A DNA stretch of 64,000 nucleotides from Crocinitomicaceae bacterium. Lineage in GTDB: Bacteria > Bacteroidota > Bacteroidia > Flavobacteriales_D > Crocinitomicaceae. The stretch is taken from the NCBI GenBank assembly GCA_029252405.1, contig JAQXBM010000007.1, positions 1 to 64,000 on the forward strand, in the 5' to 3' direction. The position numbers and the translations under genes are program-made. Under the pieces are notes generated by a model. That model did not search any database, had not been told where the DNA came from, and saw nothing but the letters and a program-made list of their open reading frames with translations. Positions within the stretch are counted from its first letter, which is position 1, and every line of letters starts with the position of its first letter. Below, piece by piece: positions 1-64,000 of the stretch.

Positions 1-17
1 TATTAGGCTTGATCGGA

Positions 18-203
18 TCATAGTTCTTCGTTTGTGTAAACAGAAATTAGTGTATGTGAAGCAGCTGCGTCCGTAGCGATTGTGCGATCGGCGGGTGCGA
101 CAGTTATTTCATTTGTTCCTCTATTCGGTGTTCGAACCGCAGCCAATGTGAAAAGGATGGCCAATAAGACGATGTACGGGTATGATGGCTTTTGAAATTT
201 CAT
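18..203 (-). CDS. small predicted membrane-anchored peptide (61 aa), downstream of and overlapping the ATP-grasp gene
   Basis: Start codon (201-203) overlaps the stop codon of the upstream gene (200-202) in an ATGA arrangement; N-terminal hydrophobic helix PYIVLLAILFTLAAV. Confidence 0.5.
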   Translation of the reverse strand: MKFQKPSYPYIVLLAILFTLAAVRTPNRGTNEITVAPADRTIATDAAASHTLISVYTNEEL

Positions 204-1087
204 GATGCTTGTTTTATAGTGTTATCAATTGCTTTTAAGATTGGAGACAGGCCTTTTCGGTTAACCATTTGAATGCCTAATCCCGGTCGAACATTCACTT
301 CCATTATGAGCGGTCCTTTGTTTTGATCGATGACGATGTCTACTCCGAGGTATTTTAGCGGAAAGACCTCTGCCGTTTTCAAAGAGAGTTCAATAATCTC
401 ATCCCAATACGGGAGTTGAATTCCTTTGATCTGTTTAAGGGTGTCAGGATGAACGTCGTAATATGAGTTTCCGTCAAAGGCATCTGTCATTTGCCCTGTT
501 GATAAATCAACGCCAATTCCCAGTCCACCTTGATGCAAATTTGCTTTTCCGTCAGAAGCATCTGTTGGAACACGGAGCATTCCCAATGCGATTTGGTGCT
601 TGTAAACAATCACCCTGAAATCCGGCACACCATCATCGTAGATCGATTGAAAAAATGAGTGAGGAATTATACATTCCTCGATAAGTACTCGATCATTCGA
701 CCCGAGTGAGTAAACACCCATGATGATATTGGCGAGGTACAAGTGAATCTGTTCATTTGTGAAGGATTCTTTGCCTTTCATCCAGGTTCCATCTTCGCTC
801 TTACTCAAAATGAGGATCCCGCCGCCACCGCTGCCGTTTGCTGGTTTGACGGCAAGAGACCTATATTGATTCATGTCATTCCAAACGGCTGGAATTTCAC
901 CGATGTTTTCGATCACGGCGTAGGTCTTCGCACACGCAATGTTGTGTTCCTCCATGATTTGTTTCGCGAGGACTTTATCGTCTGCTAACTTATAGTCCTT
1001 GCGTTTGTTCGATGGGTAAATGTATTTCACATTACGCTCGTTCAATCCGAGAAATTCCTTCTGTATTGATTTGAGTTTTTTAAACAT
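200..1087 (-). CDS. RimK-like ATP-grasp / alpha-L-glutamate ligase-like protein
   Basis: ATP-grasp motifs (LAVKPANGSGGGGILIL, DIVIDQNKGPLIMEVNVRPGLGIQMVN); paired with a UUP1/7TM gene, the usual context of this family. Confidence 0.8.
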   Translation of the reverse strand: MFKKLKSIQKEFLGLNERNVKYIYPSNKRKDYKLADDKVLAKQIMEEHNIACAKTYAVIENIGEIPAVWNDMNQYRSLAVKPANGSGGGGILILSKSEDGTWMKGKESFTNEQIHLYLANIIMGVYSLGSNDRVLIEECIIPHSFFQSIYDDGVPDFRVIVYKHQIALGMLRVPTDASDGKANLHQGGLGIGVDLSTGQMTDAFDGNSYYDVHPDTLKQIKGIQLPYWDEIIELSLKTAEVFPLKYLGVDIVIDQNKGPLIMEVNVRPGLGIQMVNRKGLSPILKAIDNTIKQAS

Positions 1088-1103
1088 AGTTTTTAAGTTT
1101 TAG

Positions 1104-2639
1104 TTAGCTAATCATCCATCCAAATCGACGGTATTCTGAAATTCGTAATCCAATCCATTTCCCAAGTAGTATGGAGATTGCTGCAAAGAGCAACAACAAT
1201 TCTGGATAGTTCATCAAGTAAATGTGCACCGATGGTGACGCAAGAATGAAATAGGAAAACAAAGTCACAAAGAGCGTTTGAGTCATAACTCGTGAGGCCG
1301 TTTTGAATCCTTCTTCAACAACATATCTGGCGTATTTCTCCGCAGTAATCGTCATGATTACCACTGGAAAGAATGTGAGTGTTCCAACCGTTTCAACATT
1401 CAACTCAACTCCGAGGTAAAGAATCACGATCATTGCAAAAATCATCGCTATCAGCATCACTACTAATTTCGGGACATGCAGTATTCCCCATTTAGCGAGC
1501 GGAATATGTAGAAGACTGATCAATCCAACCATCAGAAGGAAAGAAATGATTCCCAGTGTTACACCTGTTGTCATGAATGAAATGGCAATCAACACAGGCA
1601 GGAATACACCGAAGGTTTTCAAACCGATCACATTTCTAAATATGGCCACAATTAGCGCTCCAATTGGAAGTAAAAGCATGATCAATAGCAAACGTTCTGA
1701 GAGGCCAGTTTGCTTGGAAATATGCCACATGTTGAAGCTCTCCAAAAAACTTTGATTGGTTCCATTCTCCGCGATCGTATAGAAGTAATCAAATGCCATG
1801 TCTGATGAATGAGTTACCAAGTATTCGTCTCCCTTGTAAATCGTGAGATAGTTCGATGGAATAAACGCGAAGTAATTGTTGAGTGCATCAAATGGAATCC
1901 ATACATTATTGATCTGAACTTCTGCCCACAAATGAGAGGTCTTTTTACGATCCGGATTCAAAATCAACCCGCCAACAACACGAGCAGGAATATTTGAACT
2001 TCTGCAGAGTGCAACGAACAATCGGCTTTTTCCATTGCATGATGCTGCATTTCGAACCAAGGCTTCTTTGGCAGTCATCAACTCCTTGATTTCTTCTGCA
2101 GGAATTCCTTGAACATACTCGAAAAAAGAAGTAATTATGGGTAAAACCTGTGCCTGTTCATTTTTGAGTTTTGTCATTAATTCCAAAATCTCAGAATCAT
2201 TCGACTCGATGAATTCTGTTTCTTGGGTGAATTCTGAGTACGAGTTTTCCACTGCCGACAGCTTAATCTCAGGATCGATAGTATAACGCTGTGATCGCCC
2301 AGTAACGTCAAATTCGTAGTTGATGTTCTGTTTACCAGTCGCTGTGTCAACATCCCAAGTTGCTCTTTGATTCGTTTGATTGTGTTGAGAAATTTTCGCT
2401 TTTGAAAACTGGATCGGTTTGATCGTTTGTCGTGAATCTGAAACCGGAATAAATGCTTTTACAGTTTGTTCCTTATCCGAATTTGCCAGTAGTTCAAAAT
2501 CATACTGAACGGAATAATGAACTTCACGTTCCGATTGATCTTGATTGAAAAAACCAAACTTCATTTTTAAAGCAATCGCGGTGATGCTTCCAATGATCAA
2601 TGTGGCTATTAATGAGTGTACTCCAAATTGAATTTTCAT
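1104..2639 (-). CDS. transglutaminase-like (UUP1) domain protein fused to 7 transmembrane helices
   Basis: Transglutaminase-like segment (AASCNGKSRLFVALCRSSNIPARVVGGLIL...HLWAEVQIN) followed by multiple TM helices. Confidence 0.75.
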   Translation of the reverse strand: MKIQFGVHSLIATLIIGSITAIALKMKFGFFNQDQSEREVHYSVQYDFELLANSDKEQTVKAFIPVSDSRQTIKPIQFSKAKISQHNQTNQRATWDVDTATGKQNINYEFDVTGRSQRYTIDPEIKLSAVENSYSEFTQETEFIESNDSEILELMTKLKNEQAQVLPIITSFFEYVQGIPAEEIKELMTAKEALVRNAASCNGKSRLFVALCRSSNIPARVVGGLILNPDRKKTSHLWAEVQINNVWIPFDALNNYFAFIPSNYLTIYKGDEYLVTHSSDMAFDYFYTIAENGTNQSFLESFNMWHISKQTGLSERLLLIMLLLPIGALIVAIFRNVIGLKTFGVFLPVLIAISFMTTGVTLGIISFLLMVGLISLLHIPLAKWGILHVPKLVVMLIAMIFAMIVILYLGVELNVETVGTLTFFPVVIMTITAEKYARYVVEEGFKTASRVMTQTLFVTLFSYFILASPSVHIYLMNYPELLLLFAAISILLGKWIGLRISEYRRFGWMIS

Positions 2640-2746
2640 AGTATTGGGGATTTAGTTCGTTATGTTTCTAAAACAGCCCACGATTAAATGACCCTACCCC
2701 CTCGTTGAAAAAAAATTAAGTTTCCTACATTTACACAAATTCTCTG

Positions 2747-3265
2747 ATGATCGAAAATGAAAAGGATGTATGTGCAGAGCCTGTTTTTCAACGGGTGTTT
2801 ACCCAATACGGGGAGCAATTGCGCAATTTCTTGATTTATCGAGGCAGTGAAGCAGGGCAAGCTGAAGACATTGTTCAAGAATCCTTCATCAAATTGTGGG
2901 AGAACTGCGCCAAAGTAATTCCATCCAAAGCGAAAAGCTATTTGTATACACTTGCATCAAATGCGTTCAAGAACGACATTGCGCATATGAAGGTGAGAAT
3001 GAAGTATGCTGAATCTGGTGTAGCAGAAAAAACCAACATCGAAACTCCCGAATTCAAAATGGAGGAAGATGAATTCAAGGAACGCTTGCAAAATGCGATT
3101 GCTGAATTGGTGCCAACACAGAGAGAAGTATTCTTAATGAATCGAATTGATAAGAAGAAATACGCCGAAATTGCAGAAGAGCTTGGAATCAGTGTGAAGG
3201 CTGTTGAAAAAAGAATGGGTAAGGCATTAAAGATTTTGAGAAGTAAAATAAAAGAATTGAAATAG
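2747..3265 (+). CDS. ECF (FecI-like) RNA polymerase sigma-70 factor
   Basis: Sigma region 2 (EDIVQESFIKLWEN) and region 4 (LVPTQREVFLMNRIDKKKYAEIAEELGISVKAVEKRMGKAL); followed by fecR-like gene. Confidence 0.9.
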   Translation: MIENEKDVCAEPVFQRVFTQYGEQLRNFLIYRGSEAGQAEDIVQESFIKLWENCAKVIPSKAKSYLYTLASNAFKNDIAHMKVRMKYAESGVAEKTNIETPEFKMEEDEFKERLQNAIAELVPTQREVFLMNRIDKKKYAEIAEELGISVKAVEKRMGKALKILRSKIKELK

Positions 3266-3313
3266 GGGTAGGGTATTTTGAAACTCACCTGTTTAAGAGG
3301 TAGAAAACAGTAA

Positions 3314-4255
3314 ATGAAAGAAGAAGGACATATTGACGATGAATTATTGGGCCGCTGGCTTTCGGGTGAGATGACTCCCGAAGAATTGGCTTCATTTGAA
3401 TCTTCGGATTCATTTGAAACGTATCGCCATATTGCCGAATTCAGTTCGAAATTGTCCACCCCTTCATTTGATGATCAAGCGCTATTCGACAAAATTCAAG
3501 TGAACAAACGACGTGCTCAAGCTCCTGTTGTTAAGATGCGGAACTATCGTTGGGTGGGAATCGCTGCGACCTTCATTGTGTTAATAGGAATTGGTTCACT
3601 CTTCTTTGTGGATTGGGGCATTCCTGCACAAGATGCTGTTTTGAGAGTTTCGACGGATGCAGAAACGAAAGAAATCGTCCTTCCGAGCAAATCCAAAGTC
3701 AATTTAAATGTCGCTTCTACCATTGAGTATGATAGGTCTACTAATTGGGAAGATGAGCGAGTCGTAGAATTGAAAGGTGAAGCATATTTCGATGTTACAA
3801 AAGGGAGACCATTCAGCGTAAAAACGAGCTCAGGGACTATTTCAGTGCTTGGAACAGAATTCAATATCCGCGAGCGAAATGGCACGATGGAAATTTCCTG
3901 CTATGAAGGGAAAGTCAAAGTGACGGATACAAAATCACAATCGGTTATCCTCACGGTGGGTGAAAGCGCAAAAATTGTCAACGGTAAACTCGTCACTAGT
4001 TGGACCCCTGAATTGGAAGATGAACCAACTTGGTTTACAGGGGAAAGTAGCTTCTACGAGGCCTCGCTTGAAAACGTATTCATTGAATTGGAAAATCAGT
4101 ACGGAATTGATGTTCAACGTAACCAAGATTATTCAAATCGATTGTATTCTGGTGCTTTTGTGCACGAAAATTTGGAAGATGCGTCAAAAATGGTCTTCTT
4201 GCCAATGCAAATTTCCTATGAAATCATTGGAGATTCATTGATCGTTATCAAGTAA
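3314..4255 (+). CDS. FecR-family anti-sigma factor
   Basis: Single TM helix; FecR core (GEAYFDVTKGRPFSVKTSSGTISVLGTEFNIRE); located between ECF sigma and TonB receptor genes. Confidence 0.9.
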   Translation: MKEEGHIDDELLGRWLSGEMTPEELASFESSDSFETYRHIAEFSSKLSTPSFDDQALFDKIQVNKRRAQAPVVKMRNYRWVGIAATFIVLIGIGSLFFVDWGIPAQDAVLRVSTDAETKEIVLPSKSKVNLNVASTIEYDRSTNWEDERVVELKGEAYFDVTKGRPFSVKTSSGTISVLGTEFNIRERNGTMEISCYEGKVKVTDTKSQSVILTVGESAKIVNGKLVTSWTPELEDEPTWFTGESSFYEASLENVFIELENQYGIDVQRNQDYSNRLYSGAFVHENLEDASKMVFLPMQISYEIIGDSLIVIK

Positions 4256-4256
4256 T

Positions 4257-6926
4257 ATGTTGAAGGGAATTACCTTATTAATGCTTCTTGTAGTTGGAAT
4301 GTCTTTTGGATTTTGTCAGACACAAATTTCCGAAGAGATGTCCAATGTACGTCTCGTAAAGGCCTTTCGCATCCTTGAGAAGAAATACGGACTCCGAATT
4401 GGTTATGACGTTAAACTCATTGGAAAGCGCAGAGTGACAGCCAAAATCAAGAATGCTTCGCCAAAAGAAGCCCTCAACCTTTTGTTAGATGGAACAGGTC
4501 TGGACTTCACAATTTCAAGTGATACCTACGTGGCGGTATTCCCAGGGAAAGCTCCTGTAGCAAAGAAACCTGCCAAAAAGAAAGAATATACCTATCAAGG
4601 GTGGATTTACGACGAAGAAAACGAATCAGCAATTCCATTCGCTAAGATCAAAATAGCAGGGACCAATCTTGGGGCGTATTCCGACGAGGATGGAAAGTTT
4701 TTGTTCACGACGACATCAAAAAAAGGACAATTTGAGATTTCCGCTTTGGGTTACTCCAAGGTGATCGTTGATTCAGATGAATTTCGCAGGAACAAGGGAC
4801 TGAAAGTCGCATTGAAAGTAGATGTGAAAGACTTTCCTGAAGTGGTGGTGGAGTACCTAGCAGAGGGAATGACGGTTTCCAAAGATATTTCAAGATTGGA
4901 TATTCGCCCCAGTCGATTAGGAGTAACGTCGGGAACTGTCGATCCAGATGTGTTCATCAACCTTCAAAATGTCCCAGGGATAAACTCGGCAAATGGAACC
5001 GTTTCAGAAATGCAAATTCGCGGTGGAACTTCCGATCAAAATTTGTTGCTTTGGGAGGGAATAACCCTGTATCACTCGGGTCATTTTAACGGAATGCTTT
5101 CATCGATCAATCCATATATTGTGGACGAATCTCGAGTATACCGTGGGGTGTATGATCCGTATTACGGTGGAAGAGCTTCTGGATTGATTGAAATGTTCTC
5201 TCTGCCTAAAATTCCTTCGAGCATCGAAGCAGGAGGCGGAGTCAATTTGATTTCAGCAGACGCCTACATCAAAATGCCCATTGGAAAGAAATTGGGAATC
5301 ATGGTTTCTGGGAGACGTTCATTTGTCGCTACTATTCAAACTCCAACTTACAAAAAGTACGCGAATCGAATTTATCAAGAAACGCAGTTTCGCCAAAGCG
5401 GAGAAGTGTACGATGAGTCGTTTGAGGATTCTCTGGTGCTCGAAGAAGAAACGCAGAATTCGTTTTATTTCACTGATGTCAATGCAAAGGTGAGATTTGA
5501 ACCAACAAAAAAGTCGTCGATTTCAACAAGCCTGATGTACACCAACAATGAGTTGTTCTATGAAACGATGCAGCCTCTAGATTCAAGTTCTTCGAGAAAC
5601 TTCTTTCAAACGAGAAATTTTGGAGCGTCGGTAGACTGGACTCAAAAATGGAATACACGATGGACGTCTAAGCTGAATATCACAATTAGTGATTACACCT
5701 ATGTGTATCAGGATCAGTTCGAAGAGAAAGATGAAGGTGAGACTTTTCAAAGTGGAGTGTCTAAATCGAATCGAATCAATACAATCGGCTGGCGTTGGAG
5801 TAACCGTGTGTTGTTGAACGAGAAAAATTCCTTGCACATCGGTTATCAAGGAGATGTTTACGAGGTGGATTACGGAATTGTTGAATCTGAAGATTCCGTC
5901 GATTTATTTGCAGAATCTGATACGACACAACTTTTGGTGAATGTTCTTCACGGAATGTACGAATGGAAAAACAATAAATGGATGGCTAGAGCTGGGGCTC
6001 GATTGTCACATCTTTCAAGAGTAAACGAGGTCTATGTTGATCCGCGCATCTATTTTCAGTACATCTTAAACAGAAAGGTTACGTTCAAAGCAGGAGGAGC
6101 GATTCAGCATCAGTTCATCAGTCAGGTGGAAGATCTCGAACAAGCGCAACTCGGTTTGTCCAATCGAATTTGGGTACTCTCTGATTTCGATGGTGTCCCG
6201 GTAGTTAGAAGTTCCAGTGTCAATGCAGGTTTCTTACTTCGTCTGAAAGGGTGGCATGTCGAGGTTGACGGATACCTCAAGGATATTCAGGGAATCTCGA
6301 ATTTCGCAGATGATAAATCCATGTCTTCCGGTTTTGATCGAGGTGTGGCGGGCGTAAAAGGAATCGATTTCTTGGTCAAGAAAAGATGGAAAGGATGGAG
6401 AGCATGGGTTTCCTACACGCTGAGTGATGTGCTCTATTCCTTTGAAGAAGATAGCTTAGGTACTTTTGCTGCGCCGTTCAATCAGCCGCATGTAGTGAAG
6501 GCAATTACCTCTCTGAATTGGAGAAATTGGGAGGGAGCCCTGACGTTTAAAATCGCTTCTGGAAAACCATATACTCGCCTTTTAGGACTGAAGGAAAATC
6601 CAGAGGGTGTTATTGGAGGAGACCTCGAGGACGATTTCATTTTTGACTATGGTCCGCGAAACGGAGCGAAACTTCCAATTTATCACCGTTTGGATTTATC
6701 CATCTTTTACACGCTGAAGAAGAGTGAAAGTCGTAACCCTTGGAAATTGAAATTCGGAATTTCCTTGCTGAACGTGTATGATCAGTCGAACTACTTGAGT
6801 CGCACATATCGTTTGGAAGTAACCGAAGACGACTTGGGAAATCAGGATGTGGAAACCCTAACTATTGATCGTTACTACCTCCGGTTCACACCCAACGCCA
6901 CCATTCGCTTCGAGTTCGGAGAGTAA
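4257..6926 (+). CDS. TonB-dependent receptor with N-terminal STN domain and carboxypeptidase-regulatory-like domain
   Basis: STN-like N terminus, CarboxypepD_reg-like segment (IPFAKIKIAGTNLGAYSDEDGKFLF), plug-like segment (INLQNVPGINSANGTVSEMQIRGGTSDQNLLLWEG), C-terminal barrel. Confidence 0.88.
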   Translation: MLKGITLLMLLVVGMSFGFCQTQISEEMSNVRLVKAFRILEKKYGLRIGYDVKLIGKRRVTAKIKNASPKEALNLLLDGTGLDFTISSDTYVAVFPGKAPVAKKPAKKKEYTYQGWIYDEENESAIPFAKIKIAGTNLGAYSDEDGKFLFTTTSKKGQFEISALGYSKVIVDSDEFRRNKGLKVALKVDVKDFPEVVVEYLAEGMTVSKDISRLDIRPSRLGVTSGTVDPDVFINLQNVPGINSANGTVSEMQIRGGTSDQNLLLWEGITLYHSGHFNGMLSSINPYIVDESRVYRGVYDPYYGGRASGLIEMFSLPKIPSSIEAGGGVNLISADAYIKMPIGKKLGIMVSGRRSFVATIQTPTYKKYANRIYQETQFRQSGEVYDESFEDSLVLEEETQNSFYFTDVNAKVRFEPTKKSSISTSLMYTNNELFYETMQPLDSSSSRNFFQTRNFGASVDWTQKWNTRWTSKLNITISDYTYVYQDQFEEKDEGETFQSGVSKSNRINTIGWRWSNRVLLNEKNSLHIGYQGDVYEVDYGIVESEDSVDLFAESDTTQLLVNVLHGMYEWKNNKWMARAGARLSHLSRVNEVYVDPRIYFQYILNRKVTFKAGGAIQHQFISQVEDLEQAQLGLSNRIWVLSDFDGVPVVRSSSVNAGFLLRLKGWHVEVDGYLKDIQGISNFADDKSMSSGFDRGVAGVKGIDFLVKKRWKGWRAWVSYTLSDVLYSFEEDSLGTFAAPFNQPHVVKAITSLNWRNWEGALTFKIASGKPYTRLLGLKENPEGVIGGDLEDDFIFDYGPRNGAKLPIYHRLDLSIFYTLKKSESRNPWKLKFGISLLNVYDQSNYLSRTYRLEVTEDDLGNQDVETLTIDRYYLRFTPNATIRFEFGE

Positions 6927-7019
6927 CGAATGATGCGTTTTCCGTTTTGTTCCTGAAAGCATTCAGAAAATCTAAAGCGAAACGATTGGGATAATCGAAT
7001 TTAACTATCTTCACAACTC

Positions 7020-7955
7020 ATGAATACGATTCTCGAAATACGAAACATCAGTAAGTCATTTTTTAAGAAAACGGCGCTGGATAATGTCTCCCTGTCGGTT
7101 CAAAAAGGAGAGATTCTTGGAATAATGGGGCCGAACGGTGCGGGTAAAACTACCTTGATTCGAATTATTAATCGGATTGTAGCGCCTGATTCTGGTTCCG
7201 TTCGCTTTGACGGGGACCTAATGGTCGATCGAGATCTATTTCACATCGGATATTTACCCGAAGAGAGAGGTTTGTACCGCAATATGACGGTCGAGAAACA
7301 CGCAATGTTTCTAGCTCGACTCCGAGGAATGTCTAAACTTGATGCACAGACGAAAATTGCTTATTGGTTCGATCGTTTTGATATTGACCCTTGGAGAAAG
7401 AAACGAATCGAGGAACTATCAAAAGGGATGGCGCAGAAAGTACAGTTCATATGCACGGTGCTTCATGAGCCTAAGTTGCTTATTCTCGATGAACCTTTCA
7501 GCGGATTTGATCCTGTGAACGTTGAATTGATCAAGAAAGAATTGATCATCATGAAATCGAAGGGGAAGACGATCATGCTTTCGACGCACAACATGAAAAG
7601 TGTGGAAGAGATTTGTGATCGCGCCGTTCTCATCAACGATGCTCAAAAAGTGGCCGAAGGTTCTATTTCTGAATTGCGCGAAGAGCGTAAGTCTGGTCAT
7701 TATTCGGTTCGATTCAGAGGAAACATGATCAGCTTTGTGAATGCACTTTGGACTGGTTTTGAATTGGTTGATAAGAAAGAACTTGGCGACGATCGCTATG
7801 AAGTTCTATTGGCCATGCGGGGAGAAAGTACTTTCGATGATTTGTTATCCGTATTGATCGGACAAGTGAAAATTGAAGCGGCTTGGGAAACACTCCCATC
7901 AATGCAAGATGTATTCATTGATTTAGTTCAACCTGAAAAAACGAGCGAAGCATGA
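7020..7955 (+). CDS. ABC transporter ATP-binding protein (NatA-like)
   Basis: Walker A GPNGAGKTT, signature ELSKGMAQK, Walker B LLILDEPFSGFD. Confidence 0.93.
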   Translation: MNTILEIRNISKSFFKKTALDNVSLSVQKGEILGIMGPNGAGKTTLIRIINRIVAPDSGSVRFDGDLMVDRDLFHIGYLPEERGLYRNMTVEKHAMFLARLRGMSKLDAQTKIAYWFDRFDIDPWRKKRIEELSKGMAQKVQFICTVLHEPKLLILDEPFSGFDPVNVELIKKELIIMKSKGKTIMLSTHNMKSVEEICDRAVLINDAQKVAEGSISELREERKSGHYSVRFRGNMISFVNALWTGFELVDKKELGDDRYEVLLAMRGESTFDDLLSVLIGQVKIEAAWETLPSMQDVFIDLVQPEKTSEA

Positions 7956-9289
7956 AAAATACACTGTTGATAGCCATGCGTGAGTTCAAAGAACGAATTG
8001 GGGCGCGCTCATTTATCTTGTTTTCTGTCCTTGGACCTTTGCTAGTACTCGGTTTAGTTTACGCGCTTTTCGCGCTGGGAGGACAAACGAAGCAGCATTG
8101 GAATGTGCTAATTGCTGATCACGGAGGACTTTTCGAAAACAAGATCATGGCTGGTGAGGATAAATCAGTCACTTATTTCTTTGCCGATGGCGTAATCGAA
8201 TTGGATGAATTTAAAGATGCCAAGAAATACCAGAAGTTTGATGCGATGCTCGAAGTTAACGAGAAAGTATTGACGAATAAAACAGGCTTCTTATTCTATC
8301 GAAACAAACCATCAACGAGGATGCAGACGCGTGTGCAGTATCATTACGAGCGCCGTTTGGAAGAAGTCTTGGTTGAACGTTTCACGGATATGACATTGAC
8401 GAAATTCAGGTCGATTAAGCAGCCCATTGGTGTTACCTTCAGCGACATAAATGACCCTGATGGCGAAGCGAACGACATGACTGGCTGGGCTGGATTCTTC
8501 TTTGGAGCACTCATTTTCCTCTTTATTTTCCTGTTTGGAATGACCATTTTGCGAAGCGTTTCGAGAGAAAAGAGCAACCGAATTGTGGAAGTACTGCTGG
8601 CCTCCGTTTCTCCGAATCAATTGATGATGGGGAAGATTTTCGGAATTGGTTTTGCGGCATTCGTTCAGTTTTTCATTTGGATTTTGATTATCGGCACAGG
8701 ATTATACCTCATGCGTGAGCACCTATTCCCTGATGTTTTAGATGCTGCCAATATGAATGTCAAGCAAATGATTCTCGATGCAAACGATACATCCTATCAA
8801 GAGCAGTTCTATGCGGCACGCGAGTACAATGAATTTGTAAATCTCGTCTATGATAGAATTCAATTTACCAATACACTCATCTTCTTTTTCCTCTTTTTCG
8901 TTGCAGGTTATTTCTTCTACGGAGCGATTTTCGCCGCAATTGGTGCTACAATGGGATCAGAAAGTGACGGACAACAGTTTGTAATCCCGATTGTGATTGT
9001 GCTCTGTCTTTCACTTTACGCTGGATACTACACCATGAATTATCCCGATACTGGAATGGCAACGCTGTTGCATTATATTCCGTTCACGTCCCCCGTTGTG
9101 GTGATGGTGAAATTATATCAAGGATACGAACCTGGCCACATGTACGAGATATATTTAGCACTGATTATCCTGATCATTTCAGCCTTTGTTGTCTTGGCAA
9201 TCGCATCTCGACTCTATCGAAATGGAATCCTTCAATTTGGACATCGTGTGCGATTAAAGCATATCTTTAAGTGGATGAAGAGTAGTTAA
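7952..9289 (+). CDS. ABC-2 type transporter permease (NatB-like)
   Basis: Multi-TM ABC-2 membrane protein (SREKSNRIVEVLLASVSPNQLMMGKIFGIG); overlaps ATPase gene by 4 nt. Confidence 0.88.
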   Translation: MKNTLLIAMREFKERIGARSFILFSVLGPLLVLGLVYALFALGGQTKQHWNVLIADHGGLFENKIMAGEDKSVTYFFADGVIELDEFKDAKKYQKFDAMLEVNEKVLTNKTGFLFYRNKPSTRMQTRVQYHYERRLEEVLVERFTDMTLTKFRSIKQPIGVTFSDINDPDGEANDMTGWAGFFFGALIFLFIFLFGMTILRSVSREKSNRIVEVLLASVSPNQLMMGKIFGIGFAAFVQFFIWILIIGTGLYLMREHLFPDVLDAANMNVKQMILDANDTSYQEQFYAAREYNEFVNLVYDRIQFTNTLIFFFLFFVAGYFFYGAIFAAIGATMGSESDGQQFVIPIVIVLCLSLYAGYYTMNYPDTGMATLLHYIPFTSPVVVMVKLYQGYEPGHMYEIYLALIILIISAFVVLAIASRLYRNGILQFGHRVRLKHIFKWMKSS

Positions 9290-9311
9290 TCAGAGATGAA
9301 AATGCTGTAAA

Positions 9312-10205
9312 ATGAGAAAAGCGATTATCGACATGGGTACGAATACCTTCAATCTGCTAGTGGCAGATGTCGACGAGCGTTCATTCAAGAGCATTTATTC
9401 TACCAAAGAACCCGTTCTTCTCGGAATGGGAGGAATCAATGATAATCGGATTGCAGACGATGCTATGGCTAGGGCAATGCTCGCATTGCAGAAATTCACG
9501 AAAACCTGTGACGCCTTCGAAATAGATCGCGAGAATATTAGAGCGTTTGGAACGTCTGCCCTGCGTGGAGCGGAAAATGCGTGCGCGTTTACAGCCAAGG
9601 TGAAAGATGTATTCGATGTTGATGTGAGCATCATTTCAGGACAAGAAGAGGCGAATTTCATTTATCAAGGCGTGAAATTGAATCACGATTTTGCCTCTCC
9701 TGCTGTTATCATGGATATTGGTGGAGGAAGTTCTGAGTTCATTCATGCAAACGCAAACGGGATTATGCAGATGCACAGTTTGGATATCGGCGTATCTCGT
9801 GTTTATCAGCAATTCGATTTCCCAGAAACCTATTCAACCGAACTTCAGAATGCCATCTTTTCTTATTTCGATCAATGCGAGGACAAAGCAATGGATTGTA
9901 TTGAAGCAGAAACATTAATTGGTGCTTCGGGCAGTTTTGAGACCTTTTACGAAATGATTTTCGAAAAGAAATGGGAAGTGAACCGCGAAGTGACCGAATT
10001 GCCTATGAGCGAGTTAAGGCGGATTTTAAACTGGTCCGTCCAATCGAACCAAACCGAACGAAACAAACATGTTTGGATCACGCAGATTCGAAAAACGATG
10101 CTCCCAATTGCCGCTCTGCAAGTACTTTGGGCGCTAAATAGAATCAAGGCGTCGCGTGTTATTTTGTCTCCATATTCGTTAAAAGAAGGCGTTTTGTACG
10201 AGTGA
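9312..10205 (+). CDS. Ppx/GppA phosphatase family protein
   Basis: DMGTNTFNLLVADV N terminus, SGQEEANFIYQGV, MDIGGGSSEF. Confidence 0.9.
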   Translation: MRKAIIDMGTNTFNLLVADVDERSFKSIYSTKEPVLLGMGGINDNRIADDAMARAMLALQKFTKTCDAFEIDRENIRAFGTSALRGAENACAFTAKVKDVFDVDVSIISGQEEANFIYQGVKLNHDFASPAVIMDIGGGSSEFIHANANGIMQMHSLDIGVSRVYQQFDFPETYSTELQNAIFSYFDQCEDKAMDCIEAETLIGASGSFETFYEMIFEKKWEVNREVTELPMSELRRILNWSVQSNQTERNKHVWITQIRKTMLPIAALQVLWALNRIKASRVILSPYSLKEGVLYE

Positions 10206-10247
10206 TTTCCGATTTCAGCAAAGTCTTTTAACAGTTTCTACTCGCTC

Positions 10248-10313
10248 ATTTAGAGTGTTTTCCGCACGCAAAATGCTGAAAATATACACACTTCTGTATT
10301 TATATTTGTATCA
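10248..10313 (+). promoter_or_regulatory. upstream element copy A1 with TAnnTTTG-like -7 box (TATATTTG, 10301-10308)
   Basis: Ungapped match (about 51/66 positions by eye) to copy A2 at 10570-10635, with identical 53-nt spacing from ATTTAGAGTG to TATATTTG. Confidence 0.65.
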
Positions 10314-10404
10314 AGTCAATTACGAAAAACACGACATCATTTCTACTACGTCGTTAGCTCTCAAACGAGAAGACTGATTCTAGAAATGATCCGAGATATA
10401 AAAT

Positions 10405-10439
10405 ATTAAACGCGCTATAAGTAGAGTAGTAGTAAGTAG
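10405..10439 (+). repeat. 35-bp 3'UTR repeat, copy B1 (ATTAAACGCGCTATAAGTAGAGTAGTAGTAAGTAG)
   Basis: 34/35 identical to 12625-12659. Confidence 0.97.
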
Positions 10440-10442
10440 AAA

Positions 10443-10478
10443 GACAAACCCCTCGCAATATTTTGCTAGGGGTTTGTC
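10443..10478 (+). terminator. strong hairpin, likely intrinsic terminator
   Basis: GACAAACCCCT...AGGGGTTTGTC perfect 11-bp inverted repeat with additional inner GCAA/TTGC pairing. Confidence 0.8.
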
Positions 10479-10569
10479 GCGTTTAAAAGTTTGTTTTGTT
10501 CTGATTTCGAACTGAAATGCAGCGCTAATTTCAGTTTATTGTCTGGCATACGATGGTTTTTACTCCTTG

Positions 10570-10635
10570 ATTTAGAGTGATTTCCGAAAGCTAAATGCTG
10601 AAAATGCACAGCGGTCGGTCAGTATATTTGTCTCA
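10570..10635 (+). promoter_or_regulatory. promoter region copy A2 with TAnnTTTG-like -7 box (TATATTTG, 10623-10630)
   Basis: Matches copy A1; lies immediately upstream of the 10665 gene. Confidence 0.7.
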
Positions 10636-10664
10636 TAATTAATCACTAACCAAAATTATTCACA

Positions 10665-12629
10665 ATGAAAAAAGCACTTATTTTTTCTGTCTCGTGTTGT
10701 CTGCTATTGGCATCATGTGAAAACACAACAGATAATGCAACGAACGAAGAAGACGCGAAGCTATTTGCGACTATCGACGTTCGAAAGGAGTTCCAGCAGA
10801 AATCACCCCTTGCTGAAGAGATTAATATTGAATTATTAGAAAAGCCATTAGCGAATGGAGAGAACATTAAACTGACCGCTTCCTTCAATGATGACGATGT
10901 CAAAAGAATTGAAGAGGAGTTTTTGGCCCTTGAATTTGGAAAGGAAAAAGTTGTCCTGCGAGATGATGGAAAAGGAGCGGATGCCAAAAAAGGAGATGGC
11001 GTGTTCTCGGTTCATTTAAAAGAAGATATTGACGAACTCATAAAGGAGTTAGACATAGCGAAAGAGCAAAAGCTATCCGGACGCGGTCCAAGTTTCAATG
11101 CACGAAGTATAGTTGAAGCAGACCAAAAGGGATTGAAGAATTTTAGTCCTAAAGATTTAAAGACACGAAAAAAGTTGAGAATTCCGGCTTTCATTTTTCC
11201 ATTTCCAAAAGGAGGAGGTTCTTCATCTGCGATAAGCTTCCCGATCTTAGCAGATAAGTCTTTAATGATTACGGATGTCGGAGTTGTTGAAGATCCTACA
11301 AGAACATTCAGACCATGTGATATGAATGCAGCGACGGCTGGAAATCCAAATGGTGTTTGGACTTTCGGAGAGTTGATGCGACAAATGGCTTCACCAAGTC
11401 CAGGTGCAATCGCGAATGATGCCAACACAATTAACTTCATTCTGGATTGGCTCCAAACATGGAGCGTTCTGAATACGGTCAACGGTGACAATGTGCCACC
11501 GAGAGGTGTAAATGGCATTATTGCCGATTGGCAAGCACTAAGTGACCAAGCTAATTCGGCCGCAGGAAACCCAATTGGTCCGCTATTATTGGAGCGCATT
11601 CCATTTAAGTTAACGGCAATTGTAAATCGATTGGATCTTCGCGGAAACTCGGGATATGGATTTAGCGACGCCGGTGAGGGACGTCTAGTTTACTGTCTCT
11701 TGACTACGAATTGCGACCCATTGGAGTTCAATGTTATTTTCGAATACGGAATCAACAAGAAAACATGTCCATCGGTAAAAGCTTTCGGATTAGAATGGGC
11801 GAACTTGAGTGATCCAGCCTTGGCACTCGGAAGTCCAGCATTTAATGGACAGTTGGAAGCGATTACGAATCAATTCACCTTATCAGGAACGAATACATCG
11901 AAGCCAAACCAAAATTCGATCAACCAGGTTCGAACAAATGAGTTTGAAATTGGTACGCCTTGGGAATTGCGTGAGTTCAACTTAACTGGATCTGGAAAAT
12001 TGGAGATAGTTGATGTGAAAATGGAACCAGCTCGAAAATACAATACCAAAAATGCAAACCCTCAAACGCAGTTGTTGGCGAATTATGCCAATGCAAATGA
12101 ACCAGACATCCTTGCGAACAATTACGAAATTCCGTTAACATTCTCTGGTGCGGACTTCAGAGGAGGAACTTCGCATACCCAATTTCCACCAACAGGACCG
12201 GTAAACGTGCCAGGAAACACGCCACATCATTGGGATGGACGAACAGCAGCGCCATTCTTAATCAATAGTGATGATGCCCGACACATTTTGTCATTAAATA
12301 CCTGTAGTGGTTGTCACGGAGGAGAAACACAAACCTTTTTCACCCACATCGACCCAGCGCCATTTGGAACAGCAGCAGGTTTATCTGGATTCTTGACAGG
12401 TACTCCAGGACGAGGAGGCGCAGTTGATGCAGATGGTTTAGCAAACAACATCATGACAGTTATTGATCCAGCGGGACGTCCGGCAGGTGCGCCAACCCAA
12501 AGAGGATTCAACGATTTAGAGCGACGAGTTATCGATTTGGATGTGTTGATCAACCAAAATTGTTTTAGCATCAGTGCACTTGGAATTATGCATAAATTGA
12601 CATTTAAACCTTTAGTAATGACCCATTAA
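10665..12629 (+). CDS. hypothetical lipoprotein with a CXXCH motif
   Basis: Lipoprotein signal (MKKALIFSVSCCLLLASCEN); CSGCH heme-c-like motif in ILSLNTCSGCHGGETQTFF; promoter and terminator present. Confidence 0.75.
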   Translation: MKKALIFSVSCCLLLASCENTTDNATNEEDAKLFATIDVRKEFQQKSPLAEEINIELLEKPLANGENIKLTASFNDDDVKRIEEEFLALEFGKEKVVLRDDGKGADAKKGDGVFSVHLKEDIDELIKELDIAKEQKLSGRGPSFNARSIVEADQKGLKNFSPKDLKTRKKLRIPAFIFPFPKGGGSSSAISFPILADKSLMITDVGVVEDPTRTFRPCDMNAATAGNPNGVWTFGELMRQMASPSPGAIANDANTINFILDWLQTWSVLNTVNGDNVPPRGVNGIIADWQALSDQANSAAGNPIGPLLLERIPFKLTAIVNRLDLRGNSGYGFSDAGEGRLVYCLLTTNCDPLEFNVIFEYGINKKTCPSVKAFGLEWANLSDPALALGSPAFNGQLEAITNQFTLSGTNTSKPNQNSINQVRTNEFEIGTPWELREFNLTGSGKLEIVDVKMEPARKYNTKNANPQTQLLANYANANEPDILANNYEIPLTFSGADFRGGTSHTQFPPTGPVNVPGNTPHHWDGRTAAPFLINSDDARHILSLNTCSGCHGGETQTFFTHIDPAPFGTAAGLSGFLTGTPGRGGAVDADGLANNIMTVIDPAGRPAGAPTQRGFNDLERRVIDLDVLINQNCFSISALGIMHKLTFKPLVMTH

Positions 12630-12659
12630 ACGCGCTATAAGTAGAGTAATAGTAAGTAG
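12625..12659 (+). repeat. 35-bp 3'UTR repeat, copy B2, overlapping the stop codon of the upstream gene
   Basis: ATTAAACGCGCTATAAGTAGAGTAATAGTAAGTAG; one mismatch to copy at 10405-10439. Confidence 0.97.
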
Positions 12660-12665
12660 TTAGAT

Positions 12666-12706
12666 AAGTCGAACCTCTGGCAGTTATGTCAGGGGTTTGT
12701 CTTTTT
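12666..12706 (+). terminator. intrinsic terminator
   Basis: AACCTCTG...CAGGGGTT stem followed by a T-rich run. Confidence 0.75.
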
Positions 12707-12822
12707 CATTGGTCGATGAATCATGTGGAATTAGCGGGTTGTTTGGTATAAATCAAAAGCTTTGCTGTAAGCAATTCGGCTTATTTTAAATTCATTGTTA
12801 TCTTCGTAAAAACACAATTAGC

Positions 12823-14001
12823 ATGAGTAAAATCTTAATTATCGATGACGAGCGCGCAATCCGAAGAGCGTTGAGAGAAATTCTTGAATTTGAAGAGTTT
12901 GAAGTGGACGAAGCGGAAAACGGAAGAGAAGGATTAGACAAAGCGAAAGCCGATAATTACGACATCATTTTTTGTGATATTAAAATGCCAGAGTTAGACG
13001 GAATGGAAGTTCTTGATGGCCTGTTAAAAGCGAAAGTTGACTCTCCGGTAATCATGATCAGTGGTCATGGAAACATTGAAACAGCTGTTCAAGCGATCAA
13101 AAAAGGAGCTTTTGATTTTATTGAGAAACCCTTGGATTTGAACCGTATTTTGGTGACTATCCGAAACGCGAAGGACAAAACTGTTTTAATTGAGGAAAAG
13201 AAAGTCTTGAAAAAGACGGTGAAGCGTTTCAAAGGATCATCCATTATTGGTGAAACACCTGAGATCATCCAAATCAAAGAGATGATTGAGAAAGTGGCAC
13301 CTTCGGATGCTCGTGTACTCGTTACGGGTGAGAATGGAACAGGTAAAGAATTGGTCGCTCGCTCATTGCACGATCAAAGTTCTCGCAGTTCTATGCCATT
13401 TGTCGAAGTGAACTGTGCTGCCATTCCAGCTGAGCTGATTGAAAGTGAATTGTTCGGACACGAGAAAGGTGCATTTACATCAGCCGTTAAGCAGAAGAAG
13501 GGAAAATTCGAATTGGCATCAGGAGGAACACTCTTCTTGGATGAGATTGGAGACATGTCTGCAAGTGCGCAAGCAAAAGTTCTGCGTGCTTTGCAAGAAA
13601 ACGTGATTCAACGTGTTGGTGGAGAAAAAGATATCAAGGTGAACGCGCGAGTGGTTGCTGCGACAAATAAAAACCTTCGTGAAGAAATCGAAGAAGGGAA
13701 TTTCCGTGAGGATTTATACCACCGTTTGGCCGTAATTTTAATGCACGTTCCAGCGTTGAATGATCGTCGTGATGATATTCCAATGTTAGCCGAGCACTTT
13801 ATGACAATGGTTTGTGCCGAACACGGAATCGCTAGAAAAACACTAGACGAAAGCGCATTGATGGCTCTATCCAAAACTGATTGGTCAGGAAATATCCGTG
13901 AATTGCGCAACATCATCGAGCGTCTCGTGATTTTATGTGATGAGGTTGTATCAGGTGATGATGTGAAGTTGTTCGCGAATCCACGAACGGCTAAAAAATA
14001 A
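12823..14001 (+). CDS. sigma54-dependent response regulator (NtrC family)
   Basis: Receiver domain (ILIIDDERAIRRAL...DIIFCDIKMPELDG), GAFTSA motif, AAA+ Walker motifs (GENGTGKE, GGTLFLDEIGDM). Confidence 0.93.
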   Translation: MSKILIIDDERAIRRALREILEFEEFEVDEAENGREGLDKAKADNYDIIFCDIKMPELDGMEVLDGLLKAKVDSPVIMISGHGNIETAVQAIKKGAFDFIEKPLDLNRILVTIRNAKDKTVLIEEKKVLKKTVKRFKGSSIIGETPEIIQIKEMIEKVAPSDARVLVTGENGTGKELVARSLHDQSSRSSMPFVEVNCAAIPAELIESELFGHEKGAFTSAVKQKKGKFELASGGTLFLDEIGDMSASAQAKVLRALQENVIQRVGGEKDIKVNARVVAATNKNLREEIEEGNFREDLYHRLAVILMHVPALNDRRDDIPMLAEHFMTMVCAEHGIARKTLDESALMALSKTDWSGNIRELRNIIERLVILCDEVVSGDDVKLFANPRTAKK

Positions 14002-14055
14002 TTCAGTACTAGCTTCAAAAAGTAACTTCTTAAGTTGGTTTCGATATTTTAATTA

Positions 14056-14073
14056 TATTTACCATGGTAAATA
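14056..14073. promoter_or_regulatory. 18-bp perfect palindrome TATTTACCATGGTAAATA, candidate operator
   Basis: Self-complementary sequence 12 nt upstream of the DoxX-like ATG. Confidence 0.55.
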
Positions 14074-14085
14074 ATTAAACTAACT

Positions 14086-14448
14086 ATGAAAGCAGCACGC
14101 ATCACACATTGGATTTTTACAGGTTTACTTTCAGCTCTATTGCTCATGTCAGCCAGTATGTATGTTTTTAATCACGACGAGGTATCACTTCAAGTAGCAG
14201 CACTTGGTTTCCCTGTATGGATCATTTATCCGCTGGCAGTGATGAAGGTTCTTGGTGTATTAATGATTTTGACGAAATTCAAAACGTGGTTGACCGAGTG
14301 GGCCTACGCAGGAATGGTTTTCAATATGTTGCTCGCATTTGGAGCGCACATGGCGGCAGGAGACGGTGAGCAATTCGGTGCAGTAATCGCATTTGTTTTG
14401 GTGATCGGTTCTTTCGCAACTTGGAAGTCGGGTTGGAAGGCGAGTTAA
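14086..14448 (+). CDS. DoxX-like family membrane protein
   Basis: About 120 aa, four predicted TM helices, DoxX-like pattern (LKVLGVLMILTKFKTWLTEWAYAGMVFNMLLAFGAHMAAGD). Confidence 0.75.
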   Translation: MKAARITHWIFTGLLSALLLMSASMYVFNHDEVSLQVAALGFPVWIIYPLAVMKVLGVLMILTKFKTWLTEWAYAGMVFNMLLAFGAHMAAGDGEQFGAVIAFVLVIGSFATWKSGWKAS

Positions 14449-14960
14449 TCGCTTGTAACAAATCCCAATTCTACAATCTGCTGAACCGTTGAGGTTTTGT
14501 AAATACATCCTGAAAACCAATCTACGGATGTAGTATCCTCATACAGGAAATTTTCGTAGCTCGCATTAACTTCCATTTCGTTAGCGATCAAGGCGCGATA
14601 GGCGTAAACACGAACAACTGGCGAGTAATGTTTCATCAAGTTGTTGAGTTCGTATTCAGAAGCAGTAGATTTCAATTTTTCGAATAAGATATACTCATTC
14701 GGTGTCAATCCAGAAAAGCCAACGTACTGTTCTTTAATGGTATTTGATCGACCCAACTTATTGATGAGACTATCCAAACTGGCAGATTCAGAATAATGGT
14801 ATTCCTCAGCATCTAAAAAAGCCAAAGCAGGGTGGTAAGCTTCCGATCGATTTGCCTGAATTTCCTCACGTGCGGATGTCTCGTATGCCTTCAATGAAAG
14901 CACAAGGACAACAGAAAGGAGAGAAAGCAGGTGTACCTTCATATAGTTTAACTTTGGCAA
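14445..14960 (-). CDS. hypothetical secreted protein
   Basis: ORF with N-terminal signal-like segment; convergent with DoxX gene. Confidence 0.6.
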   Translation of the reverse strand: MPKLNYMKVHLLSLLSVVLVLSLKAYETSAREEIQANRSEAYHPALAFLDAEEYHYSESASLDSLINKLGRSNTIKEQYVGFSGLTPNEYILFEKLKSTASEYELNNLMKHYSPVVRVYAYRALIANEMEVNASYENFLYEDTTSVDWFSGCIYKTSTVQQIVELGFVTSD

Positions 14961-15040
14961 GCAGGCTAGCTATGCGCAGAGTAAATTTAATGAAAATTCA
15001 TAAAACTTAGATGCATTCGAAAGACAAGATAATCGAGCGA

Positions 15041-16030
15041 TTATTTCGTTGATTCAACCAAACTGATATTCGAGGAAGGAGAAATTTCCAATCCACCCCA
15101 TTCTACAACAGTAAATCCGTCACGACTAGGCTTGATTATATTAAAATTTGAGGTGGAAGTCGCATTGCTTGAGTCTGTTTTATTCCAAACAATGTAAAAG
15201 CGAAGGAGATTATTCGGTTGAGGGGAAATATCCAACTCGGCGAATTGATTGCATTCCTCATTTAGAATAAATCGAATTTCGGTTGCTTCGTGTTTGATCA
15301 TTTGAGGTGCCCAAAACGTAATGAAATCCATTTTTTCTTTTGAGTTGAATCCGAACTTATCTAAGGCCCCTTCTAAAAATCCGACTAGATCATCTTTCAA
15401 TACAACTATACTAGATGTTTCACGCAATTTCTCTTTGTCCACGAACTGATCAGCTTCCCAAAACAAGTAATTGTAGGTGTCATCTCCGATTGCAATCTCA
15501 CCAGAAGGTGTTGCAGTACATTCCCACTTTCCGTTGTATTCTGGATGCGTAAAACTCAACTCTCCAACTGGATTGATCGAAATTGAAACATCCGTTTTTT
15601 CCTCAGGATAAAGGTAAATGACAGGTTTCTTTACAACAGATGGTTCATTGATGGCATACTTGAAGTTAATGGTGATATACGTTGTTGTCTGCGATTGAAT
15701 ATCGATTGCTTGCGTTGTGATTTCTTTATATCCAACTAGCTCTGAAGGCAAAAATTGAACGGCATATTCATTCGACTTTAAGACGAAACTGAACGTGTTT
15801 TTGCTGTTCAATTTAGTCTCAAAAGATGCGCCTTTGTGTCCATAAAGAATCTTCGTTCCCTCCGAAAAATTGGTGTTTTGAACTCTGACCACCACTTTCG
15901 ATTTCCCTTGAGAAAGGCGCGTGTTTGATTTCACAGAGTTTATGCTATACTCAGCATATATTGCGCGCTCCGATTCTGCACAAGACTGAAATCCAATGAA
16001 AAGAAATAATAATATACTCAGACTACGCAT
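15041..16030 (-). CDS. hypothetical secreted protein, tandem paralog 3 (KPVIYLYPE family)
   Basis: Signal peptide; motifs KPVIYLYPEEKTDVSI, SGEIAIGDDTYNYLFWEA, CNQFAELDISPQPNNLLRFYIVW shared with the two adjacent genes. Confidence 0.75.
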   Translation of the reverse strand: MRSLSILLFLFIGFQSCAESERAIYAEYSINSVKSNTRLSQGKSKVVVRVQNTNFSEGTKILYGHKGASFETKLNSKNTFSFVLKSNEYAVQFLPSELVGYKEITTQAIDIQSQTTTYITINFKYAINEPSVVKKPVIYLYPEEKTDVSISINPVGELSFTHPEYNGKWECTATPSGEIAIGDDTYNYLFWEADQFVDKEKLRETSSIVVLKDDLVGFLEGALDKFGFNSKEKMDFITFWAPQMIKHEATEIRFILNEECNQFAELDISPQPNNLLRFYIVWNKTDSSNATSTSNFNIIKPSRDGFTVVEWGGLEISPSSNISLVESTK

Positions 16031-16036
16031 GTTGAT

Positions 16037-17002
16037 TTAGTTTAAGATCAGTGAGTTTTGAGGAATTTGATTGACTTCTGAGCCTCCCCACTCAAGGACG
16101 CAGAACCCTTCGCGATTCATGGTTTCTATAGTTTGAGGAATGACGTTCAATTCAGATTCAATGGGTATCCATGTCATGTAAATTCGGTAAACATGATCTG
16201 GTTTCGGGGTAATGTCAAGTTCCGCGTATCGATTGCACACTTCGTTAAATTCGAACCGAATAAAGTTGAGTTCGTTGGCTGCAAGTCGAGGCCCCCAGTA
16301 GGTGATAAAATCTGCTTGCTCTTTACTGTTCAATCCAGCTAAAGTCAATTTCTCCTCTAAAAAAGCTACGGCGTTTTCCTTTTTGACGTTGAATCCAGTT
16401 TTTAGTTCTTCTTCCGAGAAGGTGCCACTTTGTGTGGCTTCCCAAAACAAATAATTGTAGGTTTTGTCTCCAAAAGTTAAATCTCCAGAAGGAGATGCTG
16501 CGAACTGCCATTGACCATCATATTCAGGATAGAGAAGAAGCGGACTTCCTATAATATTTAAGGACAACTCAACTTCAGTTTCTTTTTCTGGATAAAGGTA
16601 AATCACGGGTTTGTCCACCGTAATTTGCATGTCCAAGGTTCTGAACATGTAGACTTCATACGTAGAATGATGTCTGTTTTCTATCTGCAAGGAATCCGTA
16701 TACACTTCGATGAAATCTCGTGAGTAGTAGAATTGAAAAATGTGCTTGCCAGGTGAGGTTACGATTTCAAAGGAATTGTTCACCAATTTGGCCTTGTCTT
16801 CAATGCCATCGATACTGTAAAGCATTCTGCTTTTTGAACCATCAATACTTGTGAATTTGAAGGTGTATTTCGCTTGATTCTCTTCGAGTTGGGCATCCAC
16901 AGAATCAGAAGCAAGTGCGCAACCGATTACCAGTTCTTCGATCTCACTTGCATGGACATTGCCAAGTAGACTCGCGAAAGCGATAAATAATAATGTTCTC
17001 AT
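16037..17002 (-). CDS. hypothetical secreted protein, tandem paralog 2 (KPVIYLYPE family)
   Basis: Signal peptide; KPVIYLYPEKETEVEL; EEKLTLAGLNSKEQADFITYWGPRLA identical to neighbour. Confidence 0.78.
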   Translation of the reverse strand: MRTLLFIAFASLLGNVHASEIEELVIGCALASDSVDAQLEENQAKYTFKFTSIDGSKSRMLYSIDGIEDKAKLVNNSFEIVTSPGKHIFQFYYSRDFIEVYTDSLQIENRHHSTYEVYMFRTLDMQITVDKPVIYLYPEKETEVELSLNIIGSPLLLYPEYDGQWQFAASPSGDLTFGDKTYNYLFWEATQSGTFSEEELKTGFNVKKENAVAFLEEKLTLAGLNSKEQADFITYWGPRLAANELNFIRFEFNEVCNRYAELDITPKPDHVYRIYMTWIPIESELNVIPQTIETMNREGFCVLEWGGSEVNQIPQNSLILN

Positions 17003-17011
17003 GCGCTTAAA

Positions 17012-17977
17012 TTATTGATTTCGGTTGATAAAACTTTGGCGAATGTGTGACTCTTTACCTCCCCATTCTAAAACGGAAAAACCATCACGATCGAATTGTT
17101 CAATTTCTTGTTCGTTCACCCTGAATTCTTCAGTAACAGCTCCCCAAATCATGTAAATGCGATAAATATTGTCAGGCTTCGGCGTAATGTTGATATCAGC
17201 GTACTCATTGCAACTTTCATTGAACTCAAAATGGATAAAGTTGAGTTGGTTTTGAGCGAGGCGTGGTCCCCAATACGTTATGAAATCTGCTTGTTCTTTG
17301 CTGTTCAACCCTGCTAAGGTCAATTTCTCCTCGAGGAAAGACACAACGTTTTCGCCGTCAATGAAAAATCCAGAAGCGGTTTGTTTCGGGCTGAGAATTG
17401 TGCGATTCGTAGCTTCCCAAAAGAGGTAATTGTACACATCATCGCCAAACGTTAAATCGCCATTTGGTGCAGCAGTTAAGTTCCAAGAATCGGTGTATGC
17501 GGGATAGTAAAACGCATCTTCACCGTGAATATCCATTTCAATATGTACATCGGTCGGCTTCTCTGGATACAAGTAAATCACTGGTTTTTCAGTCACTTCA
17601 ATTTGCATGGAATAATCCAATCGAACTTGATATGTATCATGATGTTTCGGCTTGATTTCCAAGGAATCGCTGTATACTTCGTAATAATTGGCGCTGTAGA
17701 AAAACTGAAAAATGTGCTTTCCAGGCGTTGTTTTTATGATGATTTTTCCGTTTTTCAACTGCTGTTTTCCGTTTTCCCCATCGATGCTGTATTGTACAGA
17801 AACTGGAATTGGATGTTGATTGGAGCCGTTGAATTTGAAAGTATACTTGCTTTCATCTGCCGTCAAGGTTTTATCGATTTTCGTATCGGAACGATAGATT
17901 TGGACGATACGTTTTAACTCTTCCTCAGCATGCGTGAAAAGGGGAGTAAGAAATAGGAGTAGAATGAGTTTTTTCAT
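17012..17977 (-). CDS. hypothetical secreted protein, tandem paralog 1 (KPVIYLYPE family)
   Basis: Signal peptide; KPVIYLYPEKPTDVHIEM; EEKLTLAGLNSKEQADFITYWGPRLA. Confidence 0.78.
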   Translation of the reverse strand: MKKLILLLFLTPLFTHAEEELKRIVQIYRSDTKIDKTLTADESKYTFKFNGSNQHPIPVSVQYSIDGENGKQQLKNGKIIIKTTPGKHIFQFFYSANYYEVYSDSLEIKPKHHDTYQVRLDYSMQIEVTEKPVIYLYPEKPTDVHIEMDIHGEDAFYYPAYTDSWNLTAAPNGDLTFGDDVYNYLFWEATNRTILSPKQTASGFFIDGENVVSFLEEKLTLAGLNSKEQADFITYWGPRLAQNQLNFIHFEFNESCNEYADINITPKPDNIYRIYMIWGAVTEEFRVNEQEIEQFDRDGFSVLEWGGKESHIRQSFINRNQ

Positions 17978-18024
17978 GATGTTACTAATTTACAAAGTTC
18001 AGTACACATCAATCTTGGATTGGT

Positions 18025-19296
18025 TCAAAGCAAATCAATAAACTCTTTGGCTAAATTCTTCGAGTCGTATTGCTCGGTATTGATTGGGGTTGAGTAAAGC
18101 TTGTTTTCCAAGAATTTTTGATAGGCATCCATTAAAAAAGCCTTAGTTCCTGTAACATCTTCAAAATCGGCGAAGAATCCACATTCCGTTTTATGAACAG
18201 CTCTAGCGAGGTCACTATCTGCTGATCCAATGGCTAGAATTGGCCGTTTGGCTCCTAGGTATTCGAAGAATTTTCCTGTCAGGATTCCCTTCACATTTCC
18301 TGAGTTGTTCGCTGCGAGTAAAAGCAATTGCGTTTTTCGCTGCAGTTCAATACTCTTCGCATGCGGGACCAGGGGAGAGACATGAACAAATGCTTCCAAT
18401 CCATGTTCTTTGAAAGAATTCATGACATTGTAATCAACGACTCCAATTAGATTAACAGATAAATGGTCTGCGAACCCGGGATTTTCATCCAGCATTGAAC
18501 GAAGCGCCTTCCACATCACCAATGGATTTCTAGCCAAAGGCATCGTTCCGAAATGGGAAATACTGAATTTGTCGCCGAGCTCAACTTTCGTTGGATCGAA
18601 GTCAGGGAAAATGTATCCGTTGGTAATCACGTTTACGTTTCGAGAAGCAATTTCTTCCAATCCAGAGGCGCAATGCGTGCTCACTGTCACAACTTCATCA
18701 GCAGTTTGCAGACACTCTCTTTCGAGCGATTTCTGTTTTTTATCCGCACGTTTTCCAACGTTGAGGTTGTGGTAAAAATCGATTTGCGTCCATGGATCAC
18801 GGAAGTCGGCCACCCAATGATGATTAGGGAACTTCTTCTTGAGTCTCAATCCAATAACATGCGCACTGTGGGGTGGACCAGAAGAAACAATCGTTTTAAT
18901 TTCAGGATGATTCTTCAAGTATTTCGACAAGTATCGCACACTCGGACGGATCCAAAATACGCGTGAATCAGGGATGAATAAATTGCCGCGCACCCACGTC
19001 ACAAAGCGTTTGAACAAAGAAGGTTTACTTTTTTCGGTAAATCCTGTTCCGGCCGTATTTCCAAGATACTTGTGTGGTTCAAAGACTTTTCTGCGAATGA
19101 TCTTCACATCGTCAGGAACTTTCTCCAACAAAGCCGAATCAGTTTCGAGCCATGCGGCATCTTCAGGACAAAAAACGGTTAGTTTACATCCATTTTCTTT
19201 GAAATAGTTCGAAAAACGCAACCATCTGTGCACTCCAGCTCCTCCCGAAGGCGGCCAGTAGTAGGCGATGAGTAAAACGTGTTTTTCTTCTTTCAA
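18025..19296 (-). CDS. glycosyltransferase (GT4-like)
   Basis: N-terminal YYWPPSGGAGVHRWLRFSNYFKENG and C-terminal GILTGKFFEYLGAKRPILAIG. Confidence 0.82.
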   Translation of the reverse strand: MKEEKHVLLIAYYWPPSGGAGVHRWLRFSNYFKENGCKLTVFCPEDAAWLETDSALLEKVPDDVKIIRRKVFEPHKYLGNTAGTGFTEKSKPSLFKRFVTWVRGNLFIPDSRVFWIRPSVRYLSKYLKNHPEIKTIVSSGPPHSAHVIGLRLKKKFPNHHWVADFRDPWTQIDFYHNLNVGKRADKKQKSLERECLQTADEVVTVSTHCASGLEEIASRNVNVITNGYIFPDFDPTKVELGDKFSISHFGTMPLARNPLVMWKALRSMLDENPGFADHLSVNLIGVVDYNVMNSFKEHGLEAFVHVSPLVPHAKSIELQRKTQLLLLAANNSGNVKGILTGKFFEYLGAKRPILAIGSADSDLARAVHKTECGFFADFEDVTGTKAFLMDAYQKFLENKLYSTPINTEQYDSKNLAKEFIDLL

Positions 19297-19308
19297 ATTG
19301 AATTCAAC

Positions 19309-21921
19309 TTATAACTTCGACTTCACGATTGAGATCGCTTCTTGCAATCCGTCAGCGTTTCGTCCACCCGCAGTTGCATAGTTCGGCTGACCTCCACCTC
19401 CACCTTGGATGAGTTTACTTACTTCACGGATGGTATTTCCAGCATGGAAGTCCTTTTCCTTTACTATGTTATCCGCAGCGATGATACTCAAGCTGCATTT
19501 ACCGCTATCTTTTCCGCCAATTACGCCAACAAAATTCTCGACTTCGCCTTTTAAATTGAACAAGATATCTTTAACGCATCCAGCGTCCATCTCCACAATC
19601 GCTTCGAGGAAATTCACTCCATTGAAATCGACTATTTTGTTCTTCAGCTCAGCTTTCAATTGCATTGAACGCGCTTTCTTCAACAAGTCAATTTCTTTCT
19701 GAAGGGCACTATTTTTCGTTCGTAAATCCGTTACGGCTTTTACGATGTCTTTTGGGTTTTTGAACGCCATTGCTACTTCATCCAAAGTTGCTGCTTTCTT
19801 TTCAAAGTACTCTTCTGCCTTTTCATTCGTGATTGCCTCAATTCTTCGGACTCCCGCAGCGACTGCAGATTCTGAAGTAATTTTGAACAATCCGATTTCT
19901 CCTGTAGATCGAACGTGTGTTCCTCCACAGAGCTCCACAGAGTCACCAAATTTGATGACGCGAACCGTATCACCGTATTTCTCTCCGAATAGAGCCATTG
20001 CGCCCATTTCTTGAGCGATTTCCATGGGTGTGTTACGCTTTTCTTCAAGCATTATGTTCTTTCGGATTTGATTCGAAACCATCGCTTGTATCTGTGCCAA
20101 TTCTTCGTCCGTCACTTTCGAGAAGTGAGAGAAGTCAAAACGCAAGTAATCAGAATTAACCAACGACCCTTTTTGCTCTACGTGATCTCCAAGCACTGTT
20201 CTTAATGCATGGTGGAGGAGGTGAGTAGCAGAGTGATTGTTTGCCGAAGCATGGCGTTTTTTCTCGTTTACCACTGCCAAGAAGTTCGCTTTCAAACTTT
20301 CAGGCAATTCCTTCATCAGGTGAATGATGAGGTTGTTCTCTTTTTTCGTGTCGATGACGTAAGCTTTCTCGTCGCCGTATTCAATGTGTCCAGTATCTCC
20401 AACTTGACCTCCGCCTTCAGGGTAGAAAGGAGTAAGGTTGAAAACTACTTGGTAGAATGTCTTTTTCTTTTGAGTCACCTTTCGGTACTTCACGATTTTA
20501 ACGTGTGTCGAAAGAAGATCGTATCCAACGAATTCCTCAACATTATCATCACACAATTGGATCCAATCGTCGGCTTCCATTGCTGTTGCTGCGCGAGCTC
20601 GTTCTTTTTGAAGATTGAGTTCTTTTTGGAATTCTTTTTCATCAACCGTCAAACCATTTTCACGAGCAATTAGCATTGTCAAATCAAATGGGAATCCGTA
20701 CGTATCGTACAGCTCAAAAGCAATAAATCCTTCAATTTCAGATTGATTTGCCTTTTTCGTTTTGTCAATGACGAGGTCCATTCGTCGCAGGCCTTGCGCC
20801 AATGTTCTGAAGAAGCTTGTTTCCTCTTCGTGGATCACTTTGCGAATTAGTTCTTTCTGATTCACCAATTCTTCGAAAGCTTCACCCATCAATTCTGTCA
20901 GTTTTCCTGACAAGTCTGCCATAAACGGCTCTTGCATGCCAAGTGTTTGGTAACCGTATCTCACCGCTCGACGCAAAATTCTTCTGATTACGTATCCAGC
21001 TCCAGTGTTTGAAGGAAGTTGACCATCAGCAATAGAGAAAGCAATCGCACGAACGTGATCGGCGATCACACGCAAAGCAATATCAGTCGCTTCGTCTTTA
21101 CCATAGGTAACTCCTGAAACTTGTTCCATATGCTTGATCAAGCCTTGGAATAAATCAGTATCGTAATTCGATTGTTTTCCTTGAAGCGCCATTGCAAGGC
21201 GTTCCAATCCCATTCCTGTATCAACATGCTTTGCTGGAAGTGGTTCCAAAGATCCATTCGCTTTGCGGTTGAACTCCATGAACACGTTGTTCCAGATTTC
21301 CACTACTTGTGGGTCGTCTTCGTTCACTAATGATTTTCCATCCACTTTCTGGCGCTCGTCCTCTGATCGGAGATCAACATGAATTTCTGAACACGGACCA
21401 CATGGACCAGTATCGCCCATTTCCCAGAAGTTATCTTTTTTGTTGGCTAAAATGATGCGATCCTCAGAAATATATTTTTTCCAAATGTCGATGCTTTCTT
21501 GATCCACTGGAACACCATCTTTTTCATCACCTTCAAAAACAGTAACGTACAATCGGTCTTTATCAATTTCGTAAACATCTGTCAACAATTCCCACGACCA
21601 CTTGATTGTGTCTTCCTTGAAGTAATCGCCGAATGACCAATTTCCAAGCATTTCGAACATCGTGTGGTGGTAGGTATCAACACCTACTTCTTCCAAATCG
21701 TTGTGCTTTCCAGAAACACGCAAGCATTTTTGCGTATTCGCCAAACGAGGATTTGTAGGAACAGAATTCCCCAAAAAGTAGTCTTTGAATTGATTCATTC
21801 CGGCATTGATAAACATCAACGTTGGGTCGTTTTTCACGACCATTGGGGCACTAGGAACAATTTCATGTCCCTTTGATTCAAAATATTCGAAAAATTGTTT
21901 TCTAATTTCTGCAAGTGTCAT
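19309..21921 (-). CDS. alaS: alanyl-tRNA synthetase
   Basis: Full-length 870 aa; motif [40 protein letters not shown]-terminal [14 protein letters not shown]. Confidence 0.98.
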
Positions 21922-22039
21922 AACGAATGTATCTCTTCAATTAATGAACGCAAATTTAGTGGATTTGTAGAGTTGATTGTGATTTGAAGGTAGCAATTAA
22001 CGTTTTTACACAAAATCTATGGCAGAATCGCCTCTTTTT

Positions 22040-23002
22040 CTACTGAACAACGATTTTTGATGTCTCTTTGAAATCCTCCGTCTGAATTTGAAGGAAGTAG
22101 GTTCCAGGTGAAACATTGTCCAAATCAATCGTGCTTGAATTGCTTCGAGAAATCATTTGCCCGTTCAGTGAAACAAGGGTTAATTGCTCAATTTTCTGAG
22201 TAGATGAGATATGAATAGTTCCGTATCGATTAACAGGATTAGGATAAATACCAAATCCTCCACTCTGCTCACTGACTCCCAGTGGCCCTTGGTGAATCAC
22301 TCCAATAGCATCCAAATCAAATCCACCTTGAGGAAAAGCGGTAGCATAAGGATCATTAATTGCGTTTCCGTTCGAATCATATTGAATGTGGTTTCCGCTG
22401 ATCATTCCCACAACATCAATAATTTTGACATGCGTAATTGCCATTGTGTTCAATCCGAAAATTCCGTCTAGTTCTTGCAAATCGAAAGGAGTACCAAAGT
22501 TAACGCGGTATTTTCCTGCTAGATTGTTCAACAAAGTAGCATCTCCCAAAGCATCGAAAGGACCAATTTGATTGTCAGTTGGCGTATTTGAAACAGCAGG
22601 GAACCTGTGAAAATTGATTCCGTCACTACTTACTTCAACAAAGGCCAATTCTAAAAACGCATCTGAAAAACCATTTTCGAATACTGCGAAGTCAGGTCCG
22701 GGTTCGTTAGTGATAGGCTGGGGAAAGGTAAGAATAGCAACTCCGCTATCTCCCAAACTTACGCATGATCCATCGGGAATACCGGTCGGTGAATTTGCAT
22801 CACCAGTTGAGGCTGTTCCGCCAAATGGATTCGCAATATCAATCAGACCTAGCTGTAGTTGCGCATTATTTGCCCAGTTGACAAAAACCGAACTATCCTT
22901 GTGCATGGCAGTTGAACCTGATGTTCCTGCTGGTCCAGCAAATTGAGCAAGACTCAAGGTGCTCGTACTCAGAAAAAAGATAGACAGAATCGCGTTTTTC
23001 AT
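22040..23002 (-). CDS. secreted protein with type IX secretion C-terminal sorting domain
   Basis: Signal peptide; C-terminal FGIYPNPVNRYGTIHISS...LNGQMI...GTYFLQIQTEDFKETSKIVVQ. Confidence 0.85.
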   Translation of the reverse strand: MKNAILSIFFLSTSTLSLAQFAGPAGTSGSTAMHKDSSVFVNWANNAQLQLGLIDIANPFGGTASTGDANSPTGIPDGSCVSLGDSGVAILTFPQPITNEPGPDFAVFENGFSDAFLELAFVEVSSDGINFHRFPAVSNTPTDNQIGPFDALGDATLLNNLAGKYRVNFGTPFDLQELDGIFGLNTMAITHVKIIDVVGMISGNHIQYDSNGNAINDPYATAFPQGGFDLDAIGVIHQGPLGVSEQSGGFGIYPNPVNRYGTIHISSTQKIEQLTLVSLNGQMISRSNSSTIDLDNVSPGTYFLQIQTEDFKETSKIVVQ

Positions 23003-23114
23003 GCTGCGAAGTTACAGAATTATCTAACTAGCGCAATTTACATTTGAATCGCAGTGATAGACAATCGGGCAACTTCGCCTTGACTTTTTTTAACAACACG
23101 TTCCACGATTTCTT

Positions 23115-24098
23115 TTGTATTTTTGCTCGGTGAAACAGCAATACAAGTATAATCCAGAGACGCTGACTTATGAAAAAGTTCAGGTTTCCACAGGAAGAAG
23201 AGTCTTCCGCGTGATACTGGTGAGTGCTCCAAGTATTTTGCTTGGCTTGTTGTTGGCATTGTTCTTCACTCAAAGAATCGATTCTCCGCGAGAAAAGGAA
23301 TTGAATCGCGACTTTAAATTGCAAGAGGCGGAATTGCAGCGCCTTCAGAAAGGAATGTTATTGGTAAATGATGTTCTAGACGATATTGAAGAGCGCGACG
23401 AGAACCTTTATCGACAGGTGTTGTACGCGAAGGAATTTCCTCAGGAAATGCGAAGAATGGGAACGGGAGGTAGCGACAAGTATTCTTATTTAAGAGGATT
23501 AAGAAACGATAGTCTATTGATGCTAACATCTTCTGGACTTGATCAGCTGGAGCGTCGATTGAATGCGCAAAGCCTTTCTTTTCGTGAGTTGCTGAAACTT
23601 GTAAAAGACAAGGAGAACATGATTACCTGTATTCCTTCAATTCAGCCTGTTCGAAACACCGATTTGAAAAAAGCGATTTCTGGTTTTGGTTGGCGAGTTG
23701 ACCCGATCTACAAAACACGTCAGATGCACACGGGAATGGATTTTACAGCGGCGAGAGGGACTGAAGTCTATGCAACTGGCGATGGTGTGGTTCAAATTGT
23801 AGAGAACAAGGCATGGGGATATGGAAAATCAATTGTGATTAACCATGGTTACGGATACCAAACACGCTATGCTCACTTGAGTGCAATTGGTGTAAGCGAA
23901 GGACAAAAAGTAAAACGTGGACACCTCATTGGTTTAGTCGGATCTACAGGAAGATCAACAGGCCCTCACTTGCATTATGAGGTTGTTAAGAACGGAGTAA
24001 AGGTGAATCCAATTGCCTATTATCACAACGATTTATCACCAGATCAGTACGAAGAATTGCTCAAAACGAGCACTAAATCGAGTAAGACACTTGATTAA
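23115..24098 (+). CDS. M23 family metallopeptidase
   Basis: FGWRVDPIYKTRQMHTGMDFTAARGTEVYATGDGVV...GPHLHYEVVKNG. Confidence 0.92.
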   Translation: MYFCSVKQQYKYNPETLTYEKVQVSTGRRVFRVILVSAPSILLGLLLALFFTQRIDSPREKELNRDFKLQEAELQRLQKGMLLVNDVLDDIEERDENLYRQVLYAKEFPQEMRRMGTGGSDKYSYLRGLRNDSLLMLTSSGLDQLERRLNAQSLSFRELLKLVKDKENMITCIPSIQPVRNTDLKKAISGFGWRVDPIYKTRQMHTGMDFTAARGTEVYATGDGVVQIVENKAWGYGKSIVINHGYGYQTRYAHLSAIGVSEGQKVKRGHLIGLVGSTGRSTGPHLHYEVVKNGVKVNPIAYYHNDLSPDQYEELLKTSTKSSKTLD

Positions 24099-24248
24099 TC
24101 CCGATTTTTTAATTTTCCGATTTTCCCTTAAACATTGAGCTGTAGGGCGAAATAGCGCTTGCATTTTACTCGAAATCAAGAATAAACGTGATAAAAGTGC
24201 AATTCTAATTAATTTGGAATTACCTTTGGAGCATTAAATAAATATATT

Positions 24249-24440
24249 ATGAGTAAAGGAACAGTAAAATTTTTCAATGACGCTAAAGGATTTGGATTCA
24301 TCATTGAAGAAGGTTCAAACCAAGAGCATTTCGTACACATTTCAGGTTGCATCGATGAAGTTCGTGAGAACGATGTAGTTGAGTTCGACTTGGAAGAAGG
24401 ACGTAAAGGATTAAACGCAGTAAATGTAAAGAAAGCTTAA
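24249..24440 (+). CDS. cold-shock protein (CspA family)
   Basis: 63 aa with RNP motifs KGFGFI and HFVHIS. Confidence 0.95.
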   Translation: MSKGTVKFFNDAKGFGFIIEEGSNQEHFVHISGCIDEVRENDVVEFDLEEGRKGLNAVNVKKA

Positions 24441-24461
24441 TATATACTTGCACCTAATTTG

Positions 24462-24497
24462 AATCCCGACATCAGCAATGATTGTCGGGATTTTTTT
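24462..24497 (+). terminator. intrinsic terminator after cold-shock gene
   Basis: AATCCCGACA...TGTCGGGATT stem plus T run. Confidence 0.88.
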
Positions 24498-24707
24498 GTG
24501 CTTTAAATTTGGGCTTCGGTACTTTGATTTCGCTAAGTGACGCTATCAGCGTACAACATTCATTCTAAAAAATCGTGGACTGAGTCGAACATCTAGTAAG
24601 CCGATGCCATAGCATCAAGAAATGGAAGAGTTAGAAGCCACGGTCTTACTTCCTAATAAGATCATTGTTGAATGAGATTAGGGCTACTCGACGATAGGCA
24701 AAACATC

Positions 24708-26196
24708 TTATTGTTTCACGATTCGTTCTAGCTGAATGCCTTGTGAATTCTCGATTTTAAGAATGTACACTCCCGCAGGAAGTTCTGAGATATCAATTTG
24801 AGTATCATCGATTACTTCTTTTTGAATGATGCTTGCACCTTTCAAATCTGTAAGCTTGATTTCAAGTCTTTCGTTGACTTGTTGAAGATAGAATACACCA
24901 TTGCTTGGATTTGGAAAGACATCAACTAACGCGGCATTTCCTTCTTCAGCGATTCCAACATCCGATTGAAATTCATATACTTTCGCTTGTCCTTTATCAT
25001 CATGACCGTAAGCGCCACCTGCGACGCGATCACCTGTTCCATTCATGTCCATACCAGCTCCAAAGATATCTTGTGGATTGTCACCTGTGAGGTTTGCTCC
25101 TAGCTGCGTCCAGGAGTTGTTTGCCCATTCAAATACTTGCGCATCACCATTGGTGAAATAAGTTGAAGCGGAGGAGGCAAGTTTATCTCCAGCAGCATTT
25201 AAACGCACTCTAAATCCGAAAATTATTAAAGTCCATTTCACCTACGATGTTACTTCCCATTTGGATCCAATCGGTTCCATTCCATTCGTATACATAGGTC
25301 TTGCAATCCGTTGAAGGCCCTGCTGAATTATCTCTTGGAGCACCAACAGCAACTCTTGTTCCGGCGCTGTTCAGGCTAACGGATCTTCCGTAATCGTCTC
25401 CGTCAAAGTCTCCGTAGATCGTTGATCCCAGTTGAACCCAATCCGTTCCATTGAACTCCAACACTTTCATGTATCCTTCCTCGTTGTTGCCATATCCCAA
25501 GTTTCCTGGAGCACCAATTGCGGCTCTTGTTCCATCTGAACTTAAGCTCAAAGACATGCCGAAAGTGTCGTATTCTTCGTCTCCCAATATGGTAGTTCCT
25601 ACTTGAACCCATTGCGTTCCATCCCAATTGAATACTTTGGCGAAACCAGCTCGGAATCCATTGACTATATTATTAGGACCACCAATTCCGACAGTGTTTC
25701 CATCTGCACTCAGGCTTAAACCTGCTCCAAACCACTCGAGAAGAACAGGATCCCCATCTCCCTCAATGCTATTGCCGCGTTGTGCCCAGCTCGTTCCATT
25801 CCAGTCGTAGATTCGAACCAGTCCCGGAAGATACCCTGAGCTGTTATCTCCATAAATTGAGGTTACAGCAATCGTGTTCCCCAGAGAATCGATTTCAACT
25901 TCGAATCCTGACCAATCATCCGTTGTTCCATCAATGTCGTCTCCTCTTTGTACCCAATCGGTTCCGTTCCAGTCGAAAACTCTAGCCATTCCGGGAAACA
26001 ATGAATTCCCCGCAAAATTTGGATTGTCATAGGCTCCAACAATCATTACGTCACCTGCATAGTGTAGGCTCAAGGATCTGCCAAATGCGTCTCCATCGAA
26101 TTCTCCTTCGAGTGAGCTTCCCATTTGGTTCCATTGTCCAAAAAGCAAGAGAGGGCTAATTGCAAAAAGTAAATTGAGTACTGCGTTTTTCATCAT
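24708..26196 (-). pseudogene. T9SS-sorted repeat protein interrupted by a single-nucleotide frameshift near 25219-25222
   Basis: ORF 25210..26196 carries signal peptide and WNGTDW repeats; ORF 24708..25241 carries the continuation (GFRVRLNAAGDK) and the sorting domain (VDVFPNPSNGVFYLQ...GVYILKIENSQGIQLERIVKQ). Confidence 0.8.
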
Positions 26197-26507
26197 TCTG
26201 TAAATTTAATCATCTCCGTCATCATATCGAGAGCTAAGTAGTTGGGAACAAATTTCAGCAAAGGATGGTAAAAATGCCTCACGCGTATGCGTGAAAGTGT
26301 TTAGTTGAGGTGATTTCGTGGCCTCTACTTTTTATTACTGGATTCTGCTTGGTTGCCCTCTCGCGTTATCACGTATTAAATTATGCGGACTGAGCGCGAT
26401 GCTCTAAACTTCAATATCTACCTAGGAAACTAATCAAACCTTCAAATTAAAACCTGTCATTTTGACTGTCATATCGGCATGAGTTGACAGAGAAAAACCT
26501 TCCAAAA

Positions 26508-26521
26508 TGACAAAAATGTCA
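26508..26521. promoter_or_regulatory. inverted repeat TGACA-AAAA-TGTCA upstream of dnaK
   Basis: Perfect 5-bp arms; related CTGTCA/TTGACAG arms at about 26455-26490. Confidence 0.5.
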
Positions 26522-26543
26522 GGAAATGAGGGTGAAATTGCCA

Positions 26544-26558
26544 TGGCACAAAGATTGA
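26544..26558 (+). promoter_or_regulatory. sigma54-like -24/-12 element TGGCAC-N5-TTGA
   Basis: Consensus TGGCAC at -24; -12 element is TTGA rather than TTGC; located 50 nt upstream of the dnaK ATG. Confidence 0.4.
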
Positions 26559-26607
26559 CTAAAGAGAGTCGGTTACAAACTGAAAATAAAAGAAAAACAA
26601 ATAAGAG

Positions 26608-28518
26608 ATGGGAAAAATAATTGGAATAGACCTTGGAACTACCAATTCATGTGTTTCCGTAATGGAAGGAAGTGAGCCGGTAGTTATCGCGAACTCAGAA
26701 GGAAAGAGAACAACACCTTCAATCGTTGCGTTTATCGATGGTGGAGAGCGTAAAGTAGGAGATCCTGCAAAGCGCCAAGCTATCACAAACCCAACAAAAA
26801 CGATTTCATCTATCAAACGTTTCATGGGAACGTCTTTCGACGACATGAAAGCTGAAGGTGATCGTGTACCTTACGAAGTAGTAAAAGGAGACAACAACAC
26901 TCCACGTGTGAAAATTGACGATCGTCTTTACACACCACAAGAAATATCTGCAATGGTTCTTCAGAAAATGAAGAAAACAGCGGAAGATTATTTGGGTCAA
27001 GAAGTTTCTGAGGCTGTAGTAACAGTTCCAGCATACTTCAACGATTCACAACGTCAAGCAACAAAAGAAGCGGGTGAAATCGCTGGTTTGACTATCAAAC
27101 GTATCATCAACGAGCCAACAGCAGCAGCCTTGGCTTACGGATTGGACAAAAAAGGAGTTGATCAAAAAATCGTAGTATTCGATTTCGGTGGAGGAACGCA
27201 TGACGTTTCGATTTTGGAATTGGGTGACGGTGTATTTGAAGTATTGTCAACAGACGGAGATACTCACCTTGGTGGAGATGACGTTGATGAGGCAATCATT
27301 TCATGGTTGGCTAGCGAGTTCCAAAACGACGAAGGATTGGACTTGAGAAAAGATCCAATGGCACTTCAACGTTTGAAGGAAGCAGCTGAGAAAGCAAAAA
27401 TCGAGTTGTCGTCAACGACTTCAACAGAGATCAACTTGCCTTACATCATGCCAGTAGATGGTGTGCCAAAGCACTTGGTTCGCACATTACAACGTTCGAA
27501 ATTCGAGCAATTGATTTCGTCTATCGTTGAGCGTACAATCGCTCCATGTCGTACAGCATTGAAAAACGCTGGATTGTCAACTTCAGACATCGATGAAATT
27601 ATCTTGGTAGGTGGATCAACACGTATCCCAGTTATTCAAGATGCAGTGAAAAACTTCTTCAATAAAGAAGCATCGAAAGGTGTGAATCCGGATGAGGTTG
27701 TTGCCGTAGGTGCAGCGATTCAAGGTGGAGTTTTGACGGGAGAGGTGAAAGACGTACTTCTTTTGGATGTTATTCCATTGTCATTGGGAATTGAAACAAT
27801 GGGTGGAGTAATGACGAAATTGATCGACGCAAACACGACAATTCCAACGAAGAAGTCAGAGACTTTCTCTACAGCATCGGATAACCAACCATCGGTTGAT
27901 ATTCACGTATTGCAAGGAGAGCGCTCAATGGCAACGGATAACAAGACATTGGGACGTTTCCAATTGTCTGACATTCCACCAGCACAGCGTGGAGTTCCTC
28001 AAATTGAAGTAACATTCGATATTGATGCGAACGGAATCATGCACATTTCAGCAAAAGACAAAGGAACAGGAAAAGAGCAGTCGATTAAGATTGAATCTTC
28101 TTCAGGATTGTCTGATGAGGAAATCGAAAAAATGAAAGCAGAAGCGGAAGCAAATGCAGAAGCGGATCAAAAATTACGCGACAACGCGGATACTATCAAC
28201 AAAGCTGATTCATTGATTTTCCAAACGGAGCGTCAAATGAAAGAGTACGGAGATAAACTTCCAGAAGACAAAAAACAACCAATTGAGGATGCTTTGGCAG
28301 AATTGAAGAAGGAGTTTGAAGCGAAGAACATCGAAAACTTGACACCAGCAATGGACAAGTTGAACGAATTGTTCCAAGCAGCGTCTCAGGACATGTACAA
28401 CGCAGCTAACGAAGGTGGAGCTCCAGAAGGAGGTGCCCCTGAAGGTGAAGCTGGAGCGAATCCTGAAGATGAAGTTACGGATGTTGACTTTGAAGAAGTA
28501 GACGAAGAGACAAAGTAA
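26608..28518 (+). CDS. dnaK: chaperone DnaK (Hsp70)
   Basis: [16 protein letters not shown], full-length 636 aa, C-terminal EEVDEETK-like tail. Confidence 0.98.
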
Positions 28519-28552
28519 TTTCTAGTTGAAAGATTCGGATATCTTATAAATT

Positions 28553-28588
28553 AAAAGCACTGTTCCATTGGAGCGGTGCTTTTTTTTT
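28553..28588 (+). terminator. intrinsic terminator after dnaK
   Basis: AAAAGCACTG...CGGTGCTTTTTTTTT. Confidence 0.85.
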
Positions 28589-28687
28589 CAATATAACTCA
28601 GTTTTGGATTCCATAAATTAAAGGATGACCTCGCTTCAAACCATGTTCATGAGAATGAATATATTTACACTTCTAAAAAAAACTACA

Positions 28688-29221
28688 ATGCTAAAAACAC
28701 ACCTCTACATCCTCGCGCTAGTATTAGGCGCTGGTTTATTCTCATGCGCAGAAGCAACCGAAGACTCAGACTCAACTGACACAGTCGAAGAAAATCAATC
28801 CGAAGCGACAGCAGACAGTGAAACGGAGACAGAAACAACGGAGTCCGAAGATACCTCAGAACCGGAAGAAGGAGATGAAATCTCAAGTCGCTATAACTAT
28901 GATCAAGATTTTGAAATCTTCAAAACTGCCGTTATCAACAAAGACATCAAAGGTGTTTCAGCCTTCGCAAGTTCAGATATGATTGATGCTGAAATGTTAG
29001 TGGATGCTTTTCAAGATCCAGATTTCCTTGCAATGTTGAAAAAAGCGACCTACGATGATTTAACGGAGGATACAACGAGTGGTGATGAAGTATTACTTGT
29101 TTTATCGTGCATGGTTGAAGGAAGCGATGACGAAGGGAATACCTTTGAAAGTGGACTTTACTTGTATTTCTCTCAAGGAGATCCAAGCTTGTTGTTAGAA
29201 AACTTTATTGCGGCTGGTTAA
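28688..29221 (+). CDS. hypothetical acidic lipoprotein
   Basis: ORF starts at 28625, but the lipoprotein signal MLKTHLYILALVLGAGLFSCAE starts at 28688. Confidence 0.7.
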   Translation: MLKTHLYILALVLGAGLFSCAEATEDSDSTDTVEENQSEATADSETETETTESEDTSEPEEGDEISSRYNYDQDFEIFKTAVINKDIKGVSAFASSDMIDAEMLVDAFQDPDFLAMLKKATYDDLTEDTTSGDEVLLVLSCMVEGSDDEGNTFESGLYLYFSQGDPSLLLENFIAAG

Positions 29222-29244
29222 ACAGTTCCGATTGAAAAAATTAG

Positions 29245-29292
29245 AAGCACTGCTCGATCCCGACAATTATCGGGAGAGTGGTGCTTTTTTTG
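29245..29292 (+). terminator. intrinsic terminator with nested TCCCGA/TCGGGA palindrome
   Basis: AGCAC..CTC-TCCCGAC-AATTAT-CGGGA-GAG..GTGCTTTTTTT. Confidence 0.8.
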
Positions 29293-29441
29293 TGGGGTAT
29301 ATTTCCAAAATCGGTCTAGTTTGGATGGTACTCTATGTTCTTGCAGTAGGTGTTATACTAGATGAACTTATAGGAAGAAAATGATTCTAAGTTTATAACG
29401 AAAAAATAGATTCCTTTGAACCATACTTATGAGTGAATTAG

Positions 29442-29629
29442 AAATCAAAATACAATCTTAGTGTGCAAGAGAAGAATGGAACTACAATTTCGTTCACGAA
29501 TAATGGGGGAGGCAGTTATGAAATAACAATGACTTTTGTCAGGAATATAAACATCAGTTATTCCTATCTTGATGTCAAATTAAATGAATGGGACACCATC
29601 ACGACCATAACCAATCTGGGCAAAACTTA
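29442..29629 (+). pseudogene. orphan open frame, apparent remnant of a secreted/beta-rich protein
   Basis: In-frame translation KSKYNLSVQEKNGTTISFTNNGGGSYEITMTFVRNINISYSYLDVKLNEW without a suitable start; runs into the CDF gene. Confidence 0.4.
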
Positions 29630-30466
29630 AAAATTGCCTTCTTCCTGAACGTCGGGTTCACGATTTTTGAGATCATTGGTGGATTGTACGTGAACAGCGT
29701 TTCTATTATTTCTGATGCTGTTCATGACCTCGGCGATAGTTTATCCTTAGGGACAGCGTGGTACCTTCAAAAGAAATCAACAAAAAAAGCAGATAAGGAC
29801 TTTTCCTTTGGGTATGCGCGCTTTTCATTGCTTGGAGCGTTGATCAACAGCCTGGTTCTAATTCTTGGATCAGTCTACGTTATTTATGAGGCCGTTGGAA
29901 GATTTGTTGAGCCAGAGCATTCCGATGGTCAAGGTATGATGTTTATCGCCATTATCGGAATAGCAGTAAATGGCTATGCTGCTTGGAAGTTGAGTGGAGG
30001 GAAATCACTCAATGAAAAGGTTATTTCGTGGCACTTGCTCGAAGATGTTTTGGGCTGGGTTGCCGTATTCATTGTGGCTGTTGTATTGCAATTCAAGGAC
30101 ATTCAATATTTGGATCCCGCCTTATCACTCTTGATTACTGCCTATATCTTATGGGGCGTTATGAAACGTTTAAAGGAGACTTTGTATCTATTCCTTCAGG
30201 GTGTTCCGGCTGATGTTGATGTGGTTCAAATCAAAATGAAACTCTTGGCGATTGATCATGTGAAATCCTTGCACCATACCCACGTTTGGTCCTTGGAGGG
30301 CGAGCATCATGTGTTTACGACCCATTTGAAATTGGAGAACATTGCGGAATTCAATCAAATAGTGGAAGCGAAAAAAGCCGCCAAGGAAATTTTAAAGGAG
30401 TATCATTTCACGCACTATACCATCGAAACGGAATTGGATGGGGAGAGTTGTGATTTGTGCGATTGA
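29588..30466 (+). CDS. cation diffusion facilitator family transporter
   Basis: HHHDHN N terminus, NVGFTIFEIIGGLYVNSVSIISDAVHDLGDSLSLG, six TM helices, cytoplasmic C-terminal domain. Confidence 0.93.
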   Translation: MGHHHDHNQSGQNLKIAFFLNVGFTIFEIIGGLYVNSVSIISDAVHDLGDSLSLGTAWYLQKKSTKKADKDFSFGYARFSLLGALINSLVLILGSVYVIYEAVGRFVEPEHSDGQGMMFIAIIGIAVNGYAAWKLSGGKSLNEKVISWHLLEDVLGWVAVFIVAVVLQFKDIQYLDPALSLLITAYILWGVMKRLKETLYLFLQGVPADVDVVQIKMKLLAIDHVKSLHHTHVWSLEGEHHVFTTHLKLENIAEFNQIVEAKKAAKEILKEYHFTHYTIETELDGESCDLCD

Positions 30467-30479
30467 ACCTTAAATTTGA

Positions 30480-30788
30480 ATGCATATGCCAAAAGATCTA
30501 TGCCTCCAAATAGGAAATAAGCTTCCCAATGCAGTCGAAAGTCAACTTTTCGGAAAACCATGCTTTAAAATCAACGGAAAGGCATTCGTCTGTTTTTTTG
30601 AGAATGAAATGGTTTTCAAACTCACGGGAGAGATGCACAATGAAGCGATGGCGTTTGATGGTTCACAGTTATTCGATCCTTCCAAAAAAGGACGCGCAAT
30701 GAAAGAATGGGTGCAAGTTCCATTCGATTACAAAGATTCTTGGGAGAGATTTGCTTTAGCGGCATTGGAATATGTAGGTGCGAAGTAA
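30480..30788 (+). CDS. TfoX N-terminal/MmcQ-YjbR-like domain protein
   Basis: Small protein with MFGKPCFKINGKAFVCFFENEMVFKL-like pattern (QLFGKPCFKINGKAFVCFFENEMVFKL). Confidence 0.6.
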   Translation: MHMPKDLCLQIGNKLPNAVESQLFGKPCFKINGKAFVCFFENEMVFKLTGEMHNEAMAFDGSQLFDPSKKGRAMKEWVQVPFDYKDSWERFALAALEYVGAK

Positions 30789-30793
30789 CTATA

Positions 30794-31618
30794 CTACTTC
30801 AAAGGCATCAAAGAATCCACAGGAACTGAATTAGGCATAAAATCTGAAATGCTCATCGTATGCAATAAATCCTTTGTCAGGTTCGATTCAACAGGCATTT
30901 TTGAAGGCAGCAGAATACCATTGTACTCTTTGTATTCCTGAAAACTCGCAGCGCCCGAGACAAAGCGATACATATCACGCACCGTGTATTCGACTTTCAC
31001 TATTCGCTTCGTCTCCGAATTGATCCAAATAATGTATTGATCCACATCTTTTTGAGGTTCCGTCGTACCCCAAGAGGCAATAACACCTTCAACTTGTACA
31101 CTGTCCATGAGCTTCTGTCCGATGTAATCAATCGAAGTCGCTTCCTGAATGCGATTAGGGAGTTCAATGAAGTATTGATACGTAGGAATCCAGAAGGTCA
31201 TGTCTTTGTTCTTTTTTGAAGTCATGACGCCTGACTCATTTTTGTAGTAAGTCGTCCAGTCTTGAATTCCCCAAACTGTTCCTTTTTGCTTTCCACTGGC
31301 AATTTCCAGTTGACCGTTAGATGTTTTCGGAATGTAGTGCAGCGAAAAGGTCATTTCTTGCTCTTTGAAAGGGTGAGCCTGTTTCCCAATGAAACCGTAG
31401 AATTCATCATGGAAGGTTACCTTGTACGTTTGGATGCTGTCCCAATTGGAAATGCCATGAGCAGTTCCCATTTCCTCTAACAACTGCTTTGCTTTTTCTT
31501 GATTTGATAAAGGATTCTCTTCGTTCGGTCTTAAGTCAACCACTTTAAATACGTTCACACATCCTGTAATCAATAGGATAGCAGATAAAGCCAGCGTAAG
31601 TCTCATTTTTCCCTTCAT
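30794..31618 (-). CDS. hypothetical lipoprotein
   Basis: Lipobox in LALSAILLITGCVN; start placed downstream of the first ORF Met. Confidence 0.65.
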   Translation of the reverse strand: MKGKMRLTLALSAILLITGCVNVFKVVDLRPNEENPLSNQEKAKQLLEEMGTAHGISNWDSIQTYKVTFHDEFYGFIGKQAHPFKEQEMTFSLHYIPKTSNGQLEIASGKQKGTVWGIQDWTTYYKNESGVMTSKKNKDMTFWIPTYQYFIELPNRIQEATSIDYIGQKLMDSVQVEGVIASWGTTEPQKDVDQYIIWINSETKRIVKVEYTVRDMYRFVSGAASFQEYKEYNGILLPSKMPVESNLTKDLLHTMSISDFMPNSVPVDSLMPLK

Positions 31619-31744
31619 GTTGATCAATTTCCTAGTTTGACGAAGATACTTCAATTAGCATTCATATTCTTTGACTTTTTTTGGAAGGAGCACTCTTGAT
31701 TTTCTTATTTCATCTCCTACCTTAGAACAAAATACCATCTAACC

Positions 31745-32929
31745 ATGAAGCTTTTCCTTGTTGCAATTTTGCTATTCGTTTCCATCAATACTGCGTATTC
31801 CCAAAGTCCGATTGAAGTAGGGCAGAAGTATATAGTCGATTCAGAAGTGTTGGGTGAAGAGCGCGAGGTTTGGGTCGGACTTCCACCTTATTACGATTCT
31901 ACCGTGAGTTATCTTGTGGTATATGTCATGGATGCTGAATGGCAATTTGACATCACCTTGGCAACGGTGAAAGAGCTCGCGAGTAATGATAAAATTCCTG
32001 TGCATATTGTCGTTGGGATTCCTCATGTAGATCGAGAACGGCGATTTATGGATTTGACGTTTACGAGCAATATGATCCAAACAAACGGTGATGTAGATTC
32101 ATCATTGATCGCCTATTTCGGAGAGGATTTAACTGGAGGAGGTCACACGTTTTATAAGCACTTGGTTGATGAAGTAATGCCGTTTGTTGCTGCCAAGCAC
32201 AAGACAAATGGATTTGATGTGTACATCGGACACTCCCTGAGTGGGTACTTTGGCGCCTATTTGATTTCCATGGATAGTCCATTCAATGCCTTTCAGTTGT
32301 ATGATGCGAGCATTTGGTATGATAGAGGAGAGGCGATAAAATACACGAAGGAGCACTTGAATAGTGCTTACAGAACGAACGTTTATCTTTCTTCTGCCAA
32401 TGGAGGCCGCGAAAGAGAGCAGAACAATATTGATACGCACGCTGAATTCAATGAGCTCTTGAAGAGTCAGGGGATTAACTCAGAAAATGTCGTGTACAAT
32501 GATGAGGGACACGGATCTGTGCGATTACCAAGTTTAATTGATGGGTTATCGAAATTATATGAAGGTTTTTCCATTGGATTCATCTTTCCAACAGATAAAA
32601 TAACGGTGGCAACTGCTAAAAAGCATTATGCCGATTTTTCGAAGAAAGTGAATTATGAGTTTACTTGTCCAGTGGATGCTTTTCGATGGGTTGGGCATGC
32701 CAATCATGCGCAGGAGAATTGGACTGAAGCTATAAAAGCTTATGAGCTGTGTAAGGCTTTATTCGTTGATGACCCTCGCTTTCAACTTGAGGCAGCCGAG
32801 AGTTATTTTGAAGTGAAAGACTTCGTTAAAAGTATGGACCACTATGAGCGTTTGTTATATCTGGACGCGAACAATGAGCCTGCAAAATTGAGATTGCAAG
32901 AACTAGCTGATCTAATTGAAGGTCATTAA
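31745..32929 (+). CDS. secreted alpha/beta hydrolase (putative esterase family) with TPR-like C terminus
   Basis: Signal peptide; nucleophile motif IGHSLSGYFGAYL; ReREVWVGLPPYYD start; C-terminal TPR-like repeats. Confidence 0.8.
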   Translation: MKLFLVAILLFVSINTAYSQSPIEVGQKYIVDSEVLGEEREVWVGLPPYYDSTVSYLVVYVMDAEWQFDITLATVKELASNDKIPVHIVVGIPHVDRERRFMDLTFTSNMIQTNGDVDSSLIAYFGEDLTGGGHTFYKHLVDEVMPFVAAKHKTNGFDVYIGHSLSGYFGAYLISMDSPFNAFQLYDASIWYDRGEAIKYTKEHLNSAYRTNVYLSSANGGREREQNNIDTHAEFNELLKSQGINSENVVYNDEGHGSVRLPSLIDGLSKLYEGFSIGFIFPTDKITVATAKKHYADFSKKVNYEFTCPVDAFRWVGHANHAQENWTEAIKAYELCKALFVDDPRFQLEAAESYFEVKDFVKSMDHYERLLYLDANNEPAKLRLQELADLIEGH

Positions 32930-33011
32930 TTTGCATCAACATGAATAAATCGAAGGTTAGAAAACGAAAAAAGCCCACGTTTCCGCAGGCTATTCTCAAT
33001 ATCGTTTCGGA

Positions 33012-33512
33012 TTACTTCAAACTTGCTAAAGCTGCTTCGTAATTCGGTTCATCTCCAGTTTCTTGTACCTGCTCAGTATGAATTACTTTTCCCTCAGTAT
33101 CAACGACAACAATGCATCTAGAATGCAATCCATCAAAGATTCCACCTTCAATTTCTAATCCGTAGTCCTTTCCAAATTGTCCTGTTTTGAAATCAGAAAG
33201 CATTACTACGTTCTCAATTCCTTCTGCTCCACAAAATCTGTTCTGCGCGAAAGGTAAATCTCGGGAAATGCAAAGTACTTTTGTGTTGTCTAAATCTGCT
33301 GCTGTCTTATTGAAAGTGCGCACAGATGTCGCACAAGTTCCAGTGTCAACACTCGGAAAAATGTTGAGAATGAGGTTCGACCCTTGAAAGTCACCAAGTG
33401 ATTTTTCAGATAAATCAACTGCCGTAAGCGTGAAGTTAGGTGTTTGCGCCCCAACCGATGGAAGTTCGCCTGATGTCTTTGTTGGATTACCTCCTAAAGT
33501 TATGTTTGCCAT
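33012..33512 (-). CDS. tpx: thiol peroxidase
   Basis: 166 aa, peroxidatic Cys in FPSVDTGTCATSVRTFN; FCGAEGIENV. Confidence 0.95.
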   Translation of the reverse strand: MANITLGGNPTKTSGELPSVGAQTPNFTLTAVDLSEKSLGDFQGSNLILNIFPSVDTGTCATSVRTFNKTAADLDNTKVLCISRDLPFAQNRFCGAEGIENVVMLSDFKTGQFGKDYGLEIEGGIFDGLHSRCIVVVDTEGKVIHTEQVQETGDEPNYEAALASLK

Positions 33513-33601
33513 TTTTTTTCGTTTTGAACAAATGTAGTGGAATCTGATCTTGCAGTTGATATCAATTCCAACAATAAAGTTGATACAGCTATCGAAAAAA
33601 T

Positions 33602-34222
33602 CTATCGAGCATTAAATGGAATGGACCACTTGAATCGCAACGAAAGGAGGCGAATGGTAATCACCACGGAAATGGCGAGAATTTCGTTGAGTTCGTTATT
33701 CACGTTCAGGTAGTTCAATCCGAGGTATGTCAAGGCTCCGGCAAAACAGGCGAAAGCGTACACTTCTTTTCGAAAGACCATTGGAATATCGTTCGAGAGG
33801 ACATCTCTCAAAACTCCTCCAAAGACGGCAGAAACGATTCCCATCATCACGGCAACCAGTGGAGAAAGTCCAACTTCCAAGGTTTTCTCGATTCCAAGAA
33901 CAGTGAACAGACCGATTCCTAACGTGTCGAATAGAAGGAAGGTCTTTCTTACTCTTTGAAGCTGCTCGCTGAGAAAATAGCAGATAGGAACAGCGCTGAG
34001 AATTGCAATTACATGGACTTCACTCGTCATCCATCCAACGGGAGTAGAACCAATCATTAGATCGCGAATGGTTCCTCCGCCAATGGCAGTCACGAAAGCA
34101 AGAATGATCACGCCAAAAAAGTCAAATTTCTTTTGAATAGCGACCATAATTCCGGATACGGCAAAAACGAAGGTTCCTGCGATATCAATACTATTTATCA
34201 AGCTCCAATCCATGAGTTCCAA
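33602..34222 (-). CDS. trimeric intracellular cation channel (UPF0126/TRIC) family protein
   Basis: Duplicated TM motifs DIAGTFVFAVSGIMVAIQKKFDFFGV and GIVSAVFGGVLRDVLSNDIP. Confidence 0.88.
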   Translation of the reverse strand: MELMDWSLINSIDIAGTFVFAVSGIMVAIQKKFDFFGVIILAFVTAIGGGTIRDLMIGSTPVGWMTSEVHVIAILSAVPICYFLSEQLQRVRKTFLLFDTLGIGLFTVLGIEKTLEVGLSPLVAVMMGIVSAVFGGVLRDVLSNDIPMVFRKEVYAFACFAGALTYLGLNYLNVNNELNEILAISVVITIRLLSLRFKWSIPFNAR

Positions 34223-34304
34223 ATAAAGCGCGACAATAATACGAAAGAATTCGTAGTGGATAAATACGCTTGAAGAAAATTAACGAACTTGAATTTTTAC
34301 GAAC

Positions 34305-34347
34305 AAAAAAAGCGTCCAGATCCCGATAACTATCAGGACGGACGCTT
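34305..34347 (-). terminator. intrinsic terminator downstream (minus strand) of the OmpA remnant
   Basis: AAGCGTCC...GGACGCTT stem with T-run on the minus strand. Confidence 0.7.
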
Positions 34348-34366
34348 CTTAATACTGTGCTAAATT

Positions 34367-34614
34367 TTAGTCGTTATCGAACGAGTTCGTGCTGTTGTTT
34401 TGAACCCCAACATTCGGATCGCCAACAGAAATTACTTTAAACTCTGTACGTCTGTTCTTCTCATGCTCTTCCTCAGAACAATCTGATTTTACACGCCCTT
34501 CACACTCACATCCATTCAACAAAAGTGCCTCACCGTATCCTTTTCCGTAAATACGGTCAGGGTTGGTGATTTTTGTTTTGATGTACGCTGCTGATGCTTT
34601 TGCACGAAGATTGT
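34367..34614 (-). pseudogene. C-terminal remnant of an OmpA-family protein
   Basis: Reverse-strand translation LRAKASAAYIKTKITNPDRIYGKGYGEALLLNGCECEGRVKSDCSEEEHEKNRRTEFKVISVGDPNVGVQNNSTNSFDND*, a typical OmpA C-terminal end with no upstream domain. Confidence 0.82.
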
Positions 34615-34935
34615 GACAGACGAAATAATTGTAGAAATGATCAATTGATTGTTAAAGCTAATCTCCGAAATGAATGATGGTTTAAATGCCATAACGCAAA
34701 CGAAAACCAAAATAGATGATACTAGTAGATCTAGTATGTTATAACTATAGTGCTGGGAAGAAGGAATTTTCTTTTCGAGTAATGAACGCACAGTTTTGGC
34801 AATTTAGCTTTAACGGCCTTAGTAATAGGCGTTAACTGCACAAACATAGCATTTTGCATTAAAGAAAAAAATTATAACAATATTTAGGAATGGGACGAGA
34901 GAATCTTGCTAAATCCAGTTCTATGCAGGGCTTCG

Positions 34936-36225
34936 CTATCTGAGTCGGAATAGCAATCCAATATCTGCGTTGAAATAATTCAATCGTCCAATCGGAGCTA
35001 CCTTTTTATCAGCTTGATTCACATACATTCTGTAGCCGAAGTTTGCAAAACTGGAAATCCTTGGAGTAAAGTTCAAGGAGAACTGAACGAAAGGCTCGAA
35101 AGCAAACTGGCGAATATTAAGCGTATTCTTTGTCGTTGCTTCTGATTGATTCACCTCGAACATAGACGCGCCAGAGGTCGATGAAGATCCTGATTGGGCT
35201 AATTCATTGTGAGTAATCGACCCAAAATCAGATTGGAACGTCAAACCTGTACTCAGTCCAAATCGATTTTTCTGAATGAGTTTGAATTTGGTTTGTAGTG
35301 GAATAGTGAAGAATTTAAGCATTGATTCCATCGGTGGATTAGCAGTGGTCACAAATGTTGTCGTGTCATCATAAAAACTGAATTTTGTACGAGAATAACC
35401 GAATCCTATGGAAGCCGAAAAACGCATTGTGAAATCAAATTGTGAGAAGAGGCTAAACTCAAAATGACGATTGTAAGCTAATCGATCGTTAGAACTTGCA
35501 TAGCTGCTATCACCTGGCGTTGCGATGGCGTCGGCGGCAACTCTATTTCTTTGGAGGTAAGTGAACTCAGCGCCAACATGAATTGGGAGTCTACTTCGAA
35601 GGCGATTTACTCCGTCAAATTTGAGTGTAGGGTTCAGCTTTTGCGTGATGATTGATCCTTTTGGAGAGCTTAAAAACTTCAATGGAAGTTCGTCAACGTC
35701 CGAATCTCGATACGACGGGGCCTCATTAGTTGGAATAACCATACTTTCTTCAAGATTCCCTTGTGGTACAACAAGGTTTGCTGGTTCGACTGTTGGTTCG
35801 ATGATTTTTTCCTGAGAAGTTTGAGTCGACGGAAGAATGGAGTTTTGAAAAGTACCATCATTGATTTCTGTTGAGCTCGCTGAATTGAAATTGTCGGCAT
35901 CTGATTCAGTGTTCTCCAAGTTCGAATTCGCTTGGATTTCATTCGTCTCATTCATTTCTCCAGAAGTGGTTTCTTTTTGAATGATTTCAGACAATTGAAC
36001 TCCGCTTGATTCTGTCGAGACCGTGGAACGGTTCCCAGACTGAAACATCAAGCCAAATAATACCGTCGCAGCGAGTCCATTGAATATCCAAAACCAGATT
36101 CCTGCTCTGTCCGATTGACCAGCGTCCAATTCTGCTTCAATTGCACTCCAAACCGCCTCATCCGTCGAATGAGTGTGCCCTTCAAATCGAGCGCTCAGTA
36201 GTTCTTGTAGTTCGTTATTTAGCAT
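34936..36225 (-). CDS. anti-sigma-like N terminus + TM helix + outer-membrane beta-barrel-like C terminus
   Basis: N-terminal cytoplasmic-like segment, single TM (GIWFWIFNGLAATVLFGLMF), long linker, C-terminal aromatic beta-strand pattern ending FNADIGLLFRLR; overlaps ECF sigma gene. Confidence 0.7.
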   Translation of the reverse strand: MLNNELQELLSARFEGHTHSTDEAVWSAIEAELDAGQSDRAGIWFWIFNGLAATVLFGLMFQSGNRSTVSTESSGVQLSEIIQKETTSGEMNETNEIQANSNLENTESDADNFNSASSTEINDGTFQNSILPSTQTSQEKIIEPTVEPANLVVPQGNLEESMVIPTNEAPSYRDSDVDELPLKFLSSPKGSIITQKLNPTLKFDGVNRLRSRLPIHVGAEFTYLQRNRVAADAIATPGDSSYASSNDRLAYNRHFEFSLFSQFDFTMRFSASIGFGYSRTKFSFYDDTTTFVTTANPPMESMLKFFTIPLQTKFKLIQKNRFGLSTGLTFQSDFGSITHNELAQSGSSSTSGASMFEVNQSEATTKNTLNIRQFAFEPFVQFSLNFTPRISSFANFGYRMYVNQADKKVAPIGRLNYFNADIGLLFRLR

Positions 36226-36799
36226 GGCGTTCTTTTATTGGTTCAACGGCATATATTTCATTCACTTTTTTCTGAAGAAGCTTTTTTGCTCTAGAGAATT
36301 GAGATTTACTTGTTCCTGCGGCAATCCCTAATTGCTGGCCGATTTCCCGGTGCGTGAACCCTTCAATCGCATAGAGGTTGAAAACAACTCTAAATCCGTC
36401 GGGTAATTTTTGAATTTCTTGTTGAAGAATTTCTAAATCAACAGTTTCAAATAGCTCAGTTGACCCTCCTGTTTCTGCCTCTAGTGCAAGGTCATTCATA
36501 TGTTGAGAATGAATCGCTCGCTTGCGGTAAAACTCAATGGCTGTATTCACCGTTATTTTTCGAATCCAAGCGCCCAATTTACCTTTGTCATTGTAGCTTT
36601 TGAGATTCCTGAAGATCTTGATAAAACTCTCTTGAAGAATATCGTCGGCCTCAATTTCCGAACTCGCGTAGCGCATACATATCCCTTTCATCATCGGTGA
36701 AAATCGGTCATACAATTCTCGCTGTGCTTTGCGATGATTCTTCATGCAAGCAACAAGCAATTCTTGATCCGATAATTGACGATATGTGGGTTTAATCAC
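36215..36799 (-). CDS. ECF RNA polymerase sigma factor
   Basis: Region 2 (EADDILQESFIKIFRNLKSY), region 4 (LPDGFRVVFNLYAIEGFTHREIGQQLGIAAGTSKSQFSRAKKLLQ). Confidence 0.92.
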   Translation of the reverse strand: MIKPTYRQLSDQELLVACMKNHRKAQRELYDRFSPMMKGICMRYASSEIEADDILQESFIKIFRNLKSYNDKGKLGAWIRKITVNTAIEFYRKRAIHSQHMNDLALEAETGGSTELFETVDLEILQQEIQKLPDGFRVVFNLYAIEGFTHREIGQQLGIAAGTSKSQFSRAKKLLQKKVNEIYAVEPIKERHAK

Positions 36800-36887
36800 G
36801 CGAATGCGGTGTGGATTTACGATCTATGTTCTAAATTACGTCCATTCTTTCAACTTTACACTATTTGCTTCTACTCATTTCAATTAT

Positions 36888-37175
36888 CTATTTGATTTCG
36901 GTAATCTCTATCGATCCATAATTTTTGTGATACAATTCGCAAAAGAATGTATCCGAGCTAGCGCGACATTCGGGAACTGTGTTATATTTCACTTTTAGAC
37001 TTGTTCCATCAGGATATGAGTTGATCATGGATGGATTACAGACCAAATAGTCTTTGTTGTTTATTTCTAAATACGTTCCGGTGCAATCGCGATCGATTGT
37101 TGCCTTTCTTCCATACTTTCCACATGAAGCTAACATGAGTATGGCGAAGACTGCCATTAGTAAGTTCTTTGTCAT
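36888..37175 (-). CDS. small hypothetical lipoprotein
   Basis: Lipobox MAVFAILMLASCG; 95 aa. Confidence 0.65.
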   Translation of the reverse strand: MTKNLLMAVFAILMLASCGKYGRKATIDRDCTGTYLEINNKDYLVCNPSMINSYPDGTSLKVKYNTVPECRASSDTFFCELYHKNYGSIEITEIK

Positions 37176-37176
37176 T

Positions 37177-38133
37177 TTAGAATCGTTTTACAAGGTTAAA
37201 TCCAACTGAGATGTCATTGTTTGGAGATTGATATCCAAATACATTCCAACTCAAATCACTCCGAGTTTTCTTCCCTCTGATTTGTTGAATCAGCGCATAG
37301 GTATTAAAAGCCGTTGAAAAAGTACCAAAGGCAATATTGAACATTGAAAGGTTTTGATTTCGCTTGTTTACAGAGCCGCTCCACGTCCATGGGTCAATAT
37401 ACTGGCGATTGTAATTGATCGCTCCCAGTGTTATTTGACTTACACCAGATGCCATTCCAATTGTAGGGGCAATCCATCCGCCCTTGCTAGGTTTTTTTAA
37501 GTTGCTCATACTAATCAACGAAGTTGAAAGTCCAATACCACTAATCGCTGAAGATGAAATCGCGTATCCTGGTGGAACGTAGTTTTCATCATAGTAAATC
37601 GGCGAGCCGTAAGTTGGTTGAATCATGGCGCACTCTTTCAGTGTCAATCCACTTTGTTCAACCCACTTGATCAATTCAGGGTTTGTCATTTCGTAAATGG
37701 TCGCGTAATTTTCGCTTGCTTCAATCGATGCTACTAGATCTTCATTTCCTGTTTGCTGAACAAGGTATCCAACTGCACAAATTTGATTGTTTTTGTCACG
37801 GAAGCACGGCTTTCTTTGGTTTGGATAATCATAGTTCGATGGAAATTCTCCATTTCTCCAATAGTTACTCAGTAAGTTGATCGCAATTTTCCGGTTTTCT
37901 TGAAGCTCTTTTGAAAGATGGCTCACATCCTGTTCAAGAAGGAGATTTTCAACGTAGGCAAGATGAATTTGGATGCGTTCTTTTTCATTCAAGTCTGAAG
38001 GGATTGCTGCGCCGAATGTGACTTCATAACTTTCATTTCCAAGAATTGGGTTGATTCCATCTTCTGACGGCTGAGTAAAATACAATCCAGCTACTCCTGC
38101 TGCGATCACGATTAAAAAAGGGATGATTTTCAT
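37177..38133 (-). CDS. hypothetical membrane/secreted protein
   Basis: Start reassigned to MKIIPFLIVIAAGVAGLYF at 38133; long conserved-looking ORF. Confidence 0.65.
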   Translation of the reverse strand: MKIIPFLIVIAAGVAGLYFTQPSEDGINPILGNESYEVTFGAAIPSDLNEKERIQIHLAYVENLLLEQDVSHLSKELQENRKIAINLLSNYWRNGEFPSNYDYPNQRKPCFRDKNNQICAVGYLVQQTGNEDLVASIEASENYATIYEMTNPELIKWVEQSGLTLKECAMIQPTYGSPIYYDENYVPPGYAISSSAISGIGLSTSLISMSNLKKPSKGGWIAPTIGMASGVSQITLGAINYNRQYIDPWTWSGSVNKRNQNLSMFNIAFGTFSTAFNTYALIQQIRGKKTRSDLSWNVFGYQSPNNDISVGFNLVKRF

Positions 38134-38144
38134 ATTGATTTGAA

Positions 38145-38549
38145 TTAAATGCGTTCGTATTTTTGTTGACACCCACAGATACAAGGGAAGCTTATGATTA
38201 GCGTATTCCCGTTCAATGTGTAGTTGTATGACATTGGCATCATGCTTACGCAGTTGTCTGGCGCCAAAGTTTCATTCGAAATATCATAGGTTCCTGTATG
38301 GATTAAGCCTGCTTGACTAGTCATTTGACACATATCACCGTTCGCCTCAAATGTGCCATTTGCGTAAAATCGTATTTCTTTACTGCTAGTAATTGGATTA
38401 AACGTTCCACTTCCATCTCCAGGGTCAGCCAGCTGTTCAGTCAGTTGCCACTTTCCGACAATTTCATTACCGAATCCGCATTCTGTTTTTTGACAGCTTG
38501 CCAATAGTAGGATTAGACTGCTTAGGATAAAAAGCGTTACGTTTTTCAT
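38145..38549 (-). CDS. lipocalin-like lipoprotein
   Basis: Lipobox (LILLLASCQK) followed by VGKWQLTEQ...lipocalin-like pattern. Confidence 0.7.
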   Translation of the reverse strand: MKNVTLFILSSLILLLASCQKTECGFGNEIVGKWQLTEQLADPGDGSGTFNPITSSKEIRFYANGTFEANGDMCQMTSQAGLIHTGTYDISNETLAPDNCVSMMPMSYNYTLNGNTLIISFPCICGCQQKYERI

Positions 38550-38645
38550 ACTGGGTGTTTACTATCATAATGATCCAAATTCAAAAAGGGTTGCATGCGA
38601 AAGCAAATAATTATTCCTGCGTGATTTTTCGACTATATTTGCGCC

Positions 38646-39854
38646 ATGAATTCCAAGAATGCGATGCTCTTTATTTTCATCACAATTGTGATTGATGCAA
38701 CTGGACTTGGAATTATTATTCCGACGCTTCCTGATTTGATTGCTGAAACCAGTAATGTGAAGTTGGGTGAGTCAAAAATGTATGCAGGCTACATCGCCAT
38801 GGTCTACGCGGCCATGCAATTCATTTTTGCGCCAATTGTTGGGGGATTAAGCGATCGATATGGACGTCGTCCAGTGCTGCTTTTGTCATTATTCGGTCTA
38901 GCTATCGACTACGTGATTATGTTCTACGCACCCTCTTTGATGTGGTTAGTCATAGGACGCTGCATTTCGGGTATGTTTGGTGCGAGCTATTCCACGGCTA
39001 CCGCCTACATTGCGGATATTTCAACCAATGAAACCCGGACGAAGAATTTCGGAATGGTTGGAGCGGCATTTGGAGTTGGATTCATTATTGGTCCAGCCAT
39101 TGGGGGAGTGCTCGGAGATGTCGGAATTCGCATGCCATTTCTTTTCGCAGCAGGACTTTCATTTTTAAATTTCGTGTACGGATTCTTCGTCCTAAAGGAA
39201 ACGTTGGCAGTAGAAAATCGTCGTCCTTTCTCGTTGAAACGATCGAATCCAATTGGGTCATTTATTCAAATTGTGAAGTACAAGGAATTGGCCAACATGT
39301 TCATCGTGATTTTCATGTATTACCTCGCTGGAACGGCAATTCAAAATACATGGGTTTACTTGACCAAAGAACGCTTCTTGTGGACAGAGTTGGATGTGGG
39401 AATTTCCCTTGCAACGGTGGGAGTGTGCGTCGCGATTGTCCAAGGTGGATTAACAGGAATTTTCGCGAAGAAATGGGGGGATGTGAAAACAGCCTATGTC
39501 GGTTTGGTGATGTTTGTTTTAGCAACAACAGGGATCGGTTTTGCGAATAGCGGATGGATGCTCTACGCATTGATGTTACCCTACGCATTCACTGGACTTG
39601 CAGGTCCAACGATTCAAGCAATTATGTCCAAAAACACCTCGGCTTCGGAGCAGGGGGAATTGCAAGGCTCCATTACCAGTATTGTCAGTCTAGCTGAGAT
39701 TGTCGGGCCTGTTTTTATGATGGCATTGATGTCATGGACAACCGTTGGGATCCCAGAAGAAGAACGGGTTTATGGTTCTCCATATTTCGCTGCAGCCGTA
39801 TTCGTAATTGTCGGTTTTTTCTTCTTTTATCGAGCTGTTAAAAGACAAGCGTAA
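38646..39854 (+). CDS. MFS transporter, TCR/Tet-like
   Basis: 12-TM MFS with DRYGRRPVLLLSLFGLAIDY and GRCISGMFGASYSTATAYIADIS. Confidence 0.85.
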   Translation: MNSKNAMLFIFITIVIDATGLGIIIPTLPDLIAETSNVKLGESKMYAGYIAMVYAAMQFIFAPIVGGLSDRYGRRPVLLLSLFGLAIDYVIMFYAPSLMWLVIGRCISGMFGASYSTATAYIADISTNETRTKNFGMVGAAFGVGFIIGPAIGGVLGDVGIRMPFLFAAGLSFLNFVYGFFVLKETLAVENRRPFSLKRSNPIGSFIQIVKYKELANMFIVIFMYYLAGTAIQNTWVYLTKERFLWTELDVGISLATVGVCVAIVQGGLTGIFAKKWGDVKTAYVGLVMFVLATTGIGFANSGWMLYALMLPYAFTGLAGPTIQAIMSKNTSASEQGELQGSITSIVSLAEIVGPVFMMALMSWTTVGIPEEERVYGSPYFAAAVFVIVGFFFFYRAVKRQA

Positions 39855-39855
39855 A

Positions 39856-41754
39856 TCACATCGATTTCTCCACAATTTCATCTACTAAACTAGGGTCGAG
39901 AAGGGTAGAAGTATCACCAAAATTGGATTTTTCGCCTTCGGCAATCTTTCTCAGAATTCGTCGCATGATTTTCCCTGATCGCGTCTTTGGAAGACCAGTT
40001 ACCAGTTGAATTTTATCAGGCTTCGCAATTTTTCCAATTCCTTCAGAAACCGAGTTAGTCAATGCAGCAACGATCGTGTCTCGATCTTCAATTTTACTTG
40101 GGTCCACGACAACGTAGGCATAAATTCCTTGGCCCTTGATGTCATGTGGGTACCCCACAACTGCTGATTCAATCGCATACTCATTTGTGTTGATTGCGTC
40201 TTCAATTTCCGCTGTTCCAAAACGGTGTCCGGATACATTAATTACGTCATCAACACGGCCAATAATACGGTACATTCCATCTGCATCTCGCTTCGCTCCA
40301 TCTCCCGTGAAATAGTAATTTTCATAGTTTGAGAAATAGACGTTTTTGCAGCGCTCATGATCTCCATAAGTCGTTCTTAAAATCGACGGCCACGGATGTT
40401 TGATGCAGAGGTAGCCTTCTTGGTCATTCTCTTCAATTTCGTTTCCTTCTCCATCCAAAAGAACAGGTTGAATTCCGGGAAGCGGATATCCTGCATGAGT
40501 AGGATGCATAGGAGATAAATTTCCTAACCCTGAAAGCATAATTCCTCCAGTTTCCGTCTGCCACCACGTATCAACAACAGGACAATTTTTCTTTCCAATA
40601 TTGTCGAAATACCATTGCCAAGCTTCTTCATTGATGGGCTCTCCAACAGATCCAATCACTTTCAAAGAAGAAAGGTCACTGCGATTCACGACATCCAATC
40701 CACAACCCATTAAAGAGCGAATTGCCGTTGGGGCGGTATAAAACTGATTCACCTTGTATTTTTCGCACACTTGCCAGAATCGGCCCGGATCAGGGTAGGT
40801 TGGAACTCCTTCAAAAATAACGGAAGTTGCCCCTGCCAAAAGTGGTCCATAAACGATGTAAGAATGTCCAGTAATCCAGCCGATATCCGCTGTACACCAA
40901 AACACATCACCTTCCTCATATTGAAAAACATTCTGGAAGGAATACGAAGTATACACCATGTATCCGCCGCAGGTATGCACAACACCTTTTGGTTTTCCTG
41001 TTGATCCTGATGTGTACAAAATGAACAACATGTCTTCCGCGTCCATTACTTCAGCTTCGCAAGTAGTTGACTGATCTTCCATGAGTTCGTGGTACCACAA
41101 ATCACGATCAGCTTTCATTTCTGGGTTCGAATGCACGCAGTCAACTACGATCGAATGTTCGACACTCGGACATGTGAGCAATGATTCGTCCACCATGGAT
41201 TTCAAATCAACTTTCTTCATTCCACGATTCAGTCCGTCTGCTGTAATGACCAATTTCGCTTGAGCATCATTGATTCGATCGGCCAAGGCATTTGATGAGA
41301 ATCCAGCGAAAACAATCGAGTGGATGGCGCCAATTCGCGCGCAAGCTAAAATCGCTACCACAGATTCTAAAATCATCGGCATGTAAATACACACGCGATC
41401 ACCTTTTCCAACGCCCAGTCCGCGCATTGCATTCGACAATTTGCACACTTCAGCGTGCAATTCTCGGTATGTGATTTGTTTCCCTTCTGCATTGATATCA
41501 TTCGCTTCCCAAAAGAAAGCAACTTGATCTCCTCGCGTTGCTAAATGACGATCCAACAGGTTTTCAGTAATGTTCAATTGTCCTCCTTCAAACCACTTCA
41601 CTTTGGGCTCGCTAAAATTCCAATTGAGTGTATTCGACCAGGGTTTTTTCCACTCGAAAGTATTGGCGATTTCCGACCAGAAGTCCGCTGGGTTTTCGAC
41701 ACTTTGTGCGTATTTATGCTGATATTCCTCGAAGGAAGTAATGCGTAGGCTCAT
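39856..41754 (-). CDS. acs: acetyl-CoA synthetase
   Basis: AMP-binding motif LYTSGSTGKPKGVVHT; PKTRSGKIMRRILRKIAEG acetylation motif. Confidence 0.96.
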   Translation of the reverse strand: MSLRITSFEEYQHKYAQSVENPADFWSEIANTFEWKKPWSNTLNWNFSEPKVKWFEGGQLNITENLLDRHLATRGDQVAFFWEANDINAEGKQITYRELHAEVCKLSNAMRGLGVGKGDRVCIYMPMILESVVAILACARIGAIHSIVFAGFSSNALADRINDAQAKLVITADGLNRGMKKVDLKSMVDESLLTCPSVEHSIVVDCVHSNPEMKADRDLWYHELMEDQSTTCEAEVMDAEDMLFILYTSGSTGKPKGVVHTCGGYMVYTSYSFQNVFQYEEGDVFWCTADIGWITGHSYIVYGPLLAGATSVIFEGVPTYPDPGRFWQVCEKYKVNQFYTAPTAIRSLMGCGLDVVNRSDLSSLKVIGSVGEPINEEAWQWYFDNIGKKNCPVVDTWWQTETGGIMLSGLGNLSPMHPTHAGYPLPGIQPVLLDGEGNEIEENDQEGYLCIKHPWPSILRTTYGDHERCKNVYFSNYENYYFTGDGAKRDADGMYRIIGRVDDVINVSGHRFGTAEIEDAINTNEYAIESAVVGYPHDIKGQGIYAYVVVDPSKIEDRDTIVAALTNSVSEGIGKIAKPDKIQLVTGLPKTRSGKIMRRILRKIAEGEKSNFGDTSTLLDPSLVDEIVEKSM

Positions 41755-41791
41755 GATTTTTGATTTGAAGACCTAAAATAACAAAAAGAAG

Positions 41792-43438
41792 CTATTCAAG
41801 TCGAAGCAGATACTCATATTCTAGTTCCGATTCTCTTGACCATTCCAGTAAGAAAGACAAAGTCAGCAGGGTAGCACGTTGCGAAGGGTATTTCTTTACA
41901 ACGCTCGCACCTCTGCGCTCTTCAATTTCGAGGTATCCTGCTTCATTGGTGAAGACGAGTGATCCTTTCTCAGCATCCAACAATTCTCGCGTATCCCAAG
42001 TCGGAACAAAGCGCTGAGCGGAGAAATGAATCGAGTGACTTTCATAGGCGTAGAGGTTCACGTCGAGTTTCTTTTTACGAATTTCAGTACCAGCCACAGA
42101 ACTCGATTGATAGCTGAGAAGGTTCGGGTAGAAGTGTGTTGACATGACCAAATTGAAACCAATTGCGACGAGAATAGCAGGAAATAAAATCCTCTCAGGT
42201 CGATTTTTGAGTCCGCGAAAGGCAATCCATGAAAGAATGAATAATCCGCTCAAAATGATGGGCAAAAGCACCGATTCAATTGGGAACACGACGGACATCA
42301 ATACAATCGAGGCGATCCAAAATAACTGCATAAATCCGAAGTGATATTTCGCCAACTTTTCGCGCAGCTGATCAGAAAATCCAAAGATGAAATTAGCGGT
42401 TAGAATTGCTGCAAACGGGAAGATCACAAAGATATAATGGGGAAGCTTATAATGAGATAATGAGAGCGCGATGAAGATCAAAATGAATCCTCCAAGGGTA
42501 ATAAATTCTCCTTGCAACGTGACCTTCTGGAGGAGCTTTCTGATCAAGTTTCTCACTTTAACAAAAAGCGCTGGAACAAAGAAGAAAATCCAAGGTTGAA
42601 AGTCCCATAAAATCGAATGGGTGAAGAAGAAATAACCCGAGTCGTTTGACCAGTAATTCTCTCCCGTAATTCGACCAAAACTTTGCGTCCAAAAGAAGAA
42701 CTTAAGTCCAGATGGGCCTTCCAATCCATACACCGTTTTTTCAGGATGGAGATCGAATTGAGTGTACAATCCGTAGCACATAGGAAAAAGCAAAATACCG
42801 ACCAAAATCAGGAGTAAAATCCACCTTGGATTGAAGATGTTTTTCCATTGTTTTTTGAGGAGGAATTCGGTCCCAAATGCTGCGGCGAGAATGACCAAAA
42901 TCAGCGGTCCTTTTGACATCATTGCACCTGCAATTCCGACCGCTAAAAGAATGAAATGAATGCTCTTTTTGGTTTGAAGGTACGCCGCCATTTGCCAAAC
43001 TGAAAACATAGTTAAACCGAGTAGCATCGAATCAGTTCGGACATCATTCGTAATCAAGAATAAAGCTTGAGTTGACGCTAAAATCAAGGCTGATGCGAGC
43101 GCAATTTGTTTCGAATAATACAATCGTGCAAATCGGAAAGTGCTGTAAATTCCTAGCAATGTGATTAACACCGAAGGCAGTTTGTACGAGAAGTTGGAGA
43201 TCCCAAATGCCATGTAAGAAACGGCGGTTGTCCAAAAAAGGAGGGGAGGTTTGTCCAGGTAATCTTTGCCGTGCTCGTATACATGCAGAAAGGACTTTGT
43301 CCAGCTCATTTCCATAGAAATCACGGAGTATTGAGCGGCATCGACCTCCATCACGTCGATGAACAGGTTGAAAAAGTACACAATGAATATCCCTCCAAAG
43401 ATTAGATGGTATCGGTATTTCCAGAGGAATTCATTCAT
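41792..43438 (-). CDS. glycosyltransferase family 39 (ArnT/PMT-like)
   Basis: Multi-TM; EVDAAQYSVISMEM and GKDYLDKPPLLFWTTA motifs. Confidence 0.82.
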   Translation of the reverse strand: MNEFLWKYRYHLIFGGIFIVYFFNLFIDVMEVDAAQYSVISMEMSWTKSFLHVYEHGKDYLDKPPLLFWTTAVSYMAFGISNFSYKLPSVLITLLGIYSTFRFARLYYSKQIALASALILASTQALFLITNDVRTDSMLLGLTMFSVWQMAAYLQTKKSIHFILLAVGIAGAMMSKGPLILVILAAAFGTEFLLKKQWKNIFNPRWILLLILVGILLFPMCYGLYTQFDLHPEKTVYGLEGPSGLKFFFWTQSFGRITGENYWSNDSGYFFFTHSILWDFQPWIFFFVPALFVKVRNLIRKLLQKVTLQGEFITLGGFILIFIALSLSHYKLPHYIFVIFPFAAILTANFIFGFSDQLREKLAKYHFGFMQLFWIASIVLMSVVFPIESVLLPIILSGLFILSWIAFRGLKNRPERILFPAILVAIGFNLVMSTHFYPNLLSYQSSSVAGTEIRKKKLDVNLYAYESHSIHFSAQRFVPTWDTRELLDAEKGSLVFTNEAGYLEIEERRGASVVKKYPSQRATLLTLSFLLEWSRESELEYEYLLRLE

Positions 43439-43611
43439 TCAAGAGTACGTTTTGAACTTCTAAAATTAGTGATTCAAAAGTAAGGGCAGCAGATTTTGCT
43501 TCTTTTTGAGTTGATTGTTCGTTTGAATAACAAGAATTGCACGATGCATTTTTTTAAGAATTCTCGATTGATGAAGATTAAATCCATTATATTTGCAATC
43601 CCAATTTACAT

Positions 43612-43693
43612 ACCCATGTGGCGGAATTGGTAGACGTGCACGCTTGAGGGGCGTGTGTCCTAGGACGTGTGGGTTCGACTCCCATCGTGGGTA
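43612..43693 (+). tRNA. tRNA-Leu (anticodon GAG)
   Basis: Acceptor ACCCATG/CGTGGGT, anticodon stem CACGC-TTGAGGG-GCGTG, long variable arm, T arm GTGGGTTCGACTCCCAT; discriminator A. Confidence 0.95.
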
Positions 43694-43703
43694 CAAAAAA
43701 TAC

Positions 43704-43752
43704 AGGGTGAGTGTAAAGAGCGAGAGCGATTGACATTCACCCTTATTTTTTT
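43704..43752 (+). terminator. intrinsic terminator downstream of tRNA-Leu
   Basis: AGGGTGAGTGT...ACATTCACCCT stem followed by TTATTTTTTT. Confidence 0.8.
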
Positions 43753-43763
43753 CTGAGCACCCG

Positions 43764-43837
43764 CACTCAAACTCACACTAAATCTTGTCATTGAAAATCT
43801 GAAGTTTTACCTCAACTTTCTCACTCAAACTCACACT
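43764..43837. repeat. two copies of CACTCAAACTCACACT (43764-43779 and 43822-43837)
   Basis: Exact 16-bp direct repeat. Confidence 0.85.
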
Positions 43838-43867
43838 TTTTCTATGTAGGCTGAGCGGAGCCGAAGT

Positions 43868-44344
43868 CTACTTCAAATGAAACGCAGTAAATACCGCAAC
43901 AAACACAATGGCAGCCTCTGCTTCTTCAGAAATGTCACCATCAATGTCAATGTCCCAACGCTCGAAGTTATTCGAAAAAATCGTTCTAACAGAACCATCT
44001 GCATCACCAGAGATATCCCAGCGTTCTAGATCATCGTTAAAAACAGTTTTTACACGAATTGTCTGATCTCCATCGCGAATTTCCCATTGATCAAAGTCGT
44101 TAGAGAAAATCGTTTTTAAAGTCACACCAGAACCAACAGTCCACGAGTCCCAATCATTTGAAAATTGAGTGCGGATAGCAATCGAGCCAAATTTCCAGCT
44201 GTCCCAATCGTCGGTGAAGGTTGTTCTGATGGTAATTCCGTCCCAACGCCATTGCGATTGATCCTTGGTGAAAGTTGTTGAAAGCGATTGCGCGCTGGTC
44301 GTAAAACTCAGTGCCGCGATGAATATTACAAGAAGCTGTTTCAT
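43868..44344 (-). CDS. secreted protein of six ~20-aa TxFxxDxxxW repeats
   Basis: Signal peptide then repeats TTFTKDQSQW / TTFTDDWDSW / TQFSNDWDSW / TIFSNDFDQW / TVFNDDLERW / TIFSNNFERW. Confidence 0.75.
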   Translation of the reverse strand: MKQLLVIFIAALSFTTSAQSLSTTFTKDQSQWRWDGITIRTTFTDDWDSWKFGSIAIRTQFSNDWDSWTVGSGVTLKTIFSNDFDQWEIRDGDQTIRVKTVFNDDLERWDISGDADGSVRTIFSNNFERWDIDIDGDISEEAEAAIVFVAVFTAFHLK

Positions 44345-44353
44345 ATCTATTCG

Positions 44354-45544
44354 TTAAAGTACAACATTTGTTTCTTTGTCGAAGCGCTTGTACGAAACTA
44401 TTACCGCTAAGACCGCAAGTGTGATCATTACAGCAAAACTCAAGCCAACTAATCCACCATCGAGTGTGCCTGCAATGAGTTCTTTTGTAGCGAGAACGAT
44501 ATTCACAATCGGAATGCACGCTGTCAAGATGTTTAGCTCGATTCCTGGGAAGAAACCGACCATCGCAGGAAGTACCACAATGATGTTCAGAGGAGTAATA
44601 ATACTTTGTGCTTCCTTGAAGCTTTTCGCATACACTGCTATCGGAATCATCAGCCCAGCGAAGAATACGGTTAAAGGGAAGAGTAATCCAAATAGCATTA
44701 AAATAAATTTCGGACTGAGTACACTATGAATGACATTCAAGATTTCGGGATTGTCAACAATGTCAAACACTTCAATTGATAAGAAGAGTCCGAGCAAGGC
44801 GAAAGTCGATGCTAGGAGTCCAGAAAGTACTACTACGCCCATTTTCCCAAATAAGATTTGCCATCGAGCCACAGGAGTCGTCAGAAGTGTTTCTATCGTC
44901 CCGCGTTCCTTTTCTCCAGTAAATAAATCAATTGCAGGATACATACATCCGATAAATCCAAATGCGATGAAAATGTAGGGAAGGAATCCACCTGCTAATT
45001 TTCCAATCATTTCTTTCGAGGAAGCAACATTCGAGTAGTTAATTTCTAACGGTCGAATCTCTTCTTCGTTGATTTCTAAATCGAGGTAGCGTTCTTGCTT
45101 CGCAATGGATTCAACCGTCTCCAAATAAGCTTCCGCTCGATCCTGCATTCCTAAATCAGTCGCATTGAAGAAAACGGTCACTCCAGCTGGCTTTTTCATC
45201 TCCATCGACATGTCGAAATCTGGACTTGGGTAAATTCCAATTTGCGCTGAATCCAGTTTGATTGCAGCTTTCAATTCTGCCGTGTCTTTGTAGGTCGTAA
45301 TGTTCTTTTTTCCGAGTGACTCAGGCAATAATTCCAGTTGAGAAATAACGTAGTTATCGGTTTCGCCGACCACACCAATTTCAATGGTTTTTTCAGCTGC
45401 TTCCTTAGAAAATGATTCCGAAACAGTCACAAATAAGCTGAGAATAATCGGGAAGATGAGCACTGGAATAACCAGCATCATGATGAGCGTTCTACGATCA
45501 CGCAGCGTATCCTTGAGTTCTTTTTTGAATATTGTAAAAATCAT
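44354..45544 (-). CDS. ABC-2 type transporter permease (NatB-like)
   Basis: FKKELKDTLRDRRTLIMMLVIPVLIFPIIL; GEKERGTIETLLTTPVARWQILFGK. Confidence 0.9.
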   Translation of the reverse strand: MIFTIFKKELKDTLRDRRTLIMMLVIPVLIFPIILSLFVTVSESFSKEAAEKTIEIGVVGETDNYVISQLELLPESLGKKNITTYKDTAELKAAIKLDSAQIGIYPSPDFDMSMEMKKPAGVTVFFNATDLGMQDRAEAYLETVESIAKQERYLDLEINEEEIRPLEINYSNVASSKEMIGKLAGGFLPYIFIAFGFIGCMYPAIDLFTGEKERGTIETLLTTPVARWQILFGKMGVVVLSGLLASTFALLGLFLSIEVFDIVDNPEILNVIHSVLSPKFILMLFGLLFPLTVFFAGLMIPIAVYAKSFKEAQSIITPLNIIVVLPAMVGFFPGIELNILTACIPIVNIVLATKELIAGTLDGGLVGLSFAVMITLAVLAVIVSYKRFDKETNVVL

Positions 45545-46317
45545 GCATTCTCAAGTTTTGAAGCGTTGACAATTCGGATGAATTCCGCTGTAAGATTTGG
45601 AGCTTCCATATTCTCTCTGAAGTCTCCCATCGTTCCGTTGTAGAGTAAATTTCCTTTATGAATAATCGCAATATCATCGCAGAGCAAATCAACCTCGCTC
45701 ATGATATGACTTGAGAAGATGACTGTTTTCCCTTCCGCCTTGCAATCGCGAATCAGTTTGATAATGTTCTCGGCTGTAATGACGTCCAATCCACTTGTTG
45801 GCTCATCAAAAACCACAACTTCAGGATCGTGAATCATTGTGCGGCAAATCGACACTTTTTGCTTCATTCCAGTTGAAAGTTTACCAATGCGTTTCCCTTG
45901 AAACTCATGCATGTCTAGCAAAGTGTAAAGTTTCTCTTTTCGTTGAGCACACACGTTCTTAGGAATGTCGTACAAATCAGCGAAGTACTGAATTAATTCA
46001 TTCGGAGTCAATCGAGCGTACAAGCCAGTTGAACCAGTCAAAAAACCAATTTTCTTTCTTGCTTCGCGCGGATTTTTACTCACATCGATCCCACTAATCT
46101 TGATACTTCCATCAGAAGGTTTAAAAATGGTCGAAAGCATCCGCATCGTTGTTGTCTTTCCAGCTCCATTAGGGCCAAGAAGTGAAAAAATGCGACCTGG
46201 CTGACAGGTGAAGCTAATTCCGTTAACGGCGACAGCCTTTGAATCAGTGGTGTTTAGTTCTTTTCGCTGTTGTCTGGAAAGCGAAAATTCCTTTCTTAAG
46301 TTGGTAACCTCAATCAT
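45541..46317 (-). CDS. ABC transporter ATP-binding protein (NatA-like)
   Basis: Walker A GPNGAGKTT, KLSTGMKQK, VVVFDEPTSGLD. Confidence 0.94.
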   Translation of the reverse strand: MIEVTNLRKEFSLSRQQRKELNTTDSKAVAVNGISFTCQPGRIFSLLGPNGAGKTTTMRMLSTIFKPSDGSIKISGIDVSKNPREARKKIGFLTGSTGLYARLTPNELIQYFADLYDIPKNVCAQRKEKLYTLLDMHEFQGKRIGKLSTGMKQKVSICRTMIHDPEVVVFDEPTSGLDVITAENIIKLIRDCKAEGKTVIFSSHIMSEVDLLCDDIAIIHKGNLLYNGTMGDFRENMEAPNLTAEFIRIVNASKLENA

Positions 46318-46428
46318 ATAGTTTGATTTTCAAGCTAAAAATCGTCAATTGAGAGGAACTAGCCAACCTTTTTACAGGAACGGGTTGAATTCAATATAAA
46401 AGAAATATGGGGCACGTGCAGCGGAAAG

Positions 46429-47439
46429 CTACTCACAAATACGTCCTTTGTGAACGCCACTGTGAAACATTTCATCAATGCTCTTCATATCCTCCAATAA
46501 CTCTTCTGAAGGCGGAGTATTTTGCAATTTACTAAGGTCAGGCTGACCAGCATCTACCCAAGCCGTGTACCAAATTGAACCAACAGCAAAGATCGCAGCG
46601 CGTAAACGACGTTCGACCATTCCGTTCATTCGTTTGTGGTATTCTTGAGAGAACTCGTAAGAGTAAACTTTCACTGTTGTGTTTCCTCTGCGTTCGAAAC
46701 TGTATTTTTTATCGGAGTCCATTTCTACGGTTAATTCGCGTTCGATTTTCAAGACTGAATCTACTGCCAAGTGAGATGCTTTGACGCGATCCCAAATGTA
46801 AGAACGAACATCTTCCACGTATTCCGATTTCCCAATGAAGTAATCGTAGTTTTCATCATTGATCTCAACCAGACGGCTTTCCCATAATCCGTGAATGCCC
46901 TTTTGATTGGTCAATTGCCCGTTGTAATTTTCAGTTGTGTGCAAGGGAACGTGAGCATCACCAATGTAATGTCCAATATCCGCTGAGTACTTGAGAATTA
47001 AATCGACGTTTTTGCTTTCGAAGGCGCGTTGCAATCGGAACTTCATCACTTCGATGTGCCATGGAACAATTCCGTAGGCTTGAAGCGTATCTTCAGAAAA
47101 TTTCTCGACTGCGTCGTTCCACCGTTGAGGCATGATTTCGAATGGATCTTGCCCGTCATGAACGTAATGATCAATGTCGATATAATGACGCTGAGCTTCA
47201 CCATCCATAGCGTATCTGCGCTTATCTGGATCGACTGAGTGTTCCGTTAAAAATTCAATGTGTTCCTTGTAGAAACCGAACATTTCTTGAGGAAGTGTGA
47301 ACGTCGCGATTCTGTTAATGCGCTGGTGTCCAAAAAATCCCCATTTCTTCTTTCGTTGATCGCTTTTGTATGTAAATGCTATCAGAAAGACTGGCAGAAT
47401 CACCAGAAAAGTCCATTTATAGTTTGACCAATTTACCAT
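46429..47439 (-). CDS. zinc-dependent phospholipase C / S1-P1 nuclease-like protein
   Basis: WGFFGHQRINRIATFTLP, DIGHYIGDAHVPLHTTENYNGQ metal-binding pattern. Confidence 0.78.
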   Translation of the reverse strand: MVNWSNYKWTFLVILPVFLIAFTYKSDQRKKKWGFFGHQRINRIATFTLPQEMFGFYKEHIEFLTEHSVDPDKRRYAMDGEAQRHYIDIDHYVHDGQDPFEIMPQRWNDAVEKFSEDTLQAYGIVPWHIEVMKFRLQRAFESKNVDLILKYSADIGHYIGDAHVPLHTTENYNGQLTNQKGIHGLWESRLVEINDENYDYFIGKSEYVEDVRSYIWDRVKASHLAVDSVLKIERELTVEMDSDKKYSFERRGNTTVKVYSYEFSQEYHKRMNGMVERRLRAAIFAVGSIWYTAWVDAGQPDLSKLQNTPPSEELLEDMKSIDEMFHSGVHKGRICE

Positions 47440-48136
47440 CTTTCAATATTGGAATCACGTTTGTTTGGTTTGGAGTAAGACAATATTTGATGTCTTCGTT
47501 TAAGTTCAAATTCTTCAACCTACGTCGGTGAGAGCTAGCTTTTAAGAACCCCATGTATCGATCCCACGCTGAAAGGTACAAATATTTTGCCGCAATTGAA
47601 GAATCCTCGTCAGAGGTGAAATTCCCAGTGCCGAGCAGGTACTCAGAAATGGCTCCAGCGCAGATCGTATCTTCCAAATTGAACTTGTCTTGCCAACCTG
47701 AACAAAGACAAAGCGTATTCTTGTTTTGTTCAACTAGCCACTCACACAAAGCATCAAGATTGTTCAAGGAACCAACAACTACAGTTTCGGCATCTTTTGC
47801 AATATCGAGTGCTTTCGTTCCATTGGTTGTTGTTAAAACGACATCTTTTCCTTTTAACTCATCATTCATGTATGAGTAAGGTGAGTTTCCAAAATCGAAT
47901 CCTTCAACGATTTGACCTTTTCTCTCGGCTCCAACCAAATACCCTTTATCTTTATATTCTTGAGCTTTTTCGATGGACGAAACGGGAATGATCGAGTTTA
48001 TTCCATTGTGAAATGCTGCGCAAATAGCTGATGTAGCGCGCAATACATCGATCACTACAACTATTTCATATTCATCTTTAAAGTATTCGTATTCTCCAGG
48101 AGTGAAGCAAACTTCAATGTGTTTTCGGTTGTCCAT
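47417..48136 (-). CDS. comB: 2-phosphosulfolactate phosphatase family protein
   Basis: VVIDVLRATSAICAAFHNG; LTTTNGTKAL. Confidence 0.88.
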   Translation of the reverse strand: MDNRKHIEVCFTPGEYEYFKDEYEIVVVIDVLRATSAICAAFHNGINSIIPVSSIEKAQEYKDKGYLVGAERKGQIVEGFDFGNSPYSYMNDELKGKDVVLTTTNGTKALDIAKDAETVVVGSLNNLDALCEWLVEQNKNTLCLCSGWQDKFNLEDTICAGAISEYLLGTGNFTSDEDSSIAAKYLYLSAWDRYMGFLKASSHRRRLKNLNLNEDIKYCLTPNQTNVIPILKDGKLVKL

Positions 48137-48189
48137 GCGGCAAAAATAATTAAAACTGAGTTCGATTTAGAAAAGCATTCAGGTTTAAA

Positions 48190-49191
48190 TCAATTTGTTT
48201 GGTTATATCGGATTCGTCTAACAAGTTTCAGACTTGGTTTTTCGACCAGAATGTAGAATAAATATGAACCGAAATAGGCAACTGCAAATGCTCCTAGAAT
48301 TAGGGCGAATTTGAAGAGTGCCGAGTCGGCGTAGCGCAGGGTAAAGTAAAGAAACCAGCCCCCAAGTATGCCGTGCATCAGGTAAAAGCTATAGGATGTG
48401 ACCCCAGCGAATTCAAGTAGTTTGCTCTTTGTTTCTACAAATAGGATTACTGGAATTGAGATTAACGGTATCACGCAGTAAAACAGTGCTTGATTCAGGA
48501 AGAAATCAGCAGATCCAATACCAATAATAGCTAACAATTGGACAGCGGAATAAGTCTTCTTGCTGAATAAAATCAAGGCGATCCCAACCGCGAAATATGA
48601 AGTGAATTCAATAAAGGTTCCTCGCAAGTCCCAGAAATAGTTGGCGCTCAGTGACGCCACCACCAAAAACATTAATGAGGCAAATGGATACTTTCTGATC
48701 AGCATAAAGGCGAACCCAAGGAATAAATAGAATTGAAACTCAACACTCAATGTCCAAAAAATAGGATTGTACCATTCTTCGCCTACAAAGTTTGCCGTAA
48801 GCGTAAGGTTGGCAATGAGCTGTTTAGCGGAGAACAGCACTGGTTCGCCCAAATACACTTGGAATAGTGCGTTTATTGCAAGAATGCATAAAACACAAAT
48901 GATCATCGGAACCATGATTCTCACGATTCGCTTCAAAATGAAGGGAATGAAAAGCGAAAGCGAATAGTTGTAACGCTCAAGATGCATGTACATCACATAT
49001 CCAGAGATGATAAAAAACACGCAAATTGATCCGTGAATAAATGGATCAACAAATTCCAAAATAGCATTATCAGGACTAACAAAAGAGCCGTATTGATTTT
49101 CGAAATGCAAAAAATGGTACAAAGCAACTATGAACGCGCAAACACCACGAGCACTATCAAGAATAGCTATTTTGGGAGTTGATGTCGACAT
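48190..49191 (-). CDS. acyltransferase family 3 protein
   Basis: Multi-TM; RGVCAFIVALYHFLHF; CVFFIISGYVMYMHLERY. Confidence 0.88.
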   Translation of the reverse strand: MSTSTPKIAILDSARGVCAFIVALYHFLHFENQYGSFVSPDNAILEFVDPFIHGSICVFFIISGYVMYMHLERYNYSLSLFIPFILKRIVRIMVPMIICVLCILAINALFQVYLGEPVLFSAKQLIANLTLTANFVGEEWYNPIFWTLSVEFQFYLFLGFAFMLIRKYPFASLMFLVVASLSANYFWDLRGTFIEFTSYFAVGIALILFSKKTYSAVQLLAIIGIGSADFFLNQALFYCVIPLISIPVILFVETKSKLLEFAGVTSYSFYLMHGILGGWFLYFTLRYADSALFKFALILGAFAVAYFGSYLFYILVEKPSLKLVRRIRYNQTN

Positions 49192-49194
49192 TGA

Positions 49195-49494
49195 CTAGCC
49201 TTCAGAAATTGGTTTCAAGTATTTTGCATCAACCCAAAAAGTGGCAAAGGGAAGGAGGGATGCCAGCCATGAGATTCCCATTTTCTTCCAATTCCATTTT
49301 TGATCCTTCCCCACAACGTACACCCAAAGGATATACGCGATAAATAGAATTCCGTGTGCCATGCCCACAATTTTGTTGGGCATTCCAATCTCGTACATGT
49401 ATTTCAATGGCATCGTTAACGCGAAAAGGAGGTAGGAAATTCCTTCCATGATTGCGAGAATGCGAAGTTGACCTAGCGCGGTTTTTAAATTCAT
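49195..49494 (-). CDS. DUF3817-like membrane protein
   Basis: LRILAIMEGISYLLFALTMPLKYMYEIGMPNKIVGMAHGILFIAY. Confidence 0.82.
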   Translation of the reverse strand: MNLKTALGQLRILAIMEGISYLLFALTMPLKYMYEIGMPNKIVGMAHGILFIAYILWVYVVGKDQKWNWKKMGISWLASLLPFATFWVDAKYLKPISEG

Positions 49495-51512
49495 TTCTGA
49501 GATTGCTTTTGTTGTTTTTCCAAAGCGAATAATTCGTCGCGAAGTCTTGCAGCTTCTATGAAGTCCAAATCTTTTGCAGCGGTTTCCATTCTCTTTCGGG
49601 TATACTTGATCGTTTCTTCCATTTGCTGATCAGACATGTATCGAATCACAGGATCTGCCGCAATTGCTTCTTCGGTGTATTGGTTGTAATCAGTCGGACC
49701 ATCGCCGTCCGCCACTTTGGTCGAGTTCAAAATGGTATGCGTTGATTTGTTTAGCGGAGTTGGCGTGAGTCCATGTTCTTCGTTGTACGCTTCTTGAATT
49801 TTTCTTCTTCGAGCAGTTTCGTCAATGGTGCGCTGCATCGATTTGGTCATTTTATCGGCATACATGATGACCATTCCATTCACGTTTCGTGCGGCACGTC
49901 CAGCAGTCTGAACCAGCGAGCGCTCATTTCTCAAAAATCCTTCTTTGTCAGCGTCAATAATTGCAACGAGCGACACTTCAGGTAAATCAAGTCCTTCACG
50001 AAGTAAGTTCACGCCAATCAACACGTGGAATTCACCAAGACGTAATTGACGCAAGATCTCCACACGCTCAATAGTATCTACTTCTGAGTGAATATAGCGA
50101 CACAGAATCCCTAGTCTATCCAGGTATTTCTGCAGTTCTTCTGCCATTCGTTTCGTAAGTGTAGTCACTAGCGTACGTTCATCCTTTCCTATTCGAATTT
50201 GAATTTCTTCAATCAGATTATCGATTTGGTTTTTGCTTGGTCGAACTTCAATCAGAGGGTCGAGCAGTCCTGTTGGGCGGATTACTTGCTCAACAATAAT
50301 TCCTTCGGATTTTTCAATTTCATAATCTGCTGGAGTGGCCGAAACATAAATCGTTTGATGCAACATTGATTCGAATTCTTCAAACTTGAGCGGACGATTG
50401 TCCATTGCAGCCTGCAGTCGGAATCCGTAATCGACCAAATTCGTTTTTCGAGCACGGTCACCTCCATACATTCCACGAACTTGAGGCAGTGTCGCGTGAC
50501 TCTCGTCCACAATCATCAGGAAATCTTCGGGGAAGTAATCAATTAAGCAGAATGGTCGCTGCCCAGGATTTCGGTTGTCAAAATATCTTGAGTAATTCTC
50601 GATTCCCGAACAGTAGCCGAGTTCGCGAATCATTTCTAAATCAAATGTTGTTCGCTCCTTTAGGCGATTTGCTTCATCAATTAGTCCTTGCTTTCTGAAA
50701 TTTTCAACTTGAAGCACCATGTCTTCTCCAATTTCATCAACAGCACGTTTCGTTGTTTCAGGGCTCGTTACGAAGATGTTCGCTGGATAGATTGAGATGT
50801 CTTCGTACGTCTCAATGCGGTCCGCTGTCTTCGGATCAATGGCAGAAATTCCTTCGATTTCATCTCCCCAAAATTCAATTCGCAGGGCATGATCAGCATA
50901 TGCCAAATGAATATCAACCGTATCTCCTTTAACGCGGAACATTCCACGTTCGAATTCTGCATTTGCTCGAGAGTATAAGTTTTCGACCAGTTGGAAAAGA
51001 AACTTATTTCTCGAAATGACATCGCCCTTTTTGATGTGAATGATGCTATCAGCAAATTCATCAGGATTTCCAATACCGTAAATACAGGATACCGAGGCAA
51101 CAACAATGACATCCGTTCGGCCGGAAAGCAGAGCAGAGGTCGTTGAAAGTCTCAGTTTTTCAATTTCATCATTGATTTGCAAGTCCTTTTCAATAAACGT
51201 CCCAGTTACGGGCAAGTAAGCTTCAGGCTGATAATAATCGTAGTAAGAGACGAAATACTCAACGGCGTTATCAGGGAAAAACTGCTTGAATTCACCGTAC
51301 AATTGTGCGGCGAGTGTCTTGTTGTGCGCCAAAATCAAGGTCGGTCGTGCGATTTCTTGGATCACGTTGGCAACAGTGAAAGTTTTTCCACTTCCTGTTA
51401 CTCCAAGCAAGGTTTGATCCTTCACTTCTTCCTTGATTCCATCCGCCAATTGACGAATTGCTTCGGGTTGATCACCCGTAGGCTTGAAATCTGAAACCAA
51501 TTGAAAATCCAT
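49491..51512 (-). CDS. uvrB: excinuclease ABC subunit B
   Basis: MDFQLVSDFKPTGDQPEAIRQL start (ORF extends upstream to 51569); GVTGSGKTFT; C-terminal UVR motif. Confidence 0.97.
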   Translation of the reverse strand: MDFQLVSDFKPTGDQPEAIRQLADGIKEEVKDQTLLGVTGSGKTFTVANVIQEIARPTLILAHNKTLAAQLYGEFKQFFPDNAVEYFVSYYDYYQPEAYLPVTGTFIEKDLQINDEIEKLRLSTTSALLSGRTDVIVVASVSCIYGIGNPDEFADSIIHIKKGDVISRNKFLFQLVENLYSRANAEFERGMFRVKGDTVDIHLAYADHALRIEFWGDEIEGISAIDPKTADRIETYEDISIYPANIFVTSPETTKRAVDEIGEDMVLQVENFRKQGLIDEANRLKERTTFDLEMIRELGYCSGIENYSRYFDNRNPGQRPFCLIDYFPEDFLMIVDESHATLPQVRGMYGGDRARKTNLVDYGFRLQAAMDNRPLKFEEFESMLHQTIYVSATPADYEIEKSEGIIVEQVIRPTGLLDPLIEVRPSKNQIDNLIEEIQIRIGKDERTLVTTLTKRMAEELQKYLDRLGILCRYIHSEVDTIERVEILRQLRLGEFHVLIGVNLLREGLDLPEVSLVAIIDADKEGFLRNERSLVQTAGRAARNVNGMVIMYADKMTKSMQRTIDETARRRKIQEAYNEEHGLTPTPLNKSTHTILNSTKVADGDGPTDYNQYTEEAIAADPVIRYMSDQQMEETIKYTRKRMETAAKDLDFIEAARLRDELFALEKQQKQSQK

Positions 51513-51584
51513 GAGACAAAAATACGAATTTAACCACCCGAAGAGAATCAAAGTGCTATCTTTGATCACCTCAGAAAATTATCG

Positions 51585-52559
51585 ATGGATTATTTGTTGT
51601 TGATACTTGGACTGCTTGTCCTAATTGTTGGTGGAGAATTCCTTGTGAAGGGAGCTGTCGGTTGCTCTGCAGCCTTCAAAATTTCCCCTTTGGTGATTGG
51701 TATGACAGTAGTTTCCTTCGGAACTTCAGCCCCCGAATTATTGGTCAGTTTGCAAAGTGCTATGGATGGAAATCCAGGCATCGCGATCGGTAACGTCGTA
51801 GGTTCAAATATTGCCAATATTGCTCTGGTGCTGGGGATAACCGTGTTGATTTTTCCGATAATTGCGGAAAGGCAAACCAAATTCATCGATTATCCGATGA
51901 TGTTGTTAGCCTGTATCTTGTTCTACGTGTTCGCACTGGACAACATTATTGAGCTCTACGAAGGAATCATACTCTTTGGAATACTGGTCACGTTTACTAC
52001 TTATTTGGTTATTAATTCAAGGAAGAAAACGAAGAAGGCCCAAGCAGAATCGGATGAGGATGAATACAAGGACGCGTTAAAATACCCTATTTGGAAATCG
52101 GTTGTTTTTCTGTTGATTGGGTTAGTAGCACTTTACTTTGGTTCAGATTGGTTCGTGAAAGGAGCAGTTGGTATTGCTGAGGTGGTGTTGGAAGGAAATC
52201 CTGACAAAGACAGCATTATTGGTGTTACGGTTGTAGCACTTGGAACTTCAGCTCCAGAATTAGTTGCCTCAATTGTTGCCGCGGTTCGGAAGCAAAGTGA
52301 TATTTCCGTCGGAAACTTGATTGGATCGAACATCTTCAACGTATTCGCTGTAATTGGAATTACGTCGATAGTTAAGCCTATTGAAGTTACGGATCAAGTG
52401 CTGGATTTCGACATGTATTGGATGCTCGGCATTATGTTCTTGATGATTCCGATCTTACTTTTCGGTAAGCGAATCGGTCGATTGAAAGGTGCCTTGTTAT
52501 TCGGAAGCTATATCGCTTATGTCGCTGTTATTTTGATGCAGATCAAAGGAGTGATTTAG
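51585..52559 (+). CDS. calcium/sodium antiporter (CaCA family)
   Basis: Two alpha repeats: FGTSAPELLVSLQSAMDGNPGIAIGNVVGSNIANIALVLG and LGTSAPELVASIVAAVRKQSDISVGNLIGSNIFNVFAVIG. Confidence 0.94.
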   Translation: MDYLLLILGLLVLIVGGEFLVKGAVGCSAAFKISPLVIGMTVVSFGTSAPELLVSLQSAMDGNPGIAIGNVVGSNIANIALVLGITVLIFPIIAERQTKFIDYPMMLLACILFYVFALDNIIELYEGIILFGILVTFTTYLVINSRKKTKKAQAESDEDEYKDALKYPIWKSVVFLLIGLVALYFGSDWFVKGAVGIAEVVLEGNPDKDSIIGVTVVALGTSAPELVASIVAAVRKQSDISVGNLIGSNIFNVFAVIGITSIVKPIEVTDQVLDFDMYWMLGIMFLMIPILLFGKRIGRLKGALLFGSYIAYVAVILMQIKGVI

Positions 52560-52623
52560 TTCTATAAATCAACCAATTTCAAATTGTTTTCGTTCCTTTA
52601 ATTAGTCACTAACCTGATGCCCA

Positions 52624-53031
52624 ATGAAGCTTTCTCTTTGTTTTTCAATCCTAGTATCACTTGTAGTAATTGTCTCTTGCAAGAAAGACGAAGCTGTTGT
52701 TGATTACAGGGAAAAGTACGTTGGAACTTATGATATTGAACAGAGAACCATTGTAACGTATTTCGCTACGCAAACTACTGACTCTATATTCACGAGCTAC
52801 CCATCATCGGCGGTGACAAAATCGACTTATGATAGCACGTTGGCCATTCAACTCGGATCTGATCAGCTGAATGTTCAGATTGCTGAGGACGGAACCGTTT
52901 CATATTGTCAACGCGAGGACGCATGAGACTTTACCAATACTGGTATGATTTTCACGATTACAAACCAAGATTGTAATATAGGGCCAAATGGGTATGTTAG
53001 TGTTTACCGATTGATCGGGACTAAACAGTAG
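52624..53031 (+). pseudogene. small lipoprotein gene with an in-frame TGA at 52924-52926
   Basis: Lipobox VVIVSCKK; after TGA the same frame stays open for 34 codons (DFTNTGMIFTITNQDCNIGPNGYVSVYRLIGTKQ) to TAG at 53029. Confidence 0.65.
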
Positions 53032-53033
53032 AA

Positions 53034-53669
53034 TTATTCAATCAATAATTGGTGATGTCCAACGGTCAATCCGTTCTCTAAAAGCTCCAAAAAATAACTT
53101 CCTGTTTCTAACGCTAAGTTCATTTCCTTTTTGAAAATTCCAAAATGAACCACTTTCCCTGAAATGGAGTGAATTCGAACATGCGAGGCATTCATTTGAT
53201 CCGATAGCTCAATAGTGAATTTCCCAGAAGAAGGGTTGGGATAAATCAGGCTAATCTTCTCGATTATAGTAGTTAGCGCATTGGTCTGTTCAGTTACGGT
53301 AAAGCTCGATACGGAAGTCATGGTGTCGGTGTAATTGCAAATCGTGTCTGAAGCTTGATATGCGGCGAAATCTACCGTGTAGTTTCCTGCGCTGAGAATA
53401 CCAATATCCAAGGTATCGAAGAAAGTTTGAGTTGCGGTTAAAAGTCCGTTGTAGTAACAAGCTTCCGCATTAATGTTGCTTCCGTTTACAGCATGTGAGC
53501 TTTGAAGAAACATTCCTTGGTTTGGAGTTGTTACAGTCGTAACAATCTTCACATTATCTGTCGTTGTAGGCGAAGACGGGATTACTTCAACAGAATTGAT
53601 ATCAGGGCAACATTGACCAAACGATAGAAACGGTGAAAGTGCAAGGGCAAGCATGAAGAATAATTTCAT
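53034..53669 (-). CDS. secreted protein with T9SS C-terminal sorting domain
   Basis: Signal peptide; ISLIYPNPSSGKFTIELSD...GSYFLELLENGLTVGHHQLLIE. Confidence 0.8.
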   Translation of the reverse strand: MKLFFMLALALSPFLSFGQCCPDINSVEVIPSSPTTTDNVKIVTTVTTPNQGMFLQSSHAVNGSNINAEACYYNGLLTATQTFFDTLDIGILSAGNYTVDFAAYQASDTICNYTDTMTSVSSFTVTEQTNALTTIIEKISLIYPNPSSGKFTIELSDQMNASHVRIHSISGKVVHFGIFKKEMNLALETGSYFLELLENGLTVGHHQLLIE

Positions 53670-53763
53670 AGCGCGTTGTTTTAATAGGTTGTACTCAATT
53701 GAATAATGGTTCTGAATTCAAAATGGTTGCATCGAGTTCAAAAAACAATTTGACATTTTGAGT

Positions 53764-54729
53764 TTACACTAAAATCAGCACAGTATAAATGACCAACTGA
53801 ACAGCAAATAGAATAGCGCCGTAGACAAAAGCAGATTTACCCACACGAAACAGCTTCTTCAAACTCAAACGCAAACCGATAGCGAACATCGCAGCAGTCA
53901 AAAAGATCTTACCGACAATCTTTAAGTAGTATACCAGTTCTGGAGGGAAGGTCACGAAGAATGACAAAACGGTAATCCCTAAGAATAACCACAAATAAAC
54001 AGGAAGTTTAAAGGATGTTGATTTGCTCGTCCCGTTTTGTCGGCTGATGAAATAGCCATAAAGAATAACCATTGGAGATAACAACGCAACTCTCAGCATT
54101 TTGATAGAAATCGAAGCGTCGCCAATTAGATCATTCATGGCGTATCCCGCACCGGCGACATTTCCAACGGCGTGCAGCGTTCCTCCAATTAGAAACCCTT
54201 TTTGTGTTTCGTCAATCTCAATGTATGACAAGGCAGCAGGCAGTAAAAACGTTCCAATTGCACCGAGTAAGTTTACAACCGCAATCGCTATTCCTGCATC
54301 TTCCTCGTTTTCTGAAATAATAGGCGAGGCTGCTGCAATTGCTGAAGATCCGCATATCGCTGTTCCAAACCCTGTGAGTAAACCCGTCGAGCCCTGAAAT
54401 TTCATTATTCGATTCAAGGCGATTGCTGCAATCAATACCAAAAGAACCCCAACAACAGTTTTTACTAAAAACGGAATTCCCATTGCTCCCAAAGACGCAG
54501 CGGAGATGCCAAAGGCCAAAATAACGATCGATACCTCAAGCAACTTCGAACCAGCATATTTGAATCCGGGGTTAAGCTTTTCAGGCATTACGAAAATGTT
54601 CCCAATGATAATACCAATCAGTAGTCCCAACATTACGCTGTTGAGCAGCGGTATGTATTCCGCGACGAAATATACTCCGATCGAGGGAAGGATAACGCTT
54701 AAGACACCAATTGACTTTATGTTTTTCAT
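53764..54729 (-). CDS. YeiH/UPF0324-family putative sulfate exporter
   Basis: Multi-TM; GFGTAICGSSAIAAASPIISENEEDAGIAIAVVNLLGAIG. Confidence 0.88.
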   Translation of the reverse strand: MKNIKSIGVLSVILPSIGVYFVAEYIPLLNSVMLGLLIGIIIGNIFVMPEKLNPGFKYAGSKLLEVSIVILAFGISAASLGAMGIPFLVKTVVGVLLVLIAAIALNRIMKFQGSTGLLTGFGTAICGSSAIAAASPIISENEEDAGIAIAVVNLLGAIGTFLLPAALSYIEIDETQKGFLIGGTLHAVGNVAGAGYAMNDLIGDASISIKMLRVALLSPMVILYGYFISRQNGTSKSTSFKLPVYLWLFLGITVLSFFVTFPPELVYYLKIVGKIFLTAAMFAIGLRLSLKKLFRVGKSAFVYGAILFAVQLVIYTVLILV

Positions 54730-54869
54730 TTGCGCTTGAAGGTACGAACTCTAAAAAAATGAAGCGTTACTCGAGTTACTTTACCTTGATCTTTTTAAGA
54801 AAGTTTGTGCCAGATTACCGTGTTCAAAGTCCAACAATTCCACTACCTTTGCGGAAATATTTCAACACG

Positions 54870-56231
54870 ATGAAAATCTACAACAACATACTCGAGACAA
54901 TTGGAGACACTCCATTGGTCAAGTTAAATGCTTTAACCAAAGACGTTAAGGCGACAGTTCTAGCGAAGATTGAGACAACAAATCCAGGGAATTCTGTAAA
55001 GGATAGAATGGCTCTTCAAATGATTGATGACGCGGAGGCAGATGGTAGATTGAAGCCAGGTGGGACAATCATTGAAGGAACTTCTGGGAACACTGGAATG
55101 GGATTAGCACTAGTGGCTGTGATCCGAGGATACAAATTGATTTGTGTGCTTAGCGACAAGCAGAGTAAGGAGAAAATGGATATTCTTCGAGCTGTTGGCG
55201 CAGATGTTCACGTTTGTCCAACTAACGTTGCTCCAGATGATCCTCGTTCGTACTACTCGGTATCGAAAAGATTAGCAGATGAAACGCCGAACTCTTGGTA
55301 TGTAAATCAATACGATAATCCATCAAACGCGAAAGCACATTATTTGACAACTGGTCCTGAAATTTGGGAACAAACAGAAGGGAAAGTCACGCATTTCGTG
55401 GTTGGAGTTGGAACTGGTGGAACAATTTCGGGAGTTGGAAAATACTTGAAAGAGCAAAATCCAAACATTCAGACATGGGGAATCGATACGTACGGTTCTG
55501 TGTTTAAGAAATACCATGAAACTGGAGTTTTTGACGAGAACGAAATCTACCCGTACATCACTGAGGGAATTGGAGAAGACATTCTTCCTAAAAATGTTGA
55601 TTTCGACGTGATTGATAAATTCGAAAAAGTAACGGACAAAGATGCAGCGGTTTGGCAGCGCAGATTGGCTAAAGAAGAAGGGATTTTTGTCGGGAACTCG
55701 GCTGGTTCGGCGATCAAGGGTGTTTTGCAATTGAAAGATGAGTTGACTGAAGATGACGTTGTTGTGGTATTGTTCCATGATCACGGAAGTCGCTACGTTG
55801 GAAAAATGTTCAACGACGATTGGATGCGCGACAGAGGGTTTTTGGATGAGAAAATTACAACTGCAGGAGATTTAGCTGCTAAGCACAAAGATACTCCGCT
55901 GGTAACGTTGTACACAGAGGAATTGGTGTCACACGCAATTGATCGCATGCGTAAATTTGGAATCTCGCAGATTCCTGTAATGCGCGACGGAAAATTCGTT
56001 GGAGCAGTTAACGACAACCGAGTGTATCAATTGTTGGTTGAACAACCAGAATTACGCGATACGCCAATTTCAACAATTATGGATGAAGCATTCCCGATTG
56101 TAAAAGAAGGAGCATCAATTGAAGAGCTATCCAAATTGATCAACAAAGACATGCACGCTGTGCTAGTTGAGTTGAACGATGGGAATTATCATATTGTAAC
56201 ACGTCACGATCTCATCGCAGCGATTGGATAG
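54870..56231 (+). CDS. PLP-dependent cystathionine beta-synthase family protein with C-terminal CBS domains
   Basis: MKIYNNILETIGDTPLVKLN start; ETTNPGNSVKDRMALQMI; GTSGNTGMGLAL; C-terminal CBS pair. Confidence 0.92.
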   Translation: MKIYNNILETIGDTPLVKLNALTKDVKATVLAKIETTNPGNSVKDRMALQMIDDAEADGRLKPGGTIIEGTSGNTGMGLALVAVIRGYKLICVLSDKQSKEKMDILRAVGADVHVCPTNVAPDDPRSYYSVSKRLADETPNSWYVNQYDNPSNAKAHYLTTGPEIWEQTEGKVTHFVVGVGTGGTISGVGKYLKEQNPNIQTWGIDTYGSVFKKYHETGVFDENEIYPYITEGIGEDILPKNVDFDVIDKFEKVTDKDAAVWQRRLAKEEGIFVGNSAGSAIKGVLQLKDELTEDDVVVVLFHDHGSRYVGKMFNDDWMRDRGFLDEKITTAGDLAAKHKDTPLVTLYTEELVSHAIDRMRKFGISQIPVMRDGKFVGAVNDNRVYQLLVEQPELRDTPISTIMDEAFPIVKEGASIEELSKLINKDMHAVLVELNDGNYHIVTRHDLIAAIG

Positions 56232-57032
56232 ATGAACGAGTTCACAGATCAAATGAATCAAACAATCCGACTGGAATCACCGCCACGTCGGATTGTTTCG
56301 TTAGTACCTTCTCAAACGGAGCTTTTGCATTATTTGGGCTTGGAAGATGAGGTGGTTGGAATCACGAAATTCTGTATTCATCCTAAAGAATGGCACGAAA
56401 ACAAAGCGCGAATCGGAGGGACGAAAGCGGTTAATCTGGAAAAAGTATTGCTGCTGAATCCTGATTTAATCATCGGAAACAAAGAGGAAAATACTAAGGA
56501 AGACATCGAAATGCTGAAAAGCGTTGCACCCGTTTGGATGAGCGATATTTATGATCTTTCCGATGCGATTTTGATGCTACGCGAGATTGGAAACATGCTC
56601 GGTAAATCGGAGTTAACCAACGCGCTAATCACAGAAATCCTAAGTGAATTTTCAAAACTGGATGAATTCGTTGAGACTAGTTCCTTGAAAGGAAAATCGG
56701 CACTTTATTTCATTTGGAATGATCCAGGATTCGTAGCAGGGAAAAGCACTTTCATCGATGGGATGTTGTCGCAATGTGGATTAAAAAATGCTACACGAGA
56801 AACGCGCTATCCAGAGGTGCCATTGTCTTCCGATGGTTATCGAGTACAGCCAGATTTCGTCTTCCTGAGTTCAGAACCATTCCCTTTCGAAGAAAAGCAC
56901 ATTGAGTCGTTTCAGAAGCGCTACCCGAACTCTAAAATTGTCTTGGTAGATGGTGAGATGTTTTCGTGGTATGGATCTCGTTTGAAAGATGCTCCAAAAT
57001 ATTTCCAGCAATTGCTTGAAAGCCTTGTCTGA
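56232..57032 (+). CDS. helical-backbone metal/cobalamin-type ABC substrate-binding protein (BtuF-like)
   Basis: RIVSLVPSQTELLHYLGLEDEVVGITKFCIHP; KVLLLNPDLIIGNKEENT. Confidence 0.82.
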   Translation: MNEFTDQMNQTIRLESPPRRIVSLVPSQTELLHYLGLEDEVVGITKFCIHPKEWHENKARIGGTKAVNLEKVLLLNPDLIIGNKEENTKEDIEMLKSVAPVWMSDIYDLSDAILMLREIGNMLGKSELTNALITEILSEFSKLDEFVETSSLKGKSALYFIWNDPGFVAGKSTFIDGMLSQCGLKNATRETRYPEVPLSSDGYRVQPDFVFLSSEPFPFEEKHIESFQKRYPNSKIVLVDGEMFSWYGSRLKDAPKYFQQLLESLV

Positions 57033-57115
57033 TTCTAATCTAAAGCTAATCTATCAATCTTAGATGTGGGCACTGAACAGAGTCGAAGTGCAATCCAACA
57101 ATCGAAAACAATCAA

Positions 57116-58444
57116 TCAAACACCCCCCAACCCCATCAGCAAAACCGTTGTCTCGTTCAGCGCGCTTTTTCCATCTTCAAAGGTAATCTCACCCAACAAA
57201 TCAACCTTGTCGCCTTCTTTCTCTTTGATGTAAAAGTTTGACGATTGAATATTCGATAAGAAGCGTTTCGCGGCATTGTATTCTGGAGAATACTGTAAAA
57301 ATCGCTCAACAATTCCTCCATTTCTGATTTCCAAAAGCTGTTTCAGATCACCGTCAACCTGGAGAAGAGCATTTTGCTCCTTCGTCGATGCTTTGTAAGG
57401 TGACTGTCCTAAGTAAATTGTTTTCTGATCAATCTGCTTGTAGTAAATTTTCTTGTCGCCGATCTTGAAGGATTGCAAATTAAGCGAGTTGATTTTTTTG
57501 GATGCCGCAAGCGCAATCAAAGGAATGCGAATTTGAAAATTCTTCTCAAAGGCGTAAATCCCATCAAAATTCGGGAGTACCTTCATATCGGATATTGGCG
57601 CAGGTTCCGAGTAATGATAGTTCCCACTTACATAGGTCAACTTTGGGAATGGTAGTCCAAGGTTTTCCATGTTACGCATCCAGAGTTCGTTCAAACGATT
57701 CGGAATAAATTGCGTTTGAATGCTCAAATCTTTTTGCTCTAGAACAGGGTAGGACCGAGTAACTGATGATACAAAACTAGCGTCACCTTTCAGGTTTAAT
57801 TCATTTCCTTCGACGGTCATCGAAAGATGAACATTTCTAAACGTTTTTCGCTCGTTGAAAATGTATTGCTTCGTCCAATAATTGACTTTGGAATCTTCCA
57901 GTGTTGGTTTGAGTAAAGCAAGATCAAATTTCGTTTGCTTTTTGATCATTTTTTGAGCGTCAAAGCTTAGCTCTTTTGAACTTTTCAGGTTGCTGCCAGA
58001 TTGAAAAAGCATCAAACCAACTCCATCTTGAACAGCGCATCCAAATCCAGATTCTATGCCTTGGTCCATCGCTATTTTGAATTGATTTTCATTCAAAACA
58101 TTGATCAAAACACCTGTTATCACGTCATTTTCCGCCGGCAAAGTGAAAATGTAACAGTTCGATAGGAAGTCTATTCCCAAAGGCTCTACTCCTTCTTCAG
58201 ATGGTTTCACATAGTTGTTGAAACTCTCGTCGAGTGCTCCTTCAGCTAGAATATCTTCAACAAAGGTACGAACGAGTGCTTCACTTTTAATCTCCAAAAC
58301 ACTTTCAGCATTTTCAGGGATAAATAATTCATGATGAGAAATCTTGCGTTCGAAAAGTCCTTGAATTACTAGAAAAACGACCCACAGCAAGGCGATTAAC
58401 ACCAAAGCTGAGAGAATGCGAACAATTTTTTTTCGTTTTAACAT
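57116..58444 (-). CDS. hypothetical membrane-anchored protein
   Basis: Long ORF with N-terminal TM helix (IVRILSALVLIALLWVVFLVIQ). Confidence 0.65.
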   Translation of the reverse strand: MLKRKKIVRILSALVLIALLWVVFLVIQGLFERKISHHELFIPENAESVLEIKSEALVRTFVEDILAEGALDESFNNYVKPSEEGVEPLGIDFLSNCYIFTLPAENDVITGVLINVLNENQFKIAMDQGIESGFGCAVQDGVGLMLFQSGSNLKSSKELSFDAQKMIKKQTKFDLALLKPTLEDSKVNYWTKQYIFNERKTFRNVHLSMTVEGNELNLKGDASFVSSVTRSYPVLEQKDLSIQTQFIPNRLNELWMRNMENLGLPFPKLTYVSGNYHYSEPAPISDMKVLPNFDGIYAFEKNFQIRIPLIALAASKKINSLNLQSFKIGDKKIYYKQIDQKTIYLGQSPYKASTKEQNALLQVDGDLKQLLEIRNGGIVERFLQYSPEYNAAKRFLSNIQSSNFYIKEKEGDKVDLLGEITFEDGKSALNETTVLLMGLGGV

Positions 58445-58488
58445 CGAATCAAAAGTACTCCATATAGTTTAATGAGTAACTTTGAGCG

Positions 58489-59049
58489 ATGAGAAAATTC
58501 GCACAGTTTCTATTCAGAATGTTTGGTTGGAAGATAGATCAAACTGCGCCAACTGGTGTCAAAAAGGCGGTTATTGTGGTCGCTCCTCATACATCTAACT
58601 GGGATTTTATCATCGGTAGATTGGCATTCGCTTCTTACGGAATCAAAGTACGATTGCTAATTAAAAAGGATTTGTTCTTTCCACCATTGGGTTGGATTCT
58701 CAAAGGGATTGGAGGGATTCCAGTTGATCGAAAAAAGAACAATAACATCACTCAATTCGCTGTCGATCTGTTCGAAGAAAACGAGAAAATGTTGATGGTT
58801 TTCACACCTGAAGGAACGCGCAGCTACAACCCAAATTGGAAGAAGGGTTTCTATTACATTGCACTAAAAGCGAAAGTCCCGATCTACATGGCGTATATCG
58901 ATTACGAAAAGAAAACAGGAGGTTTCCATGGTTTGTTCGAACCAACAGGAGATATTAAAAAGGACATCCATTTTATCAAAAGTGAACTCGTTCAATACAA
59001 AGGAAAAACGCCTGAAAATGGAATTCGAGAAGAGGAAATTGATCGCTAA
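58489..59049 (+). CDS. 1-acyl-sn-glycerol-3-phosphate acyltransferase family protein
   Basis: APHTSNWDF (HX4D-like) and TPEGTRSYNPNWKKGFYYIA. Confidence 0.9.
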   Translation: MRKFAQFLFRMFGWKIDQTAPTGVKKAVIVVAPHTSNWDFIIGRLAFASYGIKVRLLIKKDLFFPPLGWILKGIGGIPVDRKKNNNITQFAVDLFEENEKMLMVFTPEGTRSYNPNWKKGFYYIALKAKVPIYMAYIDYEKKTGGFHGLFEPTGDIKKDIHFIKSELVQYKGKTPENGIREEEIDR

Positions 59050-59072
59050 ACTTCGTATAGTCGAATGACTCA

Positions 59073-59267
59073 CTAGCCCTGACTGTCTCTTACTTTCCCA
59101 GTCTTCGGATTGTATCCGTAAGGACAATGTTTACAGCCACTTTTGCAACAGTAACCACGCTTTAAATGATACGCTTCCGTAAACACGATAAATCCCTCAG
59201 GACTGGTGTAGTAATCCTCATCTGCGAGTTTACTTCGTTTGGAAAAACCTGACATATCATCTGACAT
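59073..59267 (-). CDS. small Cys-rich DUF5522-like protein
   Basis: EGFIVFTEAYHLKRGYCCKSGCKHCPYGY. Confidence 0.8.
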   Translation of the reverse strand: MSDDMSGFSKRSKLADEDYYTSPEGFIVFTEAYHLKRGYCCKSGCKHCPYGYNPKTGKVRDSQG

Positions 59268-59289
59268 GCGGCAAATTTAATGGATATTT

Positions 59290-60237
59290 GTGGAGAATTT
59301 CATTCAAATGGATCTAAAACGATCAATTCTTCAAGAAATAAACAGTGAATCTTTCGAGAAAAGAGGAATCTCATTGTACATCAAACGCGACGATTTAATT
59401 GACCCCGAAATCTCAGGGAACAAATGGCGTAAACTCAAGTACAACATTGCACTTTGTGAATCAAAAATGAAGGACGGAATTCTCACCTTCGGTGGTGCGT
59501 ATTCCAATCACCTTGTGGCAACAGCGGCAGCATGCAAAAATGCCAATTTGGGGTCTGTAGGTTTTGTAAGAGGAGATGAACTGAATGCCGAAAGCAATGC
59601 TACTTTGAAACGTTGCGCTGAGTTGGGAATGGAGTTGAACTTCATTCCTCGAGAGGAGTACGCGATGCGAAATGACAAGGAGTACCATGAAACTTTAGGA
59701 GCAGATTACCCGAGTTTGCAATTGGTTCCTGAGGGCGGAGCGAACTACTACGGAATGATCGGTTGCCAGGAAATGTTATCTGAGATTGATATCGAATTTG
59801 ATCACATTTTCCTTGCTCAAGGAACAACAACGACAAGTTGCGGTATCGTGTTTGGGGTCGGTGCAAATCAAAAGGTACATGCTGTCCCCGTGCTCAAAGG
59901 GTTTAGCTCAATGGAAGAAATGAAAGCGCTTTTTTCAAAAACGGGAATTGATCAGGAAACGATATCAGATCTGTTGGAGCGCATCGTCATTCATCCAGAT
60001 TCACATTTCGGCGGTTATGCAAAATATACGCCCGAATTAATCGAATTTATTCGAGATTTCTATCAACAACATGAAGTCAAACTTGATCCAATTTATACAG
60101 GAAAAGCCATGTTTGAATTGATGAAACAACTGGAATCATCAGAGTTTGACAACTCGAAGATATTGTTCATTCACACGGGAGGTTTACAAGGAATTCCTGG
60201 GGTAGAGAAGAAAATGGGGGAGAAACTGTTTCAATAA
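59290..60237 (+). CDS. PLP-dependent ACC deaminase / D-cysteine desulfhydrase family protein
   Basis: LYIKRDDLIDPEISGNKWRKLKYNI; LTFGGAYSNHLVATAAACK. Confidence 0.88.
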   Translation: MENFIQMDLKRSILQEINSESFEKRGISLYIKRDDLIDPEISGNKWRKLKYNIALCESKMKDGILTFGGAYSNHLVATAAACKNANLGSVGFVRGDELNAESNATLKRCAELGMELNFIPREEYAMRNDKEYHETLGADYPSLQLVPEGGANYYGMIGCQEMLSEIDIEFDHIFLAQGTTTTSCGIVFGVGANQKVHAVPVLKGFSSMEEMKALFSKTGIDQETISDLLERIVIHPDSHFGGYAKYTPELIEFIRDFYQQHEVKLDPIYTGKAMFELMKQLESSEFDNSKILFIHTGGLQGIPGVEKKMGEKLFQ

Positions 60238-60238
60238 A

Positions 60239-60264
60239 AAAGCGCATCCCTAAGAATGCGCTTT
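60239..60264. terminator. bidirectional terminator between convergent genes
   Basis: AAAGCGCAT...ATGCGCTTT. Confidence 0.75.
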
Positions 60265-60279
60265 CATGAGTTTAAAAAA

Positions 60280-63039
60280 TCACTTCTTGATCATTCGGAT
60301 CGTTTGTGTTCCGCTTTCATTAGAAATTTGAATCAAATAAACGGCTGTATCCAAGAATGAAATGTCAATTGATCTATTGTCATCGATATCTTGATCAGAC
60401 AGTACAAGTCTGCCATTCAGGTCAAGGATGTTCAAATTCGCTTGTCCAACGATTCCTCTGAATTGAATGTGTTGAGTGGCTGGGTTTGGATAGATGAAAA
60501 TTTGCTCTATTTTTTCCTCTTCAACAGCAAGAGTGCTCGGCGAAACATAGTTGTCAAAGGTGTTTCCACAGAACGTTGCATTTTGCGTATACAAGTCACG
60601 AAGTTCTTGTCCATTCTCAAATAATCGAACCAAACTACTATCAGGAGATAAGTTAACTGTATCGACTCCGACGACATAGGCTTTTAATAAAACCATAGTA
60701 TCAGTCGTTAGGAAAGTACTTGGACCCGATGCGCTCGTCATTCTGCGGTCACCAGCAGTATTCGCAAGACCACCTTCTGAGTGGTTGTTACCATGATCAA
60801 TTCCATATGAAGAGTAGAAATTGGCATCCGAAGTTCCAAAGTAATCGTGTCGTACATCAACTCCATTCACGGTTTTTGGAAAGGAATTTTGATCCAGGCC
60901 TTGAGCGATAGCATACCATTGCGTTAAGCTGTTTGGCGCACCACTTTGTGCATAAACGAACGAAGTTTCCAGTGTGTAATATTCGTTGTCTGGGGTTCCA
61001 TCTGCGAATCCAATTCCATTAGAAGATGGCGCTCCTGGGACAGTTGTCGTATTGTCAATTCCATCATTATCCAATTTTAATCCTTGAAGTGTGATTAGTC
61101 CAATTGCTGGTATAGTATCTTGAAAACCTAAGGATCCGTTGCTTGTTTCATCATTTTGATCGCCATTATACCCATAGATCATCCCCAATTCGATATTAGT
61201 ACCGACGTAATCGTCACTTGAACCTCCGATGTCGAAGTCTACATAGTCAACTTCGTAGGTGTCGAAAAGTGCTTGGCTTCTTGCAAAATTATCTGTTCGA
61301 ACGAATACGGTATTTTCAATTGCTTCTGATGAGTCGCAGTCAAATGTAAAATAGTATTGATGTGTTTCTATTGATGCACTATTGGGTGTACCAGGATTTT
61401 GATGGTACACATTCAATAAACACTGATCACCATAGATCGATGGATAATCACCGAGTTCGGGCTCGTATGTTCCATTTCCGTTTTGATCAAAGAAACTAGC
61501 TAGATTCGCAGCTTGTCCCAATGCAACGTCTCCATGCGCTGGCCATTCTTGAATGCCGAAGGGTATTACATAAGAAGGGTTTCCAGTTGTGATTTCGAAT
61601 AAATGCATCTCAATCATTTCACGTGTAACATAGTAGCCACGGTTGTATTTGTCCAGTATCTTAAGGTCGTAAGACCCTGGTTCTGTGTAAGGTCCAGTCG
61701 TTGGTGTTGGCCAATACGTACTCGTCGTTCCCAGTTGTGATCCGTTTATATCAGTTCCCAGAATATTTGAAGACGAAGTGTAAATTAGCGTTCGGAATAA
61801 TTCATTTTGTTCAAATGCGAATCCTGCGGAAGTTGATGTGTTGTTGGCAAAGCTTCTGCTCACATGGTTGGTGTGAAATTGAATCTTATCCGTCATTAAA
61901 AGCTGATCGAATTCAATGAAGTCGGATACGTCCGATAAGTCATCAAAAACAACAGTGATGTTGGTAGCGTCGTTCTGAAACAAAAGTCCATCTGTGTTAA
62001 CAAGTGATGCATGGCTTTGCTCGTAACCAATAACATATTGTTTACCAGCAAGAATGAACTGGTCGTGTGGGAGGTTCCGTGTAAGCTTTTTGTTGATTAC
62101 TGAGTAGCTTGAAGTAAGATCCATTACGCTCTGTGTATTTGAGCGATCCGTCCAAATTCGAATTTCGCCGTTTGGCAAGGCGTATAATTCAGTCAAATTG
62201 GATGGGCTTCCTTGAAGATCAGGAATACTGCCAGAGTTAAAAGTGATGAGGCTCGCGTCCAGAACAGAGTACTCTCCATTGTAATTGTTCAGTGCGAATA
62301 ATTCACCAAATGAATTAATTGCCATACATGGGGAATTCAGAATTCCAGCGTAACTAGAATCAATATAATTTCCAGCGGAGCTGCGTTTCAAAATTCGATC
62401 GCTTGTTCCAATGTACTCGTTGGAACCATCAACGATCAGCTCGCATGCCACTCGATTCTGAAAAAGTGACCCGGAAAATGATCCATTCGCTATCACGAGT
62501 TCAGTAGATGTTCCAGAATTTGAGAGTGAGCGAGCAACTCGAGAAATCCCTGAGGAACTGAAGTTGGCGAAATAGGTGATTAGACTGTCACCGTTCACTC
62601 GAGAGCGACTAAATGCTCTTCGATATACTCCACTTGTTGAAGACGGATTACTGAACGCGCCAGAAGCAGGGTCAATGGTAATGTGCTTTACGTCCATGGA
62701 ATTATTGACAGTGCTGTGATTCAAAATACATAATGTAAGTTCCCCAGAAGAGCTAGTGCCAACTCCACTCAGAGCAAAGACTGGTGATACGTCAAATGGG
62801 CTGTATTCATACATTCGATAATTGTCAGTTTCGCCACTCTCATCTATATCGATGAGCATCACGCGCAAGGTGTCGTTGGAACTTTCGCGCAGGCTTACGA
62901 TGGTCGTTTCGCCATTAATCGAAAAAAGTGAGTTGTGACGTTTAGGTTGAGTGTCGTCTGAATAAATAGATCGTGCATATTGCCCGAACACCTGAAATGT
63001 TGAGCATACGATCGCTAGAAGTGTAAAAGTCTTTTTCAT
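60280..63039 (-). CDS. large secreted protein with T9SS C-terminal sorting domain
   Basis: Signal peptide MKKTFTLLAIVCSTFQVFG at 63039; C-terminal IFIYPNPATQHIQFRG...LNGRLVLS...AVYLIQISNESGTQTIRMIKK. Confidence 0.85.
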   Translation of the reverse strand: MKKTFTLLAIVCSTFQVFGQYARSIYSDDTQPKRHNSLFSINGETTIVSLRESSNDTLRVMLIDIDESGETDNYRMYEYSPFDVSPVFALSGVGTSSSGELTLCILNHSTVNNSMDVKHITIDPASGAFSNPSSTSGVYRRAFSRSRVNGDSLITYFANFSSSGISRVARSLSNSGTSTELVIANGSFSGSLFQNRVACELIVDGSNEYIGTSDRILKRSSAGNYIDSSYAGILNSPCMAINSFGELFALNNYNGEYSVLDASLITFNSGSIPDLQGSPSNLTELYALPNGEIRIWTDRSNTQSVMDLTSSYSVINKKLTRNLPHDQFILAGKQYVIGYEQSHASLVNTDGLLFQNDATNITVVFDDLSDVSDFIEFDQLLMTDKIQFHTNHVSRSFANNTSTSAGFAFEQNELFRTLIYTSSSNILGTDINGSQLGTTSTYWPTPTTGPYTEPGSYDLKILDKYNRGYYVTREMIEMHLFEITTGNPSYVIPFGIQEWPAHGDVALGQAANLASFFDQNGNGTYEPELGDYPSIYGDQCLLNVYHQNPGTPNSASIETHQYYFTFDCDSSEAIENTVFVRTDNFARSQALFDTYEVDYVDFDIGGSSDDYVGTNIELGMIYGYNGDQNDETSNGSLGFQDTIPAIGLITLQGLKLDNDGIDNTTTVPGAPSSNGIGFADGTPDNEYYTLETSFVYAQSGAPNSLTQWYAIAQGLDQNSFPKTVNGVDVRHDYFGTSDANFYSSYGIDHGNNHSEGGLANTAGDRRMTSASGPSTFLTTDTMVLLKAYVVGVDTVNLSPDSSLVRLFENGQELRDLYTQNATFCGNTFDNYVSPSTLAVEEEKIEQIFIYPNPATQHIQFRGIVGQANLNILDLNGRLVLSDQDIDDNRSIDISFLDTAVYLIQISNESGTQTIRMIKK

Positions 63040-63165
63040 AAGTATGAGTTTAATGTTCTTATTCAATCTAATCGAATTAAGCATTCTAACTTTGAGAAAA
63101 ATGAGAACTGTGCCATCCATATCGTGTACAGTATTTTTATTGAAGTGAACGGTTTTGTCGAAATC

Positions 63166-64000
63166 TTACTTCAGAAGCGATATCAACTGGGCAGCTTCTT
63201 TCACGTCGTGAACACGTAAAATCTTAGCGCCTTTTTGCAAGGCGATCGCGTTCAAGGCAATTGTTCCATTCAGCGATTCTTCGGGAGTAATGCCCAATTT
63301 CTTGTAGATCATAGATTTGCGCGAAAGTCCTGCTAGGATCGGTTTTTCAAACAAATGAAACGCTTCAAGATGACGTAGTAAATCATGATTCTGCTCAATC
63401 GTTTTCGCGAATCCAAATCCTGGGTCAAGAATAATATCGTTTACTCCAGCAGCTTTTAACTTTTCAATTTTTGAGGAGAAGTAGAACGAAATATCTTTGA
63501 AAAGATTGGCGTATTCAGTCAAGGATTGCATGGTCTTGGGGTTGCCTCTCATGTGCATCAAGACATACGGTACTTTGTATTTAGCGGCAATATGAATAAT
63601 GTCAGGGTCAATTTCAAATCCACTCACATCGTTGATGATATTTGCTCCCGCCAAAATGGCTTCTTCCGCAACCTTCGATCTGAACGTGTCAATCGAAATC
63701 GCGATACCAGGAAACTCTCCTCGAATGGATTGAATGATCGGAACGACACGGCTCACTTCTTCGTCAATGGAAATTTCATCAGCGCCAGGTCGAGTTGAGT
63801 AGCCACCCACATCAATGACCATAGCACCTGCATTGATCATTTCTTTGGCTTTGTCAAAAGCACTGTTGGTAGATTTTTCGCGACTTTCTGCGTAAAACGA
63901 ATCAGGAGTGACGTTTAGAATTCCCATCACAACAGGGATGCTCAAATCGAGCAATTTATCGCCTATGCGAATGCTGCTAATCGAACCAAAATATGTATCT
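63166..64000 (-). CDS. folP: dihydropteroate synthase, 5' end truncated by window edge
   Basis: VMGILNVTPDSFY, DVGGYSTRPGA, ILDPGFGFAKT; frame stays open upstream of the ORF Met (DTYFGSISSIRIGDKLLDLSIP) to the window end. Confidence 0.95.
   Translation of the reverse strand, partial: DTYFGSISSIRIGDKLLDLSIPVVMGILNVTPDSFYAESREKSTNSAFDKAKEMINAGAMVIDVGGYSTRPGADEISIDEEVSRVVPIIQSIRGEFPGIAISIDTFRSKVAEEAILAGANIINDVSGFEIDPDIIHIAAKYKVPYVLMHMRGNPKTMQSLTEYANLFKDISFYFSSKIEKLKAAGVNDIILDPGFGFAKTIEQNHDLLRHLEAFHLFEKPILAGLSRKSMIYKKLGITPEESLNGTIALNAIALQKGAKILRVHDVKEAAQLISLLK

Follow-up and report, generated by a model that had tools for sequence, protein, structure and literature searches.

The window, i.e. 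the whole 64,000-nucleotide stretch of DNA analysed here, carries two similar sequence frames between a ppx/GppA-type phosphatase gene and the gene for a sigma-54 activator response regulator (Table 1). Copy 1 holds a predicted small RNA, termed sRNA1, and its promoter. Copy 2 encloses, as the preliminary description of this DNA had already noticed, a 654-aa lipoprotein ORF whose stop codon (the TAA of 10665-12629) lies within the repeat. No Pfam family matched this lipoprotein.

The upstream elements (10234-10313 and 10556-10635, spacing 322) can be aligned without gaps over 80 nt with 76% identity, which confirms and extends the gapless alignment of 66 nt reported before. The downstream repeat (10405-10447 and 12625-12667) comprises 43 nt with 91% identity, and its first 35 nt (10405-10439 and 12625-12659) indeed differ at a single base. 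By chance, about 1e-9 such pairs of 35-mers and about 4e-11 such pairs of 80-mers would be expected in 64 kb, and none of 100 shuffles contained two core matches. In the whole 4.28-Mb assembly, a 19-mer scan with up to three mismatches found exact core matches in copies 1 and 2 only, next to two more matches with three mismatches each. The remaining likenesses to copy 1 elsewhere in this genome are weak.

Hairpin terminators had been proposed after both 35-mers. Hairpins are present in both copies, but the pattern scan accepts only the terminator of copy 2, since the copy-1 hairpin has no clear T run. Likewise, the TAA noticed at the matching place in copy 1 does exist; however, it is not a vestigial stop codon, as the non-coding orthologues have ATTAAA or ATTTAA at this site.

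Table 1. Features of the locus and of the sRNA2 regions (positions refer to the window unless a contig is named)
Feature	Position	Strand	Remarks
ppx/GppA-type phosphatase gene	9312..10205	+	PF02541, E=1.4e-42; constant upstream neighbour of sRNA1 (3/3 genomes)
Copy 1 with promoter	10234-10484		Conserved directly after ppx in G124 and G130
sRNA1 promoter element	10234..10308	+	Block GTTTCTAC..ATTTAGAGTG, palindrome, -7 box TATATTTG; five ungapped 75-nt relatives with fixed spacing
Operator-like palindrome	10258..10282	.	TTTTCCGCA-N7-TGCTGAAAA; about -55 to -31 from predicted start; conserved in five promoters
sRNA1, predicted small RNA	10313..10484	+	Start derived from TAnnTTTG box (-12 to -5; PMC9723704), end set after hairpin
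Hairpin 1 of sRNA1	10336..10390	+	Other sequence, same place in relatives
sRNA1 core	10413..10443	+	CGCTATAAGTAGAGTAGTAGTAAGTAGAAAG; 31 nt, invariant, mostly unpaired; identical in three species, flanks variable
Terminal stem-loop of sRNA1, possible terminator	10443..10478	+	-23.5 kcal/mol, z = -8.0
Lipoprotein-gene promoter element	10556..10630	+	57/75 identical to sRNA1 element 10234-10308; palindrome 10580-10604; -7 box 10623-10630
Lipoprotein gene, 654 aa	10665..12629	+	Lipobox LLASC; one CXXCH motif (CSGCH)
Second copy of sRNA1 35-nt 3' segment	12625..12659	+	Stop codon and 3' UTR of lipoprotein mRNA
Lipoprotein-mRNA terminator hairpin	12668..12701	+	z = -7.1; CGAACC..TTTG TCTTTTTC by pattern scan
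Sigma-54 activator response regulator gene	12823..14001	+	Directly after sRNA1 in G124
sRNA2	G000:C71:21564-21720	-	L144; divergent from TetR-SulP, convergent with LuxR-type response regulator gene
sRNA2 orthologues	G130:C58:35681-35838 (L135); G135:C215:642-798 (L150); G152:C88:10744-10896

Conservation and structure of copy 1

A DNA search with 10206-10500 as query against 34 genomes of the genus resulted in two strong matches to copy 1, one on contig C10 of G124 (76% over 253 nt, E=1e-42) and one on contig C66 of G130 (72%, E=1e-15). ppx precedes sRNA1 in the window and in both relatives alike. The gene order in G124 is ppx, sRNA1 and the response regulator (sigma-54 type), which follows 100 nt after sRNA1, while other genes are found downstream of sRNA1 in G130. 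Copy 1 thereby recurs in both relatives without any adjoining lipoprotein gene. On the G130 contig, a nucleotidyltransferase-like gene and others lie after sRNA1 and the response regulator is found on another contig; given this arrangement, breaks at the boundary downstream of sRNA1 seem to have happened on more than one occasion. In G152, ppx and the regulator (92% identical) are adjacent and sRNA1 is missing between them. An apparent frameshift, which may stem from an assembly error, truncates the reading frame of the G124 ppx (1866-2678) shortly before its end.

With up to three mismatches, the core pattern occurs in 3 of 240 genomes of the family, namely in this genome, G124 and G130 (3 of 34 within the genus). 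The carriers of sRNA1 are therewith three species only of this aquatic, Fluviicola-like group, two of them available as metagenome assemblies. In the named genomes, the exact promoter pattern gave no match and the core pattern recovered the two relatives. A covariance model (R2) scores the three sRNA1 orthologues with 157-195 bits and the copy-2 tail with 68 bits. The next best score of 34 bits was taken as chance, and the R2 matches at E 0.003-0.04 in other genomes were treated in the same way. The comparison of copy 1 with Rfam, including Flavo-1, matched no family: at gathering as well as relaxed thresholds only chance scores and nothing above the cut-off were obtained.

In the 5' leader of sRNA1, the stretch TCAACGACAAAGAA is conserved in part. 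In all three species, and despite its differing sequence, hairpin 1 folds better than shuffled sequences (z = -3.7, -3.6 and -2.3). No full-length complement of the core was found in this genome. The terminal stem-loop consists of 16-nt arms with 94% complementarity and a 4-nt loop, and the two- and one-sided changes present in the relatives preserve the pairs. Covariation across three sequences is suggestive support for this structure. The copy-1 stem-loop is a strong hairpin but has a weak T run, so that the position of the 3' end is uncertain. There is no ORF common to the three orthologues, whose frames are very short (up to 17 aa).

Since copy 1 is conserved, shares no ORF between species and does not resemble the lipoprotein gene, it is better regarded as an independent sRNA gene than as a gene-less remnant. 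Judged from sequence comparison, we consider it probable (roughly 75%) that copy 1 constitutes an sRNA gene in its own right, non-coding and about 170 nt long, that the lipoprotein promoter carries the same operator, so that both would be switched together, and that the end of the lipoprotein ORF has been joined to a second sRNA1 tail. An sRNA sharing its regulation with the downstream mRNA had been one of three options put forward originally, and it is the one with comparative support: promoter, structure, invariant core, the place after ppx and the palindrome at the G130 lipoprotein gene all agree with it. The putative sRNA1 represents a new family of small RNAs, of a familiar kind and with an unusual shared tail. 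What appeared to be a gene-less remnant would therewith become a new sRNA family in a group where few have been described.

Promoter type and a possible regulon

The 75-nt promoter element with TATATTTG at fixed spacing is present in three species. Its palindrome ends 18 nt before the TAnnTTTG box, and TTTTCCGCA occurs only once in the window, at this very place. In Flavobacterium, the TAnnTTTG box is located at -12 to -5 (PMC9723704), which places the start of sRNA1 near 10313. The lipoprotein promoter of G130 contains a palindrome of the form TTTTCCG-N11-CGGAAAA together with a GTTTTTAC..ATTTA block. The common promoter type of sRNA1 and the lipoprotein gene is best read as an indication of co-regulation.

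According to the mechanism we propose, a housekeeping-type (TAnnTTTG) promoter beneath a palindromic operator would drive a transcript of about 170 nt, composed of an unstructured 5' leader, one hairpin, the 31-nt single-stranded conserved core and the terminal stem-loop. The core would most likely be the working part, either by pairing with target mRNAs or by binding a protein, and sRNA1 would most likely act in trans. The lipoprotein promoter, carrying the same operator, would switch its gene together with sRNA1. Duplex energies of the core against 43 translation starts revealed no significant target; the best predicted pairing (48190-49191, minus strand, -25.6 kcal/mol) was non-significant after multiple tests. 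A function of the core as an Hfq-binding ARN site was dropped, because none of four genus genomes gave a match to Hfq (PF17209), while control genomes such as E. coli and B. subtilis were positive.

A profile built from five promoters (R1) matched the divergent intergenic region on contig C58 of G130 twice (E=0.0013 and 0.011). The other R1 matches in the genus are mostly weak and several are located inside genes, and only the C58 region was taken as real. This region is flanked by a TetR-SulP operon and by a second predicted non-coding transcript, sRNA2. The orthologous region of the genome studied here (contig C71, TetR 84% identical) contains three TTTTCCGCA half-sites, compared to a single one in the 64-kb window. 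With a query of 157 nt, sRNA2, which has a terminator, shows 84-97% identity to its orthologues in G130, G135 and G152. G139 and G122 share its 3' end, again next to the HisKA_3/LuxR-type two-component genes, and TTTTCCG half-sites are found there 22 bp apart. No Rfam family reaches the cut-off for sRNA2. Immediately ahead of the terminal hairpin, sRNA1 and sRNA2 both possess AGTAGTAG (AGUAGUAG); as an 8-mer, this is weak evidence. In G124, which carries sRNA1, neither TetR nor sRNA2 gave a match.

The half-sites at the TetR-SulP/sRNA2 region hint at a small regulon. The LuxR-type response regulator is the first candidate for the regulator and TetR the second. The case for TetR is weakened in two ways: the TetR homologues have a AATAGTATTACTATT-type palindrome of their own adjoining the -7 box, and the TTTTCCG sites of sRNA2 persist in G139 and G122, where TetR-SulP is not beside it. 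Upstream of the TetR genes (L144, L146, L148, L149), the AATAGTATTACTATT-type palindrome touches the TATATTTG box and is distinct from the TTTTCCG sites; it is likely the TetR autoregulatory site. It is also conceivable, but in our opinion unlikely, that sRNA1, the lipoprotein mRNA and sRNA2 form one regulon, in which the lipoprotein mRNA gained the sRNA1 core as a regulatory 3' UTR (there AGUAAUAG). If this were true, a single signal would free the core module from two sources, with the effect that a common RNA-binding protein is titrated or common targets are repressed, and this without a recognisable Hfq. The shared operator-like sites make a regulon directly testable.

Origin of the doubled 3' end

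The lipoprotein has a single close orthologue, encoded on contig C164 of G130 (70% identical) at a different locus, where it sits behind what reads as a thioredoxin-like gene. The 35-mer is absent after the stop codon of this orthologue and the sequence there is unrelated. Since the G130 gene possesses the operator without the tail, the two are separable: the operator appears to travel with the lipoprotein, and the tail to belong to sRNA1. The order ppx-sRNA1-response regulator in G124 in turn marks the lipoprotein gene as a newcomer in the genome studied here.

The loop motif CTGGCAG.TATGTCAGGGG is common to the terminators of copy 2 and of the G124 sRNA1, while the loop of copy 1 differs; despite this loop, the overall identity to G124 is slightly higher for copy 1 than for copy 2. 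The sequence after the copy-2 tail matches the G124 spacer between sRNA1 and the regulator at 76 of 96 positions, compared to a weak match (49/78) for the sequence after copy 1. Because the downstream sequence and the loop of copy 2 both match G124, it is most likely the right end of the original sRNA1 locus that now terminates the lipoprotein mRNA. The shared 3' end is best read as the result of a local event, by which a second copy of the sRNA1 tail would have become attached, at ATTAAA, to the end of the lipoprotein ORF, providing stop codon, 3' UTR and terminator in this lineage. The doubled 3' end still requires one local event, either a duplication or an insertion. Within the mRNA, the core may be a mere passive tail, or it may supply the core module a second time. 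With the empty site in G124 and the lipoprotein gene elsewhere in G130, this would be a well-bracketed case of an sRNA tail entering an mRNA.

There is a nearly even chance that the whole sRNA1 gene was duplicated in tandem and that the interior of the second copy was then replaced by the lipoprotein ORF via the similar promoters and CATTAAA. Such a duplication would be a route to the explanation preferred here and not its denial. The spacer of the copy-2 promoter resembles the G124 sRNA1 promoter (10/17, shuffle p=0.002), whereas it shows no such likeness to the G130 lipoprotein promoter (3/17). However, in the upstream half and the TTTCCGAA variant it is the G130 lipoprotein promoter that the copy-2 promoter resembles (20/24; 53% bootstrap), and trees of the 75-nt promoters do not decide whether the copy-2 promoter stems from the sRNA1 or the lipoprotein lineage.

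A less probable origin is the insertion of an element with the lipoprotein gene at the 3' end of sRNA1 via the 35-nt segment. In this case the 3' end would have been restored on the left (copy 1) and the original one retained on the right (copy 2), and the likeness of the promoters would reflect shared regulation only. This possibility, too, bears on the origin of the doubled tail and not on the sRNA status of copy 1. The direct repeat corresponds exactly to the sRNA1 3' end, repeat and terminator are present on both sides, the downstream sequence of copy 2 matches G124, which has no insert, and the G130 lipoprotein gene is located at another locus. Other genes also occupy the boundary after sRNA1 in G130, with the regulator on another contig. 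Against an insertion speak the size of only 2.2 kb, the single copy of the segment in G130 and the viral contigs, which gave no match; moreover, the lipoprotein ORF is alone between the repeats, with neither an integrase nor another mobility gene. The earlier idea of a mobile or recombinogenic frame is unsupported as far as a repeated element is concerned, with at most two copies per genome and none in viral contigs.

It is quite improbable that sRNA1 is a cis-acting leader or attenuator of a downstream gene instead of a free RNA. The weak T run after the copy-1 hairpin and the position of sRNA1 100 nt before the regulator in G124 would fit a leader, but each of the three genomes has a different gene downstream, and a separate promoter precedes the copy-2 gene. 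That copy 1 is what remained after the deletion of a first lipoprotein gene, a gene-less product of tandem duplication as once suggested on account of the shared frame and the TAA at the same place, is contradicted by G124 and G130, where copy 1 with its invariant core is conserved without a lipoprotein gene, and hardly deserves credence, since the interior of copy 1 holds no gene residue and resembles the lipoprotein gene and its G130 orthologue in no more than an 11-nt chance match.

Comparison with known systems

Integrative elements are known to insert at the 3' ends of sRNAs, tRNAs and tmRNAs. As in these, a direct repeat of the 3' end of an RNA gene flanks a newly arrived gene at our locus. 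However, the case described here is without an integrase, is very short and was found once.

Response regulators of the GacA/NarL-type drive sRNA genes such as rsmY and rsmZ (Rsm titration). In a similar manner, sRNA2 adjoins a LuxR-type two-component system, and TTTTCCG half-sites are present in both sRNA promoters. In contrast, the DNA site is a different one, and the regulator in our case is a candidate.

The Rfp sRNAs of Flavobacterium psychrophilum, for instance Rfp18, are independent non-coding transcripts with a median length of about 176 nt, several of which are structured and conserved in related species (PMC9723704). In these respects, the predicted sRNA1 resembles them, but Rfp18 is widespread in its genus, whereas sRNA1 occurs in 3 of 34 genus genomes.

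FopS and GibS from Bacteroides thetaiotaomicron combine a conserved single-stranded seed with a terminator, with canonical promoters for FopS (PMC11697453). The FopS family is multicopy, is bound by RbpB, carries its seed at the 5' end and has, according to the paper, been deposited in Rfam; one of its members is embedded in the 3' end of an mRNA in Bacteroides (PMC11697453). Unlike FopS, sRNA1 matches no Rfam family, its core adjoins the terminal stem-loop, and there is one sRNA gene with one 3'-UTR copy instead of many copies. The two systems nevertheless have in common that they belong to the Bacteroidota, that a conserved single-stranded segment is combined with a terminator and that one member resides in an mRNA 3' end. 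By analogy, the 3' end-derived FopS member may therefore serve as a precedent within the phylum for the sRNA1 core in the lipoprotein mRNA.
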